The notes under the pieces were generated by a model. It saw only the letters and a list, made by a program, of their open reading frames with translations. It did no database searches and was not told where the DNA came from. Position numbers and translations under genes: made by a program. A stretch of 64,000 nucleotides of DNA, from contig NZ_CP039252.1 in assembly GCF_004795855.1 (NCBI RefSeq), positions 4,526,001 through 4,590,000 on the forward strand. The letters run 5' to 3'. This DNA comes from Hydrogenophaga sp. PAMC20947. GTDB lineage: Bacteria; Pseudomonadota; Gammaproteobacteria; Burkholderiales; Burkholderiaceae_C. Positions 1-64,000 of the stretch are shown piece after piece; position 1 is the first letter of the stretch; each line of letters starts with the position of its first letter.

Positions 1-436
1 GTGCTGCCTCCACCTGGTGGGCCCGCTCCTGGCTGCGGCGCTCGCGGTACAGCACATAGGCGCGGGCAACTTCGTGGTTGCCGCTGCGCATGAGGCCCAG
101 CTCAACATGGTCCTGTACGTCTTCAATGTGGAAGGTGCCACCACCGGGGCGCGAGCGCATGAGGGCGCGCACCACGGTCTGGGTCAGATCGTCCACACTC
201 TCGCGCACGCTGGCCGATGCTGCGCCCTGGGTGCCATGCACGGCGAGGAACGCTTTCATCATCGCCACCGCGATCTTGCTGGGCTCAAAGGCCACCACGG
301 CCCCATTGCGACGGATGATCTGGTACTGGGTGAAGGCCGCAGAAGCGGTGCTCCCGCGCTGGCCCGTGGCAGCAGACGCGGAATGGGCGGTGGCGGTGGT
401 GGCTGCTGGCGTGGTGGAAGGGGTGGCGGTCTGCAT
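1..436 (-). CDS. nrdA: Ribonucleoside-diphosphate reductase, alpha subunit (N-terminal part only)
   Basis: Class I ribonucleotide reductase large chain, which reduces ribonucleoside diphosphates to deoxyribonucleotides. Only the first 145 codons are inside the window; the gene runs off the left edge. After an Ala/Thr-rich leader of about 35 residues comes an ATP-cone (allosteric activity) domain, starting YQIIRRNGAVVAFEPSKIA and ending near HEVARAYVLYRERR. The catalytic barrel lies outside. The ATG at 436 is the only Met ahead of the ATP cone. A promoter and two NrdR boxes lie 155-200 bp upstream, which supports the call independently. The next gene upstream is ampD on the same strand. Confidence 0.88.
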   Translation of the reverse strand, partial: MQTATPSTTPAATTATAHSASAATGQRGSTASAAFTQYQIIRRNGAVVAFEPSKIAVAMMKAFLAVHGTQGAASASVRESVDDLTQTVVRALMRSRPGGGTFHIEDVQDHVELGLMRSGNHEVARAYVLYRERRSQERAHQVEAA

Positions 437-590
437 GGTCCTCTTTCTGTCGTTTATTGGGATGGGCGGCGGATGCGTGCCCCGGCTACTCGCGGATTCG
501 CTGGCTGTGTCCGGACCTGGAACAGACGTGTCGAACCGCCGCCTGAGGGCGGGGCAGAAGTTCCAGGGGGGCGAAGGATTCGCGCAGCAC

Positions 591-606
591 ACACTATATC
601 TGGTGT
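591..606. promoter_or_regulatory. NrdR box 1
   Basis: The sequence ACACTATATCTGGTGT matches 14 of 16 positions of the NrdR consensus ACACWATATATWGTGT as I know it. It covers the nrdA -10 element. NrdR is the nucleotide-sensing repressor of ribonucleotide reductase genes and usually binds paired boxes. Confidence 0.8.
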
Positions 607-621
607 GTCGAGATGCTTCAA
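593..621 (-). promoter_or_regulatory. sigma70-type promoter of nrdA
   Basis: On the minus strand, TTGAAG (616-621) and TATAGT (593-598) are separated by exactly 17 bp. This is a good sigma70 match and would start transcription near 586, giving a leader of about 150 nt before the nrdA ATG at 436. The -10 hexamer lies inside NrdR box 1, and box 2 lies just upstream of the -35, as expected for NrdR repression. Confidence 0.7.
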
Positions 622-622
622 C

Positions 623-638
623 CCACTACCGGTAGTGT
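623..638. promoter_or_regulatory. NrdR box 2
   Basis: CCACTACCGGTAGTGT contains a perfect 14-bp palindrome (CACTACCGGTAGTG) and matches the NrdR consensus at about 11 of 16 positions, mainly in the outer arms. Its centre is 32 bp, or about three helical turns, from the centre of box 1. That is the usual spacing of tandem NrdR boxes. Confidence 0.7.
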
Positions 639-860
639 TTACAAAATTTTTTTGATCCAGGCGTGCATGGATTCAATTCTGTGGTGCTGAGGCGGGAGGC
701 GCGTTGACAACTGTTGGTCAAGGGCTGTGCGGACGAGTCCTTGCGCGGTCTTCCCCCTGTTCTTGGGGGTCAGATAAACGGCGGTTTCCAGTCGAGTTTT
801 GCGGTGAATGCCCCGCCGCTTCTGGCGATCGGATGGTTCGGCCCGGTTACCCCCTGGCGG
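639..860. other. Intergenic remainder between ampD and the nrdA control region
   Basis: This is the part of the 424-bp nrdA-ampD gap not taken up by the nrdA promoter and leader. It holds a short C5/G5 inverted repeat near 754-773 (CCCCC, 7-nt loop, GGGGG) that could lie in the ampD 3' end but has no T-run. I see no convincing coding signal; the plus-strand frames here are antisense shadows. Confidence 0.5.
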
Positions 861-1481
861 TCAGGTCGTGCTTGGCCGCGGTCCGGGTACAGGAGGGAAG
901 CTGGCGGGATTCCAGCCCAGGTCCCCTTGAAAACGCACCCAATCGAAACCAGGGCCGGGGTCTCGTTTGCGCCCCGGAGCAATGTGCTCATGGCCGGCAA
1001 TGTGTTGTACGGGATAGCGCGCTTGCAACGCACGGCAGAGCTCACCGAGTCGCTGGTACTGGGCCTCTTCGAAGTCACCCCCCTCCAGGCCCTCGAGTTC
1101 GATGCCAATCGAATCGTCGTTGCAGTTGCAGCGCCCCCGCCATTCGGACGCGCCTGCGTGCCAGGCCCGTGCATCGGCATCGACGAACTGCACCAGTTCG
1201 CCGTCGCGGCGCAGGAAGAAGTGGGCCGACACTTCCATGCCGCGGATCGAATCGAAGTAGGGGTGGGCGTCCCAGTCCAGCTGGTTGGTGAACAGTTGCT
1301 CGACCTGTGGGCCTCCGTAGACACCCGGTGGGAGGCTGATGGAGTGCACCACGAGCAGGTCGATGCAGGCGCCGATCGGTCGCGGACCCCAGTTGGGCGA
1401 GGGGCTGTGCCGCGCCATGCGCAGCCAACCGCCGTCCCACAGCGGCGCAACGTGCGTCAAGGCATCAGAATGGATCGCCAT
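861..1481 (-). CDS. ampD: 1,6-anhydro-N-acetylmuramyl-L-alanine amidase AmpD
   Basis: Cytoplasmic zinc amidase of cell-wall recycling that cleaves anhydro-muropeptides, and so influences beta-lactamase induction where ampR/ampC exist. The 206-aa product has the amidase_2 fold: a zinc-ligand His in LLVVHSISLPPG, a central HAGASEWRGRCNCNDDSIGIE block, and the C-terminal GHEHIAPGRKRDPGPGF segment with the second His and the Asp ligand. Length fits AmpD (about 180-200 aa). It overlaps the 3' end of pilR by 17 bp, so it is probably co-transcribed with pilS-pilR. No ampR or ampC is in the window. Confidence 0.92.
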   Translation of the reverse strand: MAIHSDALTHVAPLWDGGWLRMARHSPSPNWGPRPIGACIDLLVVHSISLPPGVYGGPQVEQLFTNQLDWDAHPYFDSIRGMEVSAHFFLRRDGELVQFVDADARAWHAGASEWRGRCNCNDDSIGIELEGLEGGDFEEAQYQRLGELCRALQARYPVQHIAGHEHIAPGRKRDPGPGFDWVRFQGDLGWNPASFPPVPGPRPSTT

Positions 1482-2946
1482 CGGGGGTGGGCGCTTCGAT
1501 GCCCAGGCGCTGGATGCGGTAGCGCATCTGGCGCAGGTTCAGGCCCAGTCTGGCCGCCGCAGCGGTTCGGTTGAAGTCGGTTTCCTTCAGGGCCTTGAGC
1601 AGCACCTGGCGCTCCTGGTCATCGAGGAAGGATTGAAGGTCTGACGGTATGTCAGGCGGGGCCTCTGTTGTTGCATCGGGTGCGTCGTCGCTCGTGGCCG
1701 GGCGATCGGGTGTTGCTTCAGGGGGCGGATCGGACGGATCAGCGAAGTCCGAAGGTTCGAGGTTGGGGCCTGTGCTCAGGGCCAGCGCTCGCTGGAGCAG
1801 GTTTTCGAGCTCGCGCACGTTGCCCGCCAACTCACAGTTTTGTAGCCAGTCCATGGCCTGCGGAGACAGGTGGGGGGCCGGGTGACCCGATTCGTTGCAA
1901 ATGCGCTCCAGCAACACGCGTGCGAGCAACGGCAGGTCTTCCCGGCGCTCACGCAGGGGTGGGGTGCGCAAGCCGATGACGTTGAGGCGGTAGAACAGGT
2001 CTTGCCGGAAATCGCCCGACTTGACCAGCGCGGCCAGATCCCGATGGGTGGCGCTCACCAGACGCACGTCCACGTTTTCTTCCTGCACACCACCCAGTGG
2101 GCGAACCCGGCGTTCCTGGATGACGCGCAGGAGCTTGGCCTGCATGGCCAGCGGGAGGTCTCCGATTTCGTCGAGGAAGAGCGTGCCGCCCTTGGCCGCT
2201 TGAAAGTAGCCCTCCCGGTCCTGGGATGCGCCGGTGTAGGCACCCTTGCGGGCACCAAAGAACTCGGCCTCGATCAGGTTGTCGGGGATGGCGCCACAGT
2301 TGACCGCGACAAACGGGCCTGTTGAGCGGTGGCTGCAGTCGTGCACGGCACGGGCCACCAGTTCCTTGCCGGTCCCGGACTCGCCAAGGATCAGCACCGG
2401 CGCCATGCTGGAGGACACTTTTTCGATCCGGTGCCGTATCTGTTCCATCGCCGGTGAGGCGCCGACGATGCGGGCCAGTGCCTGAACGCCTGATGGTGGT
2501 GGCGCCGGGGCGAGCGGCACGCCCGGGGCCCGGGTGGGCTGGGTTGCTGTCAGCCCGCCTGAGACCTGGCGCTGGCTTTGCAGCGCGGCGGCCACGGCCC
2601 CCCGGAGTTGCTTGAGGTCAACCGGTTTGGTGAGGTAGTCGAAGGCGCCTGATTTGAGCGCCTCGACAGCATTTTCGGCCGAACCATAGGCGGTGATGAC
2701 GATGCAGGTTTCGCGCCGTTGTTGGCCTGATATTTCGCGCAACAGCTCCAGCCCGAGGCCGTCCGGCAAACGCATGTCGGTGATGAGCACGTCAAAATTG
2801 CGTTGCGCCAGGCAGGCGCGGGCTTCTTGCAGATCGGCGGCGCAGGTCAGGTCGTGACCCTCGCGCAACAGGGTGAGCTCGTAGAGGGTGCGCAGATCGG
2901 GCTCGTCGTCGACGACCAGAATGGCAGCAATTTGATCAGAAGGCAT
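1465..2946 (-). CDS. pilR: Type IV pilus two-component response regulator PilR (sigma54 activator)
   Basis: NtrC-family activator that in Pseudomonas switches on pilA with sigma54. Domain order: receiver (residues about 8-120, phosphoacceptor Asp57 in [10 protein letters not shown]), AAA+ domain (Walker A GESGTGKE; sigma54-contact loop GAYTGA, a Tyr variant of [16 protein letters not shown]), and a C-terminal Fis-type helix-turn-helix ([19 protein letters not shown]). The 493-aa length is a little above usual because of a Pro/Ala/Asp-rich linker before the HTH. pilS lies 12 bp upstream and ampD overlaps downstream. No pilin gene is in the window, so its target lies elsewhere. Confidence 0.9.
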
Positions 2947-2958
2947 GGATCTGGGTCC

Positions 2959-4755
2959 CTACAGGGTGGAGAGGGACGGCGGCCCCGCCAGGGTGTGGCC
3001 GGGCGGGCGGGTGAATCCGGGAACCGAGTCAACCGGGTACGACAGGCTTTGCTGGACGGGTTGGCGGGCGCCCGACGTGCTGGGTATCAAGAGATAGAAC
3101 TCATTGCCTTCCATTTGATCCAGGCGGCTGCGCTGGTAGGCGATGTGGGTATCGTAGCGCTCGCACAACTCGCGGCAGATGTAGAGGCCCAGTCCGCTGG
3201 AGCGGCTTTCGGACGAAAAGAACGGCTCGAACAGGTGGCGCAGAACGCTGGGCTCCAGGGGCTGGCTGTCGCTCCAGACGGAAACCCTGACCCGGTCGGG
3301 CCCATTGGGCTGTGTGATCAGGCGCACGGAGGCACTGGATCCACTGGCATGGCGCAAGGCGTTGTCCAGCAGGTTGATGAGTACCCGGCGCAGGTGGTCG
3401 GGGTCAAAGGCCACGTGGGCATTCGGAGCGTGCAGGTGCACGCTGACCACACCCTTGGCGGGATTCTGGCGCAGCCATTCCTGTGCGGTCTGGCGCACGG
3501 ACACGTCCAGCGGCAGGGCGGCAGTCAGCGGCGCGTGTTCGCTGGGGCGCACGCGGGCCACGTTCAGGATGTCGTCCACGATGCGCGACAGCCGTTGCGC
3601 GTTTTGATCGATCATGTGGGTCAGCCGCTTTTGTCCGGGATCGGAGACTTCTTCGTCGAGCAGGGCATTGGCCTGCGTGATCGCCGAGAGAGGGTTGCGG
3701 ATCTCGTGGGCCACAGCGGCCGACATGCGGCCCATGGAGGCCAGCTTTTCGGTTCTCACACGGGCCTCGACTTCGCGCAGGTCTTCGAGAAACAGCACGC
3801 ACAGCGAGGGGTGTGCGTCTTCGTGTGTCTGGGTGAGGCGCGTGCGGGCGAAAAAGCGGTGCGTGGTGAAGTTGTCGATGTTCACCTGAACTTCGGCCTC
3901 CATGGATTGGCCCCGAACAAAAGTCTCATTGACCAGATGCGCCAGGCCTTCCCAACCGTCTCGCGCCGACAGCAGCAGTTTGGCGGCCCGGGGCGTGGGC
4001 TCTCCCATCAGCATGGATTTGGCGGCTGGGTTGGCGTTGCGGACCACGCCATGGGGATCCACAATCAGCACACCCTCACTCAGGCTTTCGATCACCAGCT
4101 CATTGACTTCTGCCTGTGTGCGCGCTGCGGCCTGGCTGGCGCGTGAGAGGATTTCTTCGCGTGCCAGACGCGCTGCGAGCTGGCTGGCCAGCAGGGCGAC
4201 CAGGAAAAACCCGGTGCCACTCAGACCCGCCTGCAGAAAGCTCGTGGTGGAGACGTCGCTCAGCAAGGTGGCACTGAAACTGGCGTCTGCCAGCAAAATC
4301 AACGTGACCGCCGCTGCGGTGGCCAGCGCGACCGTGAGTGAGCCGAGGATGGAGGCCAGCAAGACGGGCAGAAAAAACAGGGGTGTGTAGTTGAAACCGC
4401 TCTGCTGGAAGGTTTGCAAAACCGCAAAGGCGAGCAGGTCCACCCCGATCGTCAGCGACCAACGCCAGCGATCGACGGCGGAGCCACCGAACTGAGGCCA
4501 CCAGAACCACACGGCCAATGTGAGGGAGAGGTGCAGCGATGCGGCACCCACCAGCCACGTGGGCCCACCCGACTGGTTGAACATCTGGAACAGTTGCAGA
4601 CCCAGCAGGACCAGTGACACCAAAACCCGGGCGCGCAGAAAGGCGCGCCACAGGCGATCGAAGGCGTGGCGGCGCTGTGTCCGGCTGTGCACACCCGTGT
4701 CTTCCAGGCTGGAAAACCAGGAAGGCGCTTGGGTGGGGTGGGGGTCGGTGGCCAT
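2959..4755 (-). CDS. pilS: Type IV pilus sensor histidine kinase PilS
   Basis: Partner kinase of PilR. The 598-aa protein has about six hydrophobic helices in residues 38-196, matching the multi-spanning sensor of PilS, which in Pseudomonas monitors pilin in the membrane. A PAS-like region follows (about 220-330), then the H-box VAHEIRNPLSAI with His350, and an ATPase domain ending with the G-box SGLGLYICREL. The start at 4755 gives a soluble N-terminus before the first helix. It lies 12 bp from pilR, so the two form an operon. The gene upstream is the small PP0621-type protein. Confidence 0.9.
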   Translation of the reverse strand: MATDPHPTQAPSWFSSLEDTGVHSRTQRRHAFDRLWRAFLRARVLVSLVLLGLQLFQMFNQSGGPTWLVGAASLHLSLTLAVWFWWPQFGGSAVDRWRWSLTIGVDLLAFAVLQTFQQSGFNYTPLFFLPVLLASILGSLTVALATAAAVTLILLADASFSATLLSDVSTTSFLQAGLSGTGFFLVALLASQLAARLAREEILSRASQAAARTQAEVNELVIESLSEGVLIVDPHGVVRNANPAAKSMLMGEPTPRAAKLLLSARDGWEGLAHLVNETFVRGQSMEAEVQVNIDNFTTHRFFARTRLTQTHEDAHPSLCVLFLEDLREVEARVRTEKLASMGRMSAAVAHEIRNPLSAITQANALLDEEVSDPGQKRLTHMIDQNAQRLSRIVDDILNVARVRPSEHAPLTAALPLDVSVRQTAQEWLRQNPAKGVVSVHLHAPNAHVAFDPDHLRRVLINLLDNALRHASGSSASVRLITQPNGPDRVRVSVWSDSQPLEPSVLRHLFEPFFSSESRSSGLGLYICRELCERYDTHIAYQRSRLDQMEGNEFYLLIPSTSGARQPVQQSLSYPVDSVPGFTRPPGHTLAGPPSLSTL

Positions 4756-4784
4756 AGGGGCGGTGCGGCGTCAGGCCGGCCGTG

Positions 4785-5024
4785 TCAGGGCGCAGCCTGT
4801 TCGTCTTGCTGCCGGTGCTCGGTTGAGCAGTAGTGGCCGCGAGGACCTTTGACGGACTCTGTTTCAGGTAAATGGGTGCCGCAATGCAGGCAAGCCACCA
4901 TGTTGACTGGCAGGGCGGTGGGCTCTGGCCGGGAAGGGCGCTGACGTTGGATGTCTTCGCGGCGGTTGTTGCGCCAGACCCAGAAGCCGATCAGAACAAC
5001 GCTCAGAACCAGTAGGTATTTCAT
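4785..5024 (-). CDS. PP0621 family small zinc-ribbon-like membrane protein
   Basis: Protein of 79 aa: an N-terminal membrane anchor (MKYLLVLSVVLIGFWVW), a basic stretch, and a C-terminal CLHCGTHLPET...HYCSTEH motif that looks like a zinc-binding knuckle (Cys-x2-Cys and Cys-x3-His). It resembles the PP0621 family, for which I know no experimental function. It sits between the CcsA-like gene (16 bp upstream) and pilS (29 bp downstream), an order I recall as conserved in Comamonadaceae. Membership is fairly sure; function is unknown. Confidence 0.7.
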   Translation of the reverse strand: MKYLLVLSVVLIGFWVWRNNRREDIQRQRPSRPEPTALPVNMVACLHCGTHLPETESVKGPRGHYCSTEHRQQDEQAAP

Positions 5025-5040
5025 GAAAAGGACCAGGTCA

Positions 5041-5841
5041 TCAGGCGCGGTGGAGAATTACTTCGAGCACGAAGCGCGAGCCGACATAGCCCAGCAGCAG
5101 CAAGCCCGCACTGAGGTAAAGCATGCGAACGGCGGTGCGCCCTCGCCAGCCCAGACGCCAGCGCCCCAGCAGCAAGACACCCAAGACCAGCCAGGACAAC
5201 ACCGAGAAGGCGGATTTGTGGTCCCAGACCCAGCGCTGGTTGATCACCTCGGAGAACCAGCCGCCCACCAGCAGGGTCGCACTGAGCAATACAAAGCCAG
5301 CCCCGACAAAGCGGAAGGTGAGGCGCTCCAGGGTGAGCAGGGGCATGGCGGTGTCCAGCGTTGTGCCCATGCGCATGGCCTTTTCTGCGCGCTGCATCAA
5401 CCACGCGTGAACAACAGCTGCTGCGACCAGGCCGTAGGCGGCGATACCCAGGGCCCAATGCAGGGGCATCCAGTGCGACGGCAGGCTGGGGTGGTGGGTG
5501 CCGGGGAACACCAGTGCGATGAGGACCACAACCATGCCCATGATGGCCAGCGTCCAGCGGGCGCGCAACTGGGGATACAGGCGGCTTTCCACCAGATAGA
5601 CCGTGAGCAGCAACCAGGCGGTGACCGACAGAGCGGGCGCGAATCCAAAGCGCACGGGGTGGGTCGTGAGGCTGACAAGCAGCACGAGCAGGTGCAGTAT
5701 CCAGGCAGCAGAGAGCAGGCCGCGTGCCTGGATGGGCGTGACACGGTTGTGCAGGCCTGCCAGCGCCGCATACGCCAACGCAGCGCCGACTGACAAGGCG
5801 CTCGCAAGGGGATGGACAGAGAGGACGGACAACAGGGGCAT
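5041..5841 (-). CDS. CcsA/HemX-like cytochrome c assembly family inner-membrane protein
   Basis: Polytopic protein of 266 aa with about eight hydrophobic helices and the CcmF/CcsA-type core (HWALGIAAYGLVAAAVVHAW, then WVWDHKSAFSVLSWLVLG near the end). Related proteins (YpjD/HemX-like) are annotated as cytochrome c assembly proteins, but the exact role of this subgroup is unsettled. I chose the ATG at 5841; the open frame extends upstream to 5982, but that extension lacks membrane character. It is divergent from ffh, an arrangement common in proteobacteria. Confidence 0.75.
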   Translation of the reverse strand: MPLLSVLSVHPLASALSVGAALAYAALAGLHNRVTPIQARGLLSAAWILHLLVLLVSLTTHPVRFGFAPALSVTAWLLLTVYLVESRLYPQLRARWTLAIMGMVVVLIALVFPGTHHPSLPSHWMPLHWALGIAAYGLVAAAVVHAWLMQRAEKAMRMGTTLDTAMPLLTLERLTFRFVGAGFVLLSATLLVGGWFSEVINQRWVWDHKSAFSVLSWLVLGVLLLGRWRLGWRGRTAVRMLYLSAGLLLLGYVGSRFVLEVILHRA

Positions 5842-6031
5842 TGTGCGCAAATGGGTGTGGGCGAAAAGGCGGCGCCCCCAGTTCGGAGCGCCGCAGCTAA
5901 AATCCTTCTTACAGTTTAACGGCCCAGCTCGCCCCGCGCTCCCCGCGCTGGCAGGGTACTGTGTTTCCCCTGTCGCGGGCACTCAGCCTGTGTCGCAGCC
6001 GCCACTCACCTCCATCCGAGCACCCTCCACC

Positions 6032-7402
6032 ATGGCATCAGCCCTTTCCGACCGTTTGTCTCGCATCGTCAAGGAGATGCGTGGCCAGGCCCGCATCACC
6101 GAGAGCAATGTCACCGACATGCTGCGCGAGGTTCGCATGGCCTTGCTGGAGGCCGACGTGGCTTTGCCAGTGGTGCGCGATTTCATCGCGCGGGTCAAGG
6201 AAAAGGCGTTGGGCCAAGAGGTGGTGGGCTCGCTCACACCGGGCCAGGCCATGGTGGCCATCGTCAACCGCGAGCTGGCGGCGACCATGGGCAAGGGGGT
6301 GGCGGATCTCAACCTGGCTGCCCAGCCGCCTGCGGTGATCCTGATGGCGGGTCTGCAAGGTGCCGGTAAAACGACCACCACCGCCAAGCTGGCCAAACAC
6401 CTGATCGAAAAGCGCAAGAAAAAGGTGCTCACCGTCTCGGGTGACGTGTACCGCCCAGCGGCCATCGAGCAGCTCAAAACCGTGACGGCGCAGGCCGGCG
6501 CTGAATGGTTTCCCAGTTCGGCGGACCAGAAGCCGGCCGACATCGCGCGTGCTGCCATCGATTACGCGCGCAAGCACTACTTTGATGTGTTGCTGGTGGA
6601 CACGGCCGGTCGCCTGGCCATTGACGAAGTGTTGATGCGTGAGATTCAGGAACTGCACAAGATCCTGAATCCGGTGGAAACCCTGTTTGTGGTGGACGCC
6701 ATGCAGGGCCAGGATGCGATGAACACGGCCAAGGCGTTTGGCGCCGCTCTGCCGCTGACCGGCATTGTCCTGACCAAGACCGATGGTGACTCGCGCGGCG
6801 GTGCGGCTTTGTCGGTGCGCCAGGTGACGGGTGCCCCCATCAAGTTTGCGGGTGTGTCCGAGAAGATCGATGGGTTGGAAGTGTTCGACGCCGAGCGCCA
6901 CGCTGGCCGCATCCTGGGCATGGGCGATATCCTGGCCCTGGTCGAGCAGGTGACTGCGGGCGTGGACATGGCGGCAGCGCAGAAGTTGGCGGCCAAGGTC
7001 AAGAGTGGCTCAGGGTTTGACCTGAACGACTTTCTGGATCAGATCCGCCAGATGAAACAGATGGGTGGACTCTCGAGCTTGATGGACAAGCTGCCTGGCA
7101 ACATGGGCGCCAAGGCCACCGAGGCTGATCTGACCCGCGCCGAGAAAGACATCAAGCGCAAGGAGGGCATCATTTGCAGCATGACCCTCAGGGAGCGCAT
7201 GAAGCCTGAAATCATCAAGGCCACGCGCAAGCGGCGCATCGCGGCGGGCGCGGGCGTGCATGTCCAGGAAGTCAACCGCCTGCTCAAGGAGTTTGACCAG
7301 ATGCAGGGCATGATGAAGAAGATGAAGGGTGGCGGCCTCATGAAGATGATGAAAAAAATGGGCGGCATGAAGGGCATGCCCAAACTGCCCGGCATGGGTT
7401 GA
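6032..7402 (+). CDS. ffh: Signal recognition particle protein Ffh
   Basis: GTPase that binds 4.5S RNA and signal sequences and hands nascent membrane proteins to FtsY. The 456-aa product shows the N domain, the G domain (P-loop GLQGAGKTTTTAKLA, DTAGRL, TKTDGD) and the methionine-rich M domain ending MKKMKGGGLMKMMKKMGGMK. The ATG at 6032 is the family start (MASALSDRLSRIVKEMRG). The frame is open far upstream to 5603, but that part is antisense to the CcsA-like gene and was excluded. The 190-bp divergent gap holds both promoters; TAAAAT near 5897 is a possible -10. Confidence 0.97.
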   Translation: MASALSDRLSRIVKEMRGQARITESNVTDMLREVRMALLEADVALPVVRDFIARVKEKALGQEVVGSLTPGQAMVAIVNRELAATMGKGVADLNLAAQPPAVILMAGLQGAGKTTTTAKLAKHLIEKRKKKVLTVSGDVYRPAAIEQLKTVTAQAGAEWFPSSADQKPADIARAAIDYARKHYFDVLLVDTAGRLAIDEVLMREIQELHKILNPVETLFVVDAMQGQDAMNTAKAFGAALPLTGIVLTKTDGDSRGGAALSVRQVTGAPIKFAGVSEKIDGLEVFDAERHAGRILGMGDILALVEQVTAGVDMAAAQKLAAKVKSGSGFDLNDFLDQIRQMKQMGGLSSLMDKLPGNMGAKATEADLTRAEKDIKRKEGIICSMTLRERMKPEIIKATRKRRIAAGAGVHVQEVNRLLKEFDQMQGMMKKMKGGGLMKMMKKMGGMKGMPKLPGMG

Positions 7403-7707
7403 TGCCGGTTGGCTTTCAAGGGGATCACTGCGTTGTTCGGCCTTGCTGTGCCTATGCACTGTCTGCGGCCTCTTGCCTTGTTCTCTCGGTGAATGCAAGT
7501 CGGTCTGAGACGGTGTGCTGCGTGAGGGCGGCCACAGTACCTCCGCTCACCCCCGCGAGGCTCGTTGCCCCCCTTCTGGACGGGGCGGAACCTGGTTGGT
7601 AGGGATGGGCAGGTGGACACGCCAACAGAAGCTCACCAGGGTCGTGGCGGGGGCCACTTGACCGAAGTCAACGCCTTGCCCCGGCAGGTCGGCCATACTG
7701 GTTGCCC
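7403..7707. other. 305-bp intergenic region after ffh
   Basis: I find no credible gene here. The first 120 bp are unremarkable and carry no clear terminator. From about 7529 to 7600 it contains a GC-rich block that resembles dispersed intergenic sequence of this bacterial family (listed separately). The last 100 bp lead into the next membrane protein gene. Confidence 0.5.
7529..7600. repeat. Probable dispersed GC-rich intergenic repeat
   Basis: The block running through CCTCCGCTCACCCCCGCGAG and CCCCCCTTCTGGACGGGGCG looks like a repeat that I recall scattered between genes of Comamonadaceae, where it produces spurious ORFs on the minus strand. No second clear copy is present in this window, so the call rests on memory rather than on internal comparison. 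Confidence 0.35.
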
Positions 7708-8334
7708 ATGTTGACCTCAATTGAAACTGTGCTGGCGTTGCTGTCGTTGGCGGCGGCGCTTTCTTTGCGCCCATGGCGCATGCTGCAAGGGCCGTTGCTC
7801 ACGCCGGCGCTGGCCGCTGTTGTGGTGTTGCCCTGGCTGTGGCTGTTGCCGCAGCAGATGCCGCAAGGTTTGCAAATCCAGCTCTCGGGCGCCAGCTTGC
7901 TGGTGCTCATGCTCGGGTGGCCTTTGGCTGTGGCGGTCTTGGCTCTGGTGGGGCTGGCCGTGTGGGGTATCGGGCAACACGACGCCGCGATGGTGTTATC
8001 GCAATGGGTCTGGATCGGTTTGGCGCCGGCCACCATCACGCTCGGCATCGGGCAGTTGCTGCGCCGCTGGTTGCCTCCCCATCCTTTCGTCTACACCTTG
8101 GGCCGGGGTTTTTTGGGCACCGCGGTGGCGGTCTTTATCTCCGGCGTTTTGCTGGAGCTCCTTCACCGGTTGGTGGGCGGCGTGGTGCAGGAACAGGTGC
8201 TGGTGGCCCGTTGGCTGATGGCTTGGGGCGATGCGTTCCTGACCGGCATGGCCACGGCCATCTTCGTGGCCTTCGCCCCGCAGTGGTTGGCCACCTGGTC
8301 GGATACACGCTACCTCAAGCCGCCAGTCCCCTGA
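7708..8334 (+). CDS. Predicted integral membrane protein, ECF-permease-like (COG3235 type)
   Basis: Very hydrophobic 208-aa protein with about six helices, ending in WLMAWGDAFLTGMATAIFVA, a segment typical of CbiM/ECF-transporter permease-like proteins. The ATG at 7708 is preferred over the in-frame TTG at 7702. No ATPase or substrate-binding partner lies next to it, so the substrate is unknown. It ends 16 bp before the end of the convergent IclR gene. Fair confidence that it is a real gene, low on transport specificity. Confidence 0.6.
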   Translation: MLTSIETVLALLSLAAALSLRPWRMLQGPLLTPALAAVVVLPWLWLLPQQMPQGLQIQLSGASLLVLMLGWPLAVAVLALVGLAVWGIGQHDAAMVLSQWVWIGLAPATITLGIGQLLRRWLPPHPFVYTLGRGFLGTAVAVFISGVLLELLHRLVGGVVQEQVLVARWLMAWGDAFLTGMATAIFVAFAPQWLATWSDTRYLKPPVP

Positions 8335-8350
8335 GGCGCAGGGGCTTGGG

Positions 8351-9112
8351 TCAGCCCAGGGTACGGGCCAGGGCCTTTGCAGCTTTTTGCAGGGCTGGCA
8401 GTTCGGCCTTGGCCTGCGCCAGACTCATGCGGGCGGCAGGTGCCTGCAATGCGAGGGCGCACCGCACCGCGCGCTGGCCGGGCGCAAACACGGGCACCGC
8501 CACACAAACCAGTCCCTCCACAAATTCTTCAGCATCCACCGCATGACCGTCGCGCCGGATGGCGTCGAGTTCGGCATCCAGTGCCGCGCGCTCGCCCAAG
8601 GTGTTGGCCGTGAAGCGCACGAGATCCAGACCCTGCAGCAAGGCTTCGCGCTGGCGGGTCGTCATCCAGGCCAGGAATAGCTTTCCGCTGGCCGAACAGT
8701 GCAGCGGCACCCGCGTGCCCGCGCGCAATTCCATGCGCAGGGGAAAGGCCGATTCAACACGGTCAAGGTACACCACTTCGGCGCCAGAGAGCGCGGTCAG
8801 GTTGCAGCTTTCGCCCACCTCGTTGACCAGTTGGCGCAAGACCGTGTGGCGCACGCCCTGCAATGTGCTGTTGCCCAGCGAAGCTTCGGCCAGGCGCAGC
8901 AGGCGCGGCGCCAGCGCGAAGTGACGCCCGTCGGGTTCACGTGCCAACCAACCTCCGCGTTCAAGCTGGATCAGCATGCGGTGCACGGTCGGCTTGGGCC
9001 AACCGGTGAGTTCGATGAGCTCGGGCAGGGCCTGCGGGCGTTCCTGGCGGGCAAGCAGCTCGAGCAACTCCATGAGTCGCAGGCCGGGACTTGAATCGGG
9101 TTCGGTGTTCAT
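8351..9112 (-). CDS. IclR family transcriptional regulator
   Basis: 253-aa regulator with an N-terminal winged HTH (LPELIELTGWPKPTVHRMLIQLERGGWL, described here in two parts: recognition helix WPKPTVHRML and wing GGWLARE) and a C-terminal IclR effector domain (VPLHCSASGKLFLAW; AEEFVEGLVCVAVPVF). The ATG at 9112 gives the normal IclR length; the frame extends further upstream without a sensible start. It is divergent from the SDR-monooxygenase operon, and the 94-bp gap between them is AT-rich with inverted repeats. This makes it the likely local regulator; the effector is unknown. Confidence 0.88.
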   Translation of the reverse strand: MNTEPDSSPGLRLMELLELLARQERPQALPELIELTGWPKPTVHRMLIQLERGGWLAREPDGRHFALAPRLLRLAEASLGNSTLQGVRHTVLRQLVNEVGESCNLTALSGAEVVYLDRVESAFPLRMELRAGTRVPLHCSASGKLFLAWMTTRQREALLQGLDLVRFTANTLGERAALDAELDAIRRDGHAVDAEEFVEGLVCVAVPVFAPGQRAVRCALALQAPAARMSLAQAKAELPALQKAAKALARTLG

Positions 9113-9206
9113 ATCTCGAAAAATGAGACGAATCATTAAATTATTTCGAGACGAAGTGTAGGCCCGACTACAGTGAGTGCACAACAAAACGGAGACAGGC
9201 GGTTGC
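9113..9206. promoter_or_regulatory. Divergent IclR/SDR control region with inverted repeats
   Basis: The region holds nested inverted repeats: TCTCGAAA (9114-9121) with TTTCGAGA (9144-9151); AATGA/TCATT arms in 9122-9137; and TTCG-AGA-CGAA (9145-9155). It is much more AT-rich than its surroundings. TACAGT at 9169-9174 is a possible -10 for the plus-strand operon. Such symmetry next to a divergent IclR gene suggests an operator; which repeat is bound cannot be told from sequence alone. Confidence 0.5.
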
Positions 9207-10055
9207 ATGGCAAGCCTTTTTGACAATGTGGTTCTCACTGGCGCCTGCGGTGGCTTGGGTCAGGCGCTGGCGCGCGAGCTGGTCGACCGGGGTGCCCGCG
9301 TGGCGCTGGTCGGCATGCACGCGCCCACGCTGGAAGCTCTGGTCGCGCTGGCACCGCAACGGTGTCAGGCGTATACCCCCGACGTGTCGGACACGGCGGC
9401 GATGCAGGCCATGGCTGGGGATTGGATGGGTCGATTTGGGGCCCCCACTCTGGTCGTGGCCAACGCGGGCGTGGCCGGTGGCTTTGATACAGGCGAGGCG
9501 AGCGATCTGGCGGTGATGCGCCGCATGCTGGAGATCAACTTGCTGGGCGTGGCGACCACCTTCCATCCCTTTTTGTCGGCCATGCGCAAGCGTGGTGAGC
9601 CTGCTGCCCTCGTGGGCATTGCCAGTGTCGCGGGCTGGCGCGGCATGCCGGGCAATGGCGCCTATTGCGGCAGCAAAGCGGGCTTGATCGCCTACCTGCA
9701 GAGTCTGCGCGCCGAGCTGCGAACTTCGCCGCTGACCGTGCACACGGTGAGCCCGGGTTATTTGCGCACCGCGCTGACCGCAGGCAACCGGTTCGCCATG
9801 CCCGGCTTGATGGAGCCCGAGGCCGCTGCGCGCGCCCTGTTGCGTGCGGTGGCATCCGGGCACGAACACATCGTGTTGCCGCGCCGCGTGGGCTGGCTGT
9901 CTCGCGCCCTGTCTTGTTTGCCAGCTCGCTGGCATGACGCCTTGTTGCTGCGCCAGCCTCGCAAGCCCCGCGCCGGACAACCCGGCGCCACCCCGATCCC
10001 TGGGTTGTCCGCTGCGACGCCCGCCCAGCCAGCTTCCCCGACAGAGCGCCCATGA
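9207..10055 (+). CDS. Short-chain dehydrogenase/reductase (SDR)
   Basis: Classical-type SDR of 282 aa. The cofactor motif is TGACGGLGQAL near the N-terminus, NAG is seen in VVANAGVAGG, and the catalytic set is Ser (GIASVAGW) plus YCGSK. The ATG at 9207 follows a GGAGAC-type ribosome site and is preferred to the upstream open frame. It is the first gene of a plus-strand operon and its stop overlaps the monooxygenase start (ATGA). Substrate unknown; context suggests oxidation or reduction of a hydroxy/keto compound handled with the following flavin monooxygenase. Confidence 0.87.
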   Translation: MASLFDNVVLTGACGGLGQALARELVDRGARVALVGMHAPTLEALVALAPQRCQAYTPDVSDTAAMQAMAGDWMGRFGAPTLVVANAGVAGGFDTGEASDLAVMRRMLEINLLGVATTFHPFLSAMRKRGEPAALVGIASVAGWRGMPGNGAYCGSKAGLIAYLQSLRAELRTSPLTVHTVSPGYLRTALTAGNRFAMPGLMEPEAAARALLRAVASGHEHIVLPRRVGWLSRALSCLPARWHDALLLRQPRKPRAGQPGATPIPGLSAATPAQPASPTERP

Positions 10056-11368
10056 ACGACGTCCCCACCCAAGAAAAAATCGCGCTCATCGGCGCAGGGC
10101 CTTCTGGCCTGGCCGGTGCGCGTTGTCTGCAAAAGCAGGGTGTGCTGTTCCAGGGCTTCGAGGCCCACAACGATCTGGGGGGCTTGTGGAACATCGGCAA
10201 CCCGCGCTCCACTGTGTACCAGTCGGCGCACCTGATTTCCAGCAAGCGCATGACCCAGTTCACCGAGTTCCCCATGCGCGAATCGGTGGCCGATTACCCC
10301 AGTCATCGGGATTTGCTGGACTACTTCCAGGCGTTTTCCGAGCGTTTCGGCTTGCGCCAACACTACCGCTTCGGCGTGCGTGTGAAGTGCGTGGAGCCGG
10401 TGAGCGACACGCCCGATACGCTGTGGCGCGTCACCGTCGAAGATGCCGATGGCCAGCTTGAGACCGCTGAGTACAAGGGCGTGATCGCCGCCAATGGCAC
10501 GCTGGCGGAACCCAACATGCCCCGCTTCAACGGCCAGTTTGATGGCGAGCTGCTGCACACCTCCGCCTACAAATCGCCCGAGCTGTTCAAGGGCAAGCGC
10601 GTATTGATCGTAGGTGCGGGCAATTCGGGGTGCGACATTGCCGTCGACGCGGTGCACCACGCCCGTTCGGTGGACATTTCCGTGCGGCGTGGCTACTACT
10701 TCGTGCCCAAATACGTGTTTGGCAAACCCGCTGACTCGCTGGGCGGCAAACGCCCGTTGCCACCCTGGCTCAAGCAGAGGGTGGACAGCACAATCCTCAA
10801 GTGGTTCACCGGCGACCCGGTGCGATTCGGGTTTCCGAAGCCGACGTACAAAATGTACGAATCACACCCGGTGGTGAACTCGCTCATCCTGTATCACATT
10901 GGCCATGGTGACGTAGGTGTGCGCGCTGACGTATCGCGCCTCGAAGGCCATACCGTGCATTTTAAGGACGGCAGCGCACGCGATTACGACCTGATCCTCG
11001 CGGCCACGGGCTATTTGTTGAACTACCCGTTTCTTGACAAAAAATGGCTCAACTGGGAGGGCATGGCGCCTTCGCTCTACCTCAATATTTTTGCGCCACG
11101 CTTTGATCGTCTGGCTGTTCTCGGCATGGTCGAGGCCAGTGGCTTGGGCTGGCAGGGTCGATATGAGCAGGCCGAGCTGGTGGCTCGGTACTTCAAGGGA
11201 CTGGAAACGGCGCGTCCCGAGGCCTTGGCTCTCAAGGCGGCCAAAGCCGGACCGCCGCCCGATCTCTCGGGCGGCTACAAATACCTGAAGCTCGAACGCA
11301 TGGCGTACTACGTGAACAAAGATGCCTACCGCCGCGCGATCCGCGAAGCCTCGGCGGCTTTGAACTGA
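10052..11368 (+). CDS. Flavin-containing monooxygenase (FMO-like)
   Basis: 438-aa FAD/NADPH protein. The FAD motif GAGPSGLAGARCL is at the N-terminus. The FMO fingerprint FxGxxxHxxxY is present as FDGELLHTSAY, directly followed by the NADPH motif VGAGNSGCDIA, and the ATG-containing motif ATGYLLNYPF is near residue 320. Members oxygenate nucleophilic heteroatoms or, in some cases, ketones. It is coupled by ATGA to the SDR gene before it and lies 10 bp ahead of the BASS transporter. Substrate unknown. Confidence 0.87.
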   Translation: MNDVPTQEKIALIGAGPSGLAGARCLQKQGVLFQGFEAHNDLGGLWNIGNPRSTVYQSAHLISSKRMTQFTEFPMRESVADYPSHRDLLDYFQAFSERFGLRQHYRFGVRVKCVEPVSDTPDTLWRVTVEDADGQLETAEYKGVIAANGTLAEPNMPRFNGQFDGELLHTSAYKSPELFKGKRVLIVGAGNSGCDIAVDAVHHARSVDISVRRGYYFVPKYVFGKPADSLGGKRPLPPWLKQRVDSTILKWFTGDPVRFGFPKPTYKMYESHPVVNSLILYHIGHGDVGVRADVSRLEGHTVHFKDGSARDYDLILAATGYLLNYPFLDKKWLNWEGMAPSLYLNIFAPRFDRLAVLGMVEASGLGWQGRYEQAELVARYFKGLETARPEALALKAAKAGPPPDLSGGYKYLKLERMAYYVNKDAYRRAIREASAALN

Positions 11369-11378
11369 AGGATGCACG

Positions 11379-12311
11379 ATGCAGCCCGTTGACCTCATCC
11401 ATCTCAACTTCAATCCCGCCGCCCTGGCGGTGCTCAATGGCGTGCTGGCGTTCCTCATGTTCGGCATCGCACTGGACACGCGGCTGGACGACTTCAAACG
11501 CGTTGCGCGCATGCCGGTGGCTTTTGCCGCAGGCATCCTGGCGCAATTCATTGCGTTGCCCGCCATCACTTTTGGCCTCACGCTGCTGCTGCAACCCGGC
11601 CCCAGCATTGCATTGGGCATGATCCTGGTCGCCTGCTGCCCGCCGGGCAATGTCAGCAACATCCTGACGCACCGGGCCAACGGCAATGTGGCGCTCAGTG
11701 TGTCGATGACAGCCGTGTCCAACGCGATCGCCATCGTCGCCATGCCGCTGAATTTCGCGTTCTGGGGTGGGCTGCATCCAAGCGCGGCGCCGCTGCTCAA
11801 GACGATTGCACTGGATCCGTTGCAAATGGTCGGCCACATTCTGCTCATCATCGGTCTGCCCTTTGCGCTGGGCCTCTGGTGCGCCCACCGTTTCGAGCGC
11901 TGGACAGCGCGTTTCAAGAAGCCCGTGCGCATCCTGAGTTTTCTGGCCCTGATCGGCTTCATCATCGGCGCCATCGCGGGCAACTGGCGCTATTTCCTTG
12001 ATTATGTGGGGCTCGTGTTGCTTGCCGTGGTGCTGCACGATGCGCTCGCATTCGGTACCGGCTACGCCGTGGCACGTGCTTTCGGCCTGTCCGACTACGA
12101 TCGCCGTGCTGTGGCCATCGAAGTGGGCATCCGCAATGCGGGGTTGGGACTGGTCTTGATCTTCAGTTTCTTCGGTGGCCTGGGCGGCATGGCCGTGGTG
12201 GCCGGGGTCTGGGGCTTCTGGGACATCATCGCCGGCATGACCCTGGCCGGGTGGTGGGCGCGTCGACCGTTGCAGGGCGGTGTACCGGTGCTGGCGGAGG
12301 AGCGGGCATGA
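11379..12311 (+). CDS. Bile acid:sodium symporter (BASS) family transporter
   Basis: 310-aa membrane protein with about nine or ten helices and the BASS core signature (ILVACCPPGNVSNILTHRAN, and later EVGIRNAGLGLVLI). Family members move organic anions such as bile acids, pantoate or pyruvate with sodium. The start at 11379 has an AAGGA-like ribosome site. Its stop overlaps the epimerase start by ATGA. In this operon it probably imports the compound acted on by the SDR and monooxygenase; that role is inference. Confidence 0.85.
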   Translation: MQPVDLIHLNFNPAALAVLNGVLAFLMFGIALDTRLDDFKRVARMPVAFAAGILAQFIALPAITFGLTLLLQPGPSIALGMILVACCPPGNVSNILTHRANGNVALSVSMTAVSNAIAIVAMPLNFAFWGGLHPSAAPLLKTIALDPLQMVGHILLIIGLPFALGLWCAHRFERWTARFKKPVRILSFLALIGFIIGAIAGNWRYFLDYVGLVLLAVVLHDALAFGTGYAVARAFGLSDYDRRAVAIEVGIRNAGLGLVLIFSFFGGLGGMAVVAGVWGFWDIIAGMTLAGWWARRPLQGGVPVLAEERA

Positions 12312-13315
12312 GCGTCTCGCCGATTGGCGCCGCGCGGCGCGTATTGGTCACTGGGGGCGATGGATTTCTGGGGCGCGGATTGGTGAAGGCGTTGGCCCAG
12401 GAGAGGGGCGTCGAGGAATTGGTGGCACTGGATGTTCGCCAGGTCCCTGTTGAGCGGCGCGTGCCTGGTGTTTTGTACCAGAGGGCCGATGTGCGCGATG
12501 CGGCCGCCGTGGCCGATGCGGTGGCGGCGCATGAAGTCGACACCGTGGTGCACCTCGCGTCCATCGTGACGCCTGGAAAAGGCTCCAGCCGCGCGCTGGA
12601 GTACGCGGTGGACGTGGGCGGCACGCGCAACTTACTGGATGCCTGCATACGCCATGGCGTGCGCCATCTCGTGGTGTCCAGCAGCGGCGCGGCCTATGGG
12701 TATCACGCCGACAACCCAGCCTGGCTGACCGAAGCACACCCCTTGCGCGGCAACCCAGTTTTTGCCTATGCAGACCACAAGCGCTTGGTGGAGGAAATGC
12801 TCTCAGAGGCCCGCCTGAAGCACCCGGCACTGGCGCAGACTGTGCTGCGCATTGGCACGATTCTGGGTGAGCGTGTTGACAACCAGATCACGGCGTTGTT
12901 CGAAAAATCGCGCCTGATCGCTATCCGGGGCAGCGACAGCCCGTTCGTCTTCATTTGGGACGAAGACGTCACCGGTGCCATCCTGCACGCGCTCAGTGGA
13001 CAGGGCGTTCCAGGTTGCTACAACCTGGCGGGCGATGGTGCGCTCACCATCCACCAGATCGCGCAGCGGTTGGGCAAGCGCACGCGCAACTTTCCAGCGG
13101 ACCTGCTGCGCGCCGCGCTCTGGCTCGGCTCGCGCACGGGTCTCTCTCGCTACGGACCCGAGCAGCTCGACTTTCTGCGCTACCGCCCAGTCTTGCTCAA
13201 TGCGGCACTCAAGTCTCAGTTCGGTTATGTACCACGCAAGACCAGCGCACAGGCGTTTGATGCTTTTGTGGCTGCGCGCACTGCTCAAAGCCGACCCGTC
13301 AAGGCGGGGGCTTGA
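12308..13315 (+). CDS. NAD-dependent epimerase/dehydratase (extended SDR)
   Basis: 335-aa extended SDR. The Rossmann motif VTGGDGFLGRGL is at the N-terminus, VVHLASI follows, and the catalytic Ser region (VVSSSGAAYG) pairs with the YADHK motif (YxxxK). The start at 12308 overlaps the BASS gene stop; an upstream in-frame Met at 12251 lies inside that gene and was rejected. Related proteins act on nucleotide sugars, sterol-like or other ketone substrates, so the substrate cannot be assigned here. Confidence 0.83.
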   Translation: MSVSPIGAARRVLVTGGDGFLGRGLVKALAQERGVEELVALDVRQVPVERRVPGVLYQRADVRDAAAVADAVAAHEVDTVVHLASIVTPGKGSSRALEYAVDVGGTRNLLDACIRHGVRHLVVSSSGAAYGYHADNPAWLTEAHPLRGNPVFAYADHKRLVEEMLSEARLKHPALAQTVLRIGTILGERVDNQITALFEKSRLIAIRGSDSPFVFIWDEDVTGAILHALSGQGVPGCYNLAGDGALTIHQIAQRLGKRTRNFPADLLRAALWLGSRTGLSRYGPEQLDFLRYRPVLLNAALKSQFGYVPRKTSAQAFDAFVAARTAQSRPVKAGA

Positions 13316-14232
13316 AACCCCAGGCGCGCCTGAGTGGCGTCGACCTGCTGTGTGCCTTGGGCGTGGTCGTGATCTGGGGGCTGAACTTTGTGGTGATGAA
13401 GGTGGGCCTTCAAGGCTTGTCGCCCATGCTCATGGGCGCGTTGCGCTTTGCCGCAGCTGCGCTGCCATTCGTCTGGTTCGTGAAACGCCCTGCCTTGCCC
13501 TGGCGCTACTTGGCTGGATACGGTCTGGCGCAAGGGTTGGGGCAGTTCGGTTTTCTGTTTCTCGGTCTACAACTGGGCATGACGGCGGGTATGGCCTCGG
13601 TGGTGATGCAGACGCAAGCCTTTTTTACGCTGTTGCTGGCAGCGCCTTTGCTGGGCGAGCGCGCGCGGCCAGCCCAGTGGGCCGGACTGAGCGTGGCGCT
13701 GGCGGGCTTGGTGTTGATCTCGGTGGCACACGGCGAGGGCCCGGGGCAGATGACGCTGATAGGTTTTGTGCTCACGTTGTCAGCAGCCTTCATGTGGGCT
13801 GTGTCCAACATGGTGGCCCGAAAGGCCAGCTTCGCGGGCTCGTTTCAGCCCTTCCCGTTCATCGTCTGGAGCAGCCTTTTCCCTGTTCTGCCGTTTCTGG
13901 CGCTGGATATCGCCATCGACGGCCCTGCGCTCGTTTTGCAGCAGTTGCAAAGCATGAGCATCAACGCTGTGCTCTCGGTGCTGTATCTGGGATGGCTGGC
14001 CACCTTGTTGGCTTACAGCCTATGGACACTGCTGCTCAAGCGCCATCCCGCTGGGCGTGTGACCCCGTTTTCCCTGCTGGTGCCTGTGGTGGGACTGTGG
14101 GCGGCCTGGACCTTCTTTGGCGAGGTGCCGCTCCCGCTTCAATGGCTGGGCACGCTGGGCGTTTTGTTGGGCTTGGTGGTGAACCAGGCCAGTGGCTTGC
14201 GGAATTTTTGGCGGTCGTTGCGCACCCGTTGA
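13312..14232 (+). CDS. EamA/DMT family transporter
   Basis: 306-aa protein with ten predicted helices in two EamA repeats (VVIWGLNFVVMK at the first, AAFMWAVSNMVARK at the second). It uses a TTG start at 13312 that overlaps the epimerase stop in TTGA, with AAGGCGGGG as ribosome site. Members export amino acids or metabolites. It is the last gene of the IclR-linked operon; export of a by-product is possible but not shown. Confidence 0.85.
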   Translation: MKPQARLSGVDLLCALGVVVIWGLNFVVMKVGLQGLSPMLMGALRFAAAALPFVWFVKRPALPWRYLAGYGLAQGLGQFGFLFLGLQLGMTAGMASVVMQTQAFFTLLLAAPLLGERARPAQWAGLSVALAGLVLISVAHGEGPGQMTLIGFVLTLSAAFMWAVSNMVARKASFAGSFQPFPFIVWSSLFPVLPFLALDIAIDGPALVLQQLQSMSINAVLSVLYLGWLATLLAYSLWTLLLKRHPAGRVTPFSLLVPVVGLWAAWTFFGEVPLPLQWLGTLGVLLGLVVNQASGLRNFWRSLRTR

Positions 14233-14548
14233 TGCAGTGTGGTGCACATCGATCAACCCACCCACCAGACGCACGCTGTTGGGGCCGCCATGGCCCCCTG
14301 GGTATCAAGACCTCATTCCCTGGAGTGGGCCAAAGCAGGCTGGAAACCGATTACCCTTTCGGTGGTTGAAAGGGTCTGGATGGCGGCCTTTGTGCGGGTG
14401 GCGATCATCGCCCGTCAAACGGGTCATCGCTGAGCCGGCGGTCCGCTGATCCAGTGACCCAGATATCCAGATGCCCAGGTGTTGGCTCCGAGCCGGTGCC
14501 CGGGTTCAACCCACGCCCGCAACGTCTGATGGAAGAAGCCGCACCGCC
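14233..14548. other. 316-bp intergenic region between the EamA and TauE-like genes
   Basis: I see no supported intact gene. Near its left end is a 51-bp block resembling the 3' part of miaB (listed as a vestige). The middle holds short imperfect repeats around AACCGATTACCCTTTCGGTG and GGTTGAAAGGGTCTGGATGG. The right part leads into the TauE-like gene; an in-frame frame open from 14471 is not supported by protein family start. Confidence 0.5.
14243..14293 (-). pseudogene. Orphan fragment resembling the miaB C-terminal (TRAM) coding region
   Basis: By direct comparison, these 51 bp match 22680-22730 (inside the intact miaB, same strand) at 41 of 51 positions without gaps. Read on the minus strand in the miaB frame it gives HGGPNSVRLVGGLIDVH against [17 protein letters not shown] in MiaB, 13 of 17 identical. 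Similarity ends sharply on both sides. A remnant of a duplicated or imported miaB-like gene is the simplest reading; chance is unlikely but not excluded. Confidence 0.4.
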
Positions 14549-15340
14549 ATGGCGTTTGTCTCTGCACTCACCCTTGATACCCTGTGGGTCTTGCTCTGCA
14601 TCGGCCTGGCCTCGTACGTGCAGAACCTCACTGGGTTTGCCTTCGGCCTGATCTTTTTGGCACTGGTGGGCGTGTTTGATCTGCTGCCCATTGCCGAAGC
14701 CGCCAACGCGGTGACCTTGATCACCCTGACCCAGACGCTGATCTATTTTCGGGAGTACCCGCTGACGCCAGAATGGCGCGTGGTGAAGCCGGTGATTGTT
14801 CCCAGCCTCATTGGTGTGTTGGCGGGACTGGGTTTGCTGGTCTGGTTCAGCTCCAGCGCTTTGTACCTGTTGAAAATTGCGCTGGGTGTGGCCGTAGTGG
14901 GGTCATCGGCCTTGCTGGTCATGCGGTTCAAACCCAAAACCCAGATGGATTCACCCGCTTCATTTGCTGTCATTGGCGTGTTCTCTGGCTTGATGGGCGG
15001 GCTGTTTTCCACCGCCGGCCCTCCGCTGGTCTACAAACTCTATCGGCAGCCGCTCAGCCTGCCGGTGGTCCGCCAGGCGCTGCTGGTGATGTTCGGCATC
15101 AACCAGCTGGTTCGCCTGATCGTCGTGGTGGGCGCCGGTCAGTTGACCCTGGCCTCGCTGGTGCTCGCCGTGATGGCGCTTCCCCTGCAGTTTCTGGTCA
15201 CGCGGGGCAACCGGCAATACCCGTTGAACATGTCGCCCGTGGCCATTTCTCGACTGTCGGCCGGTCTGCTGTTCATGGCGGGTTGCGGGCTGAAGATGAA
15301 GGAACTGGGGCGTCGAAACCCACACTGTCGATCAGCTTAG
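14549..15340 (+). CDS. Sulfite exporter TauE/SafE family permease
   Basis: 263-aa membrane protein with about eight helices in the TauE/SafE pattern (ASYVQNLTGFAFGLIFLAL at the N-terminus, SGLMGGLFSTAGPPLVYKLY in the second half). The ATG at 14549 fits the family. Members export sulfonate or sulfite-type anions or move other small anions; the substrate here is unknown. It ends convergently with opgH, the two stops overlapping by 4 bp. Confidence 0.82.
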   Translation: MAFVSALTLDTLWVLLCIGLASYVQNLTGFAFGLIFLALVGVFDLLPIAEAANAVTLITLTQTLIYFREYPLTPEWRVVKPVIVPSLIGVLAGLGLLVWFSSSALYLLKIALGVAVVGSSALLVMRFKPKTQMDSPASFAVIGVFSGLMGGLFSTAGPPLVYKLYRQPLSLPVVRQALLVMFGINQLVRLIVVVGAGQLTLASLVLAVMALPLQFLVTRGNRQYPLNMSPVAISRLSAGLLFMAGCGLKMKELGRRNPHCRSA

Positions 15341-17322
15341 ACCGCTTTCAAGGCCAGGCGACTGGCGTGCTTCCAGGCGCGGCGCAGCACCGCAGGCGAC
15401 CACGACTCTTCTGGAATGATGAGCACACCTTGGGTGCGGAGCCAGACCCCCAGGGACACGTGGCTGGTCAGGACAGTGAGTGGAATGGCCAGCAAAAGGG
15501 GCAGCGCCACTGGTGCCAACCACATCAAGGCTTGGGGGCTGAACATGGCCACACCCGTGGCGACCGCCACAGCCGCCAGTGTCATGGGGGTGAGCTGACG
15601 CAGTGCATCGCTCCAGGCCACGCCGTTGGCTTCACGGGGTGGGGATTTCCATTCCAGCTTCCAGCCGGTGATCGCAATCAACACAAACAAGGTGTGGCCG
15701 AGCATGCGCACCGGGGCTTGCAAAACCGCCAACAGCGTCTCCAGACCGGTGTTGACCACCAACGCCAGGCCGCCGCCAAACTGCTTTTGTTCGCGCTTCA
15801 AGAACACCGCTGCCAGACCCAACACGCGCGGCATGAAAAGCAGACACAGCGTCCAGGCCCACAAGCCAAGCAATTCAGCAGGCACCACGCCCTCAAAGCC
15901 GGCGCTGCCACCCTGATGCAGCCACAGCGCGGTGCCCACGCTCAAAAACGCCAGCCACAGCGGGGCCGATACATACGACATTGCGCCCACAACAAACATG
16001 GCTCGGTGCACCCGGTGAATACCGGGTTCAGCGCACAGGCGTGAGTTTTGCAAATTGCCCTGGCACCAGCGGCGGTCGCGCTGCAACTCGCTCAACAAAT
16101 CGGGGGGTTGTTGTTCGTAGCTGCCCGTGAGGTCGGACACCAGCCACACGTGGTAGCCGGCACGGCGCATGAGTGCGGCCTCGACGAAATCGTGCGACAT
16201 GATGCCGCCGGCCATGCCGCCGTGGCCTTCAATCGGTGCGAGCGCACAGTGCTGCATAAACGGTTGCATGCGGATGATGGCGTTGTGGCCCCAGTAGTGG
16301 GATTCGCCGAGTTGCCAGAACTGCATGCCGAGGGTAAACAACCGCCCAGTCACGCGCGAACCAAACTGCTGCACCCGCGCATGCAGTGTGGCGTGCCCAA
16401 TGGACTGCGTGGCGGTTTGAATGATGCCGGCGCTGGGGTTGGCGTCCAGCAGCTTGGCCAGGTTCACCAGGCATTGGCCGCTCATCACCGAATCGGCATC
16501 CAGCACCACCATGCTGTCGTAGTCTTTGCCCCAGCGGCGGCAGAAATCGGCCACGTTGCCCGCCTTGCGGTGACTGCGGCGCGTGCGCAGCCGGTAATAC
16601 ACCTCGATGGGGGCCTGGCCACCGGGCCCGCTCAGATCGCTGCGCAGTTGTGCCCAGGCACTTTTTTCGGCCACCGCAATGGCGGGGTCGTGGCTGTCTG
16701 AGAGTACAAACACATCAAAAAATCGCGCGTGGCCGGTGGCGGCCAGCGACTCGCAGGTCGCGCGCAGCCCGGCAAACACCGTGGCCACATCTTCATTGCA
16801 GATGGGCATGATGATGGCGGTGCGCTTGTCGGGGCTGAGCGTGCGGTGCACCACTTGCCCGGCCGAGAGGGCGTGCTTGTCGCCAAACAGCAGCACCCAG
16901 AAGCCCATCCAGGCGGTCACGAAGCCGACCACGACCCAGGCCGAGAGCACCACAAACAGCACCAGTTGTGTGCCTTGCAGCCAGGCATTGCCGCCCGCGG
17001 GCTGCAGGTGTGCATACAAGGCGCTGGCCAAGGCTGTCCACAGCACGATCAACCCGGTCAGCACCGCCCGGCGGCGCCCGGCGGCCTGTTGCCAGGGGGC
17101 CGGGACGGGCTTGGCTTGGGCAGGCTCGCGCGGTGGCAGCCAGGTGCTGGCCTTGGCCAGCACGGCTGAGCCCAGGCTGTTCCAGAAACCGCGCCAGGGC
17201 AGCGGCGTCATGGATCCACGGTGGATGAGTGGTGCCGTGGCCGCGGTGGGGTGGCGTTCTTCACGCACCGCGCTGCGGCGTGGACCGGCCGTTTTCACTG
17301 GGGCAGCAATAGGTGTGTCCAT
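15337..17322 (-). CDS. opgH: Glucans biosynthesis glucosyltransferase H
   Basis: Inner-membrane family-2 glycosyltransferase that polymerises the beta-glucose backbone of osmoregulated periplasmic glucans. The 661-aa protein has N-terminal helices (LTGLIVLWTALASALYAHL and the next), a large cytosolic catalytic domain with VVLDADSVM and the product-binding motif QRDRRW, then several C-terminal helices. Length is shorter than E. coli OpgH (about 850 aa). Its start overlaps the end of opgG by 28 bp, so it should be translated with opgG from the promoter upstream of that gene. Confidence 0.93.
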   Translation of the reverse strand: MDTPIAAPVKTAGPRRSAVREERHPTAATAPLIHRGSMTPLPWRGFWNSLGSAVLAKASTWLPPREPAQAKPVPAPWQQAAGRRRAVLTGLIVLWTALASALYAHLQPAGGNAWLQGTQLVLFVVLSAWVVVGFVTAWMGFWVLLFGDKHALSAGQVVHRTLSPDKRTAIIMPICNEDVATVFAGLRATCESLAATGHARFFDVFVLSDSHDPAIAVAEKSAWAQLRSDLSGPGGQAPIEVYYRLRTRRSHRKAGNVADFCRRWGKDYDSMVVLDADSVMSGQCLVNLAKLLDANPSAGIIQTATQSIGHATLHARVQQFGSRVTGRLFTLGMQFWQLGESHYWGHNAIIRMQPFMQHCALAPIEGHGGMAGGIMSHDFVEAALMRRAGYHVWLVSDLTGSYEQQPPDLLSELQRDRRWCQGNLQNSRLCAEPGIHRVHRAMFVVGAMSYVSAPLWLAFLSVGTALWLHQGGSAGFEGVVPAELLGLWAWTLCLLFMPRVLGLAAVFLKREQKQFGGGLALVVNTGLETLLAVLQAPVRMLGHTLFVLIAITGWKLEWKSPPREANGVAWSDALRQLTPMTLAAVAVATGVAMFSPQALMWLAPVALPLLLAIPLTVLTSHVSLGVWLRTQGVLIIPEESWSPAVLRRAWKHASRLALKAV

Positions 17323-18935
17323 ACTTCGCTCACGCTCTGGTTTTGGTGTTGGAGAAAGGCGCGCAGCTCCACCGGTTTGGCCGGATCGACGCGGGCCACC
17401 TGCAGGCTCATGCGCCAGGTGCGAGTAGCTGGGTTGGGGTAGGTCGTGGCTTCGAGCACGCGGCCATTGCCGTCGGTGTTCACCACGGCTTTGAGTTCGG
17501 TGCCCGCGGGCAGTGAGTCCAGCGCCGGACCCTTGAAATCGAGCACATATTGGGGCTGGGCGTCTTGCTCGGCAGCGCTGCGCTGGGTGTAGCCGTAGCC
17601 CCTGCGGCTCTGGGTGACCCAGCTGCCAGGTGGGCGCTGAAACTGGTCACCTTGCCAGTGAACTTCGTAGGAAAACGCCAGTGGCTGGCCGGGTTCGGGC
17701 AGCTTTTCGGGCACCCAGTAAGCGACCACGTTGTCCTGGGTTTCGTCGGGGGTCGCCAGTTGAACCAGTTCGACCCGACCCGCGCCCCAGTCACCCAAGG
17801 GAACGACCCAGGCACTGGGGCGACGCTCGTAGCGCGCTTCCACGTCTTCGTAGTGGTCGAAGTTGCGGTCGCGCTGCATCAAGCCAAAGCCGCGGATCTG
17901 TTGGGCTTGAAAGGAATTCACCAACACGTCGGCAGCAGGACGTTGCAACGGGCGCCACAACCACTCTGGTCCATGGGGGCCGTCGGTGTGCAGCATCAGG
18001 CCGTCGGAGTCGTGAACTTCAGGGCGGTAGTCGCGTGCGTTGGGTTGGTTGTCACCCGACACAAACATGCTGGTCAGCGGTGCAACGCCCAGGGTGTTGA
18101 TGGGGGGGGCGCCGCGGCGCACATGCAGCTGTGCGCGCACTGTTGCAACCGACTCGGGGCTTTGCTCGGTGCCGGGACGGATCACAAACTGGTAGGCGCC
18201 GGTGACACGCGGTGACTCGAGCAAGGCGTACAGGGTGACTTCTTTCGCGTCGGGGGCAGGGCGCTGCAACCAAAACTCGGTGAAGCGCGGGAATTCTTCG
18301 CTTTGCCCAGCGGGAGCGCCCACGGTGTCGATGGCCAGCCCACGGGCCGACAAGCCAAACTGCTGGTCGCGCCCGAGCATGCGGAAGTAGCTGGCACCCA
18401 GGAACACGGCCAGCTCGTCCTTGTAGGCCGTGTTGTTCAGCGGGTAGTGCAGGCGCAAGCCCGCAAAACCGAGATCGCCCCAGGCCTGGGTGTCAGGCCG
18501 CTGGTGTTTGAATTCCTGGCCAAAGCCGAACAGGTCGCCGCTGTAGGGAATGAAGCGTGCCTGGCCGAGGGCGTCGATTTCGTGCACACGCACCGGTTGC
18601 TTCTGGTTCAGGCCGAGGTGGAAGTACTGCACCTCAAACGGCAGGGCTTGTTGGCGCCAGGTCGACTGCTCGGTTTTGAACCGGATGTCGCGCAGCTGGT
18701 CGTAGTTGAGGTTTTTCACCTCGGTGGGCAAGGTGTCGCTGATTTCGCTCCAGGGCGCCTGAGCGCGGGTTTTCGCGAGCTGGGCCAGGCTCTGCCAGTC
18801 AAAAGCATTGGAAGCAGTCCGCACCGGCTCTGCGGCCAATGCCGCCGGGGCCAGAGCCACAACCAGCAGCGCTGCGCACAGCCAGCGGACTGTGCTGCCC
18901 TGGCGGTGGTGGATGGGGGGGGAACGAGCGTCCAT
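17295..18935 (-). CDS. opgG: Periplasmic glucans biosynthesis protein G
   Basis: Periplasmic partner of OpgH needed for glucan assembly or branching. The 546-aa product has a Sec-type signal peptide (hydrophobic core WLCAALLVVALAPAALA, cleavage after AALA) followed by the MdoG fold (FDWQSLAQLAK; YDQLRDIRFK; PYSGDLFGFGQEF; a C-terminal immunoglobulin-like part). The ATG at 18935 is preferred to an upstream TTG at 18950 because the latter overlaps the -12 element of a sigma54 promoter. There is little Shine-Dalgarno sequence, and the predicted transcript starts at or next to this ATG. Confidence 0.93.
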   Translation of the reverse strand: MDARSPPIHHRQGSTVRWLCAALLVVALAPAALAAEPVRTASNAFDWQSLAQLAKTRAQAPWSEISDTLPTEVKNLNYDQLRDIRFKTEQSTWRQQALPFEVQYFHLGLNQKQPVRVHEIDALGQARFIPYSGDLFGFGQEFKHQRPDTQAWGDLGFAGLRLHYPLNNTAYKDELAVFLGASYFRMLGRDQQFGLSARGLAIDTVGAPAGQSEEFPRFTEFWLQRPAPDAKEVTLYALLESPRVTGAYQFVIRPGTEQSPESVATVRAQLHVRRGAPPINTLGVAPLTSMFVSGDNQPNARDYRPEVHDSDGLMLHTDGPHGPEWLWRPLQRPAADVLVNSFQAQQIRGFGLMQRDRNFDHYEDVEARYERRPSAWVVPLGDWGAGRVELVQLATPDETQDNVVAYWVPEKLPEPGQPLAFSYEVHWQGDQFQRPPGSWVTQSRRGYGYTQRSAAEQDAQPQYVLDFKGPALDSLPAGTELKAVVNTDGNGRVLEATTYPNPATRTWRMSLQVARVDPAKPVELRAFLQHQNQSVSEVWTHLLLPQ

Positions 18936-18946
18936 GCCTTGATACG

Positions 18947-18961
18947 GCAAGCCCCGTGCCA
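18947..18961 (-). promoter_or_regulatory. sigma54 (-24/-12) promoter of opgGH
   Basis: On the minus strand the sequence TGGCACG-GGGC-TTGC (18961 down to 18947) matches the sigma54 consensus TGGCACG-N4-TTGCW at all positions except the last W. The predicted start is about 12 bp downstream, at or beside the opgG ATG (18935). It is preceded by an IHF site and two GlrR-type operators, the full arrangement expected for a bEBP-driven promoter. Confidence 0.75.
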
Positions 18962-18980
18962 GGGCTGAAAAACGCTTTTA

Positions 18981-18993
18981 AATCAAGGGCTTA
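18981..18993. promoter_or_regulatory. IHF binding site
   Basis: AATCAAGGGCTTA is an exact match to the IHF consensus WATCAANNNNTTR. Its centre is about 52 bp upstream of the predicted opgG start, between the sigma54 promoter and the GlrR-type operators. IHF bending at this place is typical for sigma54 promoters activated from a distance. Confidence 0.65.
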
Positions 18994-19055
18994 GATCGAA
19001 AAGTTGATGGCAGCCGGTGAATTTATCTTCCAGAGCAAGGGAAAACCCTCAATTT

Positions 19056-19073
19056 TGTCGCTATGTGGCGACA
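19056..19073. promoter_or_regulatory. GlrR-type operator 1 (TGTC-N10-GACA)
   Basis: TGTCGCTATGTGGCGACA fits the operator pattern TGTC-N10-GACA known for enterobacterial GlrR at glmY. The arms extend to a 7-bp perfect inverted repeat (TTGTCGC/GCGACAA). It is centred near -130 relative to the predicted opgG start and lies about 50 bp past the glrR stop, so the regulator gene adjoins its presumed site. Confidence 0.7.
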
Positions 19074-19122
19074 AGCTGAGTGTGGGTTTGTAAAAAACCC
19101 TTAAAAATCAACCCACTAACGG

Positions 19123-19140
19123 TGTCACTCACCAGCGACA
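19123..19140. promoter_or_regulatory. GlrR-type operator 2 (TGTC-N10-GACA)
   Basis: TGTCACTCACCAGCGACA is a second exact TGTC-N10-GACA match, centred near -197 and overlapping the 3' end of glrR. Its inner bases are not palindromic, unlike operator 1. The centres of the two sites are 67 bp apart. Two sites in under 90 bp is far more than expected by chance. Confidence 0.6.
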
Positions 19141-20519
19141 ACATCGTCGCTACCCGCCTTGAACAGGCCTGGTGTGAGCCCGTGCTTTTGCAGCAGTCGG
19201 TAAAACTCGGTGCGGTTGCGTTGCGCAAGGCGGGCCGCGTCGGCTGCGTTGCCATCGGTCATTTTCAGCAAATCGACCAGATAAGCGCGCTCAAAGCGTT
19301 GTTTTGCATCGGCAAAACTCAAAACCTCCACCGCCGGGCCGCTGCGCAGCGCGCGCTGCACCAGCGACAGCGGCACCAGCGGCGTGGTCGACAGGGCGCA
19401 CACCTGCTCGACCACGTTGTAGAGCTGGCGCACATTGCCCGGCCAGGGAGCCTGTGACAAGCACTTCAGCGCCTCGGGCGAAAACCCCGAACTGCGCTTG
19501 GCGTATTTGGCCGCGAGCTTGGCCAAGAAGTGGTTCGCCAAGAGGGTGATGTCTTCACGCCGTTGGGCCAGTGTGGGCAAATGCAAGGTGACCACATTGA
19601 GCCGGTAGTACAGGTCTTCGCGAAACTGGGCGCTTTCCATGGCGGCGTCCAGGTCGCGGTGGGTGGCGGAGATGATGCGCACATCGACCGGAATCGACTG
19701 GCTGGAGCCCAACGGGCGCACCGCGCGCTCTTGCAGAACGCGCAGCAGCTTTACCTGCAGGGCCGGCGGCATGTCGCCGATCTCGTCCAGCAGCAGGGTG
19801 CCGCCGTGGGCCATTTGAAAGAGGCCTTTGTGGTTGGCCACGGCATCGGTGAACGCGCCTTTCATGTGGCCAAACAGCTCCGACTCGAGCAGTGCTTCAG
19901 GAATGGCGCCGCAATTCACTGCCACAAACGGCTTGCCCGCGCGAGGGCTGGCTTTGTGAATGGCGCGGGCAAGCAACTCTTTGCCGCTGCCGCTGTCGCC
20001 GCGCAGCAGCACGCTGGCATCCGACTGCGCCACCAGGCGCGCCTCGGCCAGCAGATCGGCAATGCGAGTCGAACGGCTCACGATCTCGCTGCGCCACGTT
20101 TCGTCGGCGAGCGGGCCCGGTTCGTTGGGTGCGCTCAAGGCGGCGGCCTGAGCGATTTTCTCCAGCAGGTCTTTCGAGTCAAACGGTTTCGTGAGGTAGG
20201 TGAACACGCCTTTGGCGGTGGCGGCCACTGCATCGGGAATGGTGCCGTGGGCGGTGATCAGAATCACTGGCAACGCGGGGTGGCGCTGGCGAATTTCGTC
20301 AAACAGCGCCAGGCCATCGCGTCCGGGCAGGCGCACGTCGGAGAGCACCACCTGCGGGCGTTCGATCTCCATGTGCGCCAGCGCCGCTTCGGCCGAGCCC
20401 ACGGAGGTCACCGCATAGCCAGCCGCATTCAGGCGCATGGAGAGCAGGCGCAGCATGTCTGCATCGTCGTCGACCACCAGCAGGCGCACACGTTGGGTCG
20501 GGGCGGTTTGTTGGCTCAT
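19125..20519 (-). CDS. glrR: GlrR (QseF/YfhA)-type sigma54 response regulator
   Basis: 464-aa NtrC-family regulator: receiver with phosphoacceptor Asp61 (VVLSDVRLPGRDG), AAA+ domain (Walker A GDSGSGKE, Walker B LLLDEIGDMP, arginine-finger region FREDLYYRLN) and a C-terminal Fis-like HTH (NAADAARLAQRNRTEFYRLL). The sigma54-contact loop is GAFTDA with Asp225, not the usual GAFTGA. Neighbours glrK and a small qseG-like lipoprotein match the E. coli glrK-qseG-glrR operon. Start and stop overlaps with the lipoprotein gene (ATGA) show coupling. Likely target: opgGH directly downstream. Confidence 0.87.
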   Translation of the reverse strand: MSQQTAPTQRVRLLVVDDDADMLRLLSMRLNAAGYAVTSVGSAEAALAHMEIERPQVVLSDVRLPGRDGLALFDEIRQRHPALPVILITAHGTIPDAVAATAKGVFTYLTKPFDSKDLLEKIAQAAALSAPNEPGPLADETWRSEIVSRSTRIADLLAEARLVAQSDASVLLRGDSGSGKELLARAIHKASPRAGKPFVAVNCGAIPEALLESELFGHMKGAFTDAVANHKGLFQMAHGGTLLLDEIGDMPPALQVKLLRVLQERAVRPLGSSQSIPVDVRIISATHRDLDAAMESAQFREDLYYRLNVVTLHLPTLAQRREDITLLANHFLAKLAAKYAKRSSGFSPEALKCLSQAPWPGNVRQLYNVVEQVCALSTTPLVPLSLVQRALRSGPAVEVLSFADAKQRFERAYLVDLLKMTDGNAADAARLAQRNRTEFYRLLQKHGLTPGLFKAGSDDVVAGE

Positions 20520-21205
20520 GGGCGGACAGGTCGAGGCCCGTGGGGTGGGGGGGGCGCATTCATGCTGCGCTCAATCGCGCGCATGGCGTCGAGGCGCTCA
20601 TTCAAGGCGTCGATCCGGCGCTGGCTCTCACGCAGCTGTTGGGTGGTCCGCTCCAGGTTGTCCTCAAGGCGGCGGATGGTGGTGAGGTTGTCTATCAACA
20701 CATGCGCCAGCGCTGTGTACGCGCTGGCATCGGCCTCCGTGCTGGAAGCCACCCGCTGGAGCAAGCCCAGGGCCCTTGCGGTTTCCACCGGCTCACGGGT
20801 TTGCAGCAGGGCGAGTGCAAACTGCATCAGGATTTTGGGACTGGGGGCAACGGCGGGTGAGGTGCCCTGGCCCGACTTGGGGACTTGGGTCCCCTGCGTG
20901 ATCAGCTCCTGCTTGCGCTCGACCGCGCCCATGGCTCGCAAGCGTTCGGCATACCGCAACAGGTCGGCCAGTGCATCTTCGTCGGTTGTGACCGTTGCCG
21001 GATTGGGCACTGGGGCGGTCTCGGTCACCGGTGCGGCAGCTGCAGCGCTGGTCGGCGCAGCCACCTCGACAGCGGCGGGCGCAGACGCGGGCGGCGAGCT
21101 GTGTTGACACGCTGCCAGCAGTGCGCTGCATGCGGCCACCGCCAGGCGGCTACGGCCATTCCTCAGGCGCCGCGTTCGGTTCGCGGTGTCGATCTCAATG
21201 CGCAT
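20516..21205 (-). CDS. QseG-like outer-membrane lipoprotein of the Glr system
   Basis: 229-aa lipoprotein: a basic N-terminus, a hydrophobic segment and lipobox LLAAC, then an Ala/Pro/Val-rich linker, a helical domain (LADLLRYAERLRAMG; LMQFALALLQTREPVETARAL) and a coiled-coil tail rich in Arg/Gln/Glu. In E. coli, QseG sits in the same position and activates the GlrK (QseE) kinase. Sequence similarity to QseG is weak by eye, so the call rests mainly on position and architecture. It overlaps glrK by 11 bp and glrR by 4 bp. Confidence 0.65.
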   Translation of the reverse strand: MRIEIDTANRTRRLRNGRSRLAVAACSALLAACQHSSPPASAPAAVEVAAPTSAAAAAPVTETAPVPNPATVTTDEDALADLLRYAERLRAMGAVERKQELITQGTQVPKSGQGTSPAVAPSPKILMQFALALLQTREPVETARALGLLQRVASSTEADASAYTALAHVLIDNLTTIRRLEDNLERTTQQLRESQRRIDALNERLDAMRAIERSMNAPPPPHGPRPVRP

Positions 21206-22616
21206 GGGGTAGTTCAATCCTGAAGTGCGTGGTGTTGGGCCGGCTGCGCACCAGGCGCACCCGTCCACCATGGGCTTTGACATATTCCTGCACGATAGAC
21301 AAACCAATACCGGTGCCACGCACTGCGTCGACCGGTTGGCGTTCACCGCGGTAAAAGGGTTCAAAAATACGTTCCCAGTCGGCCTGCGCAACGCCAGGGC
21401 CTTGATCGATGATGTCAATGCCCACGCCGTCGGCGTCTTGCGCCAGGCGCAGCACAATACTGGCCCCAGCGGGCGAAAACCGAATCGCATTCAGCAACAA
21501 GTTGCCCACTGCCGAGCTCATTTTTTTCCGGTCCAGAGGCAGTGTGACCGCTTCGCCCTCTACCCGCACCACCAGACCGCGACTCTGCCAGTTCAAGCGC
21601 TGTTCCTCGATTTGCGCTTCGAGGAGGCTGCGCACGTTGGTGGGTTCGCGCTGGAGTTGTTTGGCGTCAAACGCAGCGGCATTGAAGCTGAGCAGCGCCT
21701 CAATCTGTTGCTGCAGCAAGTCGGTGTTGTGCCGCAAGATGTGGACCACCTCGGCTTGGCTGGGCGTGAGTGCGCCGGCCACGCCGTCGCCCAGCACCGC
21801 CACGCCCTCGTGTAGCGAGGCCAGCGGAGTTTTCAGCTCGTGCGAGACGTGACGCAGAAAGCGTGCCTTGTCGTCGTCGAGTTCGGTCAGGCGAATGCGC
21901 AGCCATTCGAGCTGCTGGCTGACCCGCCGCACATCGCGCGGGCCTGCGATGTTGATGGCTCGATCCAGCTGGTTTTGACCCAAACCCGCGATGGCTTGTT
22001 CCAGACGCTTGAACGGGCGCGCCAACCACACGCCAAACGCCAGCGCCAGCAATGCAGCAAGCAGAATCGAGCCAGTGACCTGTTGCGTGAGTTGCTCTCG
22101 GCTGCGATCCAAGCTCATCTGCAAGGCCACATTGCGCCGCGCGATGATGGCCTGCACCTCTTGCCCCAGCGCCACGTTGTGGCCATCGAGGGCGCGAAAG
22201 GCGCTGGCCACGGCTTGCTCGCGCTCCAGAGCGGTTTCGGGTTCACCATCCAGAAGCGCGGTGATGGCTTGCAACTGGTCGCGCCATTCCTGAATGCGTT
22301 GGGGCGTGACCTCGTTGTCCTGCAGACGTTCTACGATATCTCTCGCGTGCTGGGCGGTGTCGTCGAAATTGGCGCGCAGCACCGCATCACGCAGCACCAG
22401 CGATTGACGCGCACTGCGCTCCATGTTTTCGCTGCGCTCGCGCAGCGACTGCGCATCGGTCGACAGCTCGATCGCCAAGCTCGCGCCGGCACTGGACTGC
22501 GCCATCAGTCGCTCCAGCGAGAACAGCGCACGCACCGCCACTGTGCCCAACAATGCGCCAATGAGCAAAAACGCGACCATCAACAGCTGGGGAAACGAAA
22601 ACGGAGAAGCCCTCAA
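21195..22616 (-). CDS. glrK: GlrK (QseE)-type sensor histidine kinase
   Basis: 473-aa inner-membrane kinase: first helix [19 protein letters not shown], a helical periplasmic region of about 145 residues, second helix [16 protein letters not shown], a HAMP region, the H-box [13 protein letters not shown] with His259, and an ATPase domain with [13 protein letters not shown]. This matches GlrK, which phosphorylates GlrR in response to envelope signals. Its start overlaps the miaB stop (ATGA), so miaB, glrK, the lipoprotein and glrR probably share a transcript. Confidence 0.87.
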
Positions 22617-23983
22617 GGTGTTGCGTCGGCGGTGATGACCACTTCACCGCGCAAGGAGTGCGCGGTGGCTTGCGTGATGTGCACATCGATCATCTGTCCC
22701 ACCAGGCGTGCGCCGTTGGGGCCACCATGAAAATTCACCACACGGTTGCACTCGGTGCGCCCCATGAACTCGGGCGCTTGGGGCGTGGACTTGCGTGAAG
22801 GGCCTTCCACCAGAATGCGCTGGACCGTGTCCAACCGGCTGGCGCTGATACGGGCCACGTTGGCTTCGATCGTGGCCTGCAGGTGTTGCAGGCGCTTGAG
22901 TTTCACGGCGTGTGGTGTGTCGTCGAGCAGGTTGGCCGCCGGTGTTCCGGGGCGCGGGCTGAAGATGAAGCTGAAGCTGATGTCAAAGCCCACGTCGTCG
23001 ATAAGTTTCATCGTCTTGCCGAAGTCTTCTTCGGTCTCGCCAGGGAAGCCGACGATGAAGTCGCTGCTCATCTGGAGATCTGGCCTGATGGCGCGCAGCT
23101 TGCGCACCGTGCTCTTGTATTCCATGGCCGTGTAGCCGCGCTTCATCGCCATGAGGATGCGGTCGCTGCCGTGTTGCACCGGCAGGTGCAGGTGGGTGAC
23201 CAGCTTGGGCAGCTTGGCATACGCCTCGATCAGTCGCGGCGTGAATTCGTTGGGGTGGCTGGTGGTGTAGCGGATGCGTTCGATGCCGGGGATATCGGAC
23301 ACGTATTCGAGCAGCAAGGCGAAGTCGGCGATCTCGCCGCCTCCCTTTGAAGCGCTGCCCATGGGGCCGCGGTAGGCGTTGACGTTCTGGCCCAGCAAAT
23401 TGACTTCGCGCACACCCTGGTCGGCCAGGCCGGCGATTTCCACCAGCACATCGTCAAATGGCCGGCTCACCTCTTCGCCGCGCGTGTACGGCACGACACA
23501 GTAGCTGCAGTATTTGGAACAACCTTCCATGATGGAGACAAAGGCGCTGGCACCGTCCACCCGCGCGGGTGGCAAGTGGTCGAACTTTTCGATTTCGGGA
23601 AAGCTGATGTCCACCTGGGGCTTGGACAACTTGACGCGCGCATTCAGCAACTCGGGCAACCGGTGCAGCGTTTGCGGGCCGAAGACCACGTCCACATACG
23701 GTGCGCGCTTGATGATCTCGGCGCCTTCCTGGCTGGCCACACAACCGCCCACGCCGATCAGCACGCCCTTTTTCTTCAGGTGCTGCACCCGGCCGAGGTC
23801 GGAAAACACTTTCTCTTGCGCCTTCTCGCGCACCGAGCAGGTGTTGAACAAGATCAGGTCGGCTTCATCCACATTTTTGGTGGGTTCGTAGCCTTGGGCT
23901 GCATGCATCACGTCGGCCATCTTGTCCGAGTCGTACTCGTTCATCTGGCAGCCGAAGGTTTTGATAAAGACTTTTTTGCTCAT
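22613..23983 (-). CDS. miaB: tRNA-2-methylthio-N6-isopentenyladenosine(37) synthase MiaB
   Basis: Radical-SAM methylthiotransferase that modifies A37 of tRNAs reading UNN codons. The 456-aa product has the N-terminal cluster-binding Cys12 (FGCQMN), Cys49 (NTCSVR) and Cys81 (GGCVAS), the radical-SAM motif [17 protein letters not shown], and a C-terminal TRAM domain ([18 protein letters not shown]). Length is typical. It is the first of four overlapping genes ending with glrR. A fragment similar to its last part is found near 14.27 kb. Confidence 0.96.
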
Positions 23984-24060
23984 GGTCTTGAGAATAGAAA
24001 TGGAATGAGAAGCCGGCCGGCATGCGGCACAGCATTGAAGTTCAGCAGGGGCGGGGGGCG

Positions 24061-24076
24061 CGACCGAAGGCGGTCG
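24061..24076. other. Small GC hairpin between miaB and the upstream hypothetical gene
   Basis: CGACCG-AAGG-CGGTCG forms a perfect 6-bp stem with a 4-nt loop in the 142-bp gap. It has no T-run on either side, so a strong intrinsic terminator is unlikely; it may be a weak pause site or a chance feature of GC-rich DNA. Confidence 0.3.
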
Positions 24077-24125
24077 GGCAGGCAGCAGGCCCAGCAGGGG
24101 GCCGCGCAGCGATGCAAAGGCCGGA

Positions 24126-24500
24126 TCAGTTGCTCAGGTCTGCTGCGCGAGGGCGCTTTTCCGCCGCTTCGATGTCTGTGAGGATCCAGACGTCGTGCAC
24201 TTGCCCATCGGGCGTCAGCACGTAGTTGACGGTGAGCTCTTGCCCCACCACGGTGCCCGACAACACCATCAGGTTGTTGGTGGCGCGGATGCGCGAGCCG
24301 GGGGCCAGGCGGTTTTGCACGCCGTCCATGGTGATCACGGGGGGCTGCAAGACCACCAGCGTACCGCGCAGGGCTTTGCCGGGGAACATGCGGTGCAGGG
24401 TCTGGGCCTGGGCAGCGGGCCACAGGGTCACAGAAGCCAACGCCAAAGCGGCGAGCGTGATGCGTCGAAGGCGTTGGCCGGGTGTCGGGCAGCGGTTCAT
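24126..24500 (-). CDS. Conserved-looking exported hypothetical protein
   Basis: 124-aa protein with a clear signal peptide ([19 protein letters not shown], cleavage after AQA). The mature part is mostly beta-rich: [59 protein letters not shown] do not recognise a named family. Coding signals are good (signal peptide, GC-rich third positions, no overlapping gene). It precedes miaB on the same strand with a 142-bp gap. Likely periplasmic; function unknown. Confidence 0.7.
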
Positions 24501-24733
24501 GGTGTGTATCCAGAGGCTGAAATGAAAGAGCCGCAGCAGACTTTGCGGGCTCCAAGAGCCTCAGATTGTCTCATGAGAGCTCGGCGCATGGGGTGTTTGT
24601 GTGCGCCGGTGTGGTCACCTGGGCACGGATCGATGGCGGCCAAAAAACCGCGTCTGGCTGAAGTGGGCCACACCATCGTTTGGCGGCATGCAGCCGTTCA
24701 CAATGCAAGGCTTCACAAGAACACGGAGACACC

Positions 24734-25327
24734 ATGGCCCGCCTGCAACCCTTGCCGCCCGAGACCACGCCCGAGCTGAAACCCCACTTTGACTTTTTCC
24801 TGGGCACACTGGGGTTCACGCCGAACAGCGTGCTGACCATGCAGCGCAAGCCCAAGCTGGCCCAGGCGCTGGCTGTGATGAACGCCGCCGTGATGGACCC
24901 GGAGGGCGAGGTGGACCTGGGTTTCCGGCGCCTGATCGGGCATGTGGTCAGCAAGGCTTCAGGCTGCCTGTACTGCCAGGCACACACCCTGCTTGGCGCG
25001 CAAAATTTTGGGGTGAGCGAAGCGAAGCTGGCCGATGTCTGGACCTATGCCAGCAGCTCCCACTACAGCGAGCGCGAGCGGCTGGCGATGGATTTTGCGC
25101 TGGCCGCCGCGTCGCAGCCCAATGCCGTGACCGATGAGCAGTTCGCCGAGTTGCAGCAGCACTGGAGCGATGGCGAAATCGTGGAGCTGCTGGGCGTGGT
25201 GGCGATGTTTGCTTTCCTCAACCGCTGGAACGACACCATGGCCACGCCCCTGGAAGCGGTGCCGGAACAGGTGGCTTCAAGGGCGCTGGGCGAACAGGGC
25301 TGGGGGCCAGGCAAACACAGCGCCTGA
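24734..25327 (+). CDS. Carboxymuconolactone decarboxylase (AhpD-like) family protein
   Basis: 197-aa helical protein with the AhpD-type redox motif CLYCQAHT (CxxC followed by His) in the middle and a second similar helical region later. Such proteins act as peroxidase-linked thiol reductases or remain uncharacterised. The ATG at 24734 follows ACGGAGACACC, a good ribosome site. It stands alone between the hypothetical gene and yaeQ, with which it converges (18-bp gap). Confidence 0.82.
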   Translation: MARLQPLPPETTPELKPHFDFFLGTLGFTPNSVLTMQRKPKLAQALAVMNAAVMDPEGEVDLGFRRLIGHVVSKASGCLYCQAHTLLGAQNFGVSEAKLADVWTYASSSHYSERERLAMDFALAAASQPNAVTDEQFAELQQHWSDGEIVELLGVVAMFAFLNRWNDTMATPLEAVPEQVASRALGEQGWGPGKHSA

Positions 25328-25345
25328 AGGCCTGGTAAGGGCTGT

Positions 25346-25906
25346 TTACTTCCAGCGAATCGGCTCGATGTCCACGCTGCCCTGCGCGCTGGACAGGGTG
25401 ATCGAGCCTTCCTGGATCGTCGCCTGCAGCTGCATGCTGCGTTCGGCCAGGGCCGCCAGGGCAGGGGCGGCCTCGGTCGGCAGGCGCCAGGCCTGGAGCT
25501 TCTCCAGCCGGCTCAGCTTGGTTTCGATACCGCGCCACCACACATCGGCCGCCGAGCCAAAGGCATAGACGAACACCGCGTCGGCCTTGCTGCAGGCTTT
25601 GGCCAAAGGTTTGTCTTCGGGCTGGCCCACTTCGATCCAGATGCGCTTGCGCCCGGTGAAATCGGTCAGCGACACGTCTGGATCGTCCGGGTCGGACAGT
25701 CCCGCGCCAAAGGCCAGGGTGCCATCGCCGTTGCAAGTATCTTGCAGTTCATGGGCATGGATGGCCAGCGCCACCAGACGCACCATCATGCGGTCGTCGG
25801 TCTCGCTCGGGTGGCGGGCCAGCGTGAGCGCGTGGTCTGCGTAATAGCCGTGGTCGATGTCGGCAATTTGCAGGTTGACTTTGAAAATGGTGGATTTGAG
25901 GGCCAT
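25346..25906 (-). CDS. yaeQ: YaeQ family protein
   Basis: 186-aa protein with the full YaeQ pattern: MALKSTIFKVNLQIADID start, YYADHALTLARHPSETDDRM, and the later WIEVGQPEDKPLAKACSKAD and YAFG motifs. The fold belongs to the PD-(D/E)XK nuclease superfamily, with Glu in EVGQ and Lys/Asp around it. Cellular role is not settled. It lies just downstream of the tRNA-Met terminator on the same strand, but is probably transcribed separately. Confidence 0.88.
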   Translation of the reverse strand: MALKSTIFKVNLQIADIDHGYYADHALTLARHPSETDDRMMVRLVALAIHAHELQDTCNGDGTLAFGAGLSDPDDPDVSLTDFTGRKRIWIEVGQPEDKPLAKACSKADAVFVYAFGSAADVWWRGIETKLSRLEKLQAWRLPTEAAPALAALAERSMQLQATIQEGSITLSSAQGSVDIEPIRWK

Positions 25907-25956
25907 GGGGCGTTGTGGCCGCGCAGGGCGCGTCCATTCATAAAGTAACGGACAAC

Positions 25957-25993
25957 AAAAAAAGCGGACACCGTCACCGGGGTCCGCTTTTTG
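25957..25993 (-). terminator. Intrinsic terminator after tRNA-Met
   Basis: Read on the minus strand, AAGCGGAC pairs with GTCCGCTT across a 12-nt loop and is followed by a run of seven T. The stem arms are 25962-25969 and 25982-25989. It lies 5 bp beyond the encoded CCA end of the tRNA and ahead of yaeQ, so it should end tRNA transcription. Confidence 0.8.
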
Positions 25994-25997
25994 AATC

Positions 25998-26074
25998 TGG
26001 TGGCGATAGGTGGACTTGAACCACCGACATCAGCATTATGAATGCTGCGCTCTAACCAACTGAGCTATATCGCC
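25998..26074 (-). tRNA. tRNA-Met (anticodon CAU, elongator type)
   Basis: Full cloverleaf on the minus strand: acceptor GGCGATA/TATCGCC, D-arm AGCTCAGTTGGTTAGAGC, anticodon arm CAGCA-TTCATAA-TGCTG with anticodon CAU, and T-arm GGTGG-TTCAAGT-CCACC. The CCA end is encoded (25998-26000). The GGTTAGAGC D-loop type and lack of initiator features (C1-A72 mismatch, three G-C pairs) favour elongator Met; tRNA-Ile with lysidine-modified CAU cannot be fully excluded by eye. Confidence 0.9.
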
Positions 26075-26084
26075 GAAGCCCCAC

Positions 26085-26090
26085 ATTATA
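26085..26090 (-). promoter_or_regulatory. -10 element of the tRNA-Met promoter
   Basis: A perfect TATAAT on the minus strand (ATTATA at 26085-26090) lies 10 bp before the mature 5' end of the tRNA, so the leader is only a few bases. The -35 region is not clear; at 17 bp spacing it falls beside a hairpin (26098-26123). Confidence 0.65.
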
Positions 26091-26097
26091 GCCAGAA

Positions 26098-26123
26098 TTT
26101 CAGCTTTTTTATACCAGCTGAAA
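26098..26123. other. Inverted repeat between the enoyl-CoA hydratase end and tRNA-Met
   Basis: TTTCAGCT (26098-26105) and AGCTGAAA (26116-26123) form a perfect 8-bp stem with a 10-nt loop. On the plus strand the left arm is followed by five T inside the loop. It may terminate transcription from the hydratase gene before the tRNA promoter, or serve as an upstream element of that promoter. Confidence 0.4.
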
Positions 26124-26206
26124 CTTTTGCGGCACTTTGGGATGATATCTGCCGAGGCATCGTGTTGGTGGTCTTTATGCCCCTGGAAAACCTGGCTTGG
26201 CGGAGA

Positions 26207-26989
26207 TCATTTGTGCTGGAACACCGCCTTGCGCTTGTTCACGAAAGCGTCCATGCCTTCCTTTTGATCTTCCGTGGCGAACAGCGCGTGGAACAGGCGG
26301 CGCTCGAACATCACGCCGTCGTCCAGCCCGGACTCAAAGGCGCGGTTGACCGATTCTTTGGCGGCCATGAGGCTGATGAGCGAGTAATCACAAATCATGA
26401 GCGCGGCGCCCATAGCCTCTTCCATGAGCTTGTCCAGCGGCACCACGCGGCTGACCAGACCGGCACGTTCGGCTTCGGCGGCGTCCATCATGCGCCCGGT
26501 GAGCACCATGTCCATGGCCTTGGCCTTGCCCACGGCGCGGGGCAGCCGCTGGGTGCCGCCGGCGCCGGGGATGATGCCCAGCTTGATTTCGGGCTGGCCA
26601 AATTTGGCGTTGTCGGCGGCGATGATGAAGTCACACATCATCGCCAGCTCGCAGCCGCCGCCCAGCGCGAAGCCGCTCACGGCAGCGATGACGGGTTTGC
26701 GGATGCTTCGAATGGTTTCCCAGTTGCGGGTGATGTAGTCGCCTTTGTAGACGTCGGTGAACGAGTAGCTGGCCATGGCGCCGATGTCGGCGCCCGCGGC
26801 AAAGGCTTTTTCGCTGCCGGTGACAATCATGCAGCCGATGGCATCGTCGGCATCGAAGGTCTTGAGCGCTGTGCCCAGCTCGATCATGAGCTGGTCATTC
26901 AGGGCGTTGAGCTGCTTGGGGCGGTTGAGCGTCACGATGCCCACTCGGCCTTCGGTGGTCACGGTGATGAGTTCAGGGGTAGCGGTCAT
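26207..26989 (-). CDS. Enoyl-CoA hydratase
   Basis: 260-aa crotonase-family enzyme that adds water to 2-enoyl-CoA. The oxyanion-hole regions are present (AFAAGADI and [14 protein letters not shown]), and both catalytic Glu positions appear (Glu in GGGCELA and in [17 protein letters not shown] context [10 protein letters not shown]). It closely resembles short-chain enoyl-CoA hydratase EchA8/PaaF types. The ATG at 26989 fits the family start. It is divergent from paaG across 164 bp holding two different operators, so fatty acid or branched-chain amino acid breakdown is as likely as phenylacetate. Confidence 0.88.
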
Positions 26990-27021
26990 GGGGTGTCCTC
27001 GAGTGGGTGGGGGATTCGAAC

Positions 27022-27037
27022 TTGACGTAAACGTCAA
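27022..27037. promoter_or_regulatory. 16-bp palindrome at the enoyl-CoA hydratase start site
   Basis: TTGACGTAAACGTCAA is a palindrome with 7-bp perfect arms around AA. It directly follows TATAGT (27042-27037, minus strand), a good -10 for the hydratase gene, so a bound protein would cover the start point. The form resembles operators of MerR-family LiuR regulators of branched-chain amino acid/acyl-CoA catabolism as I recall them. No regulator gene lies nearby. Confidence 0.5.
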
Positions 27038-27066
27038 CTATAGCGTCCCAAACCCCGGGAAAACAT

Positions 27067-27090
27067 TAACCGACCGATTGGTTGGTTAAT
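27067..27090. promoter_or_regulatory. TetR-type (PaaR-like) operator upstream of paaG
   Basis: A 24-bp imperfect palindrome: left half TTAACCGACCGA and right half TTGGTTGGTTAA agree at 10 of 12 symmetric positions. The ACCGACCG core resembles the operator of PaaR, the TetR-type repressor of phenylacetate genes in betaproteobacteria as I recall. It covers the -35 and spacer of a paaG promoter whose -10 would be TAAATT (27094-27099). Confidence 0.55.
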
Positions 27091-27153
27091 GGTAAATTGG
27101 CGAAATCCATCCACACGACAGGCGCTGCCCAAGAGCAGCCCGAGGAGACACAT

Positions 27154-27963
27154 TTGACGACCAGTCCCCCAAAGGCACCCACGGTGCTGTTTGAGCAACG
27201 TGGTGCCGTGGCCTTGATCACGCTCAACCGACCCGACGCGCTCAACAGCTTCACCCGCGCCATGCACGCCGAGTTGTGGGTGGCCCTCGACCGCGCCGAG
27301 GCCGAGAGCAGCATCCGTGCGGTGGTACTGACCGGCGCCGGGCGGGGCTTTTGTGCCGGTCTGGATCTCGCCGAGCTGGATTTTTCGCCGGGGCCAGGGC
27401 AAGTGGAGCGCGCAGACCCCGGCCCGGTCATTGACCAGGCTTTCAACCCCACAACACGCCGGTTGCAAAACTTGAGCGTCCCGTCCGTGGTGGCGGTCAA
27501 CGGGGTCGCTGCAGGGGCCGGCGCTTCGCTGGTGATGGCTTGTGACATTGCCATTGCCGCACCCAATGCCAGCTTTGTGCAGGCTTTCAGCAAGATCGGC
27601 CTGATCCCGGACGCGGGCGGCAGCTGGTGGCTGGTTGAGCGCCTGGGGCTGGCGCGGGCCATGGCGCTAGCGATGACCGGCGACAAGTTGCCGGCCGGAC
27701 AAGCCAAAGAGTGGGGCCTGATCTGGGACGTGGCCGACGATGCACTCGCCGCTGCGCTGGCCCTGGCCGACAAGCTGGCGACCATGCCCACCAAAGCCCT
27801 GGTCGCCACGCGCGCCTTGCTGCGCGATGCCAGCACGCGCAGCCTGAATCAACACCTCGATGTGGAGCGCGACACACAGTCAGCGCTGGGTGCGACACAC
27901 GATTACATTGAAGGCGTGACCGCGTTTCTGGAAAAGCGGCCTCCCCAGTTCAAGGGGGCCTGA
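27154..27963 (+). CDS. paaG: 2-(1,2-epoxy-1,2-dihydrophenyl)acetyl-CoA isomerase PaaG
   Basis: 269-aa crotonase-family isomerase of aerobic phenylacetate breakdown, converting ring-epoxyphenylacetyl-CoA to the oxepin. The motifs GFCAGLDLAEL, NGVAAGAGASLVMACDIA and the PaaG-typical GLIPDAGGSWWL are present. A TTG start at 27154 is chosen because CGAGGAGA lies 6 bp before it and the product then begins like the family; the ATG at 27082 lies in the operator region. It leads paaG-paaI-paaK. The ring epoxidase genes paaABCDE are not in the window. Confidence 0.85.
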   Translation: MTTSPPKAPTVLFEQRGAVALITLNRPDALNSFTRAMHAELWVALDRAEAESSIRAVVLTGAGRGFCAGLDLAELDFSPGPGQVERADPGPVIDQAFNPTTRRLQNLSVPSVVAVNGVAAGAGASLVMACDIAIAAPNASFVQAFSKIGLIPDAGGSWWLVERLGLARAMALAMTGDKLPAGQAKEWGLIWDVADDALAAALALADKLATMPTKALVATRALLRDASTRSLNQHLDVERDTQSALGATHDYIEGVTAFLEKRPPQFKGA

Positions 27964-27965
27964 CC

Positions 27966-28406
27966 ATGACACCCGAACAAACCGCTGCCCGCGTAGGGCA
28001 GGTGATGTTTGCCAACGATGTGGCCAGCCAAAACACCATGGGCATGGTGCTGGTGACCGTGGAGCCCGGCCGCGCGGTGATGCGCATGGCCGTGCAAACC
28101 CTGCACCTGAACGGCCATCAGATCTGCCATGGGGGCTTTATCTTCACCCTGGCCGATTCCACGTTTGCCTTTGCCTGCAACAGCCACAACCGCAACACGG
28201 TGGCGGCCGGCTGCAGTATCGAATTTTTGAAGCCCGCCCATGCCGGTGATGTGTTGACCTGCGAGGGCGTGGAGCAGATGCTGCAGGGTCGGCATGGCAT
28301 CTACGACATGGTGGTCCGCAACCAGCGGGGTGAAACCGTGGCCATGTTCCGTGGCAAAAGCGCGCAGATCCCCGGTACCGTTTTTCCAGAAGAGGCGCCC
28401 GAATGA
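27966..28406 (+). CDS. paaI: Hydroxyphenylacetyl-CoA thioesterase PaaI
   Basis: 146-aa hotdog-fold thioesterase that removes CoA from dead-end products of the phenylacetate pathway. The active-site region HLNGHQICHGGFIFTLADS, with Asn/His and the Asp in LADS, is typical, followed by FLKPAHAGDVL. It starts 2 bp after paaG and its stop overlaps the paaK start (ATGA). Confidence 0.92.
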   Translation: MTPEQTAARVGQVMFANDVASQNTMGMVLVTVEPGRAVMRMAVQTLHLNGHQICHGGFIFTLADSTFAFACNSHNRNTVAAGCSIEFLKPAHAGDVLTCEGVEQMLQGRHGIYDMVVRNQRGETVAMFRGKSAQIPGTVFPEEAPE

Positions 28407-29698
28407 CTTCATTCCCCCTGGAGCCGATCGAGACGGCCAGCGTCGACGAGCTTCGTGCCTTGCAGCTCAGGCGTCTGCAGTCAACGCTGCGCCACGCCTA
28501 CCAAAACTCACCGGTGTACCGGGCCAAGTTCGACGAAGCTGGCGTGCACCCGGACGACTGCAAGACGCTGGCCGATCTGGCGAAGTTCCCTTTCACCACC
28601 AAAAAAGATCTGCGCGACAGCTACCCGTTTGGCATGTTCGCCGTGCCGCGCGAAAAGTGCGCGCGCATCCATGCCAGCAGTGGGACCACCGGCAAACCCA
28701 CGGTCGTCGGCTACACACTCAAAGACATCGACACCTGGTCCTCCGTGGTGGCGCGCAGCATCCGCGCCAGCGGGGCCCGGCCGGGCGACATGGTGCATGT
28801 GAGCTATGGTTACGGCCTGTTCACCGGGGGGCTGGGTGCGCACTACGGTGCCGAGAAGCTGGGCCTCACTGTGGTGCCGTTTGGTGGTGGCCAGACCGAG
28901 CGCCAGGTGCAGCTCATGCAGGATTTTCGGCCCGACATCATCATGGTCACGCCCACCTACATGCTGGCGATCGCCGATGAGTTTGAACGCCTGGGCCTGG
29001 ACCCGCGTGAGAGCAGCATGCGCATCGGCATTTTCGGCGCCGAGCCCTGGACCAACGACATGCGCCTGGCCATCGAGCAGCGCATGGGCATTGACGCGGT
29101 GGACATTTACGGCCTGTCAGAGGTGATGGGCCCCGGCGTGGCCAACGAGTGCGTGGAGACCAAGGACGGCCCAACCATCTGGGAAGATCATTTTTTCCCC
29201 GAAATCATTGATCCCGACACCGGCGAACCCGTGGCCGATGGCGAGATGGGTGAACTGGTGTTCACCAGCCTCACCAAAGAAGCGCTGCCCATCATCCGCT
29301 ACCGCACGCGGGATCTGACCCGCCTGCTGCCTGGCACGGCGCGCACCATGCGGCGTATGGAAAAGATCACCGGCCGCAGCGACGACATGATGATCGTTCG
29401 AGGGGTGAACGTGTTCCCCACCCAGATCGAAGAGCTGATCTTGAAGCGGCCCGAGTTGAGCGCGCACTACCAGTGTGTGTTGACCCGAGAAGGCCCGATG
29501 GACAACCTTACTGTGGTGGTGGAAACCGCCGCGGGTGTGTCGCCGGAGGGCATCGAGGCCCGTGCGGCGGCCAAGTTGCTGCAGCACGAAATCAAGACCT
29601 TTGTAGGCAGCAGCGTCGAGGTGGACCTCAAGCCCGAAGGCGGTGTCGAACGCAGCATGGGCAAAGCCAAGCGCGTGGTGGACTTGCGGCCGCGCTGA
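28403..29698 (+). CDS. paaK: Phenylacetate-CoA ligase PaaK
   Basis: 431-aa AMP-forming ligase that activates phenylacetate, the first step of the pathway. It shows the PaaK N-terminus (LRRLQSTLRHAYQNSPVY), the nucleotide motif HASSGTTGKPTVVGYT, YGYGLFTGGLG, the YGLSE motif, and the C-terminal GRSDDMMIVRGVNVFPTQIE. Length is the family's usual. It is coupled to paaI and ends 15 bp before the convergent M61 peptidase gene. Confidence 0.95.
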   Translation: MTSFPLEPIETASVDELRALQLRRLQSTLRHAYQNSPVYRAKFDEAGVHPDDCKTLADLAKFPFTTKKDLRDSYPFGMFAVPREKCARIHASSGTTGKPTVVGYTLKDIDTWSSVVARSIRASGARPGDMVHVSYGYGLFTGGLGAHYGAEKLGLTVVPFGGGQTERQVQLMQDFRPDIIMVTPTYMLAIADEFERLGLDPRESSMRIGIFGAEPWTNDMRLAIEQRMGIDAVDIYGLSEVMGPGVANECVETKDGPTIWEDHFFPEIIDPDTGEPVADGEMGELVFTSLTKEALPIIRYRTRDLTRLLPGTARTMRRMEKITGRSDDMMIVRGVNVFPTQIEELILKRPELSAHYQCVLTREGPMDNLTVVVETAAGVSPEGIEARAAAKLLQHEIKTFVGSSVEVDLKPEGGVERSMGKAKRVVDLRPR

Positions 29699-29713
29699 CC
29701 ATGCTCTCTCCGG

Positions 29714-31573
29714 TCACCGAGGGGCGCTCAACCACCCTTTGAGACGGGCGACGTCACCCACGTTGAGTTTCACTGCCTGGGCAGGGGCAGGCCAGGCCAT
29801 GGCACAGCGCAGCAGCCGTTTGTCGCGCGACACGAGTGCGGTGAGTTTCTCTCGTTGTCCGCGCAACTGGTTCACTTCTTCCAGCCGGTTGACGCGCCAG
29901 GCTTCGGCTGGCTGACCGCGCTTGGCTGGCGCAAACTCCACGCCCAGCCATTCGTCGCCCGCTGCCATGCCGGCCGCCTCGGCTGCGCCACCGCGCAACA
30001 CGTTTTTCAGCGCCAGGCCATGGGCTTCGGACACGCGCAGACCGAGCTGCTGCGCCAGCGGTGTTTTGTCGAGTTGTACCTTGACGCCGGCCTGTTCCAG
30101 CAGAGCCAGCACAGGCAGATCGGCGGTGCCATGCACCCAGTGTTGCAATTCGCTGTCGAAAGCGCGTCGGCCCACGCGTTTGAGCGCGCGTGCCACGTCG
30201 GCTTCGCGGATGGGCCCACCGCCGCTGGAGCGCCAGAGCTCGCGCATGACGTCGTCCAGCGTGCCGTGTCCCTCCGTGCGGAGTGTGAGGTCCAGGCACA
30301 GGGCCACCAGCGCGCCCTTGGTGTAGTAGCTCACCGTGGCGTTGGGGGAGTTTTCCTGGATGCGGTAGTACTTCAGCCAGGCATCAAAGCTGGCCTGCGC
30401 CACGCTTTGCACCCGCTGGCCGGGCGTCTGGGCCACCTGGTTCACCGTCTTGGTGACCAGGTTGAGGTAGGTGGCATCGTCGATCAGCCCTGCGCGGCGC
30501 AGGAACAGGTCGTCGTAGTAGCTGGTGAAGCCTTCAAACAGCCACAGCAGCTCGGTGTGGTTTTCGCGGTCGTAATCGTAGCGTTTGAACTCGGCAGGCC
30601 GCAGGCGCTTGACGTTCCAGGTGTGGAAGTACTCGTGGCTGATCAGACCGAGCAGGGTGGTGTAGCCGTCAATGGCTTTGAGTGCTGCGGGTTTGTCGCC
30701 TTTGGGCATCAACCGGGGCAGGTCGGTGCGCTGGCAGATCAGGGCGGTGGAGTTGCGGTGTTCCAGCCCGCCATAGCCTTCACCGCTGGCGTGCAGCATG
30801 AACAGGTAGTTCTGGAACGGGGGCTGTTCGTCGGGGCCGTGCCAGAAGTTGATCTCGGCTTCGCAGATGCGCCGGGTATCGGCGAGCAGGCGTTCGCCGT
30901 CCAGCCAGCCACCGGCGCCGCCCACCACAAAGCGGTGTGGCACGCCGCGCACGTTGAATTCGCCGCTCCAGAAACGGCCCATTTCCACCGGGCAATCGGC
31001 CAGCTCGTCGTAGTCGTGCGCCAGATAGGTGCCAAACCCGGCCGCATCCACGGTCACCGGTGTGAGGCCGGTCGCCACGTGCCAGTTGGCGGGCAAGTGG
31101 GTGTCACAAACTTCCAGGTGGTGCGGTGCATCGTCTTGCCCCATCACGCGCAGGCACAGGCTGGTGGCGTTGAAGAAACCGCGCGTGCTGTCAAGAAATG
31201 CGGTCCGCACCGAGGCATCAAAGGCGTAGATTTCGTAGGTGAAACTCAGCGGTTGGTCGGGCTGTGCCGATGCTTGCCAGGTGTTTTTGTCGAGTTGGCG
31301 CAGTGCCACGGGTTCGCCGCCCTGGGTGGCCCGCAGGTGCTGCAAATGTTGTGCAAATTCACGCACCAGGTAGCTGCCCGGTATCCACACCGGCAGGCTC
31401 ACGCGCTGGCGAGCCGTTGGCTGCTGCACCGTCAGAGTGACGGCAAACAGATGGCTGTTGGCGTTGAGGACTTCGACCCGGTAATGCAAACCGGGGAGAG
31501 CAGCGTGCGCGGGTTTTCGGGTCTTGCGTGGCTTGCTGGAGGGGCTTGTGGTGCTTGTGGTGCTGGCGTTCAT
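29714..31573 (-). CDS. M61 family metallopeptidase with PDZ domain
   Basis: 619-aa protein: M61 N-terminal beta-sandwich domain (LPVWIPGSYLVREFAQHL), thermolysin-like catalytic domain with zinc motif HEYFH (LISHEYFHTWNVKRL) and downstream Glu in LFEGFTSYYDDL, and a C-terminal PDZ-like segment (LRGGAAEAAGMAAGDEWLG). Members are glycyl aminopeptidases. The ATG at 31573 avoids a long upstream extension that is antisense. No signal peptide is visible. It ends a minus-strand run: UbiH-like, DsbC-like, DUF3429, M61. Confidence 0.88.
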   Translation of the reverse strand: MNASTTSTTSPSSKPRKTRKPAHAALPGLHYRVEVLNANSHLFAVTLTVQQPTARQRVSLPVWIPGSYLVREFAQHLQHLRATQGGEPVALRQLDKNTWQASAQPDQPLSFTYEIYAFDASVRTAFLDSTRGFFNATSLCLRVMGQDDAPHHLEVCDTHLPANWHVATGLTPVTVDAAGFGTYLAHDYDELADCPVEMGRFWSGEFNVRGVPHRFVVGGAGGWLDGERLLADTRRICEAEINFWHGPDEQPPFQNYLFMLHASGEGYGGLEHRNSTALICQRTDLPRLMPKGDKPAALKAIDGYTTLLGLISHEYFHTWNVKRLRPAEFKRYDYDRENHTELLWLFEGFTSYYDDLFLRRAGLIDDATYLNLVTKTVNQVAQTPGQRVQSVAQASFDAWLKYYRIQENSPNATVSYYTKGALVALCLDLTLRTEGHGTLDDVMRELWRSSGGGPIREADVARALKRVGRRAFDSELQHWVHGTADLPVLALLEQAGVKVQLDKTPLAQQLGLRVSEAHGLALKNVLRGGAAEAAGMAAGDEWLGVEFAPAKRGQPAEAWRVNRLEEVNQLRGQREKLTALVSRDKRLLRCAMAWPAPAQAVKLNVGDVARLKGWLSAPR

Positions 31574-31584
31574 GGGAGGGCTTT

Positions 31585-32079
31585 TCAGAGAGCCCCTGCA
31601 CCGATGAAACAGCTCAAGGCCGCCACCGAAGAGAGGCGAAAACGCAGCGTCAGCCACGCCTGCAGTCCGGCGCGCACATACAGGCTGCGGTCGGCGAGGT
31701 AACACAGGATCAGCACAAAGCCCAGCCAGGCCAGGCCGGCAAAGGGCGGCATCAGCACCCCTGGCCAGGCCAGCAAAGACGGCACGATGCCCCAGAGAAA
31801 ATGCCGGCGTTGTGCGTGCAAGGCTCTTGGGATCCGCTGGGCCTGCTGGTCGCGCTGGCTGGCCAGCCAGCCAATGCCCCAGTGGATGCCACCGAGAAAC
31901 GACGCGATGAGGGCGGCATACGCCACCAGCGCCATGGCCACCCAGCTTTGCAACTCGGCGTTCACCAGCCAAACCAGGGCTGCCAGCAAGACAAACGGGA
32001 TCAGGCCAGCGTGACCCAGGGTGCGAACCAGGGCGGTGTCGCGTGGATCTTCAGCATCCAGGGGAAGGGGCAGGCTCAT
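31585..32079 (-). CDS. DUF3429 domain membrane protein
   Basis: 164-aa protein with about five helices in the DUF3429 pattern: LGHAGLIPFVLLAALVWLV, YAALIASFLGGIHWGIG, FLWGIVPSLLAWPGVLM, LGFVLILCYLADRSLY. Function unknown; the family is common in proteobacteria. It lies 16 bp after the DsbC-like gene and 11 bp before the M61 gene, so the three are probably co-transcribed. Confidence 0.8.
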   Translation of the reverse strand: MSLPLPLDAEDPRDTALVRTLGHAGLIPFVLLAALVWLVNAELQSWVAMALVAYAALIASFLGGIHWGIGWLASQRDQQAQRIPRALHAQRRHFLWGIVPSLLAWPGVLMPPFAGLAWLGFVLILCYLADRSLYVRAGLQAWLTLRFRLSSVAALSCFIGAGAL

Positions 32080-32095
32080 GGCGTGTCGCGGTGGG

Positions 32096-32809
32096 TCAGG
32101 GCTGGGCTTCGCTCAGCATCTTTTCGATGCGATCGGCGGGGATGGCGCCGGGAACACGCGAGCCATCGGCGAAGAAGAGGGTGGGGGTGCCCGTGATCCG
32201 GGCTTTTTTGCCGAACTCCACATTGCGGCCCACGGCAGAGGCATCGCACTTGGCTTCAGCAGGCGTGATGTCCTTGACCATCCAGTCGGTGAAGCTCTTG
32301 CCGGGGTCTTTGGCGCACCAGATATTGCGCGACTTGTCGGCCGAGTCGGCGCCCAGGATGGGGTAGAGCAAGACATGGACGGTCACGTCGGTGATCTTGT
32401 CCAGATCACGCTCGAAGCGCTTGCAGTAGCCGCAGTTGGGGTCTTCAAAGACCACCAGTTTGCGTTTGCCGTTGCCACGCACGATGGTGAACGCATCTTT
32501 GAGTGGCAACTGGTCAAAAGACACGGCCGACAGCTTGGTCACCCGTTGCTCGGTCAGGTCCACCTTGGCCTGGGTGTCCACCAGGGAGCCCTGGATCAGA
32601 AAGTCGCCCTTGGCGTCGGTGTAGAAGATGTCGCTGTTGTTGATGCGGATCTCGTAGAGGCCGGGCATGGGGGTTTTCCGGACTTCGTCAATCTTGGGCA
32701 GATTGGGCAAGCGAGCTGCCAGATTTTTTCGGATTACAGGCTCTTGGGCCAGCGCGCCCAGCGAGACGGCGGCCAGCAGGGCCAGGAGGGTCGATTTGAA
32801 AAAGTTCAT
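32096..32809 (-). CDS. dsbC: DsbC-like thiol:disulfide interchange protein
   Basis: 237-aa periplasmic protein: signal peptide (MNFFKSTLLALLAAVSLGALA), N-terminal dimerisation domain (MPGLYEIRINNSDIFYTDA) and a thioredoxin fold with active site CGYCKRF, plus a second Cys pair in NIWCAKDPG and AEAKCDAS, and the cis-Pro in TGTPTLFFADG. This is DsbC layout: a disulfide isomerase kept reduced by DsbD. It lies 68 bp downstream of the UbiH-like gene. Confidence 0.88.
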   Translation of the reverse strand: MNFFKSTLLALLAAVSLGALAQEPVIRKNLAARLPNLPKIDEVRKTPMPGLYEIRINNSDIFYTDAKGDFLIQGSLVDTQAKVDLTEQRVTKLSAVSFDQLPLKDAFTIVRGNGKRKLVVFEDPNCGYCKRFERDLDKITDVTVHVLLYPILGADSADKSRNIWCAKDPGKSFTDWMVKDITPAEAKCDASAVGRNVEFGKKARITGTPTLFFADGSRVPGAIPADRIEKMLSEAQP

Positions 32810-32877
32810 GAACAGGCCCGCGGGCGCTCCAGAGGGTGAAGGGTCAACAAAAAAACTGTGTGTAAAGGATTCGTGCC

Positions 32878-34068
32878 TCAGCCGATGGTTCCCATGGCCT
32901 GGCGTGTGAGCCAATGTTTGAGCGGTGCGAGCCGGTCGAAACCCGTCATGCCCCAGTTGCGCAGGGTCTGGATACGACCATCGGGCTGTGCGAACAGGCC
33001 AAAGAGGCCATCGGTGACCCAGCCCATGGCACCCACCTCTGCCTGCCGCGCGCGCTCGTAGCGGCGCAGCAGCTTGGGGTCCCCGAGCTCGCGCCAGTAT
33101 TCGCGCTCGTGAATGACGCGGGTGAGCTCGGCCACATCGGCCAGACCCACATTCAATCCCTGCCCGGCCAAGGGGTGCATGGCGTGTGCGGCGTCGCCCG
33201 CCAGCGCCACGCCGCCCTGAGCGGTGTGGGTGATCCAGCGTTGGGCGCGCGACAGCTCCAGAGGCCAGGCCTGGGGCCCGCCATCGAGGTTCATGTCGCC
33301 CAACACCTGGCCGCAGCGTTCCTGCACGGCCAAGGCCAGGGCCTCTGGTGCACCCGCTATCAGGCAGTCGGCGCGCTCATGCGCCATCGACCACACCAGG
33401 GCCACCCGGTGCCCGTCTGCGCCGTCCAAGGGCAGCAGGGCCATGATTTCGCCAGACTGGAACCATTGGCGCGCCGCGCCGCCATGCGGCAAGGCACAGG
33501 TCAGCCGGGCGGCCAGGGCCTTGTGGGGATAGGGCCGCACATCAAATGCCAGGCCGAGTTCGTCGCGGGTGGCGCTGCGCTTGCCTTCACAGATGACGGT
33601 CAGCGTTGCCTTTTGCGGGGCCTCATCCAGCACCTCGATGCCGCTTTGGAAGTGCACGGCATGGGCCAGCCGTTGCTCCAGCGCCGGCACGTCCACGATC
33701 CAGGTGAGGGCCTTCTCCGCCGTGCGATCGGCGTTGAACTGGACCCGCCCACCGCTGTCGCCCCAGACGTCCATGGTTGTCACCGGTGTGATCACTGGGG
33801 TGGCAGCCGGGGCGCCGGGGTCATGCAGGCCGGCTGTGCCCTGGTTTTCTGGCCAGGCTCGCACCGTCTGCAGCAGGGTGCGTGAAGCGGCATTGAGCGC
33901 ATAGGCCCGCACGTCAACTTTCCCTGTTGCCCGGGGCGGGGCGACCAGCGCCACCTTGAGCCGTTCGCGGGCGAGCAGCAAGGCCAGGGTCTGGCCCACG
34001 ATGCCGCCGCCACGCACGGCCACGTCAAAGCGTCGGGACGAAGAGGGGGCTGCGCGGGTTTGTGTCAT
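32878..34068 (-). CDS. UbiH/UbiF/COQ6-type FAD-dependent hydroxylase
   Basis: 396-aa flavoprotein monooxygenase of ubiquinone biosynthesis type. The N-terminal motif is RGGGIVGQTLALLLARERL (a GxGxxG-like dinucleotide site, here GGGIVG), and the C-terminal FAD ribityl motif GDAAHAMHPLAGQGLNVG is very clear. Which ring carbon it hydroxylates (UbiH, UbiF, UbiI or UbiM type) cannot be told by eye. It starts a minus-strand run with the DsbC-like gene and is divergent from the MOSC gene across 155 bp. Confidence 0.83.
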   Translation of the reverse strand: MTQTRAAPSSSRRFDVAVRGGGIVGQTLALLLARERLKVALVAPPRATGKVDVRAYALNAASRTLLQTVRAWPENQGTAGLHDPGAPAATPVITPVTTMDVWGDSGGRVQFNADRTAEKALTWIVDVPALEQRLAHAVHFQSGIEVLDEAPQKATLTVICEGKRSATRDELGLAFDVRPYPHKALAARLTCALPHGGAARQWFQSGEIMALLPLDGADGHRVALVWSMAHERADCLIAGAPEALALAVQERCGQVLGDMNLDGGPQAWPLELSRAQRWITHTAQGGVALAGDAAHAMHPLAGQGLNVGLADVAELTRVIHEREYWRELGDPKLLRRYERARQAEVGAMGWVTDGLFGLFAQPDGRIQTLRNWGMTGFDRLAPLKHWLTRQAMGTIG

Positions 34069-34223
34069 GAGAGGATTTTATGAGCAGGGCACAATTTGGT
34101 CGAAGCCAGCTTTTGTGACCTTTCGGGTGAGCCGGTGGTTGCAACGGGTTCTACGCGCCCCGCCGCAGGGGTGGTGTCGTCCTTGACCTGTTCCCGACCT
34201 GGCCCAACCGTCCCAAATGCCCC

Positions 34224-35123
34224 ATGAACAAACGCTCTGAACCTTCGACACCTGCAGATGTGCAGGCCACCATCGCGCAACTCTGGGTCTATCCAGTGAA
34301 ATCCTGTGCAGGCCTTTCACTGCAAGCCGCGGAGCTGACCCGTACCGGGCTGCTGTACGACCGCGCCTGGATGGTGGTGGACAGCAACGGCGACTTCGTG
34401 ACCCAGCGGGAGCTCCCCCGCATGGCGCTGATTCAGCCGGCCTTCAAGATGGACGAACTGGTGTTGCGCGCGCCGGGCATGCTGGCCTTTCACCTGGCGC
34501 TGAGTGCGGTCGAGGCGCCGACCCAGGTCCGGGTGTGGGACGACGAGCTGGCGGCTTTTGACATGGGTGATCTCGCGGCACAGTGGTTCAGCGACTTCCT
34601 GGGGCCAGACGCACCGGAGGCGCTGAAGCGCTTGCGCCTGGCCCGCTTTGATCCAGCGGTGCGGCGCCTGTGCAGCGCGAAATGGACCGGCGGACGCGAG
34701 GCCGTGACGCAGTTTGCCGATGGCTTTGGTGTGCTGGTGACCAGCACCGCTTCGCTGGATGAGCTCAATGGCCGCCTCGCGCAAAGCGGGTTGGCCCCCG
34801 TGGGTATGGACCGGTTCCGGCCCAATGTGGTACTGGGGGGCGTGGAGCCCCACGACGAAGACCGCTTCGGCCCTTGGCGGGTCGAGGCCGATGGAGGTGA
34901 GGCCTGGTTTGACAATGTGAAGCCCTGCGCCCGCTGTCCCATTCCCAATATCGACCCGGTGACGGCTTTGTCCAGTCCAGCGGTGGGCGACACCTTGCAA
35001 ACCTACCGACAAGACCGCCGCCTCGATGGCGCGGTGACGTTTGGCATGAATGCCATTCCGCTGCAGGGCGATGGCGTGGTGTTGCGTGTGGGTCAGCGGG
35101 TTGCTGCCGATTGGCGCTTTTGA
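34224..35123 (+). CDS. MOSC domain-containing protein (YcbX-like)
   Basis: 299-aa protein with an N-terminal MOSC beta-barrel domain (LWVYPVKSCAGLSLQAAEL, GLLYDRAWMVVD) and a C-terminal MOSC domain with the conserved Cys region (MDRFRPNVVLGG; KPCARCPIPNIDP). MOSC proteins bind the molybdenum cofactor; YcbX reduces N-hydroxylated compounds with an electron-transfer partner. No [2Fe-2S] ferredoxin domain is fused here, so a separate partner would be needed. The ribosome site is weak. Confidence 0.85.
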   Translation: MNKRSEPSTPADVQATIAQLWVYPVKSCAGLSLQAAELTRTGLLYDRAWMVVDSNGDFVTQRELPRMALIQPAFKMDELVLRAPGMLAFHLALSAVEAPTQVRVWDDELAAFDMGDLAAQWFSDFLGPDAPEALKRLRLARFDPAVRRLCSAKWTGGREAVTQFADGFGVLVTSTASLDELNGRLAQSGLAPVGMDRFRPNVVLGGVEPHDEDRFGPWRVEADGGEAWFDNVKPCARCPIPNIDPVTALSSPAVGDTLQTYRQDRRLDGAVTFGMNAIPLQGDGVVLRVGQRVAADWRF

Positions 35124-35184
35124 ACAGCCTGCAGCCCTCTCGAAGTAAAATGCCGGGTTTCCCCTTGAATTTGAAAGCCTTGCC

Positions 35185-36276
35185 ATGAGCCTCCAATGCG
35201 GCATCGTGGGCCTGCCCAACGTCGGCAAGTCCACCCTTTTTAACGCGCTGACCAAGGCTGGCATCGCGGCTGAAAACTACCCCTTCTGCACCATCGAGCC
35301 CAATACCGGCGTGGTGGAAGTGCCCGATCCGCGCTTGGCGCAGCTGGCCCAGGTGGTGGAGCCCGAGCGCGTGGTTCCGGCCATTGTGGAGTTTGTGGAC
35401 ATCGCCGGTCTGGTGGCCGGGGCGAGCACGGGCGAAGGCTTGGGCAACAAGTTTTTGGCCCACATCCGCGAGACCGACGCCATCGTGAACGTGGTTCGCT
35501 GCTTTGAAGACGACAACGTGATCCACGTGGCCAACAAGGTGGACCCGATTGCCGATATTGAGGTGATCCAGACCGAACTGTGCCTGGCCGATCTGGCCGC
35601 CGTTGAGAAAGCCTTGCACCGCGTGAGCAAGACAGCCCGTTCCGGCGACAAGGAATCCATCAAGCAGGTGGCAATCCTGGAGAGGTGCCTCGCTGCGCTC
35701 AACGATACCCAGCCGGTGCGCACCATCGATTTCAGCAAGGATGAACAGGTCCAGCTCAAGCAATTTTTTCTGATCACCGCCAAGCCGGCGATGTTCGTGG
35801 CCAATGTCTCGGAAGACGGCTTCGAGAACAATCCCATGCTGGACCGCCTGAAGGCTTTTGCCGACAAGCAAAACGCCCCCGTGGTGGCCATTTGCGCCAA
35901 GATCGAAGCCGAGCTGTCCGAGATGGACGATGCCGACCGCCTGGATTTCCTGAAAGAACTGGGCCAGGACGAACCCGGCCTGAACCGCTTGACCCGCGCC
36001 GCTTATACCCTGCTGGGTCTGCAGACCTATTTCACCGCAGGCGTGAAAGAAGTGCGCGCGTGGACGATTCACGTCGGCGACACCGGCCCCCAGGCGGCTG
36101 GCGCGATCCACACCGATTTTGAGAAGGGTTACATCCGAGCCCAGACCATTGGTTTTGATGATTTCATCGCGTTCAAGGGTGAGCAGGGCGCCAAAGATGC
36201 GGGCAAGATGCGCGCCGAAGGCAAGGACTACGTCGTCAAGGATGGCGACGTGATGAACTTCCTTTTCTCGTCCTGA
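35185..36276 (+). CDS. ychF: Redox-regulated ATPase YchF
   Basis: 363-aa Obg-related P-loop protein that hydrolyses ATP rather than GTP. Seen: [15 protein letters not shown], the unusual G4 region, [20 protein letters not shown], a coiled-coil insertion, and the C-terminal TGS domain ending [19 protein letters not shown]. It binds ribosomes and is linked to oxidative stress. A TAAAAT at 35146-35151 is a possible -10. The following pseudouridine-synthase-like gene starts 8 bp later. Confidence 0.96.
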
Positions 36277-36284
36277 GCCCAGCC

Positions 36285-37061
36285 ATGAACCAAGCTGCAC
36301 GGCCCGAGCCACAGCGTCTGGCCAAGCGGCTGGCGAACCAGCTGCCGTGCTCGCGCAGCGATGCCGAGAGCTATATCGCCGGCGGCTGGGTGCGCGTGGA
36401 TGGGCAAGTGGTTGAAGAGCCCATGGCACGCGTACACGATGCGCAGGTGGTCACGCTGGATGCCAAAGCCAAGCTGGAAAGCCTCGATGCCGTCACGCTC
36501 ATCTGGCACAAGCCGTCGGGTCAGGCCCTGCCCGATGGCGAGATCGTGCCCGACGAATGGGCCGGCCAATTGATGACGCAGGCGACGCGCTTCAAGGGCG
36601 ACCGCTCGGGGGTGCGCACGCTGAAGGCCCATCTGCACAAGCTGTTGTCCGTGGCGCCCATGGAGCCACGAGACAGCGGGCTGATGGTGTTCACCCAAAA
36701 CGTGGGGGTGGCCCGCAAGGTGTCGGACACATCAAGCCAGATCGAACACGAGTGGCAAGTCCGCATCCGTGGCGAAGCCGGCCTGCAAGACGATGCCGAG
36801 CGGCGGGATGCCATCATCCAGTCGCTACAAAAAACAGTGTTTTTTGATGGCTGGGCCTTGCCCAAGGCCAAAGCCAGCTGGCAGAGCGAGCTGCGCTTGC
36901 GGATGGCGATCAAGGGCGCGGTGCCCGGCCAGGTGGTCCATTTGTGCAAGCGCGCAGGTGTGCAGATTACCGGCATGGAGCGCATGCGACTGGGCCGCAT
37001 TGGCCTGGCCGGGTTGCCGGTGGGCGAGTGGCGTTACTTGCTGGGATACGAGCGCTTCTGA
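36285..37061 (+). CDS. RsuA/RluF-type pseudouridine synthase homologue with altered active site
   Basis: 258-aa protein: S4 RNA-binding domain (LANQLPCSRSDAESYIAGGWVRVDG, given here as start LANQLPCSRS and end GGWVRVDG) and an RsuA-like catalytic fold (TLIWHKPSGQALPDG; RLGRIGLAGLPVGEWRYL). The catalytic motif GRLDxxxxGL of the family is APMEPRDSGL here: the Asp position holds Glu127 and the Arg is Pro. The C-terminal NRQIRR motif is replaced by PGQVVH. It follows ychF closely. Probably an RNA-binding protein with lost or changed synthase activity; this is inference. Confidence 0.8.
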   Translation: MNQAARPEPQRLAKRLANQLPCSRSDAESYIAGGWVRVDGQVVEEPMARVHDAQVVTLDAKAKLESLDAVTLIWHKPSGQALPDGEIVPDEWAGQLMTQATRFKGDRSGVRTLKAHLHKLLSVAPMEPRDSGLMVFTQNVGVARKVSDTSSQIEHEWQVRIRGEAGLQDDAERRDAIIQSLQKTVFFDGWALPKAKASWQSELRLRMAIKGAVPGQVVHLCKRAGVQITGMERMRLGRIGLAGLPVGEWRYLLGYERF

Positions 37062-38245
37062 ATTCGCGCGGCCCACAGGCTCAAGGCCATGGCCGTGAGC
37101 ATGACCACCAGGCTCACCTGGTGCAGGCGCAGCATGTGGCCGTGTGCGATGAGGATGCCCCCCAAGGCTGCGCCCATGGCCTGGCCTCCGTACATGGCTG
37201 ATGTGTTCAGCGCGACGGTGGCGGGCGCCAGCTCAGGTGCCTCTTGCACCAGGCGTGCTTGCTGGGCAGAATTCGAAGAAAAACACCCCAGTGCCCAGGG
37301 CACAGCGATCAACGCTTGTGGCCAAAATCCGTAACGGCCCAGTGGCCAGAGCAACAGGCTCAGCGCGATCAGGCCCAGCGTGATCAACACGGCACGCGCC
37401 GTCCCCACGCGATCAACCCAGCGGGAGAGGCCCAGGTTGCCCGCCAATCCAAACACGCCGAACCAGAGGAACATCAGCGCCAGCGTGCCGCTGGTCGCGC
37501 CGATGGTCTGGTTCAGGTAAGGGGCGAAATAGGAAAACAGAATGAACTGGCCGAAGGAATAGGTCAGCGTCACGCTCAAGGTCACCATGAGCGTGGGGGA
37601 GCCGAGCGTTTGCCCCCAGGCGCGGCGTGTGAGCGCCGCTGGCCGGATACCCGACGGCATGACGCGCCAGATCCAGATGGCGACCACGATTGATGACACA
37701 GCCACAAGTGCGAAGGCCCATCGCCAGCTGGAAACCCCAGCGATCCAGGCCGACAAAGGCATGCCCATGACCGAAGCCACCGACCAGCCCAGAAAGACAA
37801 AGGTGATCGCTCTCCCGCGCTGGGCTGGCGAGACCATCAGGCCCACGCTGGCCGCGGCTTGCGGCGTGAAAATCGCCGGAGCGATCACGGTCAGAATGCG
37901 CAGCGGCAGCAAGCTGGCGTAGTCGGGTGCCAGGGCGCTGATGCCGGTCATGACGCCGTACCACAGCAATGAAATGGTGAGCAGTTTGCGCCGGTCCCAG
38001 CCGGCGACGATGCCGGCAAACAGCGGAGCGCCCACCCCCATCAGGATGGCCGCGGCTGTGATGAGCTGACCAGCCTGCGGAATGGAAATGGCCAGCGAAC
38101 GGCTGATGTCGTTCAGCGCGCCCGGCACCATCATCACACCGGTGCCGATCACGACGTTGCCCACCATCAACGCCCAAAGGGCATGGGGCAGCGAGGTGGT
38201 CTGGACGGGCGACGGATGGGGCATGTGAAGGATGGGGTGCGGCAA
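37034..38245 (-). CDS. MFS transporter
   Basis: 403-aa protein with 12 predicted helices in the major-facilitator pattern (DHA1-like: ALNDISRSLAISIPQAGQL in loop 1, GWDRRKLLTISLL at the loop 2-3 motif). It resembles sugar-efflux or drug-efflux carriers; substrate unknown. The start may be 38245 or the Met at 38224. It converges with the pseudouridine-synthase-like gene, the two 3' ends overlapping by 28 bp. Confidence 0.85.
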   Translation of the reverse strand: MPHPILHMPHPSPVQTTSLPHALWALMVGNVVIGTGVMMVPGALNDISRSLAISIPQAGQLITAAAILMGVGAPLFAGIVAGWDRRKLLTISLLWYGVMTGISALAPDYASLLPLRILTVIAPAIFTPQAAASVGLMVSPAQRGRAITFVFLGWSVASVMGMPLSAWIAGVSSWRWAFALVAVSSIVVAIWIWRVMPSGIRPAALTRRAWGQTLGSPTLMVTLSVTLTYSFGQFILFSYFAPYLNQTIGATSGTLALMFLWFGVFGLAGNLGLSRWVDRVGTARAVLITLGLIALSLLLWPLGRYGFWPQALIAVPWALGCFSSNSAQQARLVQEAPELAPATVALNTSAMYGGQAMGAALGGILIAHGHMLRLHQVSLVVMLTAMALSLWAARIQKRSYPSK

Positions 38246-38299
38246 TGCTGTTGGGTGAGCGCTGGAGGGTTGAGTATCGGGGTCTTGGCGCCCGAAGCC

Positions 38300-38785
38300 T
38301 CAAAAAGGCAGTCCCCCAGGGAACACCTGGAGCAGGGCGATGGTGAGCACGATGTAGCGCAGCAATTTGCCCACCGCCATGTAGGCCACGCAGGGCCAGA
38401 AAGGAAACTTCAGCCAGCCGGCCACTGCGCACAAAGGGTCACCGATGATTGGCAGCCACGAAAGCAGGCAGGCTTTGGGCCCGAAGCGCTGCAGCCAGGC
38501 CAGCGCCCTCAACTCCGTGGTTTGTCCGTGCCGGGCTTTGTCCACCATGCGGTGGGCGCCCAGGCCCATGAACCAGCTAAAAGCGCCGCCAGCGGTGTTG
38601 CCCACCGTGGCCACCGCGATGGCGGGCCAGAACAGATCTGGATTGAGTTTGAGCAAACCAAAAAGCGCCGCCTCCGAGCCCACGGGCAACAGCGTGGCGG
38701 AAATAAAGGACACCACAAACAGCGTGCCCAGGCCCGCCTCGGGCATGGCCAGCCAGTGCAGCAGGGAAGTCAACCAGTCGGGCAT
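38300..38785 (-). CDS. yqaA: YqaA family (VTT/DedA-like) membrane protein
   Basis: 161-aa membrane protein with the VTT-type pattern: LPVGSEAALFGLLKLNPDL, TVGNTAGGAFSWFMGLG, and SWLPIIGDPLCAVAGWLKF. E. coli YqaA has similar length and no firmly known role; related DedA proteins affect lipid carrier transport. An alternative Met at 38818 would add 11 residues. It lies upstream of, and divergent from, dusB. Confidence 0.85.
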   Translation of the reverse strand: MPDWLTSLLHWLAMPEAGLGTLFVVSFISATLLPVGSEAALFGLLKLNPDLFWPAIAVATVGNTAGGAFSWFMGLGAHRMVDKARHGQTTELRALAWLQRFGPKACLLSWLPIIGDPLCAVAGWLKFPFWPCVAYMAVGKLLRYIVLTIALLQVFPGGLPF

Positions 38786-38843
38786 GTGTGGAAAAGGGAT
38801 CGATGTGGAGGGCAGCATATCGCCTGCTGAAAAAACAGGCAGA

Positions 38844-38849
38844 TACAAT
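38844..38849 (+). promoter_or_regulatory. -10 element of the dusB-fis-purH promoter
   Basis: TACAAT lies about 59 bp before the preferred dusB ATG (38908). It overlaps an in-frame upstream ATG (38848), which argues against that ATG as the translation start. A small inverted repeat (GCCTG/CAGGC) lies just upstream. The -35 is weak. Confidence 0.45.
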
Positions 38850-38907
38850 GCCCATCCCTGTGGCGCAAAGTGCGCCGACCCCAAAGCCGTCCGATTTTCA
38901 CACGCTC

Positions 38908-39948
38908 ATGCAATTGGGTCCGTATACCCTGTCCAACGCCTTGTTCGTCGCGCCCATGGCCGGCGTGACAGATCGGCCGTTTCGCAAGCTCTGCAAGGAG
39001 CTGGGCGCGGGCTACGCTGTGAGCGAGATGGTGACGTCCCGGCCCGACCTGCAAGACAGCCTGAAGACTTCGCGCCGAGCCAACCACGATGGTGAAACTT
39101 CCCCCATCGCCGTGCAGATTGCCGGCACAGATGCCCAGATGATGGCCGACGCCGCCCGGTACAACATGGACCGTGGCGCACAGATCATTGACATCAACAT
39201 GGGTTGCCCCGCCAAGAAGGTGTGCAACAAATGGGCGGGCTCGGCCCTGATGCAAGATGAGGCGTTGGCGATCGAGATTGTGGAAGCCGTGGTGAAAGCC
39301 TGCGAACCACACGGTGTCCCCGTTACGCTCAAAATGCGCACAGGCTGGTGTGCCGAGGTGCGCAACGCGCCCGCGCTGGCTCTGGCGGCTGAAAGCGTGG
39401 GGATTCAAATGTTGACTGTTCACGGGCGCACCCGCGAGCAGGGCTACAAGGGTTTCGCCGAGCACGAGACCGTGGCCTTGATCAAGAGCCGGGTGAACAT
39501 TCCCGTGGTGGCCAATGGCGACATCACATCGCCCGAGATGGCCCGAGACGTTCTTGCGCGCACCGGCGCCGACGCCATTATGATTGGCCGCGCCGCCCAG
39601 GGGCGCCCCTGGATTTTCCGCGAAATCGCCCACTTTCTGGCCACAGGCGAACACCTGCCGCCGCCCGGTTTGTTGGAAGTCAAGGGCTGGTTGCTGGAGC
39701 ACTTGCACGATCATTACGCACTGTATGGCGAGTACACGGGCGTGCGGAGCGCGCGCAAGCATCTGGGCTGGTATGCCCGCTCGCTGCCGGTGTCGCCGCT
39801 GGTGTACGACGCGTTTCGCAGCCGCATCAATACCCTGACTTCGGCTGAAGAACAGTTGCTCTGCGTGAGCGAAAGCTTCGACAGTTGGCACCACAGCCCC
39901 ACCCCCTTACACCCGACCACAGAAGAACCCTGGAGACTGGCCGCATGA
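38908..39948 (+). CDS. dusB: tRNA-dihydrouridine synthase DusB
   Basis: 346-aa FMN enzyme that reduces uridine 17 in the tRNA D-loop. Motifs: LFVAPMAGVTDRPFRKL, the NMGCPAKKVCNKWAGSAL motif with catalytic Cys, VHGRTREQGYKG, VVANGDITS, and GRAAQGRPWIF. I chose the ATG at 38908 (MQLGPYTL); an upstream ATG at 38848 overlaps the likely -10. dusB directly precedes fis, as in E. coli, with a tiny ORF bridging the two. Confidence 0.93.
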   Translation: MQLGPYTLSNALFVAPMAGVTDRPFRKLCKELGAGYAVSEMVTSRPDLQDSLKTSRRANHDGETSPIAVQIAGTDAQMMADAARYNMDRGAQIIDINMGCPAKKVCNKWAGSALMQDEALAIEIVEAVVKACEPHGVPVTLKMRTGWCAEVRNAPALALAAESVGIQMLTVHGRTREQGYKGFAEHETVALIKSRVNIPVVANGDITSPEMARDVLARTGADAIMIGRAAQGRPWIFREIAHFLATGEHLPPPGLLEVKGWLLEHLHDHYALYGEYTGVRSARKHLGWYARSLPVSPLVYDAFRSRINTLTSAEEQLLCVSESFDSWHHSPTPLHPTTEEPWRLAA

Positions 39949-40013
39949 ACATTGAGGTGTGCCGCAGCGTGCACTCCAACGGTTCGAGCCAAGCCCACAA
40001 GGCATTTACATGA
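39945..40013 (+). CDS. 22-codon ORF bridging dusB and fis
   Basis: The ATG at 39945 overlaps the dusB stop in ATGA, and its own stop overlaps the fis ATG in a second ATGA. The frame holds 22 codons (MNIEVCRSVHSNGSSQ to KAFT). GGAG lies 9 bp before the start. There is no sign of a functional peptide; the arrangement suggests translational coupling from dusB to fis. This is a candidate, not a proven gene. Confidence 0.4.
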   Translation: MNIEVCRSVHSNGSSQAHKAFT

Positions 40014-40246
40014 GCAAGCACAACCTGCACGACTGCGTCCGCGGCAGTCTGGAAGACTATTTTCGCGACCTGGATGGAACCGACCCGGCGGGCCTGCACG
40101 ACATGCTGGTCAAGGCCGTGGAAAAGCCCTTGCTGGAAGTGGTGATGCAGCAGTCGCAAAACAACCAGTCGCGTGCGGCCCAGTGGCTGGGCCTGAACCG
40201 CAACACGTTGCGTAAAAAATTGCTGGAGCACAAGCTCATCGACTGA
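40010..40246 (+). CDS. fis: Nucleoid-associated protein / transcription factor Fis
   Basis: 78-aa DNA-bending protein with the Fis C-terminal HTH ([21 protein letters not shown]). The ATG at 40010 follows AAGG and overlaps the stop of the 22-codon ORF. A longer frame opens at 39959, but its extra residues are not Fis-like. Fis acts on growth-linked promoters such as rRNA operons. purH starts 62 bp downstream. Confidence 0.93.
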
Positions 40247-40308
40247 GCGCCGCTTGTGCGCGCCTCACAAACAACTTCGAATTTCAAACCCTTCCGAGAC
40301 CCATTCCC

Positions 40309-41895
40309 ATGCGAGCACTCATTTCCGTCTCCGACAAGACCGGCATCGTTGAACTGGCCCAGACCCTTCACAGTCTGGGCGTGGCCTTGATTTCCACCGG
40401 TGGTACGGCCAAGCTGCTCGCTGAAAAAGGCCTGCCAGTGACCGAGGTGGCCGAAGTCACGGATTTTCCTGAGATGCTTGATGGCCGTGTGAAAACCTTG
40501 CACCCCAAGGTGCATGGGGGTTTGCTGGCGCGTCGCGATGTACCGGAACACATGGCGGCCCTGAAGACCCACGGCATCGACACCATCGACCTCCTGATCG
40601 TCAACCTCTACCCGTTTGAGGCCACCGTCGCAAAAGCGGGCTGCACGCTGGAAGATGCCATCGAAAACATCGACATCGGTGGCCCCGCCATGGTTCGCAG
40701 CGCAGCGAAAAACTGGAAAGACGTCGCAGTGTTGACCGACGCGGCCCAGTACCCCGCCGTGATCGACGAGCTCAAAACGAGCGGAAAACTCAGCGACAAG
40801 ACTCGCTTTGCGTTGTCGGTGGCCGCGTTCAACCGCATCAGTCAGTACGACGGCGCCATCAGCGACTACCTCTCCAACATCCAGTTCGAAGAGGGCGTGA
40901 GTGTGCCCAAGCAGCACAACTACCCCGGTCAGATCAATGGTCGCTTCATCAAGCTGCAAGACCTGCGCTACGGCGAAAACCCGCACCAGACCGCAGCCTT
41001 CTACCGCGATCTGTCTCCTGCGCCCGGCTCCCTGGTGACCGCGAAGCAGCTGCAGGGCAAAGAGCTCAGCTACAACAACATCGCCGATGCCGACGCCGCC
41101 TGGGAGTGCGTCAAAAGCTTCGATGCTCCGGCCTGCGTGATCGTCAAACACGCCAACCCCTGTGGCGTGGCCGTGGGCAAAGATGCGCTGGAGAGCTACA
41201 GCAAGGCGTTTCAGACCGACCCCACCAGCGCCTTTGGCGGCATCATCGCCTTCAACCGTCCGGTGGACAAAGCCGCGGCCGAAGCGGTGAGCAAGCAGTT
41301 TGTCGAAGTGCTGATGGCGCCCGGCTACAGCGAAGAAGCCCTGGCGATCTTCAAAGCCAAGGCCAATGTGCGTGTGCTGGAAATCGCCCTGCCGCCGGGT
41401 GGTCCGACCGCATGGGATCAAGGCTCGAACCTCACCGACATCAAACGCATTGGCTCGGGCTTGCTGATGCAAAGTGCAGACAACCATGTGCTCTCGCGCG
41501 CCGACCTGAAGGTGGTGAGCAAGCTGCAGCCGAGCGAGCAACAGCTTGAAGACCTGATGTTCGCTTGGAAGGTCGCCAAGTTCGTGAAATCCAACGCCAT
41601 CGTGTTCTGCAAAGACGGCATGACCATGGGCGTGGGCGCCGGCCAGATGAGCCGCCTCGATTCGGCCCGCATCGCCAGCATCAAGGCCGAACACGCCAAA
41701 CTCACGCTCCAAGGCACGGCTGTGGCCAGTGATGCCTTTTTCCCCTTCCGCGACGGCCTCGATGTGGTGGTGGACGCGGGCGCAAGCTGTGTGATCCAGC
41801 CAGGTGGCTCCATGCGTGATCAGGAAGTGATCGACGCCGCTGATGAGCGCGGCGTGGTGATGGTGACCACGGGCGTTCGCCACTTCAGGCACTGA
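40309..41895 (+). CDS. purH: Bifunctional AICAR formyltransferase / IMP cyclohydrolase
   Basis: 528-aa enzyme of the last two steps of purine synthesis. The N-terminal MGS-like cyclohydrolase domain begins [18 protein letters not shown] and has [15 protein letters not shown]; the C-terminal formyltransferase part has [28 protein letters not shown] and [14 protein letters not shown]. Length is standard. It is the last gene of dusB-fis-purH and ends before a strong terminator. Confidence 0.97.
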
Positions 41896-41926
41896 ATCTG
41901 GCTCCCCCCGCGCCGCCCTCGAACTG

Positions 41927-41960
41927 AAGGCACCTCGCTCCGGGCGAGGTGCCTTTTTTT
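41927..41960 (+). terminator. Intrinsic terminator after purH
   Basis: AGGCACCTCGC (41928-41938) pairs perfectly with GCGAGGTGCCT (41944-41954) over a 5-nt loop, followed by seven T. It sits in the gap between the convergent purH and hemL stops, 31 bp past purH. On the other strand there is no long T-run, so it mainly serves purH. Confidence 0.92.
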
Positions 41961-43254
41961 ACAGGGTTTTGAAGACTTCTTTGGCGGCTGAGACGGTGTC
42001 GGCGATGTCCTGTGCCGTGTGTGCAGCACTCACGAACCCCGCTTCATACAACGCCGGCGCGATGTACACCCCGCGGTCCAGCAGGCCGTGGAACAGCTTG
42101 TTGAAGCGGGTGCTGTCGGTGGTCATCACCTTGGCATAGTTCTGAGGGAGTTCGTCGAAAAGGAACACCCCGAACATGCCACCTTGGCTGTCGCCGCAGA
42201 AGGGGATGCCTTCGGCCTTCGCGGCGGCGGTGAGGCCATCCACCAGCGAGCGTGTGGTCGCTGAGAGTTTGTCGAAGAAGCCCGGCTTCTGGATTTCTTT
42301 CAGCGTCGCCAATCCGCATGCGGTGGCCACAGGGTTGCCGCTCAGGGTGCCTGCCTGGTACACCGTGCCCAGGGGGGCCAGCTGCTCCATCACGGCGCGC
42401 TTGGCACCAAATGCGGCCAAGGGCATGCCCCCACCAATGACCTTGCCCATGATGGTCATGTCGGGCTCAAAGCCTGGGATGAGCTGGGCATAAACGCTTT
42501 GTGCGCCGCCCAGGGCCACGCGGAAACCGGTCATCACTTCGTCAAAGGCAAACAGGGCACCGTGTTCGGTACAGAGCTCGCGGCAGCGCTTCATGAACGG
42601 CACTGAGGAGCGCACAAAGTTCATGTTGCCGGCAATGGGCTCGATGATCAGGCAGGCGACCTCGTGGCCATACTCGGCGAAGGCAGCCTCGATCTGCTCC
42701 ACGTTGTTGTATTCCAGAACCATGGTGTGTTGCACCACCTCTGGCGGTACGCCGGCGCTGGTTGCCGTGCCAAAGGTGGCCAGACCCGATCCGGCTTTCA
42801 CCAGCAGCGCATCGGCGTGGCCGTGGTAGCAGCCTTCGAATTTGATGATCCTTTTGCGCCCGGTGGCGCCGCGGGCCAGCCGGATGGCGCTCATGCCGGC
42901 TTCGGTGCCGGAGCTGACCAGGCGCACCATGTCAATGCTGGGCACCAGCTTGATGATTTCTTCGGCCAGCTCGATCTCGCGCTCGGTAGGGGCACCGAAA
43001 GAGAAGCCCTCCAGAGCCGCTTTTTGCACCGCTTCCAGCACGGCCGGGTGGCCGTGTCCCAGGATCATCGGGCCCCAGGACCCGATGTAGTCGATGTATT
43101 TCTGGCCGTTCGCATCCCAGAAGTAAGCGCCTTGTGCGCGCTGTACAAAACGTGGCGTACCACCCACGGCTTTGAAGGCGCGTACCGGTGAGTTCACGCC
43201 ACCGGGAATGAGGGCTTTGGCGCGGTCGAAGAGGATTTGGTTGCGGTCGGTCAT
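41959..43254 (-). CDS. hemL: Glutamate-1-semialdehyde 2,1-aminomutase
   Basis: 431-aa PLP enzyme making 5-aminolevulinate in the C5 haem pathway. Motifs: [19 protein letters not shown] near the N-terminus, [32 protein letters not shown], and the PLP lysine in [14 protein letters not shown]. The ATG at 43254 is the family start ([15 protein letters not shown]). thiD lies 122 bp upstream on the same strand. Confidence 0.96.
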
Positions 43255-43376
43255 GGTGGTTGTCTTTGGATGCAAATCAACAAGGGGTATTGAGCAAAGG
43301 GAGGGGCCTGTGTGGAGCAGCCGCTGGTGGGCCAGGCAAGCGGCTCCTGTCCATCAATGGGCCTGTGCTTGCGGGC

Positions 43377-44306
43377 TCAGTGCCGGGTGGTGTCCAGGGG
43401 GAAATCGTTGGCATCCAGCGTCCCGGCACCAGCAGGCTCGTCGGCACCGTCGTCGTCTTCGTGTGCCCAGAACAGGCGGTCGGGAATCGCGTGCCCCATG
43501 CCGGGTTGAAAGCCTGCGTCCAGGCATTGGTCCAGGTAGGTGAGGGCCTCGGCGCAGGCAGCCTGCAGATCAGATCCTCCTGCAATCAAGGCACACAGGG
43601 CTGCCGATAGCGTGTCGCCGGCGCCGCCGAACGTGGCTTCGAACCGCTCGTACCGCGCCGTTGCCAGCACAGATTCAGGCGAGGCCAGATGGCTTTCCAG
43701 GTACTGATCCGCAGCATTGAATCCTGTGACCAGCGTGTAGGGCACACCGTGCTCAGCAGCCGCGCGTGCGACGTCACGCGGACCCGGGGTCCGGTCACCG
43801 TCCCAATCGGGCAACAGCCAACGGCACAGCGTGCTGTGATTGCCCACCAGGACCGTGGTCTGGGGCAGCAGCAATTCGGTGCAGGCATCCAGGTACGAGT
43901 CGATGGCCAGTTCATCCCACCACGACAGATCGGGCATGTAGGTGATCACCGGAATCTGCGCGTAGTCGGTGGTGATGGCGGCGATTGCACTGAGGTTTTC
44001 CGGGCTGCCCACAAAGCCGACTTTGAAGGCTTGCACAGGCATGTCCTCCAGCGCACAGCGCGCCTGATCGGTCACCGCCTCTTCGTCGAAAGCGAAGTGG
44101 TCGTGGATCTCGGTGGTGTCGCGCACATAGCAACCGGTGACCACAGCCAGCACATGCGCTGAAGCGCTGGACATGGCGGTCAGGTCTGCCGCCAACCCGC
44201 CTGTTCCACTGGGATCATTGGCGTTGAAGGTCATCACGCAAGGCAAGCCCTCCGCGACGGGTGTTTCGCTGATGGCGTCTTCTGCTGCGTCAGGGATGTT
44301 GGGCAT
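43377..44306 (-). CDS. thiD: Hydroxymethylpyrimidine/phosphomethylpyrimidine kinase ThiD
   Basis: 309-aa ribokinase-like enzyme of thiamine synthesis that phosphorylates HMP and HMP-P. The substrate motif is FNANDPSGTGGLAADLTAM and the catalytic GAGD appears in TFGGAGDTLSAAL. It is longer than usual ThiD (about 265 aa) because of extra residues at the N-terminus and an acidic C-terminal tail (HEDDDGADEPAG). The start may be 44306 or 44345. Its neighbours are hemL and, divergently, rubredoxin. Confidence 0.82.
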   Translation of the reverse strand: MPNIPDAAEDAISETPVAEGLPCVMTFNANDPSGTGGLAADLTAMSSASAHVLAVVTGCYVRDTTEIHDHFAFDEEAVTDQARCALEDMPVQAFKVGFVGSPENLSAIAAITTDYAQIPVITYMPDLSWWDELAIDSYLDACTELLLPQTTVLVGNHSTLCRWLLPDWDGDRTPGPRDVARAAAEHGVPYTLVTGFNAADQYLESHLASPESVLATARYERFEATFGGAGDTLSAALCALIAGGSDLQAACAEALTYLDQCLDAGFQPGMGHAIPDRLFWAHEDDDGADEPAGAGTLDANDFPLDTTRH

Positions 44307-44598
44307 GGGCGTATTGCTTGCGGTGGCATGGGGGGCGGGGATCAATGCACAGCGAAAAGCGGTGCAGGCATTCCGCCTCGCCAGTCATGTTAGCGCAGGC
44401 CATGTGCGGCTTGGGGCGCCGGAGCGGCCCTTTAGACGACCGGGCGTCGGACCCCGTCGCCCATTGTCTCCAAACCCCGTGATACTCGGTGCGAATCATG
44501 CAGTGTGTCCCTAAGGGGAAACCAGTGGGGTTGGCCGCCAAGAGAGAGGACTTGGCTCGATACAATGATTGCATTCTAAGACAATGCCCTCTATAACC

Positions 44599-44772
44599 AT
44601 GACCGACTCGAAGACTTGGATGTGCCTGATTTGTGGCTGGATTTACGATGAAGCCACCGGCGATCCGGAGCATGGCCTTGCGGCGGGAACAGCGTGGGCC
44701 GATGTCCCGATGAACTGGACCTGCCCTGAGTGTGGCGCGCGCAAGGAAGACTTCGAGATGGTGCAAATCTGA
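44599..44772 (+). CDS. Rubredoxin
   Basis: 57-aa iron-sulfur electron carrier with both Cys pairs: WMCLICGWIYDEATG and WTCPECGARKEDF. The ATG at 44599 gives the usual length; an ATG at 44584 would add five residues. TACAAT at 44561-44566 is the probable -10, so the leader is short. Rubredoxin ahead of pilG is an order I recall from related genera; whether it shares a role with the pilus system is unknown. Confidence 0.92.
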   Translation: MTDSKTWMCLICGWIYDEATGDPEHGLAAGTAWADVPMNWTCPECGARKEDFEMVQI

Positions 44773-44805
44773 TCGGGCTTTGCCTCGCCCAGCTTGCCAT
44801 TCACA

Positions 44806-44834
44806 TTGACATTCAGTCCAGGTAGCCATTCAAG
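44806..44834 (+). promoter_or_regulatory. Candidate promoter of the pilG operon
   Basis: TTGACA (44806-44811), a perfect -35, is followed after 17 bp by TTCAAG (44829-44834), a poor -10. It lies 37 bp before the pilG GTG, within the 99-bp gap after rubredoxin. The pil genes may also be read from the rubredoxin promoter. Confidence 0.4.
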
Positions 44835-44871
44835 AGCGCTGTCCTGACACCTTTTCTGGAGCCTTCCTATT

Positions 44872-45267
44872 GTGAGCACGACACCTGCCTTGAAAGTTCT
44901 GGTGGTGGATGACAGCAACACCATCCGCCGAAGTGCTGAAATTTTTCTCAAACAGGGCGGCCACGAAGTGTTGCTCGCTGAGGATGGTTTTGATGCTCTG
45001 GCCAAGATCAATGACTACCAGCCCGACTTGGTCTTTTGCGACATCCTCATGCCGCGTCTTGATGGGTACCAGACCTGTGCCATTATCAAGCGCAATGTCC
45101 GTTTTTCAGATATCCCTGTGGTCATGCTGTCTTCCAAGGACGGCGTCTTTGACAAGGCCCGGGGGCGCATGGTGGGTTCGCAGGAATACCTCACCAAGCC
45201 ATTCACCAAAGACCAGCTCTTGCAAGCCGTGCAGCAGTTTGGATCACAACCGTCCGGAGTAGCCTGA
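44872..45267 (+). CDS. pilG: Twitching-motility response regulator PilG
   Basis: 131-aa CheY-like protein: LKVLVVDDSNTIRRSAEIFL, the phosphoacceptor Asp in VFCDILMPRLDGYQTC, and the Lys in YLTKPFTKDQ. It starts with GTG, with GGAG 9 bp upstream. In Pseudomonas PilG promotes pilus extension through the ChpA kinase. Its stop overlaps the pilH start by 1 bp (TGATG). Confidence 0.92.
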   Translation: MSTTPALKVLVVDDSNTIRRSAEIFLKQGGHEVLLAEDGFDALAKINDYQPDLVFCDILMPRLDGYQTCAIIKRNVRFSDIPVVMLSSKDGVFDKARGRMVGSQEYLTKPFTKDQLLQAVQQFGSQPSGVA

Positions 45268-45632
45268 TGCCTATACACAAAGTTCTCGTGGTCGATGATT
45301 CCAAGACCGAGCTCATGGTCCTGTCCGAGCTTTTGGGAAAAAATGGCTACAGCGTGCGTACCGCCGAGAATGCCGAGGAGGCCTTTCGTCGGTTGGGCGA
45401 AGAAAAGCCGGAACTCATTTTGATGGACGTGGTGATGCCCGGTCAGAATGGCTTTCAGCTGACTCGGGCCATTGCCCGGGATCCCCAGTTCTCTGCTATT
45501 CCCATCATCATGTGCACCAGCAAAAATCAGGAGACCGATCGGGTCTGGGGCATGCGCCAAGGGGCTCGTGACTACGTCACCAAGCCCGTGAATGCCGAAG
45601 AGCTGTTGTCCAAAATTCGGGCCCTGGGCTGA
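45267..45632 (+). CDS. pilH: Twitching-motility response regulator PilH
   Basis: 121-aa CheY-like protein: KVLVVDDSKTELMVLSELL, Asp in LILMDVVMPGQNGFQLTRA, and YVTKPVNAEELL. The VVMPGQNGFQ motif is characteristic of PilH. In Pseudomonas it balances PilG, favouring pilus retraction or acting as a phosphate sink. Coupled to pilG; pilI follows after 41 bp. Confidence 0.93.
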   Translation: MPIHKVLVVDDSKTELMVLSELLGKNGYSVRTAENAEEAFRRLGEEKPELILMDVVMPGQNGFQLTRAIARDPQFSAIPIIMCTSKNQETDRVWGMRQGARDYVTKPVNAEELLSKIRALG

Positions 45633-45673
45633 AGGCGCAGCGTCCCGCTGTCGTCCTGATTCCATACGAGCCT

Positions 45674-46225
45674 ATGTCCAACAAGCGTCAGTCACTCAAA
45701 GATCTTCAGGAGCGCCTCGCCAAACGGCTGAGTGAAGCCAAAACTCAGGCGATTTCCGCTTCGTGGCTGGCGGTCGAAGTCGATCGAAGCCGGTACCTGC
45801 TGCCGCTGGTGCAGTCAGGTGAGATTTTCCCCTGGACCTCGCTGCAGATCGTCCCCTATACCCAGGAGTGGTACGCGGGCGTGGTCAGCTTGCGGGGAGG
45901 CCTTCACGGCGTGATTGATTTGTTTCGCTTTCCGGGTTTGCGGTCCGATGCGGAGAGCGGGCGCGGTTCGTCGTCTGCCGACCGCGTCAGTTCGGAATCA
46001 CGTCTGGTCAGTCTGCATACCGCGCTGGGGGTCAATGCCGTGTTGTGGGTCGATCGATTGCTCGGCCTGCGCAATCCCGCCATGTTTGCGGCGCTGGGTG
46101 AAGCGATCCCGGAAGCATCAAAGTTTTCCCCTCGGACATTGATTGATCACCAAGGTGTTGCCTGGCACGAGCTGGATTTGCAACTGTTGTCGACCAGTCC
46201 CGAATTTCTCGCCATCGCTGCATGA
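45674..46225 (+). CDS. pilI: CheW-like adaptor PilI
   Basis: 183-aa protein with a CheW domain: YLLPLVQSGEIFPWTSLQIV, WYAGVVSLRGGLHGVIDLF, and the late VLWVDRLLGLRNP. It should couple the receptor PilJ to the kinase ChpA. The start at 45674 fits PilI (MSNKRQSLKDLQERLAKRL). It lies between pilH and pilJ, 96 bp before the latter. Confidence 0.9.
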   Translation: MSNKRQSLKDLQERLAKRLSEAKTQAISASWLAVEVDRSRYLLPLVQSGEIFPWTSLQIVPYTQEWYAGVVSLRGGLHGVIDLFRFPGLRSDAESGRGSSSADRVSSESRLVSLHTALGVNAVLWVDRLLGLRNPAMFAALGEAIPEASKFSPRTLIDHQGVAWHELDLQLLSTSPEFLAIAA

Positions 46226-46321
46226 CCGGGCGCTCGCCAGGTTGTCCGCTTCGTCGTTCCATTATGCGTAGAGGGGTGCTTCATGCGTCCCCGTACTTGT
46301 TAATCAGTAGGAAGGTTTTTC

Positions 46322-48580
46322 ATGGCCATGCTTGATCGGTTCCAGGGAGTGTTTGGAAAGCAGGGAGCAGGTGAGCCCGGTCTGGACGAGGTATCTGACA
46401 AAGAGCTCGCGCAGATGGCCGTGGAGCGGCTGGCGCCCAAAGAAGACGACGGTGACTTTCCGGACAGCCGCATGGCTGCGGACGATGTGCCCGAGCCCAT
46501 GGCGTCTTCGACCGATCAGGTCACTGTCCCTTTGTTGGGGACCAAGCCGCCCGAAGAGCATCGTCGAACCTTGACCATGTTGCTGGCCGTGTTCCTGGTG
46601 GTGCTGGCCGGTTCCGTGTTCTATGTGTTGAGTCAGACCGAAAAACTGAGTCAGCAGGTGGCGGCCAGTGGTCAGGCGCTGATGCAGTCGCAACGACTTG
46701 CCAAAAGCGTGTCGCAGGCCTTGGTGGGAACACCTTCGGCTTTCGCTGAAGTCCGTGACAGTTCCGAGGTGCTCGGCAGCAGCCTCAAAGCCTTTACGGA
46801 AGGCAGCGACAGCATGTCGGTGGAGGCATTGGGGACGGCCTATCAGGGGCAGCTCGATGAGCTCAAGCCAGGCGTGGAATCGGCCACAAAGAACGCTGAA
46901 GTGGTGTTGAACCAGGAAAAAATCCTGACCCAGGTGGGTGATTCGCTGCGCTTGATCAACCGCCAGTCGTCGGATTTGCTGGAAATCGCAGAGACCATTT
47001 CTTCGCTGAAGCTCGAAGCCAATGCGCCATCGACCGAGATTTCAGCATCCGGTCAGCTCGTGATGTTGACCCAGCGTATCGGTAAATCTGCCAACGAATT
47101 CTTGACCCTGGAAGGGGTGAGTCCGGAGGCCGTGTTCTTGCTGGGCAAGGATTTGAACACCTTCAAGGAAATTTCGGATGGTCTGCTCAAAGGCAGCGAA
47201 GAACTGCGTTTGCGCGCCTCCAACGATCCGCAGATTCGGGAGCGTCTGGAAGCCCTTCAGGCCCTCTATGAAAAGACCCGCACGGAAGCGGGTGCCATTC
47301 TGGGCAACCTGCAAGGTCTGGCTTCAGCGCGCGAGGCCCAGGCGGCCATCGTAACGGGCAGCGAGCCGCTGCGTTTGGGCTTGCAAAAATTGCAGGCGAG
47401 TCTGTCTTCGCGATCGGGTCTGGGGGGCGTGGAGCTGATCGCTCTGCTCGGCTCGGCTTTGTTGGCGCTGCTCAGTGGTGCTGGTCTGGCCTATGTGCAG
47501 CTGCAGGAAAGCCGCCAGCGCCAGATGGAAGCTGAAGGGCAGCGCCACGCGGCTGTGTCCCTGGAGCAGGATGCCAAACGGGTGAATGACGCCAACCAGG
47601 CAGCCATTTTGCGCCTGATGAACGAATTGCAGACGGTGGCTGAAGGCGACTTGACACAAGAAGCCACGGTGACCGAAGACATCACGGGCGCCATCGCCGA
47701 CTCGGTGAACTACACGGTGGAAGAGCTGCGATCGCTGGTGAGTAACGTGCAGGCCACGGCCACCCGAGTGGCGCAAACCACCTCGGCGGTGGAAAGCACC
47801 TCAACCGAGCTGCTGGCCGCTTCCAACGAACAGTTGCGCGAGATTCGCGAAACCGGTCAGTCGGTGGTGGACATGGCGAAGCGCATCAACCAGGTGTCGG
47901 GCCAGGCGCAAGAGTCCGCTTCGGTGGCCCGTGTGTCGCTGCAAGCTGCAGAGTCGGGTTTGCAGGCGGTGCAGAACGCCATCGGCGGTATGAATACCAT
48001 CCGGGACCAGATCCAGGAAACATCCAAGCGGATCAAGCGACTGGGTGAGTCCTCGCAAGAGATTGGTGAAATCACCGAGCTGATTTCTGACATTACGGAA
48101 CAAACCAACGTGCTGGCTTTGAATGCTGCCATTCAGGCCGCCTCTGCTGGTGAAGCCGGCCGTGGTTTCTCGGTGGTGGCAGAAGAAGTGCAGCGGCTGG
48201 CCGAGCGGTCTGCCGACGCCACGCGTCAGATTGCCGCTCTGGTGAAAACCATTCAGACCGACACGCAAGATGCAGTTGGCGCCATGGAGCGCTCTACACA
48301 AGGTGTGGTCGAGGGGGCCCGGCTGTCTGACAACGCGGGTACTGCGCTGTCCGAGATTGACCAGGTGTCGCGCCGATTGGCCGACCTGATTGAACAGATT
48401 TCCGATGCTGCTTCCCGCGAAGCCGATTCGGCCAACGAAGTGGCTGGCAACATCCAGCACATTTTTGCCGTGACCGAACAAACGGGTGAAGGTACCCGTT
48501 CGACCGCGCAGCAGGTGCGTGAACTCTCTGCCATGGCCGAAGAGCTGCGCCAATCGGTGTCGCGTTTCAAGATCGCCTGA
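46322..48580 (+). CDS. pilJ: Type IV pilus methyl-accepting chemoreceptor PilJ
   Basis: 752-aa receptor: a cytosolic N-terminal stretch of about 80 residues, first helix [20 protein letters not shown], a helical periplasmic region with two PilJ-type sensor repeats (VTQRIG-like segments [11 protein letters not shown] and [12 protein letters not shown]), second helix near residue 380, and a signalling domain with the conserved hairpin tip [27 protein letters not shown] lies 5 bp before the start. It is longer than Pseudomonas PilJ (682 aa) mainly through the N-terminal extension. Confidence 0.93.
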
Positions 48581-48610
48581 CCCCGGTCCGGCCCTCAAAT
48601 TTCCACAGAC

Positions 48611-51600
48611 ATGCTCGATTCCACCAACGACCGGTCGCCTGCGGACACTCCGCTGGCCGATCTGGGTCCGCTCGCATGGGTCTTTGATGAACTGCGCAAG
48701 TCGCTTGAGGCGGCCAATAAGGCTGTCAAGCGTTTTGTCCGGGAGTCGGAGCAGTCGCGTCAAAACGACCTTGAGGGCGCCGACCCTGCCTCCTTGCGGA
48801 TGGCCCGCCAGCAACTGCACCAAGCCGTGGGCGCTCTGGAGATGGTGGGCTTGTCCGCCCCTGCACAGGTCTTGCGAGGTATGGAGGCTGCGGTTCAGCG
48901 GTTTGTTCAGCGACCCCAGACTTGCACCGACGAGGCGGCACTGACGGTGGAACGCGCGGGCTTTGCGCTGATCGAATACCTTCAGGCGGTGCTCAACAAC
49001 AAGCTGGTGCAACCCTTGGCGTTGTTCCCGCAGTACCGTGATGTGCAGACCCTGGCAGGCGCCGAGCGCGTGCATCCTGCCGATCTCTGGACTTTTGAAA
49101 ACAACCGCCAGGAAATGGCTGCCCCTGAGGTTGCCAAGCCGATGCATCCCGAGCCTGGTCTGCGGGCCATGTTCGACAAGCTGGTGTTGTTGTTGGCCAA
49201 GACCGAGAGCCCGACGGCATCGCAACAGCTGGCCCGACTGTGCGGGGGCTTGTCGGCAGGTGCAGAGCAGCCACGGGTGCGCACGTTCTGGCGTGTGGCA
49301 GCGGGTTTCTTTGAGGCCGTCAACCAGCAACGTCTGCCCAACGATGTCTATGTGAAGCGTGCCGCGTCGCGCGTTTTGTTGCAGTTTGCGGGTGTGGCCA
49401 AGGCGAAGGGCAACGCTGAGGTGTCCGAGACCCTGCTGCGAGACCTTTTGTTTTTCTGCGCTCAGGCCTCGATGGAGCGTCCCGCACCAGCACCTTTGCT
49501 CACTGCGGTGCGTGAGGCGTTTGGGTTGAGCCAGATGCGGCCGCTGAATTACTCGGTGGTGACACTGGGCCGGTTCGATCCTTCGGTTTTGGCCCAGGCG
49601 CGCAAGCGCATAGGCTCGGCCAAGGAGTCCTGGTCGCTGTTCACCGGAGGGGACGTCAACCGCATTCGCCAGGTGATGGATCAGTTTGGCCTGATCGCTG
49701 ACTCCCTGATCAAATTGCACCCCACCAGCACGGCGCTGGCCCAAGCCCTGGTGAAGGCTGTGGAGCAGGCGACGCGAGAGCGCAGCAGCACCATGGTGCG
49801 TCCTGAGTTGGCCATGGAAGTGGCCACGACCACGCTGTATCTGGAAGCGGCGTTCGAAGATTTCGATCCGAATGACCCTGGGTTCGTGCAGCGAACGCAG
49901 GCTTTGGCCAAACGGTTGGACGGCGTGATCCAGGGTGCCCAGGCCGAACCCCTGGACCCCTGGATGGAGCAGTTGTATCGCCGGGTTAGCGATCGCCAGA
50001 CCATGGGCAGCGTGGTCGGTGAGCTCAAGATCTCCATGGGCGAGGCTGAGAAGTCGCTGGATCAGTTTTTCCGCATGCCTCAAGAAAAGGGTTGCCTGCA
50101 TGTGGCCGCCGCCCAGTTGAGCCAGATGCGCGGCGTACTGTCGGTTCTGGGCCTGGATCAGGCGGTGCAGACGGTCAATCGAATGCGTCAGACCGTAGAC
50201 GAAATTCTCGATACCGAAGTTGATGAGGCCAAGGCCCGCGAGGCCGGGACTTTCCAGGCTTTGGGCAATAACCTGAGTGCGTTGAGCTTCCTGATTGACA
50301 TGCTGAACTACCAGCCAGCGCTGGCCAAGAAGCTGTTTGTATTTGACGAAGCGTCTGGTGAGTTGCGTCCATTGATGGGGCGTACCGCCCACATCATGCC
50401 GCCCACCTTGACCGAAGAAGCACGTGTCATCAGTGCGGGCGTACAACAGGTCGTGGCCGATGCCCAGGGTCCTGTGGACCTGGCCAACCTGAGCGATCAG
50501 CTGGGTAGCCTGGCAGACAAGGCTGCGTTGGCCGAGCAGACCGGCGTGGCCAAGGCCGCCCGCGACGCTGCCCAGGCTGTGATGAGCAACGATGCCGAGA
50601 GTGGCGCTCATGCGCTGGTGGGTTTGTCAGAAACAACGGGCTCACACGCTGAAGAACTCTCAACTTCCGTGTCGGTGGATGGGGGAGACGATGAGGATGA
50701 TCTGCAAGACATCTTCCTGGAGGAAGCGCGAGAAGTCGTGACCGTCGGCCTGGAGGCGGTGGGCTTGCTCAGAGGCGATGCAAGTGACCTGGAGCAGCTC
50801 ACCACTTTGCGGCGCGCATTCCACACCCTCAAAGGCAGTTCCCGCATGGTCGGACTCACCGAGTTTGGTGAGGGGGCCTGGGCACTCGAGCAGCTCTTCA
50901 ACGGCGTCTTGGCGGAGCAAATTCCGGCCGAGGGCGCTTTGCTGACTTTGGCTCAGGAAAGCTTGATGGCGTTTGGCCGTTGGGCCGACGACATAGACCA
51001 AGGTGTGGATGCTCAATGGCGCGCCAAGCCCTTTGTTCAAGCCGCGGAAGCCTGGCGTGAGTCGGGCGTCTATCAGCCTCTGGACTTGCCTTCGTTGCAA
51101 GGCGAGACAGACGCCGACGCCGAAATCGCAGCCATGCCTGCGACAGGCGCACCAGAGGCAGGCAGCCTGGTTGACGGCGCGGCGGGCGGGGAAGCCGATG
51201 GCGCAATGGATGCCGATGCTTCGAATCGGCCTGACGCAGATGCGTCCGCCCAGGGCGATGAAACCCTCAGTGCTTCAGAGTCCTTGTCGACGGACACCGA
51301 AGACGAAATCGAGCTGGTCTCGCCACCCGAGATCACCATTGAGGTCGATGAACCGCTGGATGGGCTCGGTCTGGATGTTTCAGAAGGGTCCGACGGGACC
51401 TCGATGGTGCCGGTCGAAGAGCCCCAGGAGCTGCCAGAGGGCGAGCCCTGGGAGCGGGAGTTTGCCGAAACCGCAACCTCGAATCTTGAGGAGGTTCGTC
51501 CGCAAGACGGCAACCCGCTTGAGGAAGGCGCCGATCTGGAAGCCTTGCTGGAAGACCTGGATTTTTCTTCACCATCAGATGCGGCTGCGGATGAGCCGTC

Positions 51601-54600
51601 GAATTCGTCGATCACCGTTGACTCAGAGGACGAACTGCCGGCGCTCGACGCATCGGGGCAAGCCGACGTCGCTACAAACGAATTGTCCCCTGCGACCGAT
51701 GTCTTGCCGTCCATGTTTGACGCCATTTCACTGGACCTGGACGACCTGCCACCGCTCGACGCCGAGGGAAAACACGAACCAAAAGCGGAGCCCGAAACCA
51801 CCGAGGTGTCGACCGAATCAGCAGCCCCGCAGACTGGAATGCCGCTGGTGGAAGCCGCTGCGGCAGCTTCAGAGGAAGTCCCAGACGACCAAACGCGCCA
51901 GATTGGCCCCTTGCGCATTGGAATCAAACTCTACAACGTGTACCTCAATGAGGCAGACGAATGGTCGCGCCGATTGGTGAACCTGTTGGGCGAATGGCTG
52001 CTGGAACACCACGAACCCTTGCCCGATCAGGCCGAGGGCCTGGCCCACTCGCTGGCGGGCAGTTCTGCCACGGTGGGTTTTCAGCCCCTTTCTGGGATTT
52101 CCCGGGCCCTGGAGCACGCTTTGGGTGCCGTGGCTTTGCATCAAACCGACGGCACTGTCGCCACCCGTCCGCAGGCGCAGTTGTTTGTTGACTCGGCCGA
52201 AGACATTCGCCGGTTGTTGCACCAGTTTGCGGCCGGCTTCTACAAGGAGCCTCAGCCCGAGTTGCTGGAGGCTCTGGATCATCTGTTGCACGAGTTGCCC
52301 GCAGGCAGTGGTTCGGACCTCGACATTGAGCTGCTGTCCCAATGGGACGCAGAGGGCGCTTCTGCTCAAGACCCGGTGATTGACCGGGTAGACGACGCCG
52401 TGCCCTCTGCGTTTGCGCCGCCCGATTTCAATCGATCGAGCTATGTCGATGCGCCCACCGAGTTCGCGCCATTGCCCTCAGAGCCAGAAGTGTCTGGGCC
52501 AGTGCAGGATATCGATGACGACATCGATGTGATGGACACCATCGATGTGGATCTCTTCCCCATCTTTGCCGAAGAGGCGCTGGAGCTTTTGCCCAAACTG
52601 GGTGCTGCTCTGCGCCAATGGGTCGCTCGCCCGGACAACGCCAGTGCGCGCTCCGAAGTGCTGCGCAATTTGCACACACTCAAAGGCAGTGCCCGGTTGG
52701 CCGGCGCCTTGCGCTTGGGCGAAATGGCGCACCGCATGGAAACAGACGCTGAGCGTCTGGGATCCGATGTTCAAAGCAGTACAGACGTTGAGCCACTGCT
52801 GACGGCTTTTGATGCCTTGGTTGCACGCTTCGAATTGCTGCGGCGCATGGATCCCGAGGCGCAGGGGCTGGAGCCCGTGGCGGTGCCAGACCTGCCCACC
52901 CATGTGGTGTCGGTGGCGCCTGAACGTGCAATGCTGGATGGTGCGGCGTTTGTGCCGGACCCAGAGGTATCGGAAACGCCATCTGTGGTGCAGGCTGGGC
53001 CTGGGCTGACTGGGCTGTCATTGCCACAGGCTCCCAAAGCTGCGCTGGCGCGGGCGGGTGCTGCGGTGCGCGTGCGTCCAGAGCTGCTCGATCGCCTGGT
53101 CAACCAGGCTGGTGAGGTGATCACGACGCGTTCGCGGATGGAATCGGAAATGGTCACGGTACGAGGTTCACTCAAAGACCTCACCGGTAACCTGGATCGT
53201 TTGCGCCAGCAGTTGCGTGATCTGGAACTGCAGGCTGAAACCCAGATGCAATCCCGCTTGGCGCAGGCCCGGGACTCTGAGCTTTCGTTTGACCCGCTCG
53301 AATTTGACCGCTTCACGCGTGTTCAGGAACTGACCCGCATGATGGCGGAGTCGGTGAACGACGTGGCCACGGTGCAGCGCAACCTGCAGCGTGCGGTGGA
53401 AGTGACCGAAGATGGTCTGGTCGCCCAGGCGCGCCAGACGCGGGAGTTGCAGCGCGATCTGCTCCGCACCCGCATGGTGGAGTTTGAGGGTATTTCCGAG
53501 CGCCTGTACCGTGTGGTGCGGCAGGCTTCCAAGGAAACCGGCAAACAGGTTCGTCTGGACATCAGCGGTGGCCATATTGAAATGGACCGGGGTGTGCTGG
53601 ACCGGATGACCGCAGCCTTCGAACACCTGTTGCGCAACAGCGTGGTGCATGGCATTGAGTCGCCCGAGGACCGTCTGGCCGCTGGCAAGTCGGCCGAAGG
53701 TGCGATCGACATTCGGCTGGCGCAGGAACTCAACGATGTGTCCGTGGTGTTCCAGGACGATGGTGCTGGTTTGAATCTGGTCCGCCTGCGCGAAAAAGCG
53801 CAGGCACAAGGCTTGGTGCCCAGCGGCGCAGTGCTCAGCGATGCCGAAGCCGCCCAGTTGGTGTTTACACCAGGGCTGAGCACCGCAGCCGAGGTGACAT
53901 CTTTGGCCGGTCGTGGCGTGGGCATGGACGTGGTTCGAAACGACGTGGTCGCACTGGGTGGACGCATTGAGACGTCAACCCAGCCCGGCCAGGGCACAGA
54001 ATTCAAGCTGGTGTTGCCGCTGACGACCGCCGTTACGCAGGTGGTGATGGTGCGAGCCGGCGGGTTGACTCTCGGGGTGCCCTCGACGCTGGTGGAGCTG
54101 GTCCGCCGTGTGAGTGCCAACGATCTGGCGCAAGCCTACGCCAAGAATACCCTCACGGTCGGGGACGAAGAGGTTCCTTTCTATTGGGCGGGGGCGTTGT
54201 TGCAGCTGTCGGCCCGCACGACAGAGCCGCAAGGCCGCACCTTGCCCGTGGTGATTTTCCGAAGCGCGGCACAGCGTGTGGCCATGCACGTCGACGAAGT
54301 GCTGGGCAACCAGGAAGTGGTGGTCAAGAACCTGGGTCCGCAGCTGTCTCGATTGCCTGGCCTGGCAGGGATGTCTGTGCTGGCTTCGGGCGCCGTGGCG
54401 TTGATCTACAACCCGGTGGCGCTGGCAACGGTGTACGGTGCCCGTGTCCAAAGTTGGCGAGATGAGCAGGTCAATGCGATCGCACAGATTGGAATGGCCG
54501 CTGGTTCGCCTGCGTATCCGGCCGTCGAGTCCATGCCCAGCGCGGTGCCGATGGTTCTCGTGGTCGACGACTCGATCACGGTGCGTCGCGTGACGCAGCG

Positions 54601-54928
54601 CCTGCTGCAACGCGAGGGTTACCGCGTGACGCTCGCAGCCGATGGTCTGCAGGCCCTGGAGCGTTTGCAGCAAGAGCTTCCGACCGTGGTGTTGTCCGAC
54701 ATTGAAATGCCGCGCATGGACGGCTTCGACTTGGTGCGCAACCTGCGGGCTGATCCGCGCCTGGCCAGCTTGCCTGTGATCATGATCACTTCGCGCATTG
54801 CCGAGAAACACCGCGAACACGCCAGGGAATTGGGTGTGGATCACTACCTGGGCAAGCCTTACTCGGAAGACGAGTTGCTGGCCTTGATTGGGCACTACGC
54901 CCAGCTGGCCGCGGACGCGAACGCCTGA
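48611..54928 (+). CDS. chpA: Hybrid chemosensory histidine kinase ChpA (PilL)
   Basis: 2105-aa CheA-type kinase driving the pilus chemosensory system. From the N-terminus: a degenerate Hpt-like domain (His70, LHQAVGALEMVGL); another with Ser504 at the His position (LSQMRGVLSVLGL); a true Hpt with His738 (HTLKGSS); a very acidic linker (about 820-1095); a weak Hpt with His1146 (HSLAGSS, Lys replaced by Ala); a true Hpt with His1355 (HTLKGSA); dimerisation and ATPase domains (HLLRNSVVHGIE; GRGVGMDVVRNDV); a CheW domain; and a C-terminal receiver with Asp2030 (LSDIEMPRMDG). Shorter than Pseudomonas ChpA (about 2470 aa, more Hpt domains). Followed by phr, not by pilK or chpB. Confidence 0.93.
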   Translation: MLDSTNDRSPADTPLADLGPLAWVFDELRKSLEAANKAVKRFVRESEQSRQNDLEGADPASLRMARQQLHQAVGALEMVGLSAPAQVLRGMEAAVQRFVQRPQTCTDEAALTVERAGFALIEYLQAVLNNKLVQPLALFPQYRDVQTLAGAERVHPADLWTFENNRQEMAAPEVAKPMHPEPGLRAMFDKLVLLLAKTESPTASQQLARLCGGLSAGAEQPRVRTFWRVAAGFFEAVNQQRLPNDVYVKRAASRVLLQFAGVAKAKGNAEVSETLLRDLLFFCAQASMERPAPAPLLTAVREAFGLSQMRPLNYSVVTLGRFDPSVLAQARKRIGSAKESWSLFTGGDVNRIRQVMDQFGLIADSLIKLHPTSTALAQALVKAVEQATRERSSTMVRPELAMEVATTTLYLEAAFEDFDPNDPGFVQRTQALAKRLDGVIQGAQAEPLDPWMEQLYRRVSDRQTMGSVVGELKISMGEAEKSLDQFFRMPQEKGCLHVAAAQLSQMRGVLSVLGLDQAVQTVNRMRQTVDEILDTEVDEAKAREAGTFQALGNNLSALSFLIDMLNYQPALAKKLFVFDEASGELRPLMGRTAHIMPPTLTEEARVISAGVQQVVADAQGPVDLANLSDQLGSLADKAALAEQTGVAKAARDAAQAVMSNDAESGAHALVGLSETTGSHAEELSTSVSVDGGDDEDDLQDIFLEEAREVVTVGLEAVGLLRGDASDLEQLTTLRRAFHTLKGSSRMVGLTEFGEGAWALEQLFNGVLAEQIPAEGALLTLAQESLMAFGRWADDIDQGVDAQWRAKPFVQAAEAWRESGVYQPLDLPSLQGETDADAEIAAMPATGAPEAGSLVDGAAGGEADGAMDADASNRPDADASAQGDETLSASESLSTDTEDEIELVSPPEITIEVDEPLDGLGLDVSEGSDGTSMVPVEEPQELPEGEPWEREFAETATSNLEEVRPQDGNPLEEGADLEALLEDLDFSSPSDAAADEPSNSSITVDSEDELPALDASGQADVATNELSPATDVLPSMFDAISLDLDDLPPLDAEGKHEPKAEPETTEVSTESAAPQTGMPLVEAAAAASEEVPDDQTRQIGPLRIGIKLYNVYLNEADEWSRRLVNLLGEWLLEHHEPLPDQAEGLAHSLAGSSATVGFQPLSGISRALEHALGAVALHQTDGTVATRPQAQLFVDSAEDIRRLLHQFAAGFYKEPQPELLEALDHLLHELPAGSGSDLDIELLSQWDAEGASAQDPVIDRVDDAVPSAFAPPDFNRSSYVDAPTEFAPLPSEPEVSGPVQDIDDDIDVMDTIDVDLFPIFAEEALELLPKLGAALRQWVARPDNASARSEVLRNLHTLKGSARLAGALRLGEMAHRMETDAERLGSDVQSSTDVEPLLTAFDALVARFELLRRMDPEAQGLEPVAVPDLPTHVVSVAPERAMLDGAAFVPDPEVSETPSVVQAGPGLTGLSLPQAPKAALARAGAAVRVRPELLDRLVNQAGEVITTRSRMESEMVTVRGSLKDLTGNLDRLRQQLRDLELQAETQMQSRLAQARDSELSFDPLEFDRFTRVQELTRMMAESVNDVATVQRNLQRAVEVTEDGLVAQARQTRELQRDLLRTRMVEFEGISERLYRVVRQASKETGKQVRLDISGGHIEMDRGVLDRMTAAFEHLLRNSVVHGIESPEDRLAAGKSAEGAIDIRLAQELNDVSVVFQDDGAGLNLVRLREKAQAQGLVPSGAVLSDAEAAQLVFTPGLSTAAEVTSLAGRGVGMDVVRNDVVALGGRIETSTQPGQGTEFKLVLPLTTAVTQVVMVRAGGLTLGVPSTLVELVRRVSANDLAQAYAKNTLTVGDEEVPFYWAGALLQLSARTTEPQGRTLPVVIFRSAAQRVAMHVDEVLGNQEVVVKNLGPQLSRLPGLAGMSVLASGAVALIYNPVALATVYGARVQSWRDEQVNAIAQIGMAAGSPAYPAVESMPSAVPMVLVVDDSITVRRVTQRLLQREGYRVTLAADGLQALERLQQELPTVVLSDIEMPRMDGFDLVRNLRADPRLASLPVIMITSRIAEKHREHARELGVDHYLGKPYSEDELLALIGHYAQLAADANA

Positions 54929-54950
54929 CGCCTGGCTGGCTGGCTAGGCG

Positions 54951-54986
54951 CCTGCGCGGCAGAGGATGCTCCTTCTGCCGCGCAGG
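54951..54986. terminator. Strong GC hairpin between chpA and phr
   Basis: CCTGCGCGGCAGA (54951-54963) pairs perfectly over 13 bp with TCTGCCGCGCAGG (54974-54986) across a 10-nt loop. It lies in the 61-bp gap between the convergent chpA and phr stops. There is no T-run on either side, so it may act as a Rho-aided or bidirectional 3'-end structure rather than a classic intrinsic terminator. Confidence 0.55.
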
Positions 54987-54989
54987 TTC

Positions 54990-56543
54990 CTAGGTCGCCG
55001 CTTTTCGAGTGGCGGCTTGGCTGGTCGGCTTTTTGACCACGGCATAGCGGAGCAAGGTGCGCTCCCGTGCCTCGGCATGGTCGACGATGGGGCGGGGGTA
55101 GTTTTGGCCAAGGGTCAGCCCCCCTTCGGCGAGATCCAGTTCCCGAGCTTTCCAGGGGGCATGAATGGCTACATCGGGCATATTGGCGAGTTGAGGCAAG
55201 TAGCGCCGGATGAATTTGCCTGACGGGTCAAAGCGTTCGCTCTGGGTGACCGGGTTGAAAATGCGGAAATAGGGCTGTGCATCGCACCCGCTGGAACTGG
55301 CCCATTGCCAACCGCCATTGTTGGCCGCCAGATCAAAGTCGATCAGGTGGTCTGCGAAGTACTGTTCGCCCCAGCGCCAGTCAATCCCCAGGTCTTTCAC
55401 CAGAAAACTGGCCACCACCATGCGCAGGCGGTTGTGCATGTAGCCGGTCTGGTTGATCTGCGCCATGGCGGCGTCCACCAGCGGGTAGCCGGTGCGGCCT
55501 TCGCACCAGGCGGCAAACAAAGACTTGGCGTGTTTGCCGTGTTCAAACTTGATCTGGTCGTATTCGGGCTTAAAAGCCTGTCCGACCACGTGCGGGTAGT
55601 TGGCGAGGACCTGGTGGTAGAAGTCGCGCCAGATCAGCTCGGACAGCCAGGTGCTGGCACCTTGCATGCCCTGCACATGCATGGCGTAGGCAACTGAAGC
55701 AACCTGGCGGATGGAGATGGTGCCAAAGCGCAGGTGCACGCTGAGGTAGCTGGGGCCCTTGACCGCAGGGAAGTCGCGGCTGGCGTGGTACCGGTCGATG
55801 CGTTCCGCAAAATCTTCGAACAGCTGGTGGGCACCCTGAGCCCCGGTGGGGACCTTGAGTTGGGACAGATTGGTGGTTTCAAAGCCCATGGCGCTCAAAC
55901 TGGGCGCCGGAGCGTTCCAGGGCGCCCGCACCGGAGCGAGTGATTCCGCGTAGCGCGCGACCGGATAGGATTTCAGGTGAAACGGCTCCAGATTTTTGAG
56001 CCAGGCGTTTTTGTAGGGTGTGAAAACCCCGAACGCATGACCGGCCTGGGTGAGTACCTCGCGGCGCTCAAACACCACATGGTCCTTGTAGCCATGGAAC
56101 ATGATGCCCTGGTGGGCCAGGGCGCCCAGCACATGGGCATCCCGGGCATGGCTTGCCGGCTCATCGTCGTGATTGGCAAACACCGCCTGAACTTGCAGCG
56201 CCTGCGCCAATTCAGGAATGGCGTCCTGAGCACGTGCGTGGCGAACGATCAGGCCCACGCCTTTTGCGCCTTCGGCCCGGCCCAGCGCCTGCAGGCGGGT
56301 ATCGAGCTCGGCCAGCGATCGGTGTATGAACTCCACCCGGCGGTCAGCCTGCAGCCCGCGTTCCAGCAGGCCATCGAGAATGTCGGTGTCGAACACAAAC
56401 ACACACCACACCTGTCGGCAGGCCTTGAGTGCGTGGTACAGAGCGGCGTTGTCTTCCGTTCGCAAATCGCGTCGGAACCACATCAGACCTTTGTCATAAC
56501 TGTTCATGGCTGGGGGCGGCTTGGAGTGCTCAGAGGTGTTCAT
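54990..56543 (-). CDS. phrB: Deoxyribodipyrimidine photo-lyase
   Basis: 517-aa class I CPD photolyase that repairs pyrimidine dimers with blue light. N-terminal antenna domain (GLMWFRRDLRTEDNAALYHA, in part) and C-terminal FAD domain with SELIWRDFYHQVL, the TGYPLVDAAMAQINQTGYMH signature, LIDFDLAANNGGWQWASSSG and FRIFNPVTQSERFDP. The start may be 56543 or the Met at 56507. It converges with chpA and is divergent from algH across 35 bp. Confidence 0.93.
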   Translation of the reverse strand: MNTSEHSKPPPAMNSYDKGLMWFRRDLRTEDNAALYHALKACRQVWCVFVFDTDILDGLLERGLQADRRVEFIHRSLAELDTRLQALGRAEGAKGVGLIVRHARAQDAIPELAQALQVQAVFANHDDEPASHARDAHVLGALAHQGIMFHGYKDHVVFERREVLTQAGHAFGVFTPYKNAWLKNLEPFHLKSYPVARYAESLAPVRAPWNAPAPSLSAMGFETTNLSQLKVPTGAQGAHQLFEDFAERIDRYHASRDFPAVKGPSYLSVHLRFGTISIRQVASVAYAMHVQGMQGASTWLSELIWRDFYHQVLANYPHVVGQAFKPEYDQIKFEHGKHAKSLFAAWCEGRTGYPLVDAAMAQINQTGYMHNRLRMVVASFLVKDLGIDWRWGEQYFADHLIDFDLAANNGGWQWASSSGCDAQPYFRIFNPVTQSERFDPSGKFIRRYLPQLANMPDVAIHAPWKARELDLAEGGLTLGQNYPRPIVDHAEARERTLLRYAVVKKPTSQAATRKAAT

Positions 56544-56578
56544 CGGCGCGACCAGGGTGGGCCGCTTAAAATCTGCTC

Positions 56579-57169
56579 ATGCCTCCTGATTCTGACTCCA
56601 TCAATCTGACCAATCATTTTTTGATTGCAATGCCCAGCCTCAGTGATGAGCTTTTCAGCCGCAGTGTGGTTTTCATGTGTGAACACAGCGAGCGTGGCGC
56701 GCTGGGCCTGGTGATCAACAAGCCCAGCGACATCCTGTTGCCCCGGCTGTTTGAAAAAGTCGATCTGCTCATGGGGCGCGACGACCTTCTGAATGTGCCG
56801 GTGTTCCAGGGTGGCCCAGTCCAGACCGAGCGGGGTTTTGTACTGCACGAAGCCATTGACTGCGGCGATGGTGAGTCGGTTTATGCCTCGACCCTCAGCA
56901 TCCTTGGGGGCCTTGAAATGACGACCTCCAAGGACGTGCTGGAAGCCATGGCTGCCGGGGCCGGCCCCCGCAAGGTGTTTGTGACGCTGGGCTATGCCTC
57001 CTGGGGTGAGGGGCAGCTGGAGTCTGAAATCACGGAAAACAGCTGGCTCACGGTGGAGGCCGATCCCAAGCTGATTTTTGACGCGCCTGTGGCGGAGCGC
57101 TATGACCGTGCCATGGCCTTGCTGGGCTTGCAGCCCTGGATGCTGTCGCCTGACGCAGGTCACGCTTGA
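56579..57169 (+). CDS. algH: YqgE/AlgH family protein (UPF0301)
   Basis: 196-aa protein with the family start (NLTNHFLIAMPSLSDELF), VVFMCEHSERGALGLVINKP, VFQGGPVQTERGFVLH and a late FVTLGYASWGEGQLE. Molecular role is not established, although the Pseudomonas homologue was named for alginate regulation. It opens the algH-ruvX-pyrR-pyrB-pyrC'-plsC gene set; ruvX begins 2 bp after its stop. Confidence 0.92.
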   Translation: MPPDSDSINLTNHFLIAMPSLSDELFSRSVVFMCEHSERGALGLVINKPSDILLPRLFEKVDLLMGRDDLLNVPVFQGGPVQTERGFVLHEAIDCGDGESVYASTLSILGGLEMTTSKDVLEAMAAGAGPRKVFVTLGYASWGEGQLESEITENSWLTVEADPKLIFDAPVAERYDRAMALLGLQPWMLSPDAGHA

Positions 57170-57171
57170 TC

Positions 57172-57609
57172 ATGCCGTCTCCCAGCCCGGTCGAATCGCA
57201 GAACGCAGCGGTGCAGGTACCTGCACGGTGCCAGCGCTTTCTGGCATTCGACTACGGCCTCAAGCGCACCGGCGTGGCCAGTGGCAATCGGCTCACGGGC
57301 AGCGCCACACCCCAGTCCACCATCGCCGCTGCAGGGGATGCGCGCCTGGCCGAGATCGCGATGCGCTTGAAAACGTGGGAGCCCGACGCGTTGGTGGTCG
57401 GCGTGCCATATCACCCCGACGGCGCGGCGCATGAAAATACGGCGCGCGCCTTGAAGTTTGCCCGGCAGCTGCGCGGGCGGTTTGGACTGCCTGTTTATGA
57501 GGTGGACGAGCGTTACAGCACCACCGAGGCCCTTGCCCAGGGGGCCAAAGATGCCGACGCCGCGTCGGCCTGCATCATCCTGGAGCAATTTTTGAGGAGC
57601 TTGTCTTGA
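57172..57609 (+). CDS. ruvX: Putative pre-16S rRNA nuclease / Holliday junction resolvase RuvX (YqgF)
   Basis: 145-aa RNase H-fold protein: FLAFDYGLKRTGVASGNRL, VVGVPYHPDG, the acidic VYEVDERYSTTEAL and the C-terminal DADAASACIILEQFL. YqgF proteins process the 5' end of 16S rRNA; a resolvase role was also proposed. The ATG at 57172 is preferred, although a TTG at 57166 overlaps the algH stop. Its stop overlaps the pyrR TTG start. Confidence 0.9.
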   Translation: MPSPSPVESQNAAVQVPARCQRFLAFDYGLKRTGVASGNRLTGSATPQSTIAAAGDARLAEIAMRLKTWEPDALVVGVPYHPDGAAHENTARALKFARQLRGRFGLPVYEVDERYSTTEALAQGAKDADAASACIILEQFLRSLS

Positions 57610-58133
57610 CTTCATCGATCCCGCTTGACGCCGAGGCGTTGTACACCGACCTGCGGGACGGCGTACAACGGCTCCTGGCAGCCACGCCACAGCCGGCCTA
57701 TCTCGCTGGCATCACATCGGGGGGGGCCTGGCTGGCGGAACGGCTGCAGCGCGATCTGGGGTTGCCGGGCGCGGCGGGGGTGATTTCGTCCAGCATGCAC
57801 CGCGACGACTTTGCCCAGCGCGGATTGGCCATGAGCGCGCAGACCGCTTTGCCCTTTGACGTCAATGGGGCCCACGTGATTCTGGTGGACGATGTGCTCT
57901 ATACCGGGCGCACCATCCGTGCCGTGCTCAACGAGCTCTACGACTATGGCCGTCCGGCCACGGTGCAGCTGGCGGTGATGGTGGACCGCAGTGGGCGCGA
58001 ACTGCCCGTCCAGGCCAATGCTTCCGCCACCACGGTCACCTTGCCCGACGACCAATTGCTGGAACTGGCCCGGGATGAGGCCAGCGGGCTTCTGAGCTTT
58101 GTGCTGGAAAACAAGATCCGAACAGGGGCCTGA
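57606..58133 (+). CDS. pyrR: PyrR bifunctional regulator / uracil phosphoribosyltransferase
   Basis: 175-aa PRTase-fold protein with the PRPP motif [20 protein letters not shown] and [15 protein letters not shown]. PyrR of Gram-positives binds pyr mRNA; in proteobacteria the regulatory role is less clear, and uracil phosphoribosyltransferase activity is possible. It uses a TTG start (57606) in TTGA overlap with the ruvX stop, with GAGGAG upstream. pyrB follows after 5 bp. Confidence 0.92.
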
Positions 58134-58138
58134 ACACC

Positions 58139-59101
58139 ATGCAGCACCGCAAGAACCCCCAGCTCAACAAGAACGGCGAGCTGATTCATCTGCTCTCCAC
58201 CGAGGGTCTGTCGCGCGACATTCTCACGCAAATCCTCGACACCGCCGGCAACTTTGTGAGTGTCAACGACCGCGAAGTGAAAAAGGTGCCGCTGCTGCGA
58301 GGCAAAAGCGTGTTCAACCTGTTTTTTGAGAACAGCACGCGCACACGCACCACCTTTGAGATCGCCGCCACGCGCCTGAGCGCCGATGTGATCAACCTGG
58401 ACATCGCCCGAAGCTCAACCGCCAAGGGCGAATCGCTGATCGACACCATCGCGAACCTCAGCGCGATGGCGGCCGATATTTTTGTGGTGCGCCACAGCGA
58501 GTCGGGCGCGCCCTACCTGATTTCGCAGCATGTGGCGCCCCATGTGCACGTGGTCAATGCCGGTGACGGGCGCCATGCGCACCCGACCCAGGGGCTGCTG
58601 GACATGTACACCATACGGCACTACAAGAAGGACTTCACCAACCTGTCGGTGGCCATTGTGGGTGACGTGCTGCACTCGCGTGTGGCGCGATCCGACATCC
58701 ATGCCCTGACCACTTTGGGTGTGCCCGATGTGCGGGTGGTCGGCCCGCGCACCCTGGTGCCCAGCGACATGACCCACATGGGTGTGCGCGTGTGCCACAC
58801 GCTGGAGGAAGGCATCCGGGACTGTGATGTGGTGATCACGCTGCGCCTTCAGAATGAGCGCATGAGTGGTGCGCTGCTGCCCTCCAGCCAGGAATATTTC
58901 AAGAGCTTTGGCCTCACGGCCGAGCGCCTGCGCTGGGCCAAGCCCGACGCCATCGTGATGCACCCCGGGCCGATCAACCGCGGCGTTGAGATCGATTCGG
59001 CGGTGGTGGATGGTGCCCAGAGTGTGATCTTGCCCCAGGTGACTTTTGGCATCGCCGTGCGCATGGCTGTCATGGGCATCGTGGCCGGCAACGAAGCATG
59101 A
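58139..59101 (+). CDS. pyrB: Aspartate carbamoyltransferase catalytic chain
   Basis: 320-aa enzyme for the first committed step of pyrimidine synthesis. Motifs: [18 protein letters not shown] (carbamoyl-phosphate site), [16 protein letters not shown] and [13 protein letters not shown]. In the Pseudomonas-type ATCase class, PyrB forms a complex with an inactive dihydroorotase (PyrC'), and that gene follows here after 139 bp of repeat-like DNA. Confidence 0.96.
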
Positions 59102-59225
59102 GCATGGTCCCCAAGCTCCACCGCTGCGCGGGTCGCTGCCTCCCAGGGGGGCTGGGCCTGCCGTGGGGCGGCCCGGCGGCTGACCCGGTGGCCCCCACAC
59201 TGCGCCGCGGTGACCAACCGCTTTT
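59102..59225. repeat. GC-rich dispersed-repeat-like block inside the pyr gene set
   Basis: The segment GTCCCCAAGCTCCACCGCTG...GCGGGTCGCTGCCTCCCAGG... is the type of sequence I recall as a common dispersed intergenic element in Comamonadaceae. It fills nearly all of the only gap (139 bp) in an otherwise overlapping gene set. It contains G/C-rich complementary stretches that could fold. No equal copy is present elsewhere in this window. Confidence 0.45.
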
Positions 59226-59240
59226 GCAAAGAGAGCTTTC

Positions 59241-60578
59241 ATGAAAATCCTGATTCAAAATGGCCGTGTGATGGACCCGGCCACTGGGCGCGACGAGCTG
59301 GCCGATGTGGCCATAGCCGCCGGCCGCATCATCGCCATGGGCCAGATCGCGGCCGACTTCCAGCCCAACCGCACCATCGATGCCGCCGGTTGTGTGGTGG
59401 CCCCGGGCCTGGTGGATCTGGCGGTGCGTTTGCGCGAACCGGGCCAGGAACACGCGGGCATGCTCGAGAGCGAAATGGGCGCGGCGGTGGCGGGCGGTGT
59501 GACCTCGCTGGTGTGTCCACCCGATACCGACCCGGTGCTGGACGAGCCCGGCTTGGTGGACATGCTGAAATTCCGCACCGAAAAGCTGCACCAGTCGCGG
59601 GTGTTTCCGCTGGGCGCCCTGACCCGGGGCTTGCAGGGCGAAGTGCTGACCGAAATGGCCGAGCTCACGGAGTCGGGCTGCATCGGCTTTGGCCAGGCCG
59701 AAGTGCCGATTGTGAACACCCAGGTGTTGCAGCGCGCCTTGCAGTACGCGGCCACGTTTGGCTACACCGTGTGGCTGCGGCCGCAGGATTTTTACATGGG
59801 CAAAGGCGTGGCTGCCAGCGGTCCGCTGGCCACCCGCATGGGCCTCTCGGGCATCCCCGTACTGGCCGAGACGATTGCCTTGCACACTTTGTTTGAGGTG
59901 ATGCGCGCGGCTCAGGGCAAAGGCAAAGCCAACGATGGCAAAGGCGCTCGCGTTCACCTGTGCCGCATCAGCAGTGCGGCCGGTCTGGAGCTGGTGCGCC
60001 AGGCCAAGGCCGATGGGCTGCCGGTGACTTGTGACGTGAGCGTGCACAACCTGCACCTGACCGATGTAGACATTGGCTATTACGACAGCCGCTTGCGCCT
60101 GCAACCGCCAGTGCGCCAGCAGCATGATCGCGATGCCTTGCGCCAGGGGCTGGCTGACGGCAGCATCGATGCGCTGGTGTCGGACCACAACCCGGTATCG
60201 GCCGATGCCAAGCTGCTGCCGTTTGCAGAGGCCGAGCCTGGCGCGACGGCGGTTGAGTTGTTGCTGGGTCTCTCAGCCAAGTGGGCGCGGCAGGACGGCC
60301 TGGGCTTGATGCGAGCCCTCGCCGTGCTCACCAGCGGGCCGCAAGCCGTTCTCGGCAACAGCCTGGGGACCCTGCAGCACAGCGTGGGCCAGCTGAGCGT
60401 GGGTGGTCAGGCCGATCTGTGCATTTTCGATGCGGACCGAAGCTGGCGCATTGAGCCCACGGCCCTGCGCAGCCAGGGTAAACACACGCCATTTGGTGGG
60501 CACGAGCTGCCCGTTGCAGTGCGTGCGACGCTGGTGGGTGGGTATGTGGCATTTGATGCCCACGCTGCGGCTGCATGA
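59241..60578 (+). CDS. pyrC': Dihydroorotase-like protein PyrC' (predicted inactive)
   Basis: 445-aa member of the dihydroorotase family. The metal-binding HxH of active enzymes (DVHVHLREPG) is LAVRLREPG here, with Ala61 and Arg63 in place of both His. The DHNP motif late in the protein and several other residues are kept. Pseudomonas PyrC' has the same losses (DLSVALREPG as I recall) and is a structural partner of ATCase. Its position after pyrB supports that role. A true pyrC must lie elsewhere. The stop overlaps plsC by ATGA. Confidence 0.87.
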   Translation: MKILIQNGRVMDPATGRDELADVAIAAGRIIAMGQIAADFQPNRTIDAAGCVVAPGLVDLAVRLREPGQEHAGMLESEMGAAVAGGVTSLVCPPDTDPVLDEPGLVDMLKFRTEKLHQSRVFPLGALTRGLQGEVLTEMAELTESGCIGFGQAEVPIVNTQVLQRALQYAATFGYTVWLRPQDFYMGKGVAASGPLATRMGLSGIPVLAETIALHTLFEVMRAAQGKGKANDGKGARVHLCRISSAAGLELVRQAKADGLPVTCDVSVHNLHLTDVDIGYYDSRLRLQPPVRQQHDRDALRQGLADGSIDALVSDHNPVSADAKLLPFAEAEPGATAVELLLGLSAKWARQDGLGLMRALAVLTSGPQAVLGNSLGTLQHSVGQLSVGGQADLCIFDADRSWRIEPTALRSQGKHTPFGGHELPVAVRATLVGGYVAFDAHAAAA

Positions 60579-61324
60579 ACACCCAGCGACCTGCTTTGGC
60601 GGTTGTGTGGCGCATGGTGCTGGCGACGCTGCATGTCTTGAAGGGTTTGTGGACCATCCGCACACGCTTTGCCAAACTGACTGCTGAGGAGCGTACGGCA
60701 CGCGTGCACGTGTGGTCGCGCGAAGTGGTGCGTATCCTGGGTGTGAAGCTCATCGTGCACGGCGACGTGCCCGCCCAAGGGCCCGCGTTGGTCGTGGCCA
60801 ATCACGTGTCGTGGCTGGATATCCTGGTGATGAATGCGGTGCAACCGGCGCGCTTTGTCTCCAAGTCGGATGTCAAGCGCTGGCCGCTGCTGGGCAGCCT
60901 GATCACGGGTGCGGGTACTTTGTACATCGAGCGCGAAAACCGGCGCGATGCCATGCGTGTGGTGCACCATGTCGCAGAGCGCTTGCAGGCCAACGATTTG
61001 ATCGCCATTTTTCCGGAAGGGACCACCGGCGATGGGGCTTCGCTGCTGCCGTTCCACGCCAACCTGTTCCAGGCGGCGATCGCGGCTCAGGCGCCGGTGC
61101 TGCCTGTGGCGCTGTGCTATGTCCACGCTGGCACGCCGTCGCGCCATGATGCCCCGACCTATATTGGTGATACGTCGCTGGTGGCCTCCATGTGGGCCAC
61201 GCTGCGGGCCACCGATGTGCAGGCGGTGGTGCACTTTGGATCCCCGCAGCGGGCGCTGGGGCGGGATCGGCGACGCTGGGCGCAAGACGTGCGCGCCACG
61301 GTCGGGGACATGCTTCGGGCTTGA
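60575..61324 (+). CDS. plsC: 1-acyl-sn-glycerol-3-phosphate acyltransferase
   Basis: 249-aa membrane-associated acyltransferase making phosphatidate. It has the catalytic motif NHVSWLDI (HxxxxD), VSKSDVKRWPLLG, GAGTLYIERENRRDA and the substrate motif FPEGTTGDG. An N-terminal hydrophobic helix is present. It is coupled by ATGA to pyrC' and ends the gene set. The convergent cbpM stops 34 bp beyond. Confidence 0.9.
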   Translation: MNTQRPALAVVWRMVLATLHVLKGLWTIRTRFAKLTAEERTARVHVWSREVVRILGVKLIVHGDVPAQGPALVVANHVSWLDILVMNAVQPARFVSKSDVKRWPLLGSLITGAGTLYIERENRRDAMRVVHHVAERLQANDLIAIFPEGTTGDGASLLPFHANLFQAAIAAQAPVLPVALCYVHAGTPSRHDAPTYIGDTSLVASMWATLRATDVQAVVHFGSPQRALGRDRRRWAQDVRATVGDMLRA

Positions 61325-61358
61325 AACCCGGTGGCCATCGGTTGCGCACCCATTCAGC

Positions 61359-61691
61359 TCAGCCCACATCCTTGGCCGCGTGCGGCTGGGTCACCAGCTG
61401 GGCGCGCAGCGTCTCGACCTCATCCAGCAATTGGAGTGCCACGGCTGCACCGGGCAGGTTGACGCCGAGGTCCCGATGCAGGCGCCAGGCCACCGACACG
61501 TGATGAACCTGGACAGCGGTGAAACGCCAGCTTTCCGGAGCTTGGCCTTGCGCGGGTTCGATCACCCCTTCTTCGAGCATTTCCAGAATGAACGCACTCT
61601 GCACCGAGCAGGTGCGACAGAGGTCTTCCAGTGTGAGCGAGTCGTCCTGGGGCGCGAGGTCGGATGCATTGGTTTGCAGGGGTGTGTTCAT
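61359..61691 (-). CDS. cbpM: Chaperone modulator CbpM
   Basis: 110-aa protein with a MerR-like fold: [20 protein letters not shown] (N-terminal helices) and [20 protein letters not shown] with a helical C-terminus. In E. coli, CbpM binds the J domain of CbpA and inhibits it. It directly follows cbpA, with a 4-bp overlap, which strongly supports the call. Confidence 0.85.
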
Positions 61692-62662
61692 GACGTGGCT
61701 CCCAGTTGCGATCTTGGGTTGAACGAGGGAAATTCCTTGGCCATGTTGTCGTACATGGCTTTGGCTGCATCGGTGTTGGCCGGCGGCAAGGCAATTTTCA
61801 GCACAAAGTAAAAATCTCCCGGCGTTTTAGCGGGAATCCCGCGTCCCTTGAGGCGAAGTTTGCGTCCTTCGCCAGAGCCCGCAGGCACGGTGAGCGCAAC
61901 CGGGCCGCTTGGGGTGGGCACCTCGATGGTGGCGCCCAGTGCGGCCTCCCAAGGGGCCACAGGCAGATCCAGGTAGACATCGTGTTTGTCTACGCGGTAG
62001 TGTTTGTGGGGCAGAAAAGCGACTTCCAGGTACAGGTCGCCGGCCTCACCCTGACCCATGCCCGGACCGCCCTGACCGGCGAGACGGATGCGTTGGCCGG
62101 CTCGAACACCGGGCGGAATGGTGAATTCGATGGGGTGCTCGCGCATGACCACATGGCCTTGTGCGTCCATCGAAGGCATTTGCAGCGTGACCTTGCGGGA
62201 CCCACCGTGGTAGGCCTCTTCCAGGCTGATCTGGATCTGCGCGTGGCTGTCCTGCCCCTTGGCATTGAAGCTGTGACCCCGGGGTGAACCTCCACCGCCG
62301 CCGCCGCCCTGGCTGGCGCGGGCCTGGCGAAACAGGGATTCGAAGAAGTCGCTGTGGTCGTCCGCCCCCCGGCCATCAAACCCGCTGCCGCCGGTCTCGA
62401 AGCCGGCATTCCAGTCGGGTGGCGGCTGGAAGTCCTGGCCACTTTTCCAGTTGGCGCCCAGCCGGTCGTAGGCGGCGCGCTTCTCCGTATCCTTGAGCAC
62501 GTCGTAGGCTTCGCCCACTTCCTTGAAGCGCTCTTCGGCATTCGCTTCTTTGCTCACATCCGGGTGGTATTTGCGTGCCAGTTTGCGGTGTGCACGCTTG
62601 ATCTCGTCTTGTGAAGCGCTGCGCTCCACGCCCATGATCTTGTAATAGTCTTTGTATTCCAT
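61688..62662 (-). CDS. cbpA: DnaJ-like co-chaperone CbpA
   Basis: 324-aa co-chaperone: J domain ([23 protein letters not shown] motif in KYHPDVSKE), a Gly-rich region ([11 protein letters not shown]) and two C-terminal beta domains ([38 protein letters not shown]). It lacks the four-Cys zinc finger of DnaJ, as CbpA does. It stimulates DnaK and binds curved DNA in E. coli. cbpM follows on the same transcript. Confidence 0.93.
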
Positions 62663-62770
62663 GCGGTGCCTTGGTCCGTGATCAAACGCTGCCTCGCCTT
62701 GGGCGAAGAGCCGCTTTCAATGTACGTCGAAAGCCGACGGAAAAACCGGGCCTGCCAGCCGTCTTTTGAC

Positions 62771-64000
62771 TCAGGTCAACGTGTAGTCGGTCAGGTTGGG
62801 GTGGCGCACTGCGCTCACGTATTCGGCGGTGAAACCGGGGAACAGGGCCACGATGCGGCCGCCCTCCATGCGGTACCAGCTGCGGCATTGTGCCCAGACC
62901 GAGTCGCCCAGCCGGGCTTGCAGCGCTGCATTGTGGGCCAACTGAATTTCGGGTTTGACAGCGATCCAGCGGTGGTTGCCACTTCGCACCGCCTGCATGC
63001 AGGCGATGGCGTGTTGCACCTCCGGCTCGATGTACAGGAGGGTGGAGGTGTGGCCGGTGGCTGTGTTGGGACCCAGCATGAGGAACAGGTTGGGGAAGCC
63101 AGCCACGCTCACGCCGTGGTAAGCGCTGGGGCCGGAGTGCCAGGCCTGCTGCAGCGTCTGGCCACCCAGCCCCGTGACCTTCACGCCTGAGAGCAGGTGC
63201 ACGGCGTCAAATCCGGTGGCACAGACCAGCACATCCACTGGGTGCTTTTGCCCGTCGGTGGTGAGGATGCCGTCGGGTGTGATGCGCTCGATAGCGGCGG
63301 TGATCAGCTCCACATGGGGCCGACCCAGAGCCGGGTAAAAATCGTTCGAGTAGATGATGCGTTTGCAGCCCAGGGGATAGTCTGGCGTGAGTTGGTCCCG
63401 CAAATCCGGATCGCTGATCTGGCGCCGTTGGTGGGCCGACGCCGTCTTGAGCATGCCCTTGCGCGCCAATGTGCCTTCGTCAAAGCCCCGGCGTCCCCAC
63501 TCCAGCACTTGCGTCCAGGTCCAGCGCACAGCCGCTGCATAAGGGGGGCAGTGCGCAAGGGTGCGGTCGAGGGCGTTGTAGCGACGGTCCAGACGCGGCA
63601 TGACCCAGTTGGCTGTGCGCTGGAAAACCATCAGCTGGCCAGCAGTTTTCGAGATCGGCGGGATCAGTTGCGAGGCGGTGGAGCCGGTGCCGATGACAGC
63701 CACGCGCCGCCCGGCAAGGGCCACTCCGGCATCCCAGCGCGCGGAATGCAGGCGCTGCCCCTGGAAGTCGTCCAGACCAGGGATGTCGGGCCAGCGCGGC
63801 TGGCTGAGCGGCCCGGTGCTGCAGATGAAAAAACGCGAACGCAGGGTGTCGCCACTTTCGGTCTGGAAATGCCAATGGCCGCTGGTTTCGTCAAAACGGG
63901 CTTCGGTGAGCCGGGTGTTCAGCCGCAAGTGGGCGAGCAAGCCGTGGCGCTCGGCCAGGGACTGCTGGTAAGCCTGGATTTCAGGCGCACTGGCGAAGCG
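62771..64000 (-). CDS. Baeyer-Villiger-type flavin monooxygenase (5' end outside window)
   Basis: At least 409 aa, running off the right edge, so the N-terminal FAD motif is missing. The BVMO fingerprint FxGxxxHxxxW is present as FQGQRLHSARW, followed by the NADPH motif VIGTGSTASQLIP and ATGFDAVHLL later. Such enzymes convert ketones to esters or lactones. Substrate unknown. The frame is open to the edge; the apparent start at 63940 is only an internal TTG. It lies upstream of cbpA on the same strand, separated by 108 bp. Confidence 0.85.
   Translation of the reverse strand, partial: RFASAPEIQAYQQSLAERHGLLAHLRLNTRLTEARFDETSGHWHFQTESGDTLRSRFFICSTGPLSQPRWPDIPGLDDFQGQRLHSARWDAGVALAGRRVAVIGTGSTASQLIPPISKTAGQLMVFQRTANWVMPRLDRRYNALDRTLAHCPPYAAAVRWTWTQVLEWGRRGFDEGTLARKGMLKTASAHQRRQISDPDLRDQLTPDYPLGCKRIIYSNDFYPALGRPHVELITAAIERITPDGILTTDGQKHPVDVLVCATGFDAVHLLSGVKVTGLGGQTLQQAWHSGPSAYHGVSVAGFPNLFLMLGPNTATGHTSTLLYIEPEVQHAIACMQAVRSGNHRWIAVKPEIQLAHNAALQARLGDSVWAQCRSWYRMEGGRIVALFPGFTAEYVSAVRHPNLTDYTLT

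Follow-up and report, generated by a model that had tools for sequence, protein, structure and literature searches.

A putative GlrR-activated, IHF-assisted sigma54 promoter for the periplasmic glucan operon opgGH, with a predicted leaderless start

The closest described system is glmY in Escherichia coli, where QseF/GlrR, aided by IHF, binds three upstream activating sites (UAS) with the consensus TGT-N12-ACA, and where a weak overlapping sigma70 promoter is also found (PMC6075780, available part). The same part of that paper reports that QseF activates the sigma54 promoter of E. coli rpoE, in the context of envelope homeostasis. In the E. coli K-12 sequence, we found the glmY UAS at positions -230, -197, and -134; an IHF-like TTGATTTTAA stands 9 bp past the second of these (TGTCGCTTTCTGGCGACA). 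An earlier note on the DNA studied here had cited such a GlrR-IHF-sigma54 design at glmY, which is consistent both with the TGT-N12-ACA sites in the accessible text of PMC6075780 and with the K-12 sequence. As for leaderless transcripts, 171 have been mapped in Sinorhizobium meliloti, all of them with a 5' AUG (PMC3616915, available part).

The window, i.e., the whole 64-kb stretch of DNA that was analyzed, carries five genes of interest on its minus strand. The sensor histidine kinase gene glrK (qseE; 21195..22616) encodes HisKA and HATPase_c domains, and its product is 31% identical to E. coli GlrK (E 6e-53). It is followed by a lipoprotein-like gene in the position of qseG (20516..21490), identified by this position and by an LLAAC lipobox-like motif in its translation, whose true start probably lies inside the ORF; its product matches no family and is not significantly similar to E. 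coli QseG. Then comes glrR (qseF; 19125..20519), a sigma54 response regulator gene, which completes the order kinase, lipoprotein-like protein, regulator, as would be expected of a glrK-qseG-glrR operon. Beyond a short gap lie opgG/mdoG (17295..18935; PF04349, 583 bits), encoding a periplasmic glucan biosynthesis protein, and opgH/mdoH (15337..17322; NF003960, 1071 bits against a cut-off of 829), encoding a glucan glucosyltransferase, the ORF of which overlaps the end of opgG.

We take the regulator to be a GlrR orthologue, since GlrR is its best family match, the gene order fits, and it is 56% identical to its E. coli counterpart. This is not an assignment by the NCBIfam rule, because its score of 596.5 bits against NF011695 lies below the equivalog cut-off of 763, while still being the best among 110 NCBIfam families. 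The protein has a receiver domain (PF00072), a sigma54-interaction domain (PF00158), and a C-terminal HTH. Since no HTH Pfam model matched at E up to 0.001, the latter is recognized by the likeness of its C-terminal NRTEFYRLL to the NRTEFYKLL of E. coli GlrR. The loop that contacts sigma54 reads GAFTDA rather than GAFTGA, which retains the F and T, the residues that contact sigma54. GAFTDA is found in 45 of 52 opg-type loci versus 0 of 28 other loci (one unreadable), an association that may reflect ancestry only.

The gap between glrR and opgG contains a complete set of promoter elements, all on the minus strand. The distal site, UAS1 (19123..19140; TGTCGCTGGTGAGTGACA), is an exact TGTC-N10-GACA that overlaps the glrR stop codon, and the proximal UAS2 (19056..19073; TGTCGCCACATAGCGACA), equally exact, lies 94 bp from the sigma54 site. 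Immediately upstream of the promoter is an exact match to the IHF consensus WATCAA-N4-TTR (18981..18993; TAAGCCCTTGATT), while a second, weaker IHF-like core, read from the sequence, sits between both UAS (19100..19111; TTGATTTTTAAG). The -24/-12 element (18947..18961; TGGCACGGGGCTTGC) is an exact TGGCACG-N4-TTGC oriented toward opgG and away from glrR, and the opgG start codon (ATG; 18933..18935), which is the predicted 5' end of the mRNA, lies 12 nt past the C of the -12 element. The four elements that the earlier note had placed upstream of opgG are thus all exact and correctly located, and its offsets of -197, -130, -52, and -24/-12 are consistent with a start at 18935. What would be expected of a GlrR-dependent sigma54 promoter, i.e., at least two TGT-N12-ACA UAS and a -24/-12 element, is present, together with a putative IHF site between UAS and promoter. 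We are confident that these elements constitute a candidate GlrR-activated, IHF-assisted sigma54 promoter for opgGH. A consensus scan of 18850-19400 detected no sigma70 promoter in the gap, and a terminator scan from glrR to opgG returned one weak minus-strand candidate (19138-19113), with 3 matches in total versus 0.9 in shuffles. We also considered a hidden GlmY-like small RNA in the gap, and rejected it since no Rfam family, including GlmY/GlmZ, matched at E up to 1 across 15300-24000, under conditions in which a Pantoea control (L085) did yield GlmY.

We then asked how widely this arrangement is shared. A genome scan with GlrR yielded at least 586 relatives, and among the best 80 loci, which were retained, 29 have opgG downstream of glrR (Hydrogenophaga, Acidovorax, Ramlibacter, Polaromonas, Melaminivora, Methylibium, Roseateles, Rubrivivax, and one unclassified relative). 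To these we added the window and a sample of 53 hand-chosen opgG upstream regions (L136-L188) from GlrR-bearing genomes of the family. After removal of six duplicates (L009, L010, L049, L053, L056, and L063), 77 distinct opgG promoters remained, spanning 25 numbered genera plus loci of named genera. A sigma54 site scoring at least 10 of 11 is present in 72 of the 77, a proximal UAS scoring at least 10 of 12 in 73, and a distal UAS at the same threshold in 76; 71 have an IHF core (TGAT) located 21-25 nt before the -24 element, although these sequences share ancestry and the counts are not independent events. A second TGAT core occurs 2-30 nt past the distal UAS in 39/76, mostly at 11-12 nt, versus 1/76 for a control stretch. 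The distance from proximal UAS to sigma54 site is constrained as well, falling into clusters (60-64, 73-76, 82-85, 92-95, and 104 bp) about one helical turn apart. Five random cluster centers are equally phased at a 10-11 bp period in only 0.14% of trials (P = 0.0014), the tested centers having been chosen after the gap data were seen. Such helical phasing is expected where an activator must occupy one face of the helix. The earlier note had named loss of the TGTC-N10-GACA and -24/-12 elements in relatives as one outcome that would overturn its proposal; instead, each element is kept in 71 to 76 of 77 promoters.

A point absent from the earlier note is that the predicted start of transcription nearly coincides with the opgG ATG. 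The ATG lies 12 nt (6 promoters), 13 nt (40), 14 nt (11), or 15 nt (3) past the C of the -12 element in 60 of the 77 promoters, and in 17 of the 25 numbered genera all members sampled have this spacing. In E. coli, the annotated +1 of glmY is 13 nt past the same C, and the start of the GlmY model in Pantoea is 12 nt past it. Since the opgG ATG occupies this glmY-like start distance, the mRNA is expected to begin at the AUG or at most about 3 nt before it. The case for an essentially leaderless opgG mRNA, predicted as it is from spacing, is strong for the main clade, to which we confine the claim. The remaining 17 promoters have no ATG at 12-15 nt but one at 41-54 nt, or none that fits, which means that leaderlessness is not universal. 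More specifically, the ATG is at 41 nt in genus g139 and at 52-54 nt in three of four g95 loci and in two Rubrivivax MAG loci, while members of g6, g54, g59, g97, g119, and g129 have no fitting ATG past the -12 C.

The main alternative accepts a real, GlrR-dependent promoter but places the start of OpgG further downstream, or that of transcription further upstream, giving an ordinary leader. We regard this as possible but doubtful. In its favor, a later in-frame ATG, GTG, or TTG precedes the aligned part of OpgG in 32 of the 60 short-spacing promoters (a later ATG in 10/60), so that a downstream start is possible there, and the 17 promoters without an ATG at 12-15 nt must use another start. 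Conversely, 50/60 have no later in-frame ATG and 28/60 no later ATG, GTG, or TTG, and several signal peptides begin directly at the ATG in question (e.g., MWRTLWLSLCLAWPLAGWA in L175 and MQISFSLRHALGLSALLALGSAQA in L143), a peptide such as that of L175 leaving no room for a later start. The constancy of the spacing across genera and the start distance of glmY also speak against an ordinary leader. A codon-position test of the OpgG N-terminus gave 41, 36, and 49. The Shine-Dalgarno (SD) sequence is less informative. No SD core precedes the opgG ATG in any of the 60 short-spacing promoters, but random 13-mers of these regions contain one at a rate of just 3.9%, so that 0/60 says that an SD signal is missing but does not amount to depletion. 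Before the ATG, 16/60 have looser purine 4-mers, and the window has AAGG just 5' of it. Given this base rate and the scarcity of SD cores at opgH (3/15), the argument for a leaderless mRNA leans on spacing and not on SD sequences.

The spacing argument extends to loci where opgG is missing, which further disfavors an ordinary leader. In 16 loci, mostly from Variovorax, in which opgG was not found, a conserved small ORF (67 aa; range 66-70 aa) has its ATG at 13 nt, and in five others an ORF for opgH starts 14-15 nt past the -12 C. This suggests that the start-spacing constraint outlives opgG, the 67-aa ORF or opgH taking the same AUG position. The opgH start motif was found in 15 opgG-less loci, and in L011, L043, L032, L033, and L062 the gene that comes next or first was confirmed to encode MdoH. 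The small protein has 107 matches, including itself, with no function name among the matches listed. Three loci (L056, L062, and L063) combine the short ATG spacing with a GAFTGA loop. Elsewhere, in eight loci from Herbaspirillum, Chitinimonas, Roseateles, and Niveibacterium, a GlrR-adjacent sigma54-like site precedes a gene for a BON-domain protein (PF04972). There, the ATG is 59-71 nt past the -12 C and comes with an SD core (8/8 tested). Since these BON loci are leadered, the short spacing is a trait of the opg promoter lineage and not of GlrR-adjacent promoters generally.

On balance, we lean toward an enhancer-dependent sigma54 promoter whose start would be fixed on the AUG of the first gene, yielding a conserved leaderless opgGH mRNA in many genera, through which GlrR would couple envelope stress to privileged translation of the glucan enzymes. 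If so, translation of leaderless opgGH needs no Shine-Dalgarno sequence and could be favored when ordinary initiation is impaired.

The identity of the activator is a separate matter. It is improbable, in our judgment, that another sigma54 activator binds these sites and that GlrR is only a neighbor. Up to 209 GlrR-like candidates per genome were seen at first look, not all of them activators, and four genomes (G039, G134, G200, and G243) encode a second GlrR-like protein, which leaves room for such an activator. Yet the UAS agrees with TGT-N12-ACA, the consensus published for GlrR, and with the sites at E. coli glmY. The C-terminal HTH stretch is also kept, and within the sets sampled the promoter and GlrR occur together. 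For the latter comparison, we hand-chose 20 (L116-L135) of at least 27 listed opgG with identity of at least 47% in genomes without a GlrR match. One of these (L131) has the full promoter set, and the C-terminus of GlrR was recognized at the end of its contig; it was relabeled and stands outside the 77. None of the opgG upstream regions in the 19 others has a UAS pair. Because the family scan scored four GlrR candidates per genome, these absences of GlrR are soft.

It is likewise improbable that the two UAS serve glrR itself, in autoregulation or read-through, with opgG merely lying downstream, even though UAS1 in the window shares bases with the stop codon of glrR. Across the family, a composite pattern (TGTCG-N8-CGACA, 80-110 bp, TGGCA-N6-TTGC) occurs in 55 places in 54 of 399 genomes, and the reversed pattern in none. 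When these places were sorted by comparing their coordinates with those of glrR and opgG matches, 47 fell within 1 kb downstream of glrR, as an element belonging to glrR would also predict, two at an unlinked opgG, and six near neither gene. The last six look like chance, which leaves 49 genomes with a site that counts, and the pattern is strict, missing promoters with other gaps or one changed base. The two unlinked cases are telling: a UAS pair, an IHF core, and a sigma54 site precede opgG when glrR is about 50 kb away (G119) or on another contig (G282). The promoter set also remains at opgG in L029, where about 0.7 kb of additional DNA follows glrR, and in L144, where glrR and opgG are about 1.8 kb apart. 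In all four cases, the promoter has stayed with opgG, which shows that it belongs to this gene rather than to the end of glrR. Moreover, the -24/-12 element points at opgG and not at glrR, and the promoter abuts the small ORF or opgH where opgG is missing.

Taken singly, each element could arise by chance in a window of this size: of 100 shuffles, 29 have at least two UAS matches, 14 a sigma54 site, and 31 an IHF site. Single motifs therefore carry no proof, but their arrangement does. In the 4,850,867-bp genome to which the window belongs, which has rpoN, only one TGTC-N10-GACA pair is spaced by 35-65 bp, the one described here (reversed control, 0), and the composite pattern is likewise found once (reversed control, 0), while there are 27 TGGCAC-N5-TTGC sites (reversed control, 10). 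Chance matches to loose consensus sequences, although within expectation for every element alone, are effectively ruled out by the reversed controls, the conservation across genera, and the helical phasing.

Returning to a GlrR-activated promoter for opgGH, conservation, co-occurrence with GlrR, unlinked opgG, and the likeness to glmY all support the proposal of the earlier note that the product of the adjacent glrR activates opgGH. Very probably, GlrR, IHF, and sigma54 drive opgGH here and in relatives that keep both. We infer GlrR binding, activation, and the signal as follows. GlrK, perhaps with the QseG-like lipoprotein, would sense the state of the envelope and phosphorylate GlrR, oligomers of which would bind the two TGTCGC-N6-GCGACA-type sites. 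With IHF bending the promoter DNA, the AAA+ domain of GlrR would open RNA polymerase-sigma54 at TGGCACG-N4-TTGC. Transcription of opgG and opgH would then start on the first base of the opgG ATG, or at most about 3 nt ahead of it, leading to the synthesis of periplasmic glucans.

Osmoregulated periplasmic glucans are important for an intact envelope, for osmotic adaptation, and for interaction with hosts, and to our knowledge little is known about transcriptional control of their synthesis. With the promoter described here, a large family of environmental bacteria would have opgGH controlled by a specific system for sensing the envelope. The comparison suggests that the target of GlrR changes from one lineage to another (small RNA, glucan operon, BON-domain protein) while one promoter design is kept. 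In addition, leaderless opgG, small ORF, and opgH, together with the leadered BON genes, offer a natural series for testing leaderless translation from a sigma54 promoter.

We consider it well supported that this is a known promoter type extended to a new target, opgGH, with an unusual predicted leaderless start. The earlier note knew of no description of GlrR controlling opgGH, and the literature searched bears it out: among the best matches listed, none reports that GlrR or sigma54 controls opgGH (mdoGH). A conserved leaderless sigma54 mRNA likewise had no earlier description among the best matches listed. The available parts of PMC6075780, PMC3162934, PMC3616915, PMC3844500, and PMC9045368 contain neither, and the main text of PMC3162934, supplements aside, mentions neither "opg" nor "glucan" in its available part.

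How does this locus compare with those already described? It shares with glmY the TGT-N12-ACA sites, the sigma54 -24/-12 element, and a probable glrK-qseG-glrR operon alongside. An IHF-like core past a UAS, as seen at glmY, also follows UAS1 in roughly half of the opg promoters. The two differ in that E. coli has three UAS rather than two and an overlapping sigma70 promoter, of which the consensus scan found none here. Furthermore, the target in E. coli is a small RNA upstream of the regulator operon, whereas here it is a glucan-synthesis operon downstream. The E. coli rpoE promoter is likewise a GlrR target in envelope homeostasis, but its target gene is unrelated. The opgGH (mdoGH) operon itself is like that of other Proteobacteria in gene content, order, and OpgG and OpgH families. 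Finally, the predicted opgG mRNA resembles the leaderless mRNAs of S. meliloti in its 5' AUG, although those were mapped and this one is predicted. It differs from them in being tied to a sigma54/bEBP promoter and in being conserved across genera.

The GlrR encoded in the window (19125-20519, minus strand) carries GAFTDA in place of GAFTGA, the loop through which bEBPs usually contact sigma54. This replacement is found in 45 of the 52 opg-type GlrR loci, versus none of the 28 others, one of which could not be read at this position.

In 16 loci from Variovorax and allies, a conserved ORF of 66-70 aa occupies the place of opgG and is followed by opgH, as in L011 (5565-5768); the other loci are L012-L015, L018-L022, L024, L025, L027, L043, L045 and L046. 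Its product, which ends in a CVFKRFPAIGDTP-like C-terminus, gave 107 matches, with no function name among the matches listed. In L029, a Polaromonas MAG, glrR and the opgG promoter are separated by an additional stretch of about 0.7 kb (4797-5510).

A different gene stands beside glrR in Herbaspirillum, Chitinimonas, Roseateles and Niveibacterium (loci L050, L054, L055, L059, L061, L064, L065 and L073), where a sigma54-like site after glrR precedes a gene for a BON-domain protein. This gene, which has a leader and an SD, and at whose loci matches to the GlrR upstream activating site (UAS) are patchier, is perhaps another lineage-specific GlrR target. Two Rhodocyclaceae loci (L069, 1724; L072, 1735) display UAS-like and sigma54-like sites upstream of the regulator, the sigma54-like site lying on the opposite strand, and these perhaps serve a divergent target.

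A recurrent TGGCACATTCATTGC site is present in L205 (1501-1531), where an ORF for a PAS-histidine kinase stands after it, and at places in the genomes G406, G410, G413 and G420, with an ATG 12-15 nt downstream; there may be further leaderless sigma54 genes in Hydrogenophaga relatives. A TGGCACC(C/T)TTATTGCTGA site with an ATG after it recurs in L201, where only a 19-aa ORF lies downstream, and at places in G114, G406, G407, G408 and G410.

As for the signal input, it may differ from that of the E. coli system, since the product of the lipoprotein-like gene between glrK and glrR (20516-21490 of the window) does not significantly resemble E. coli QseG.
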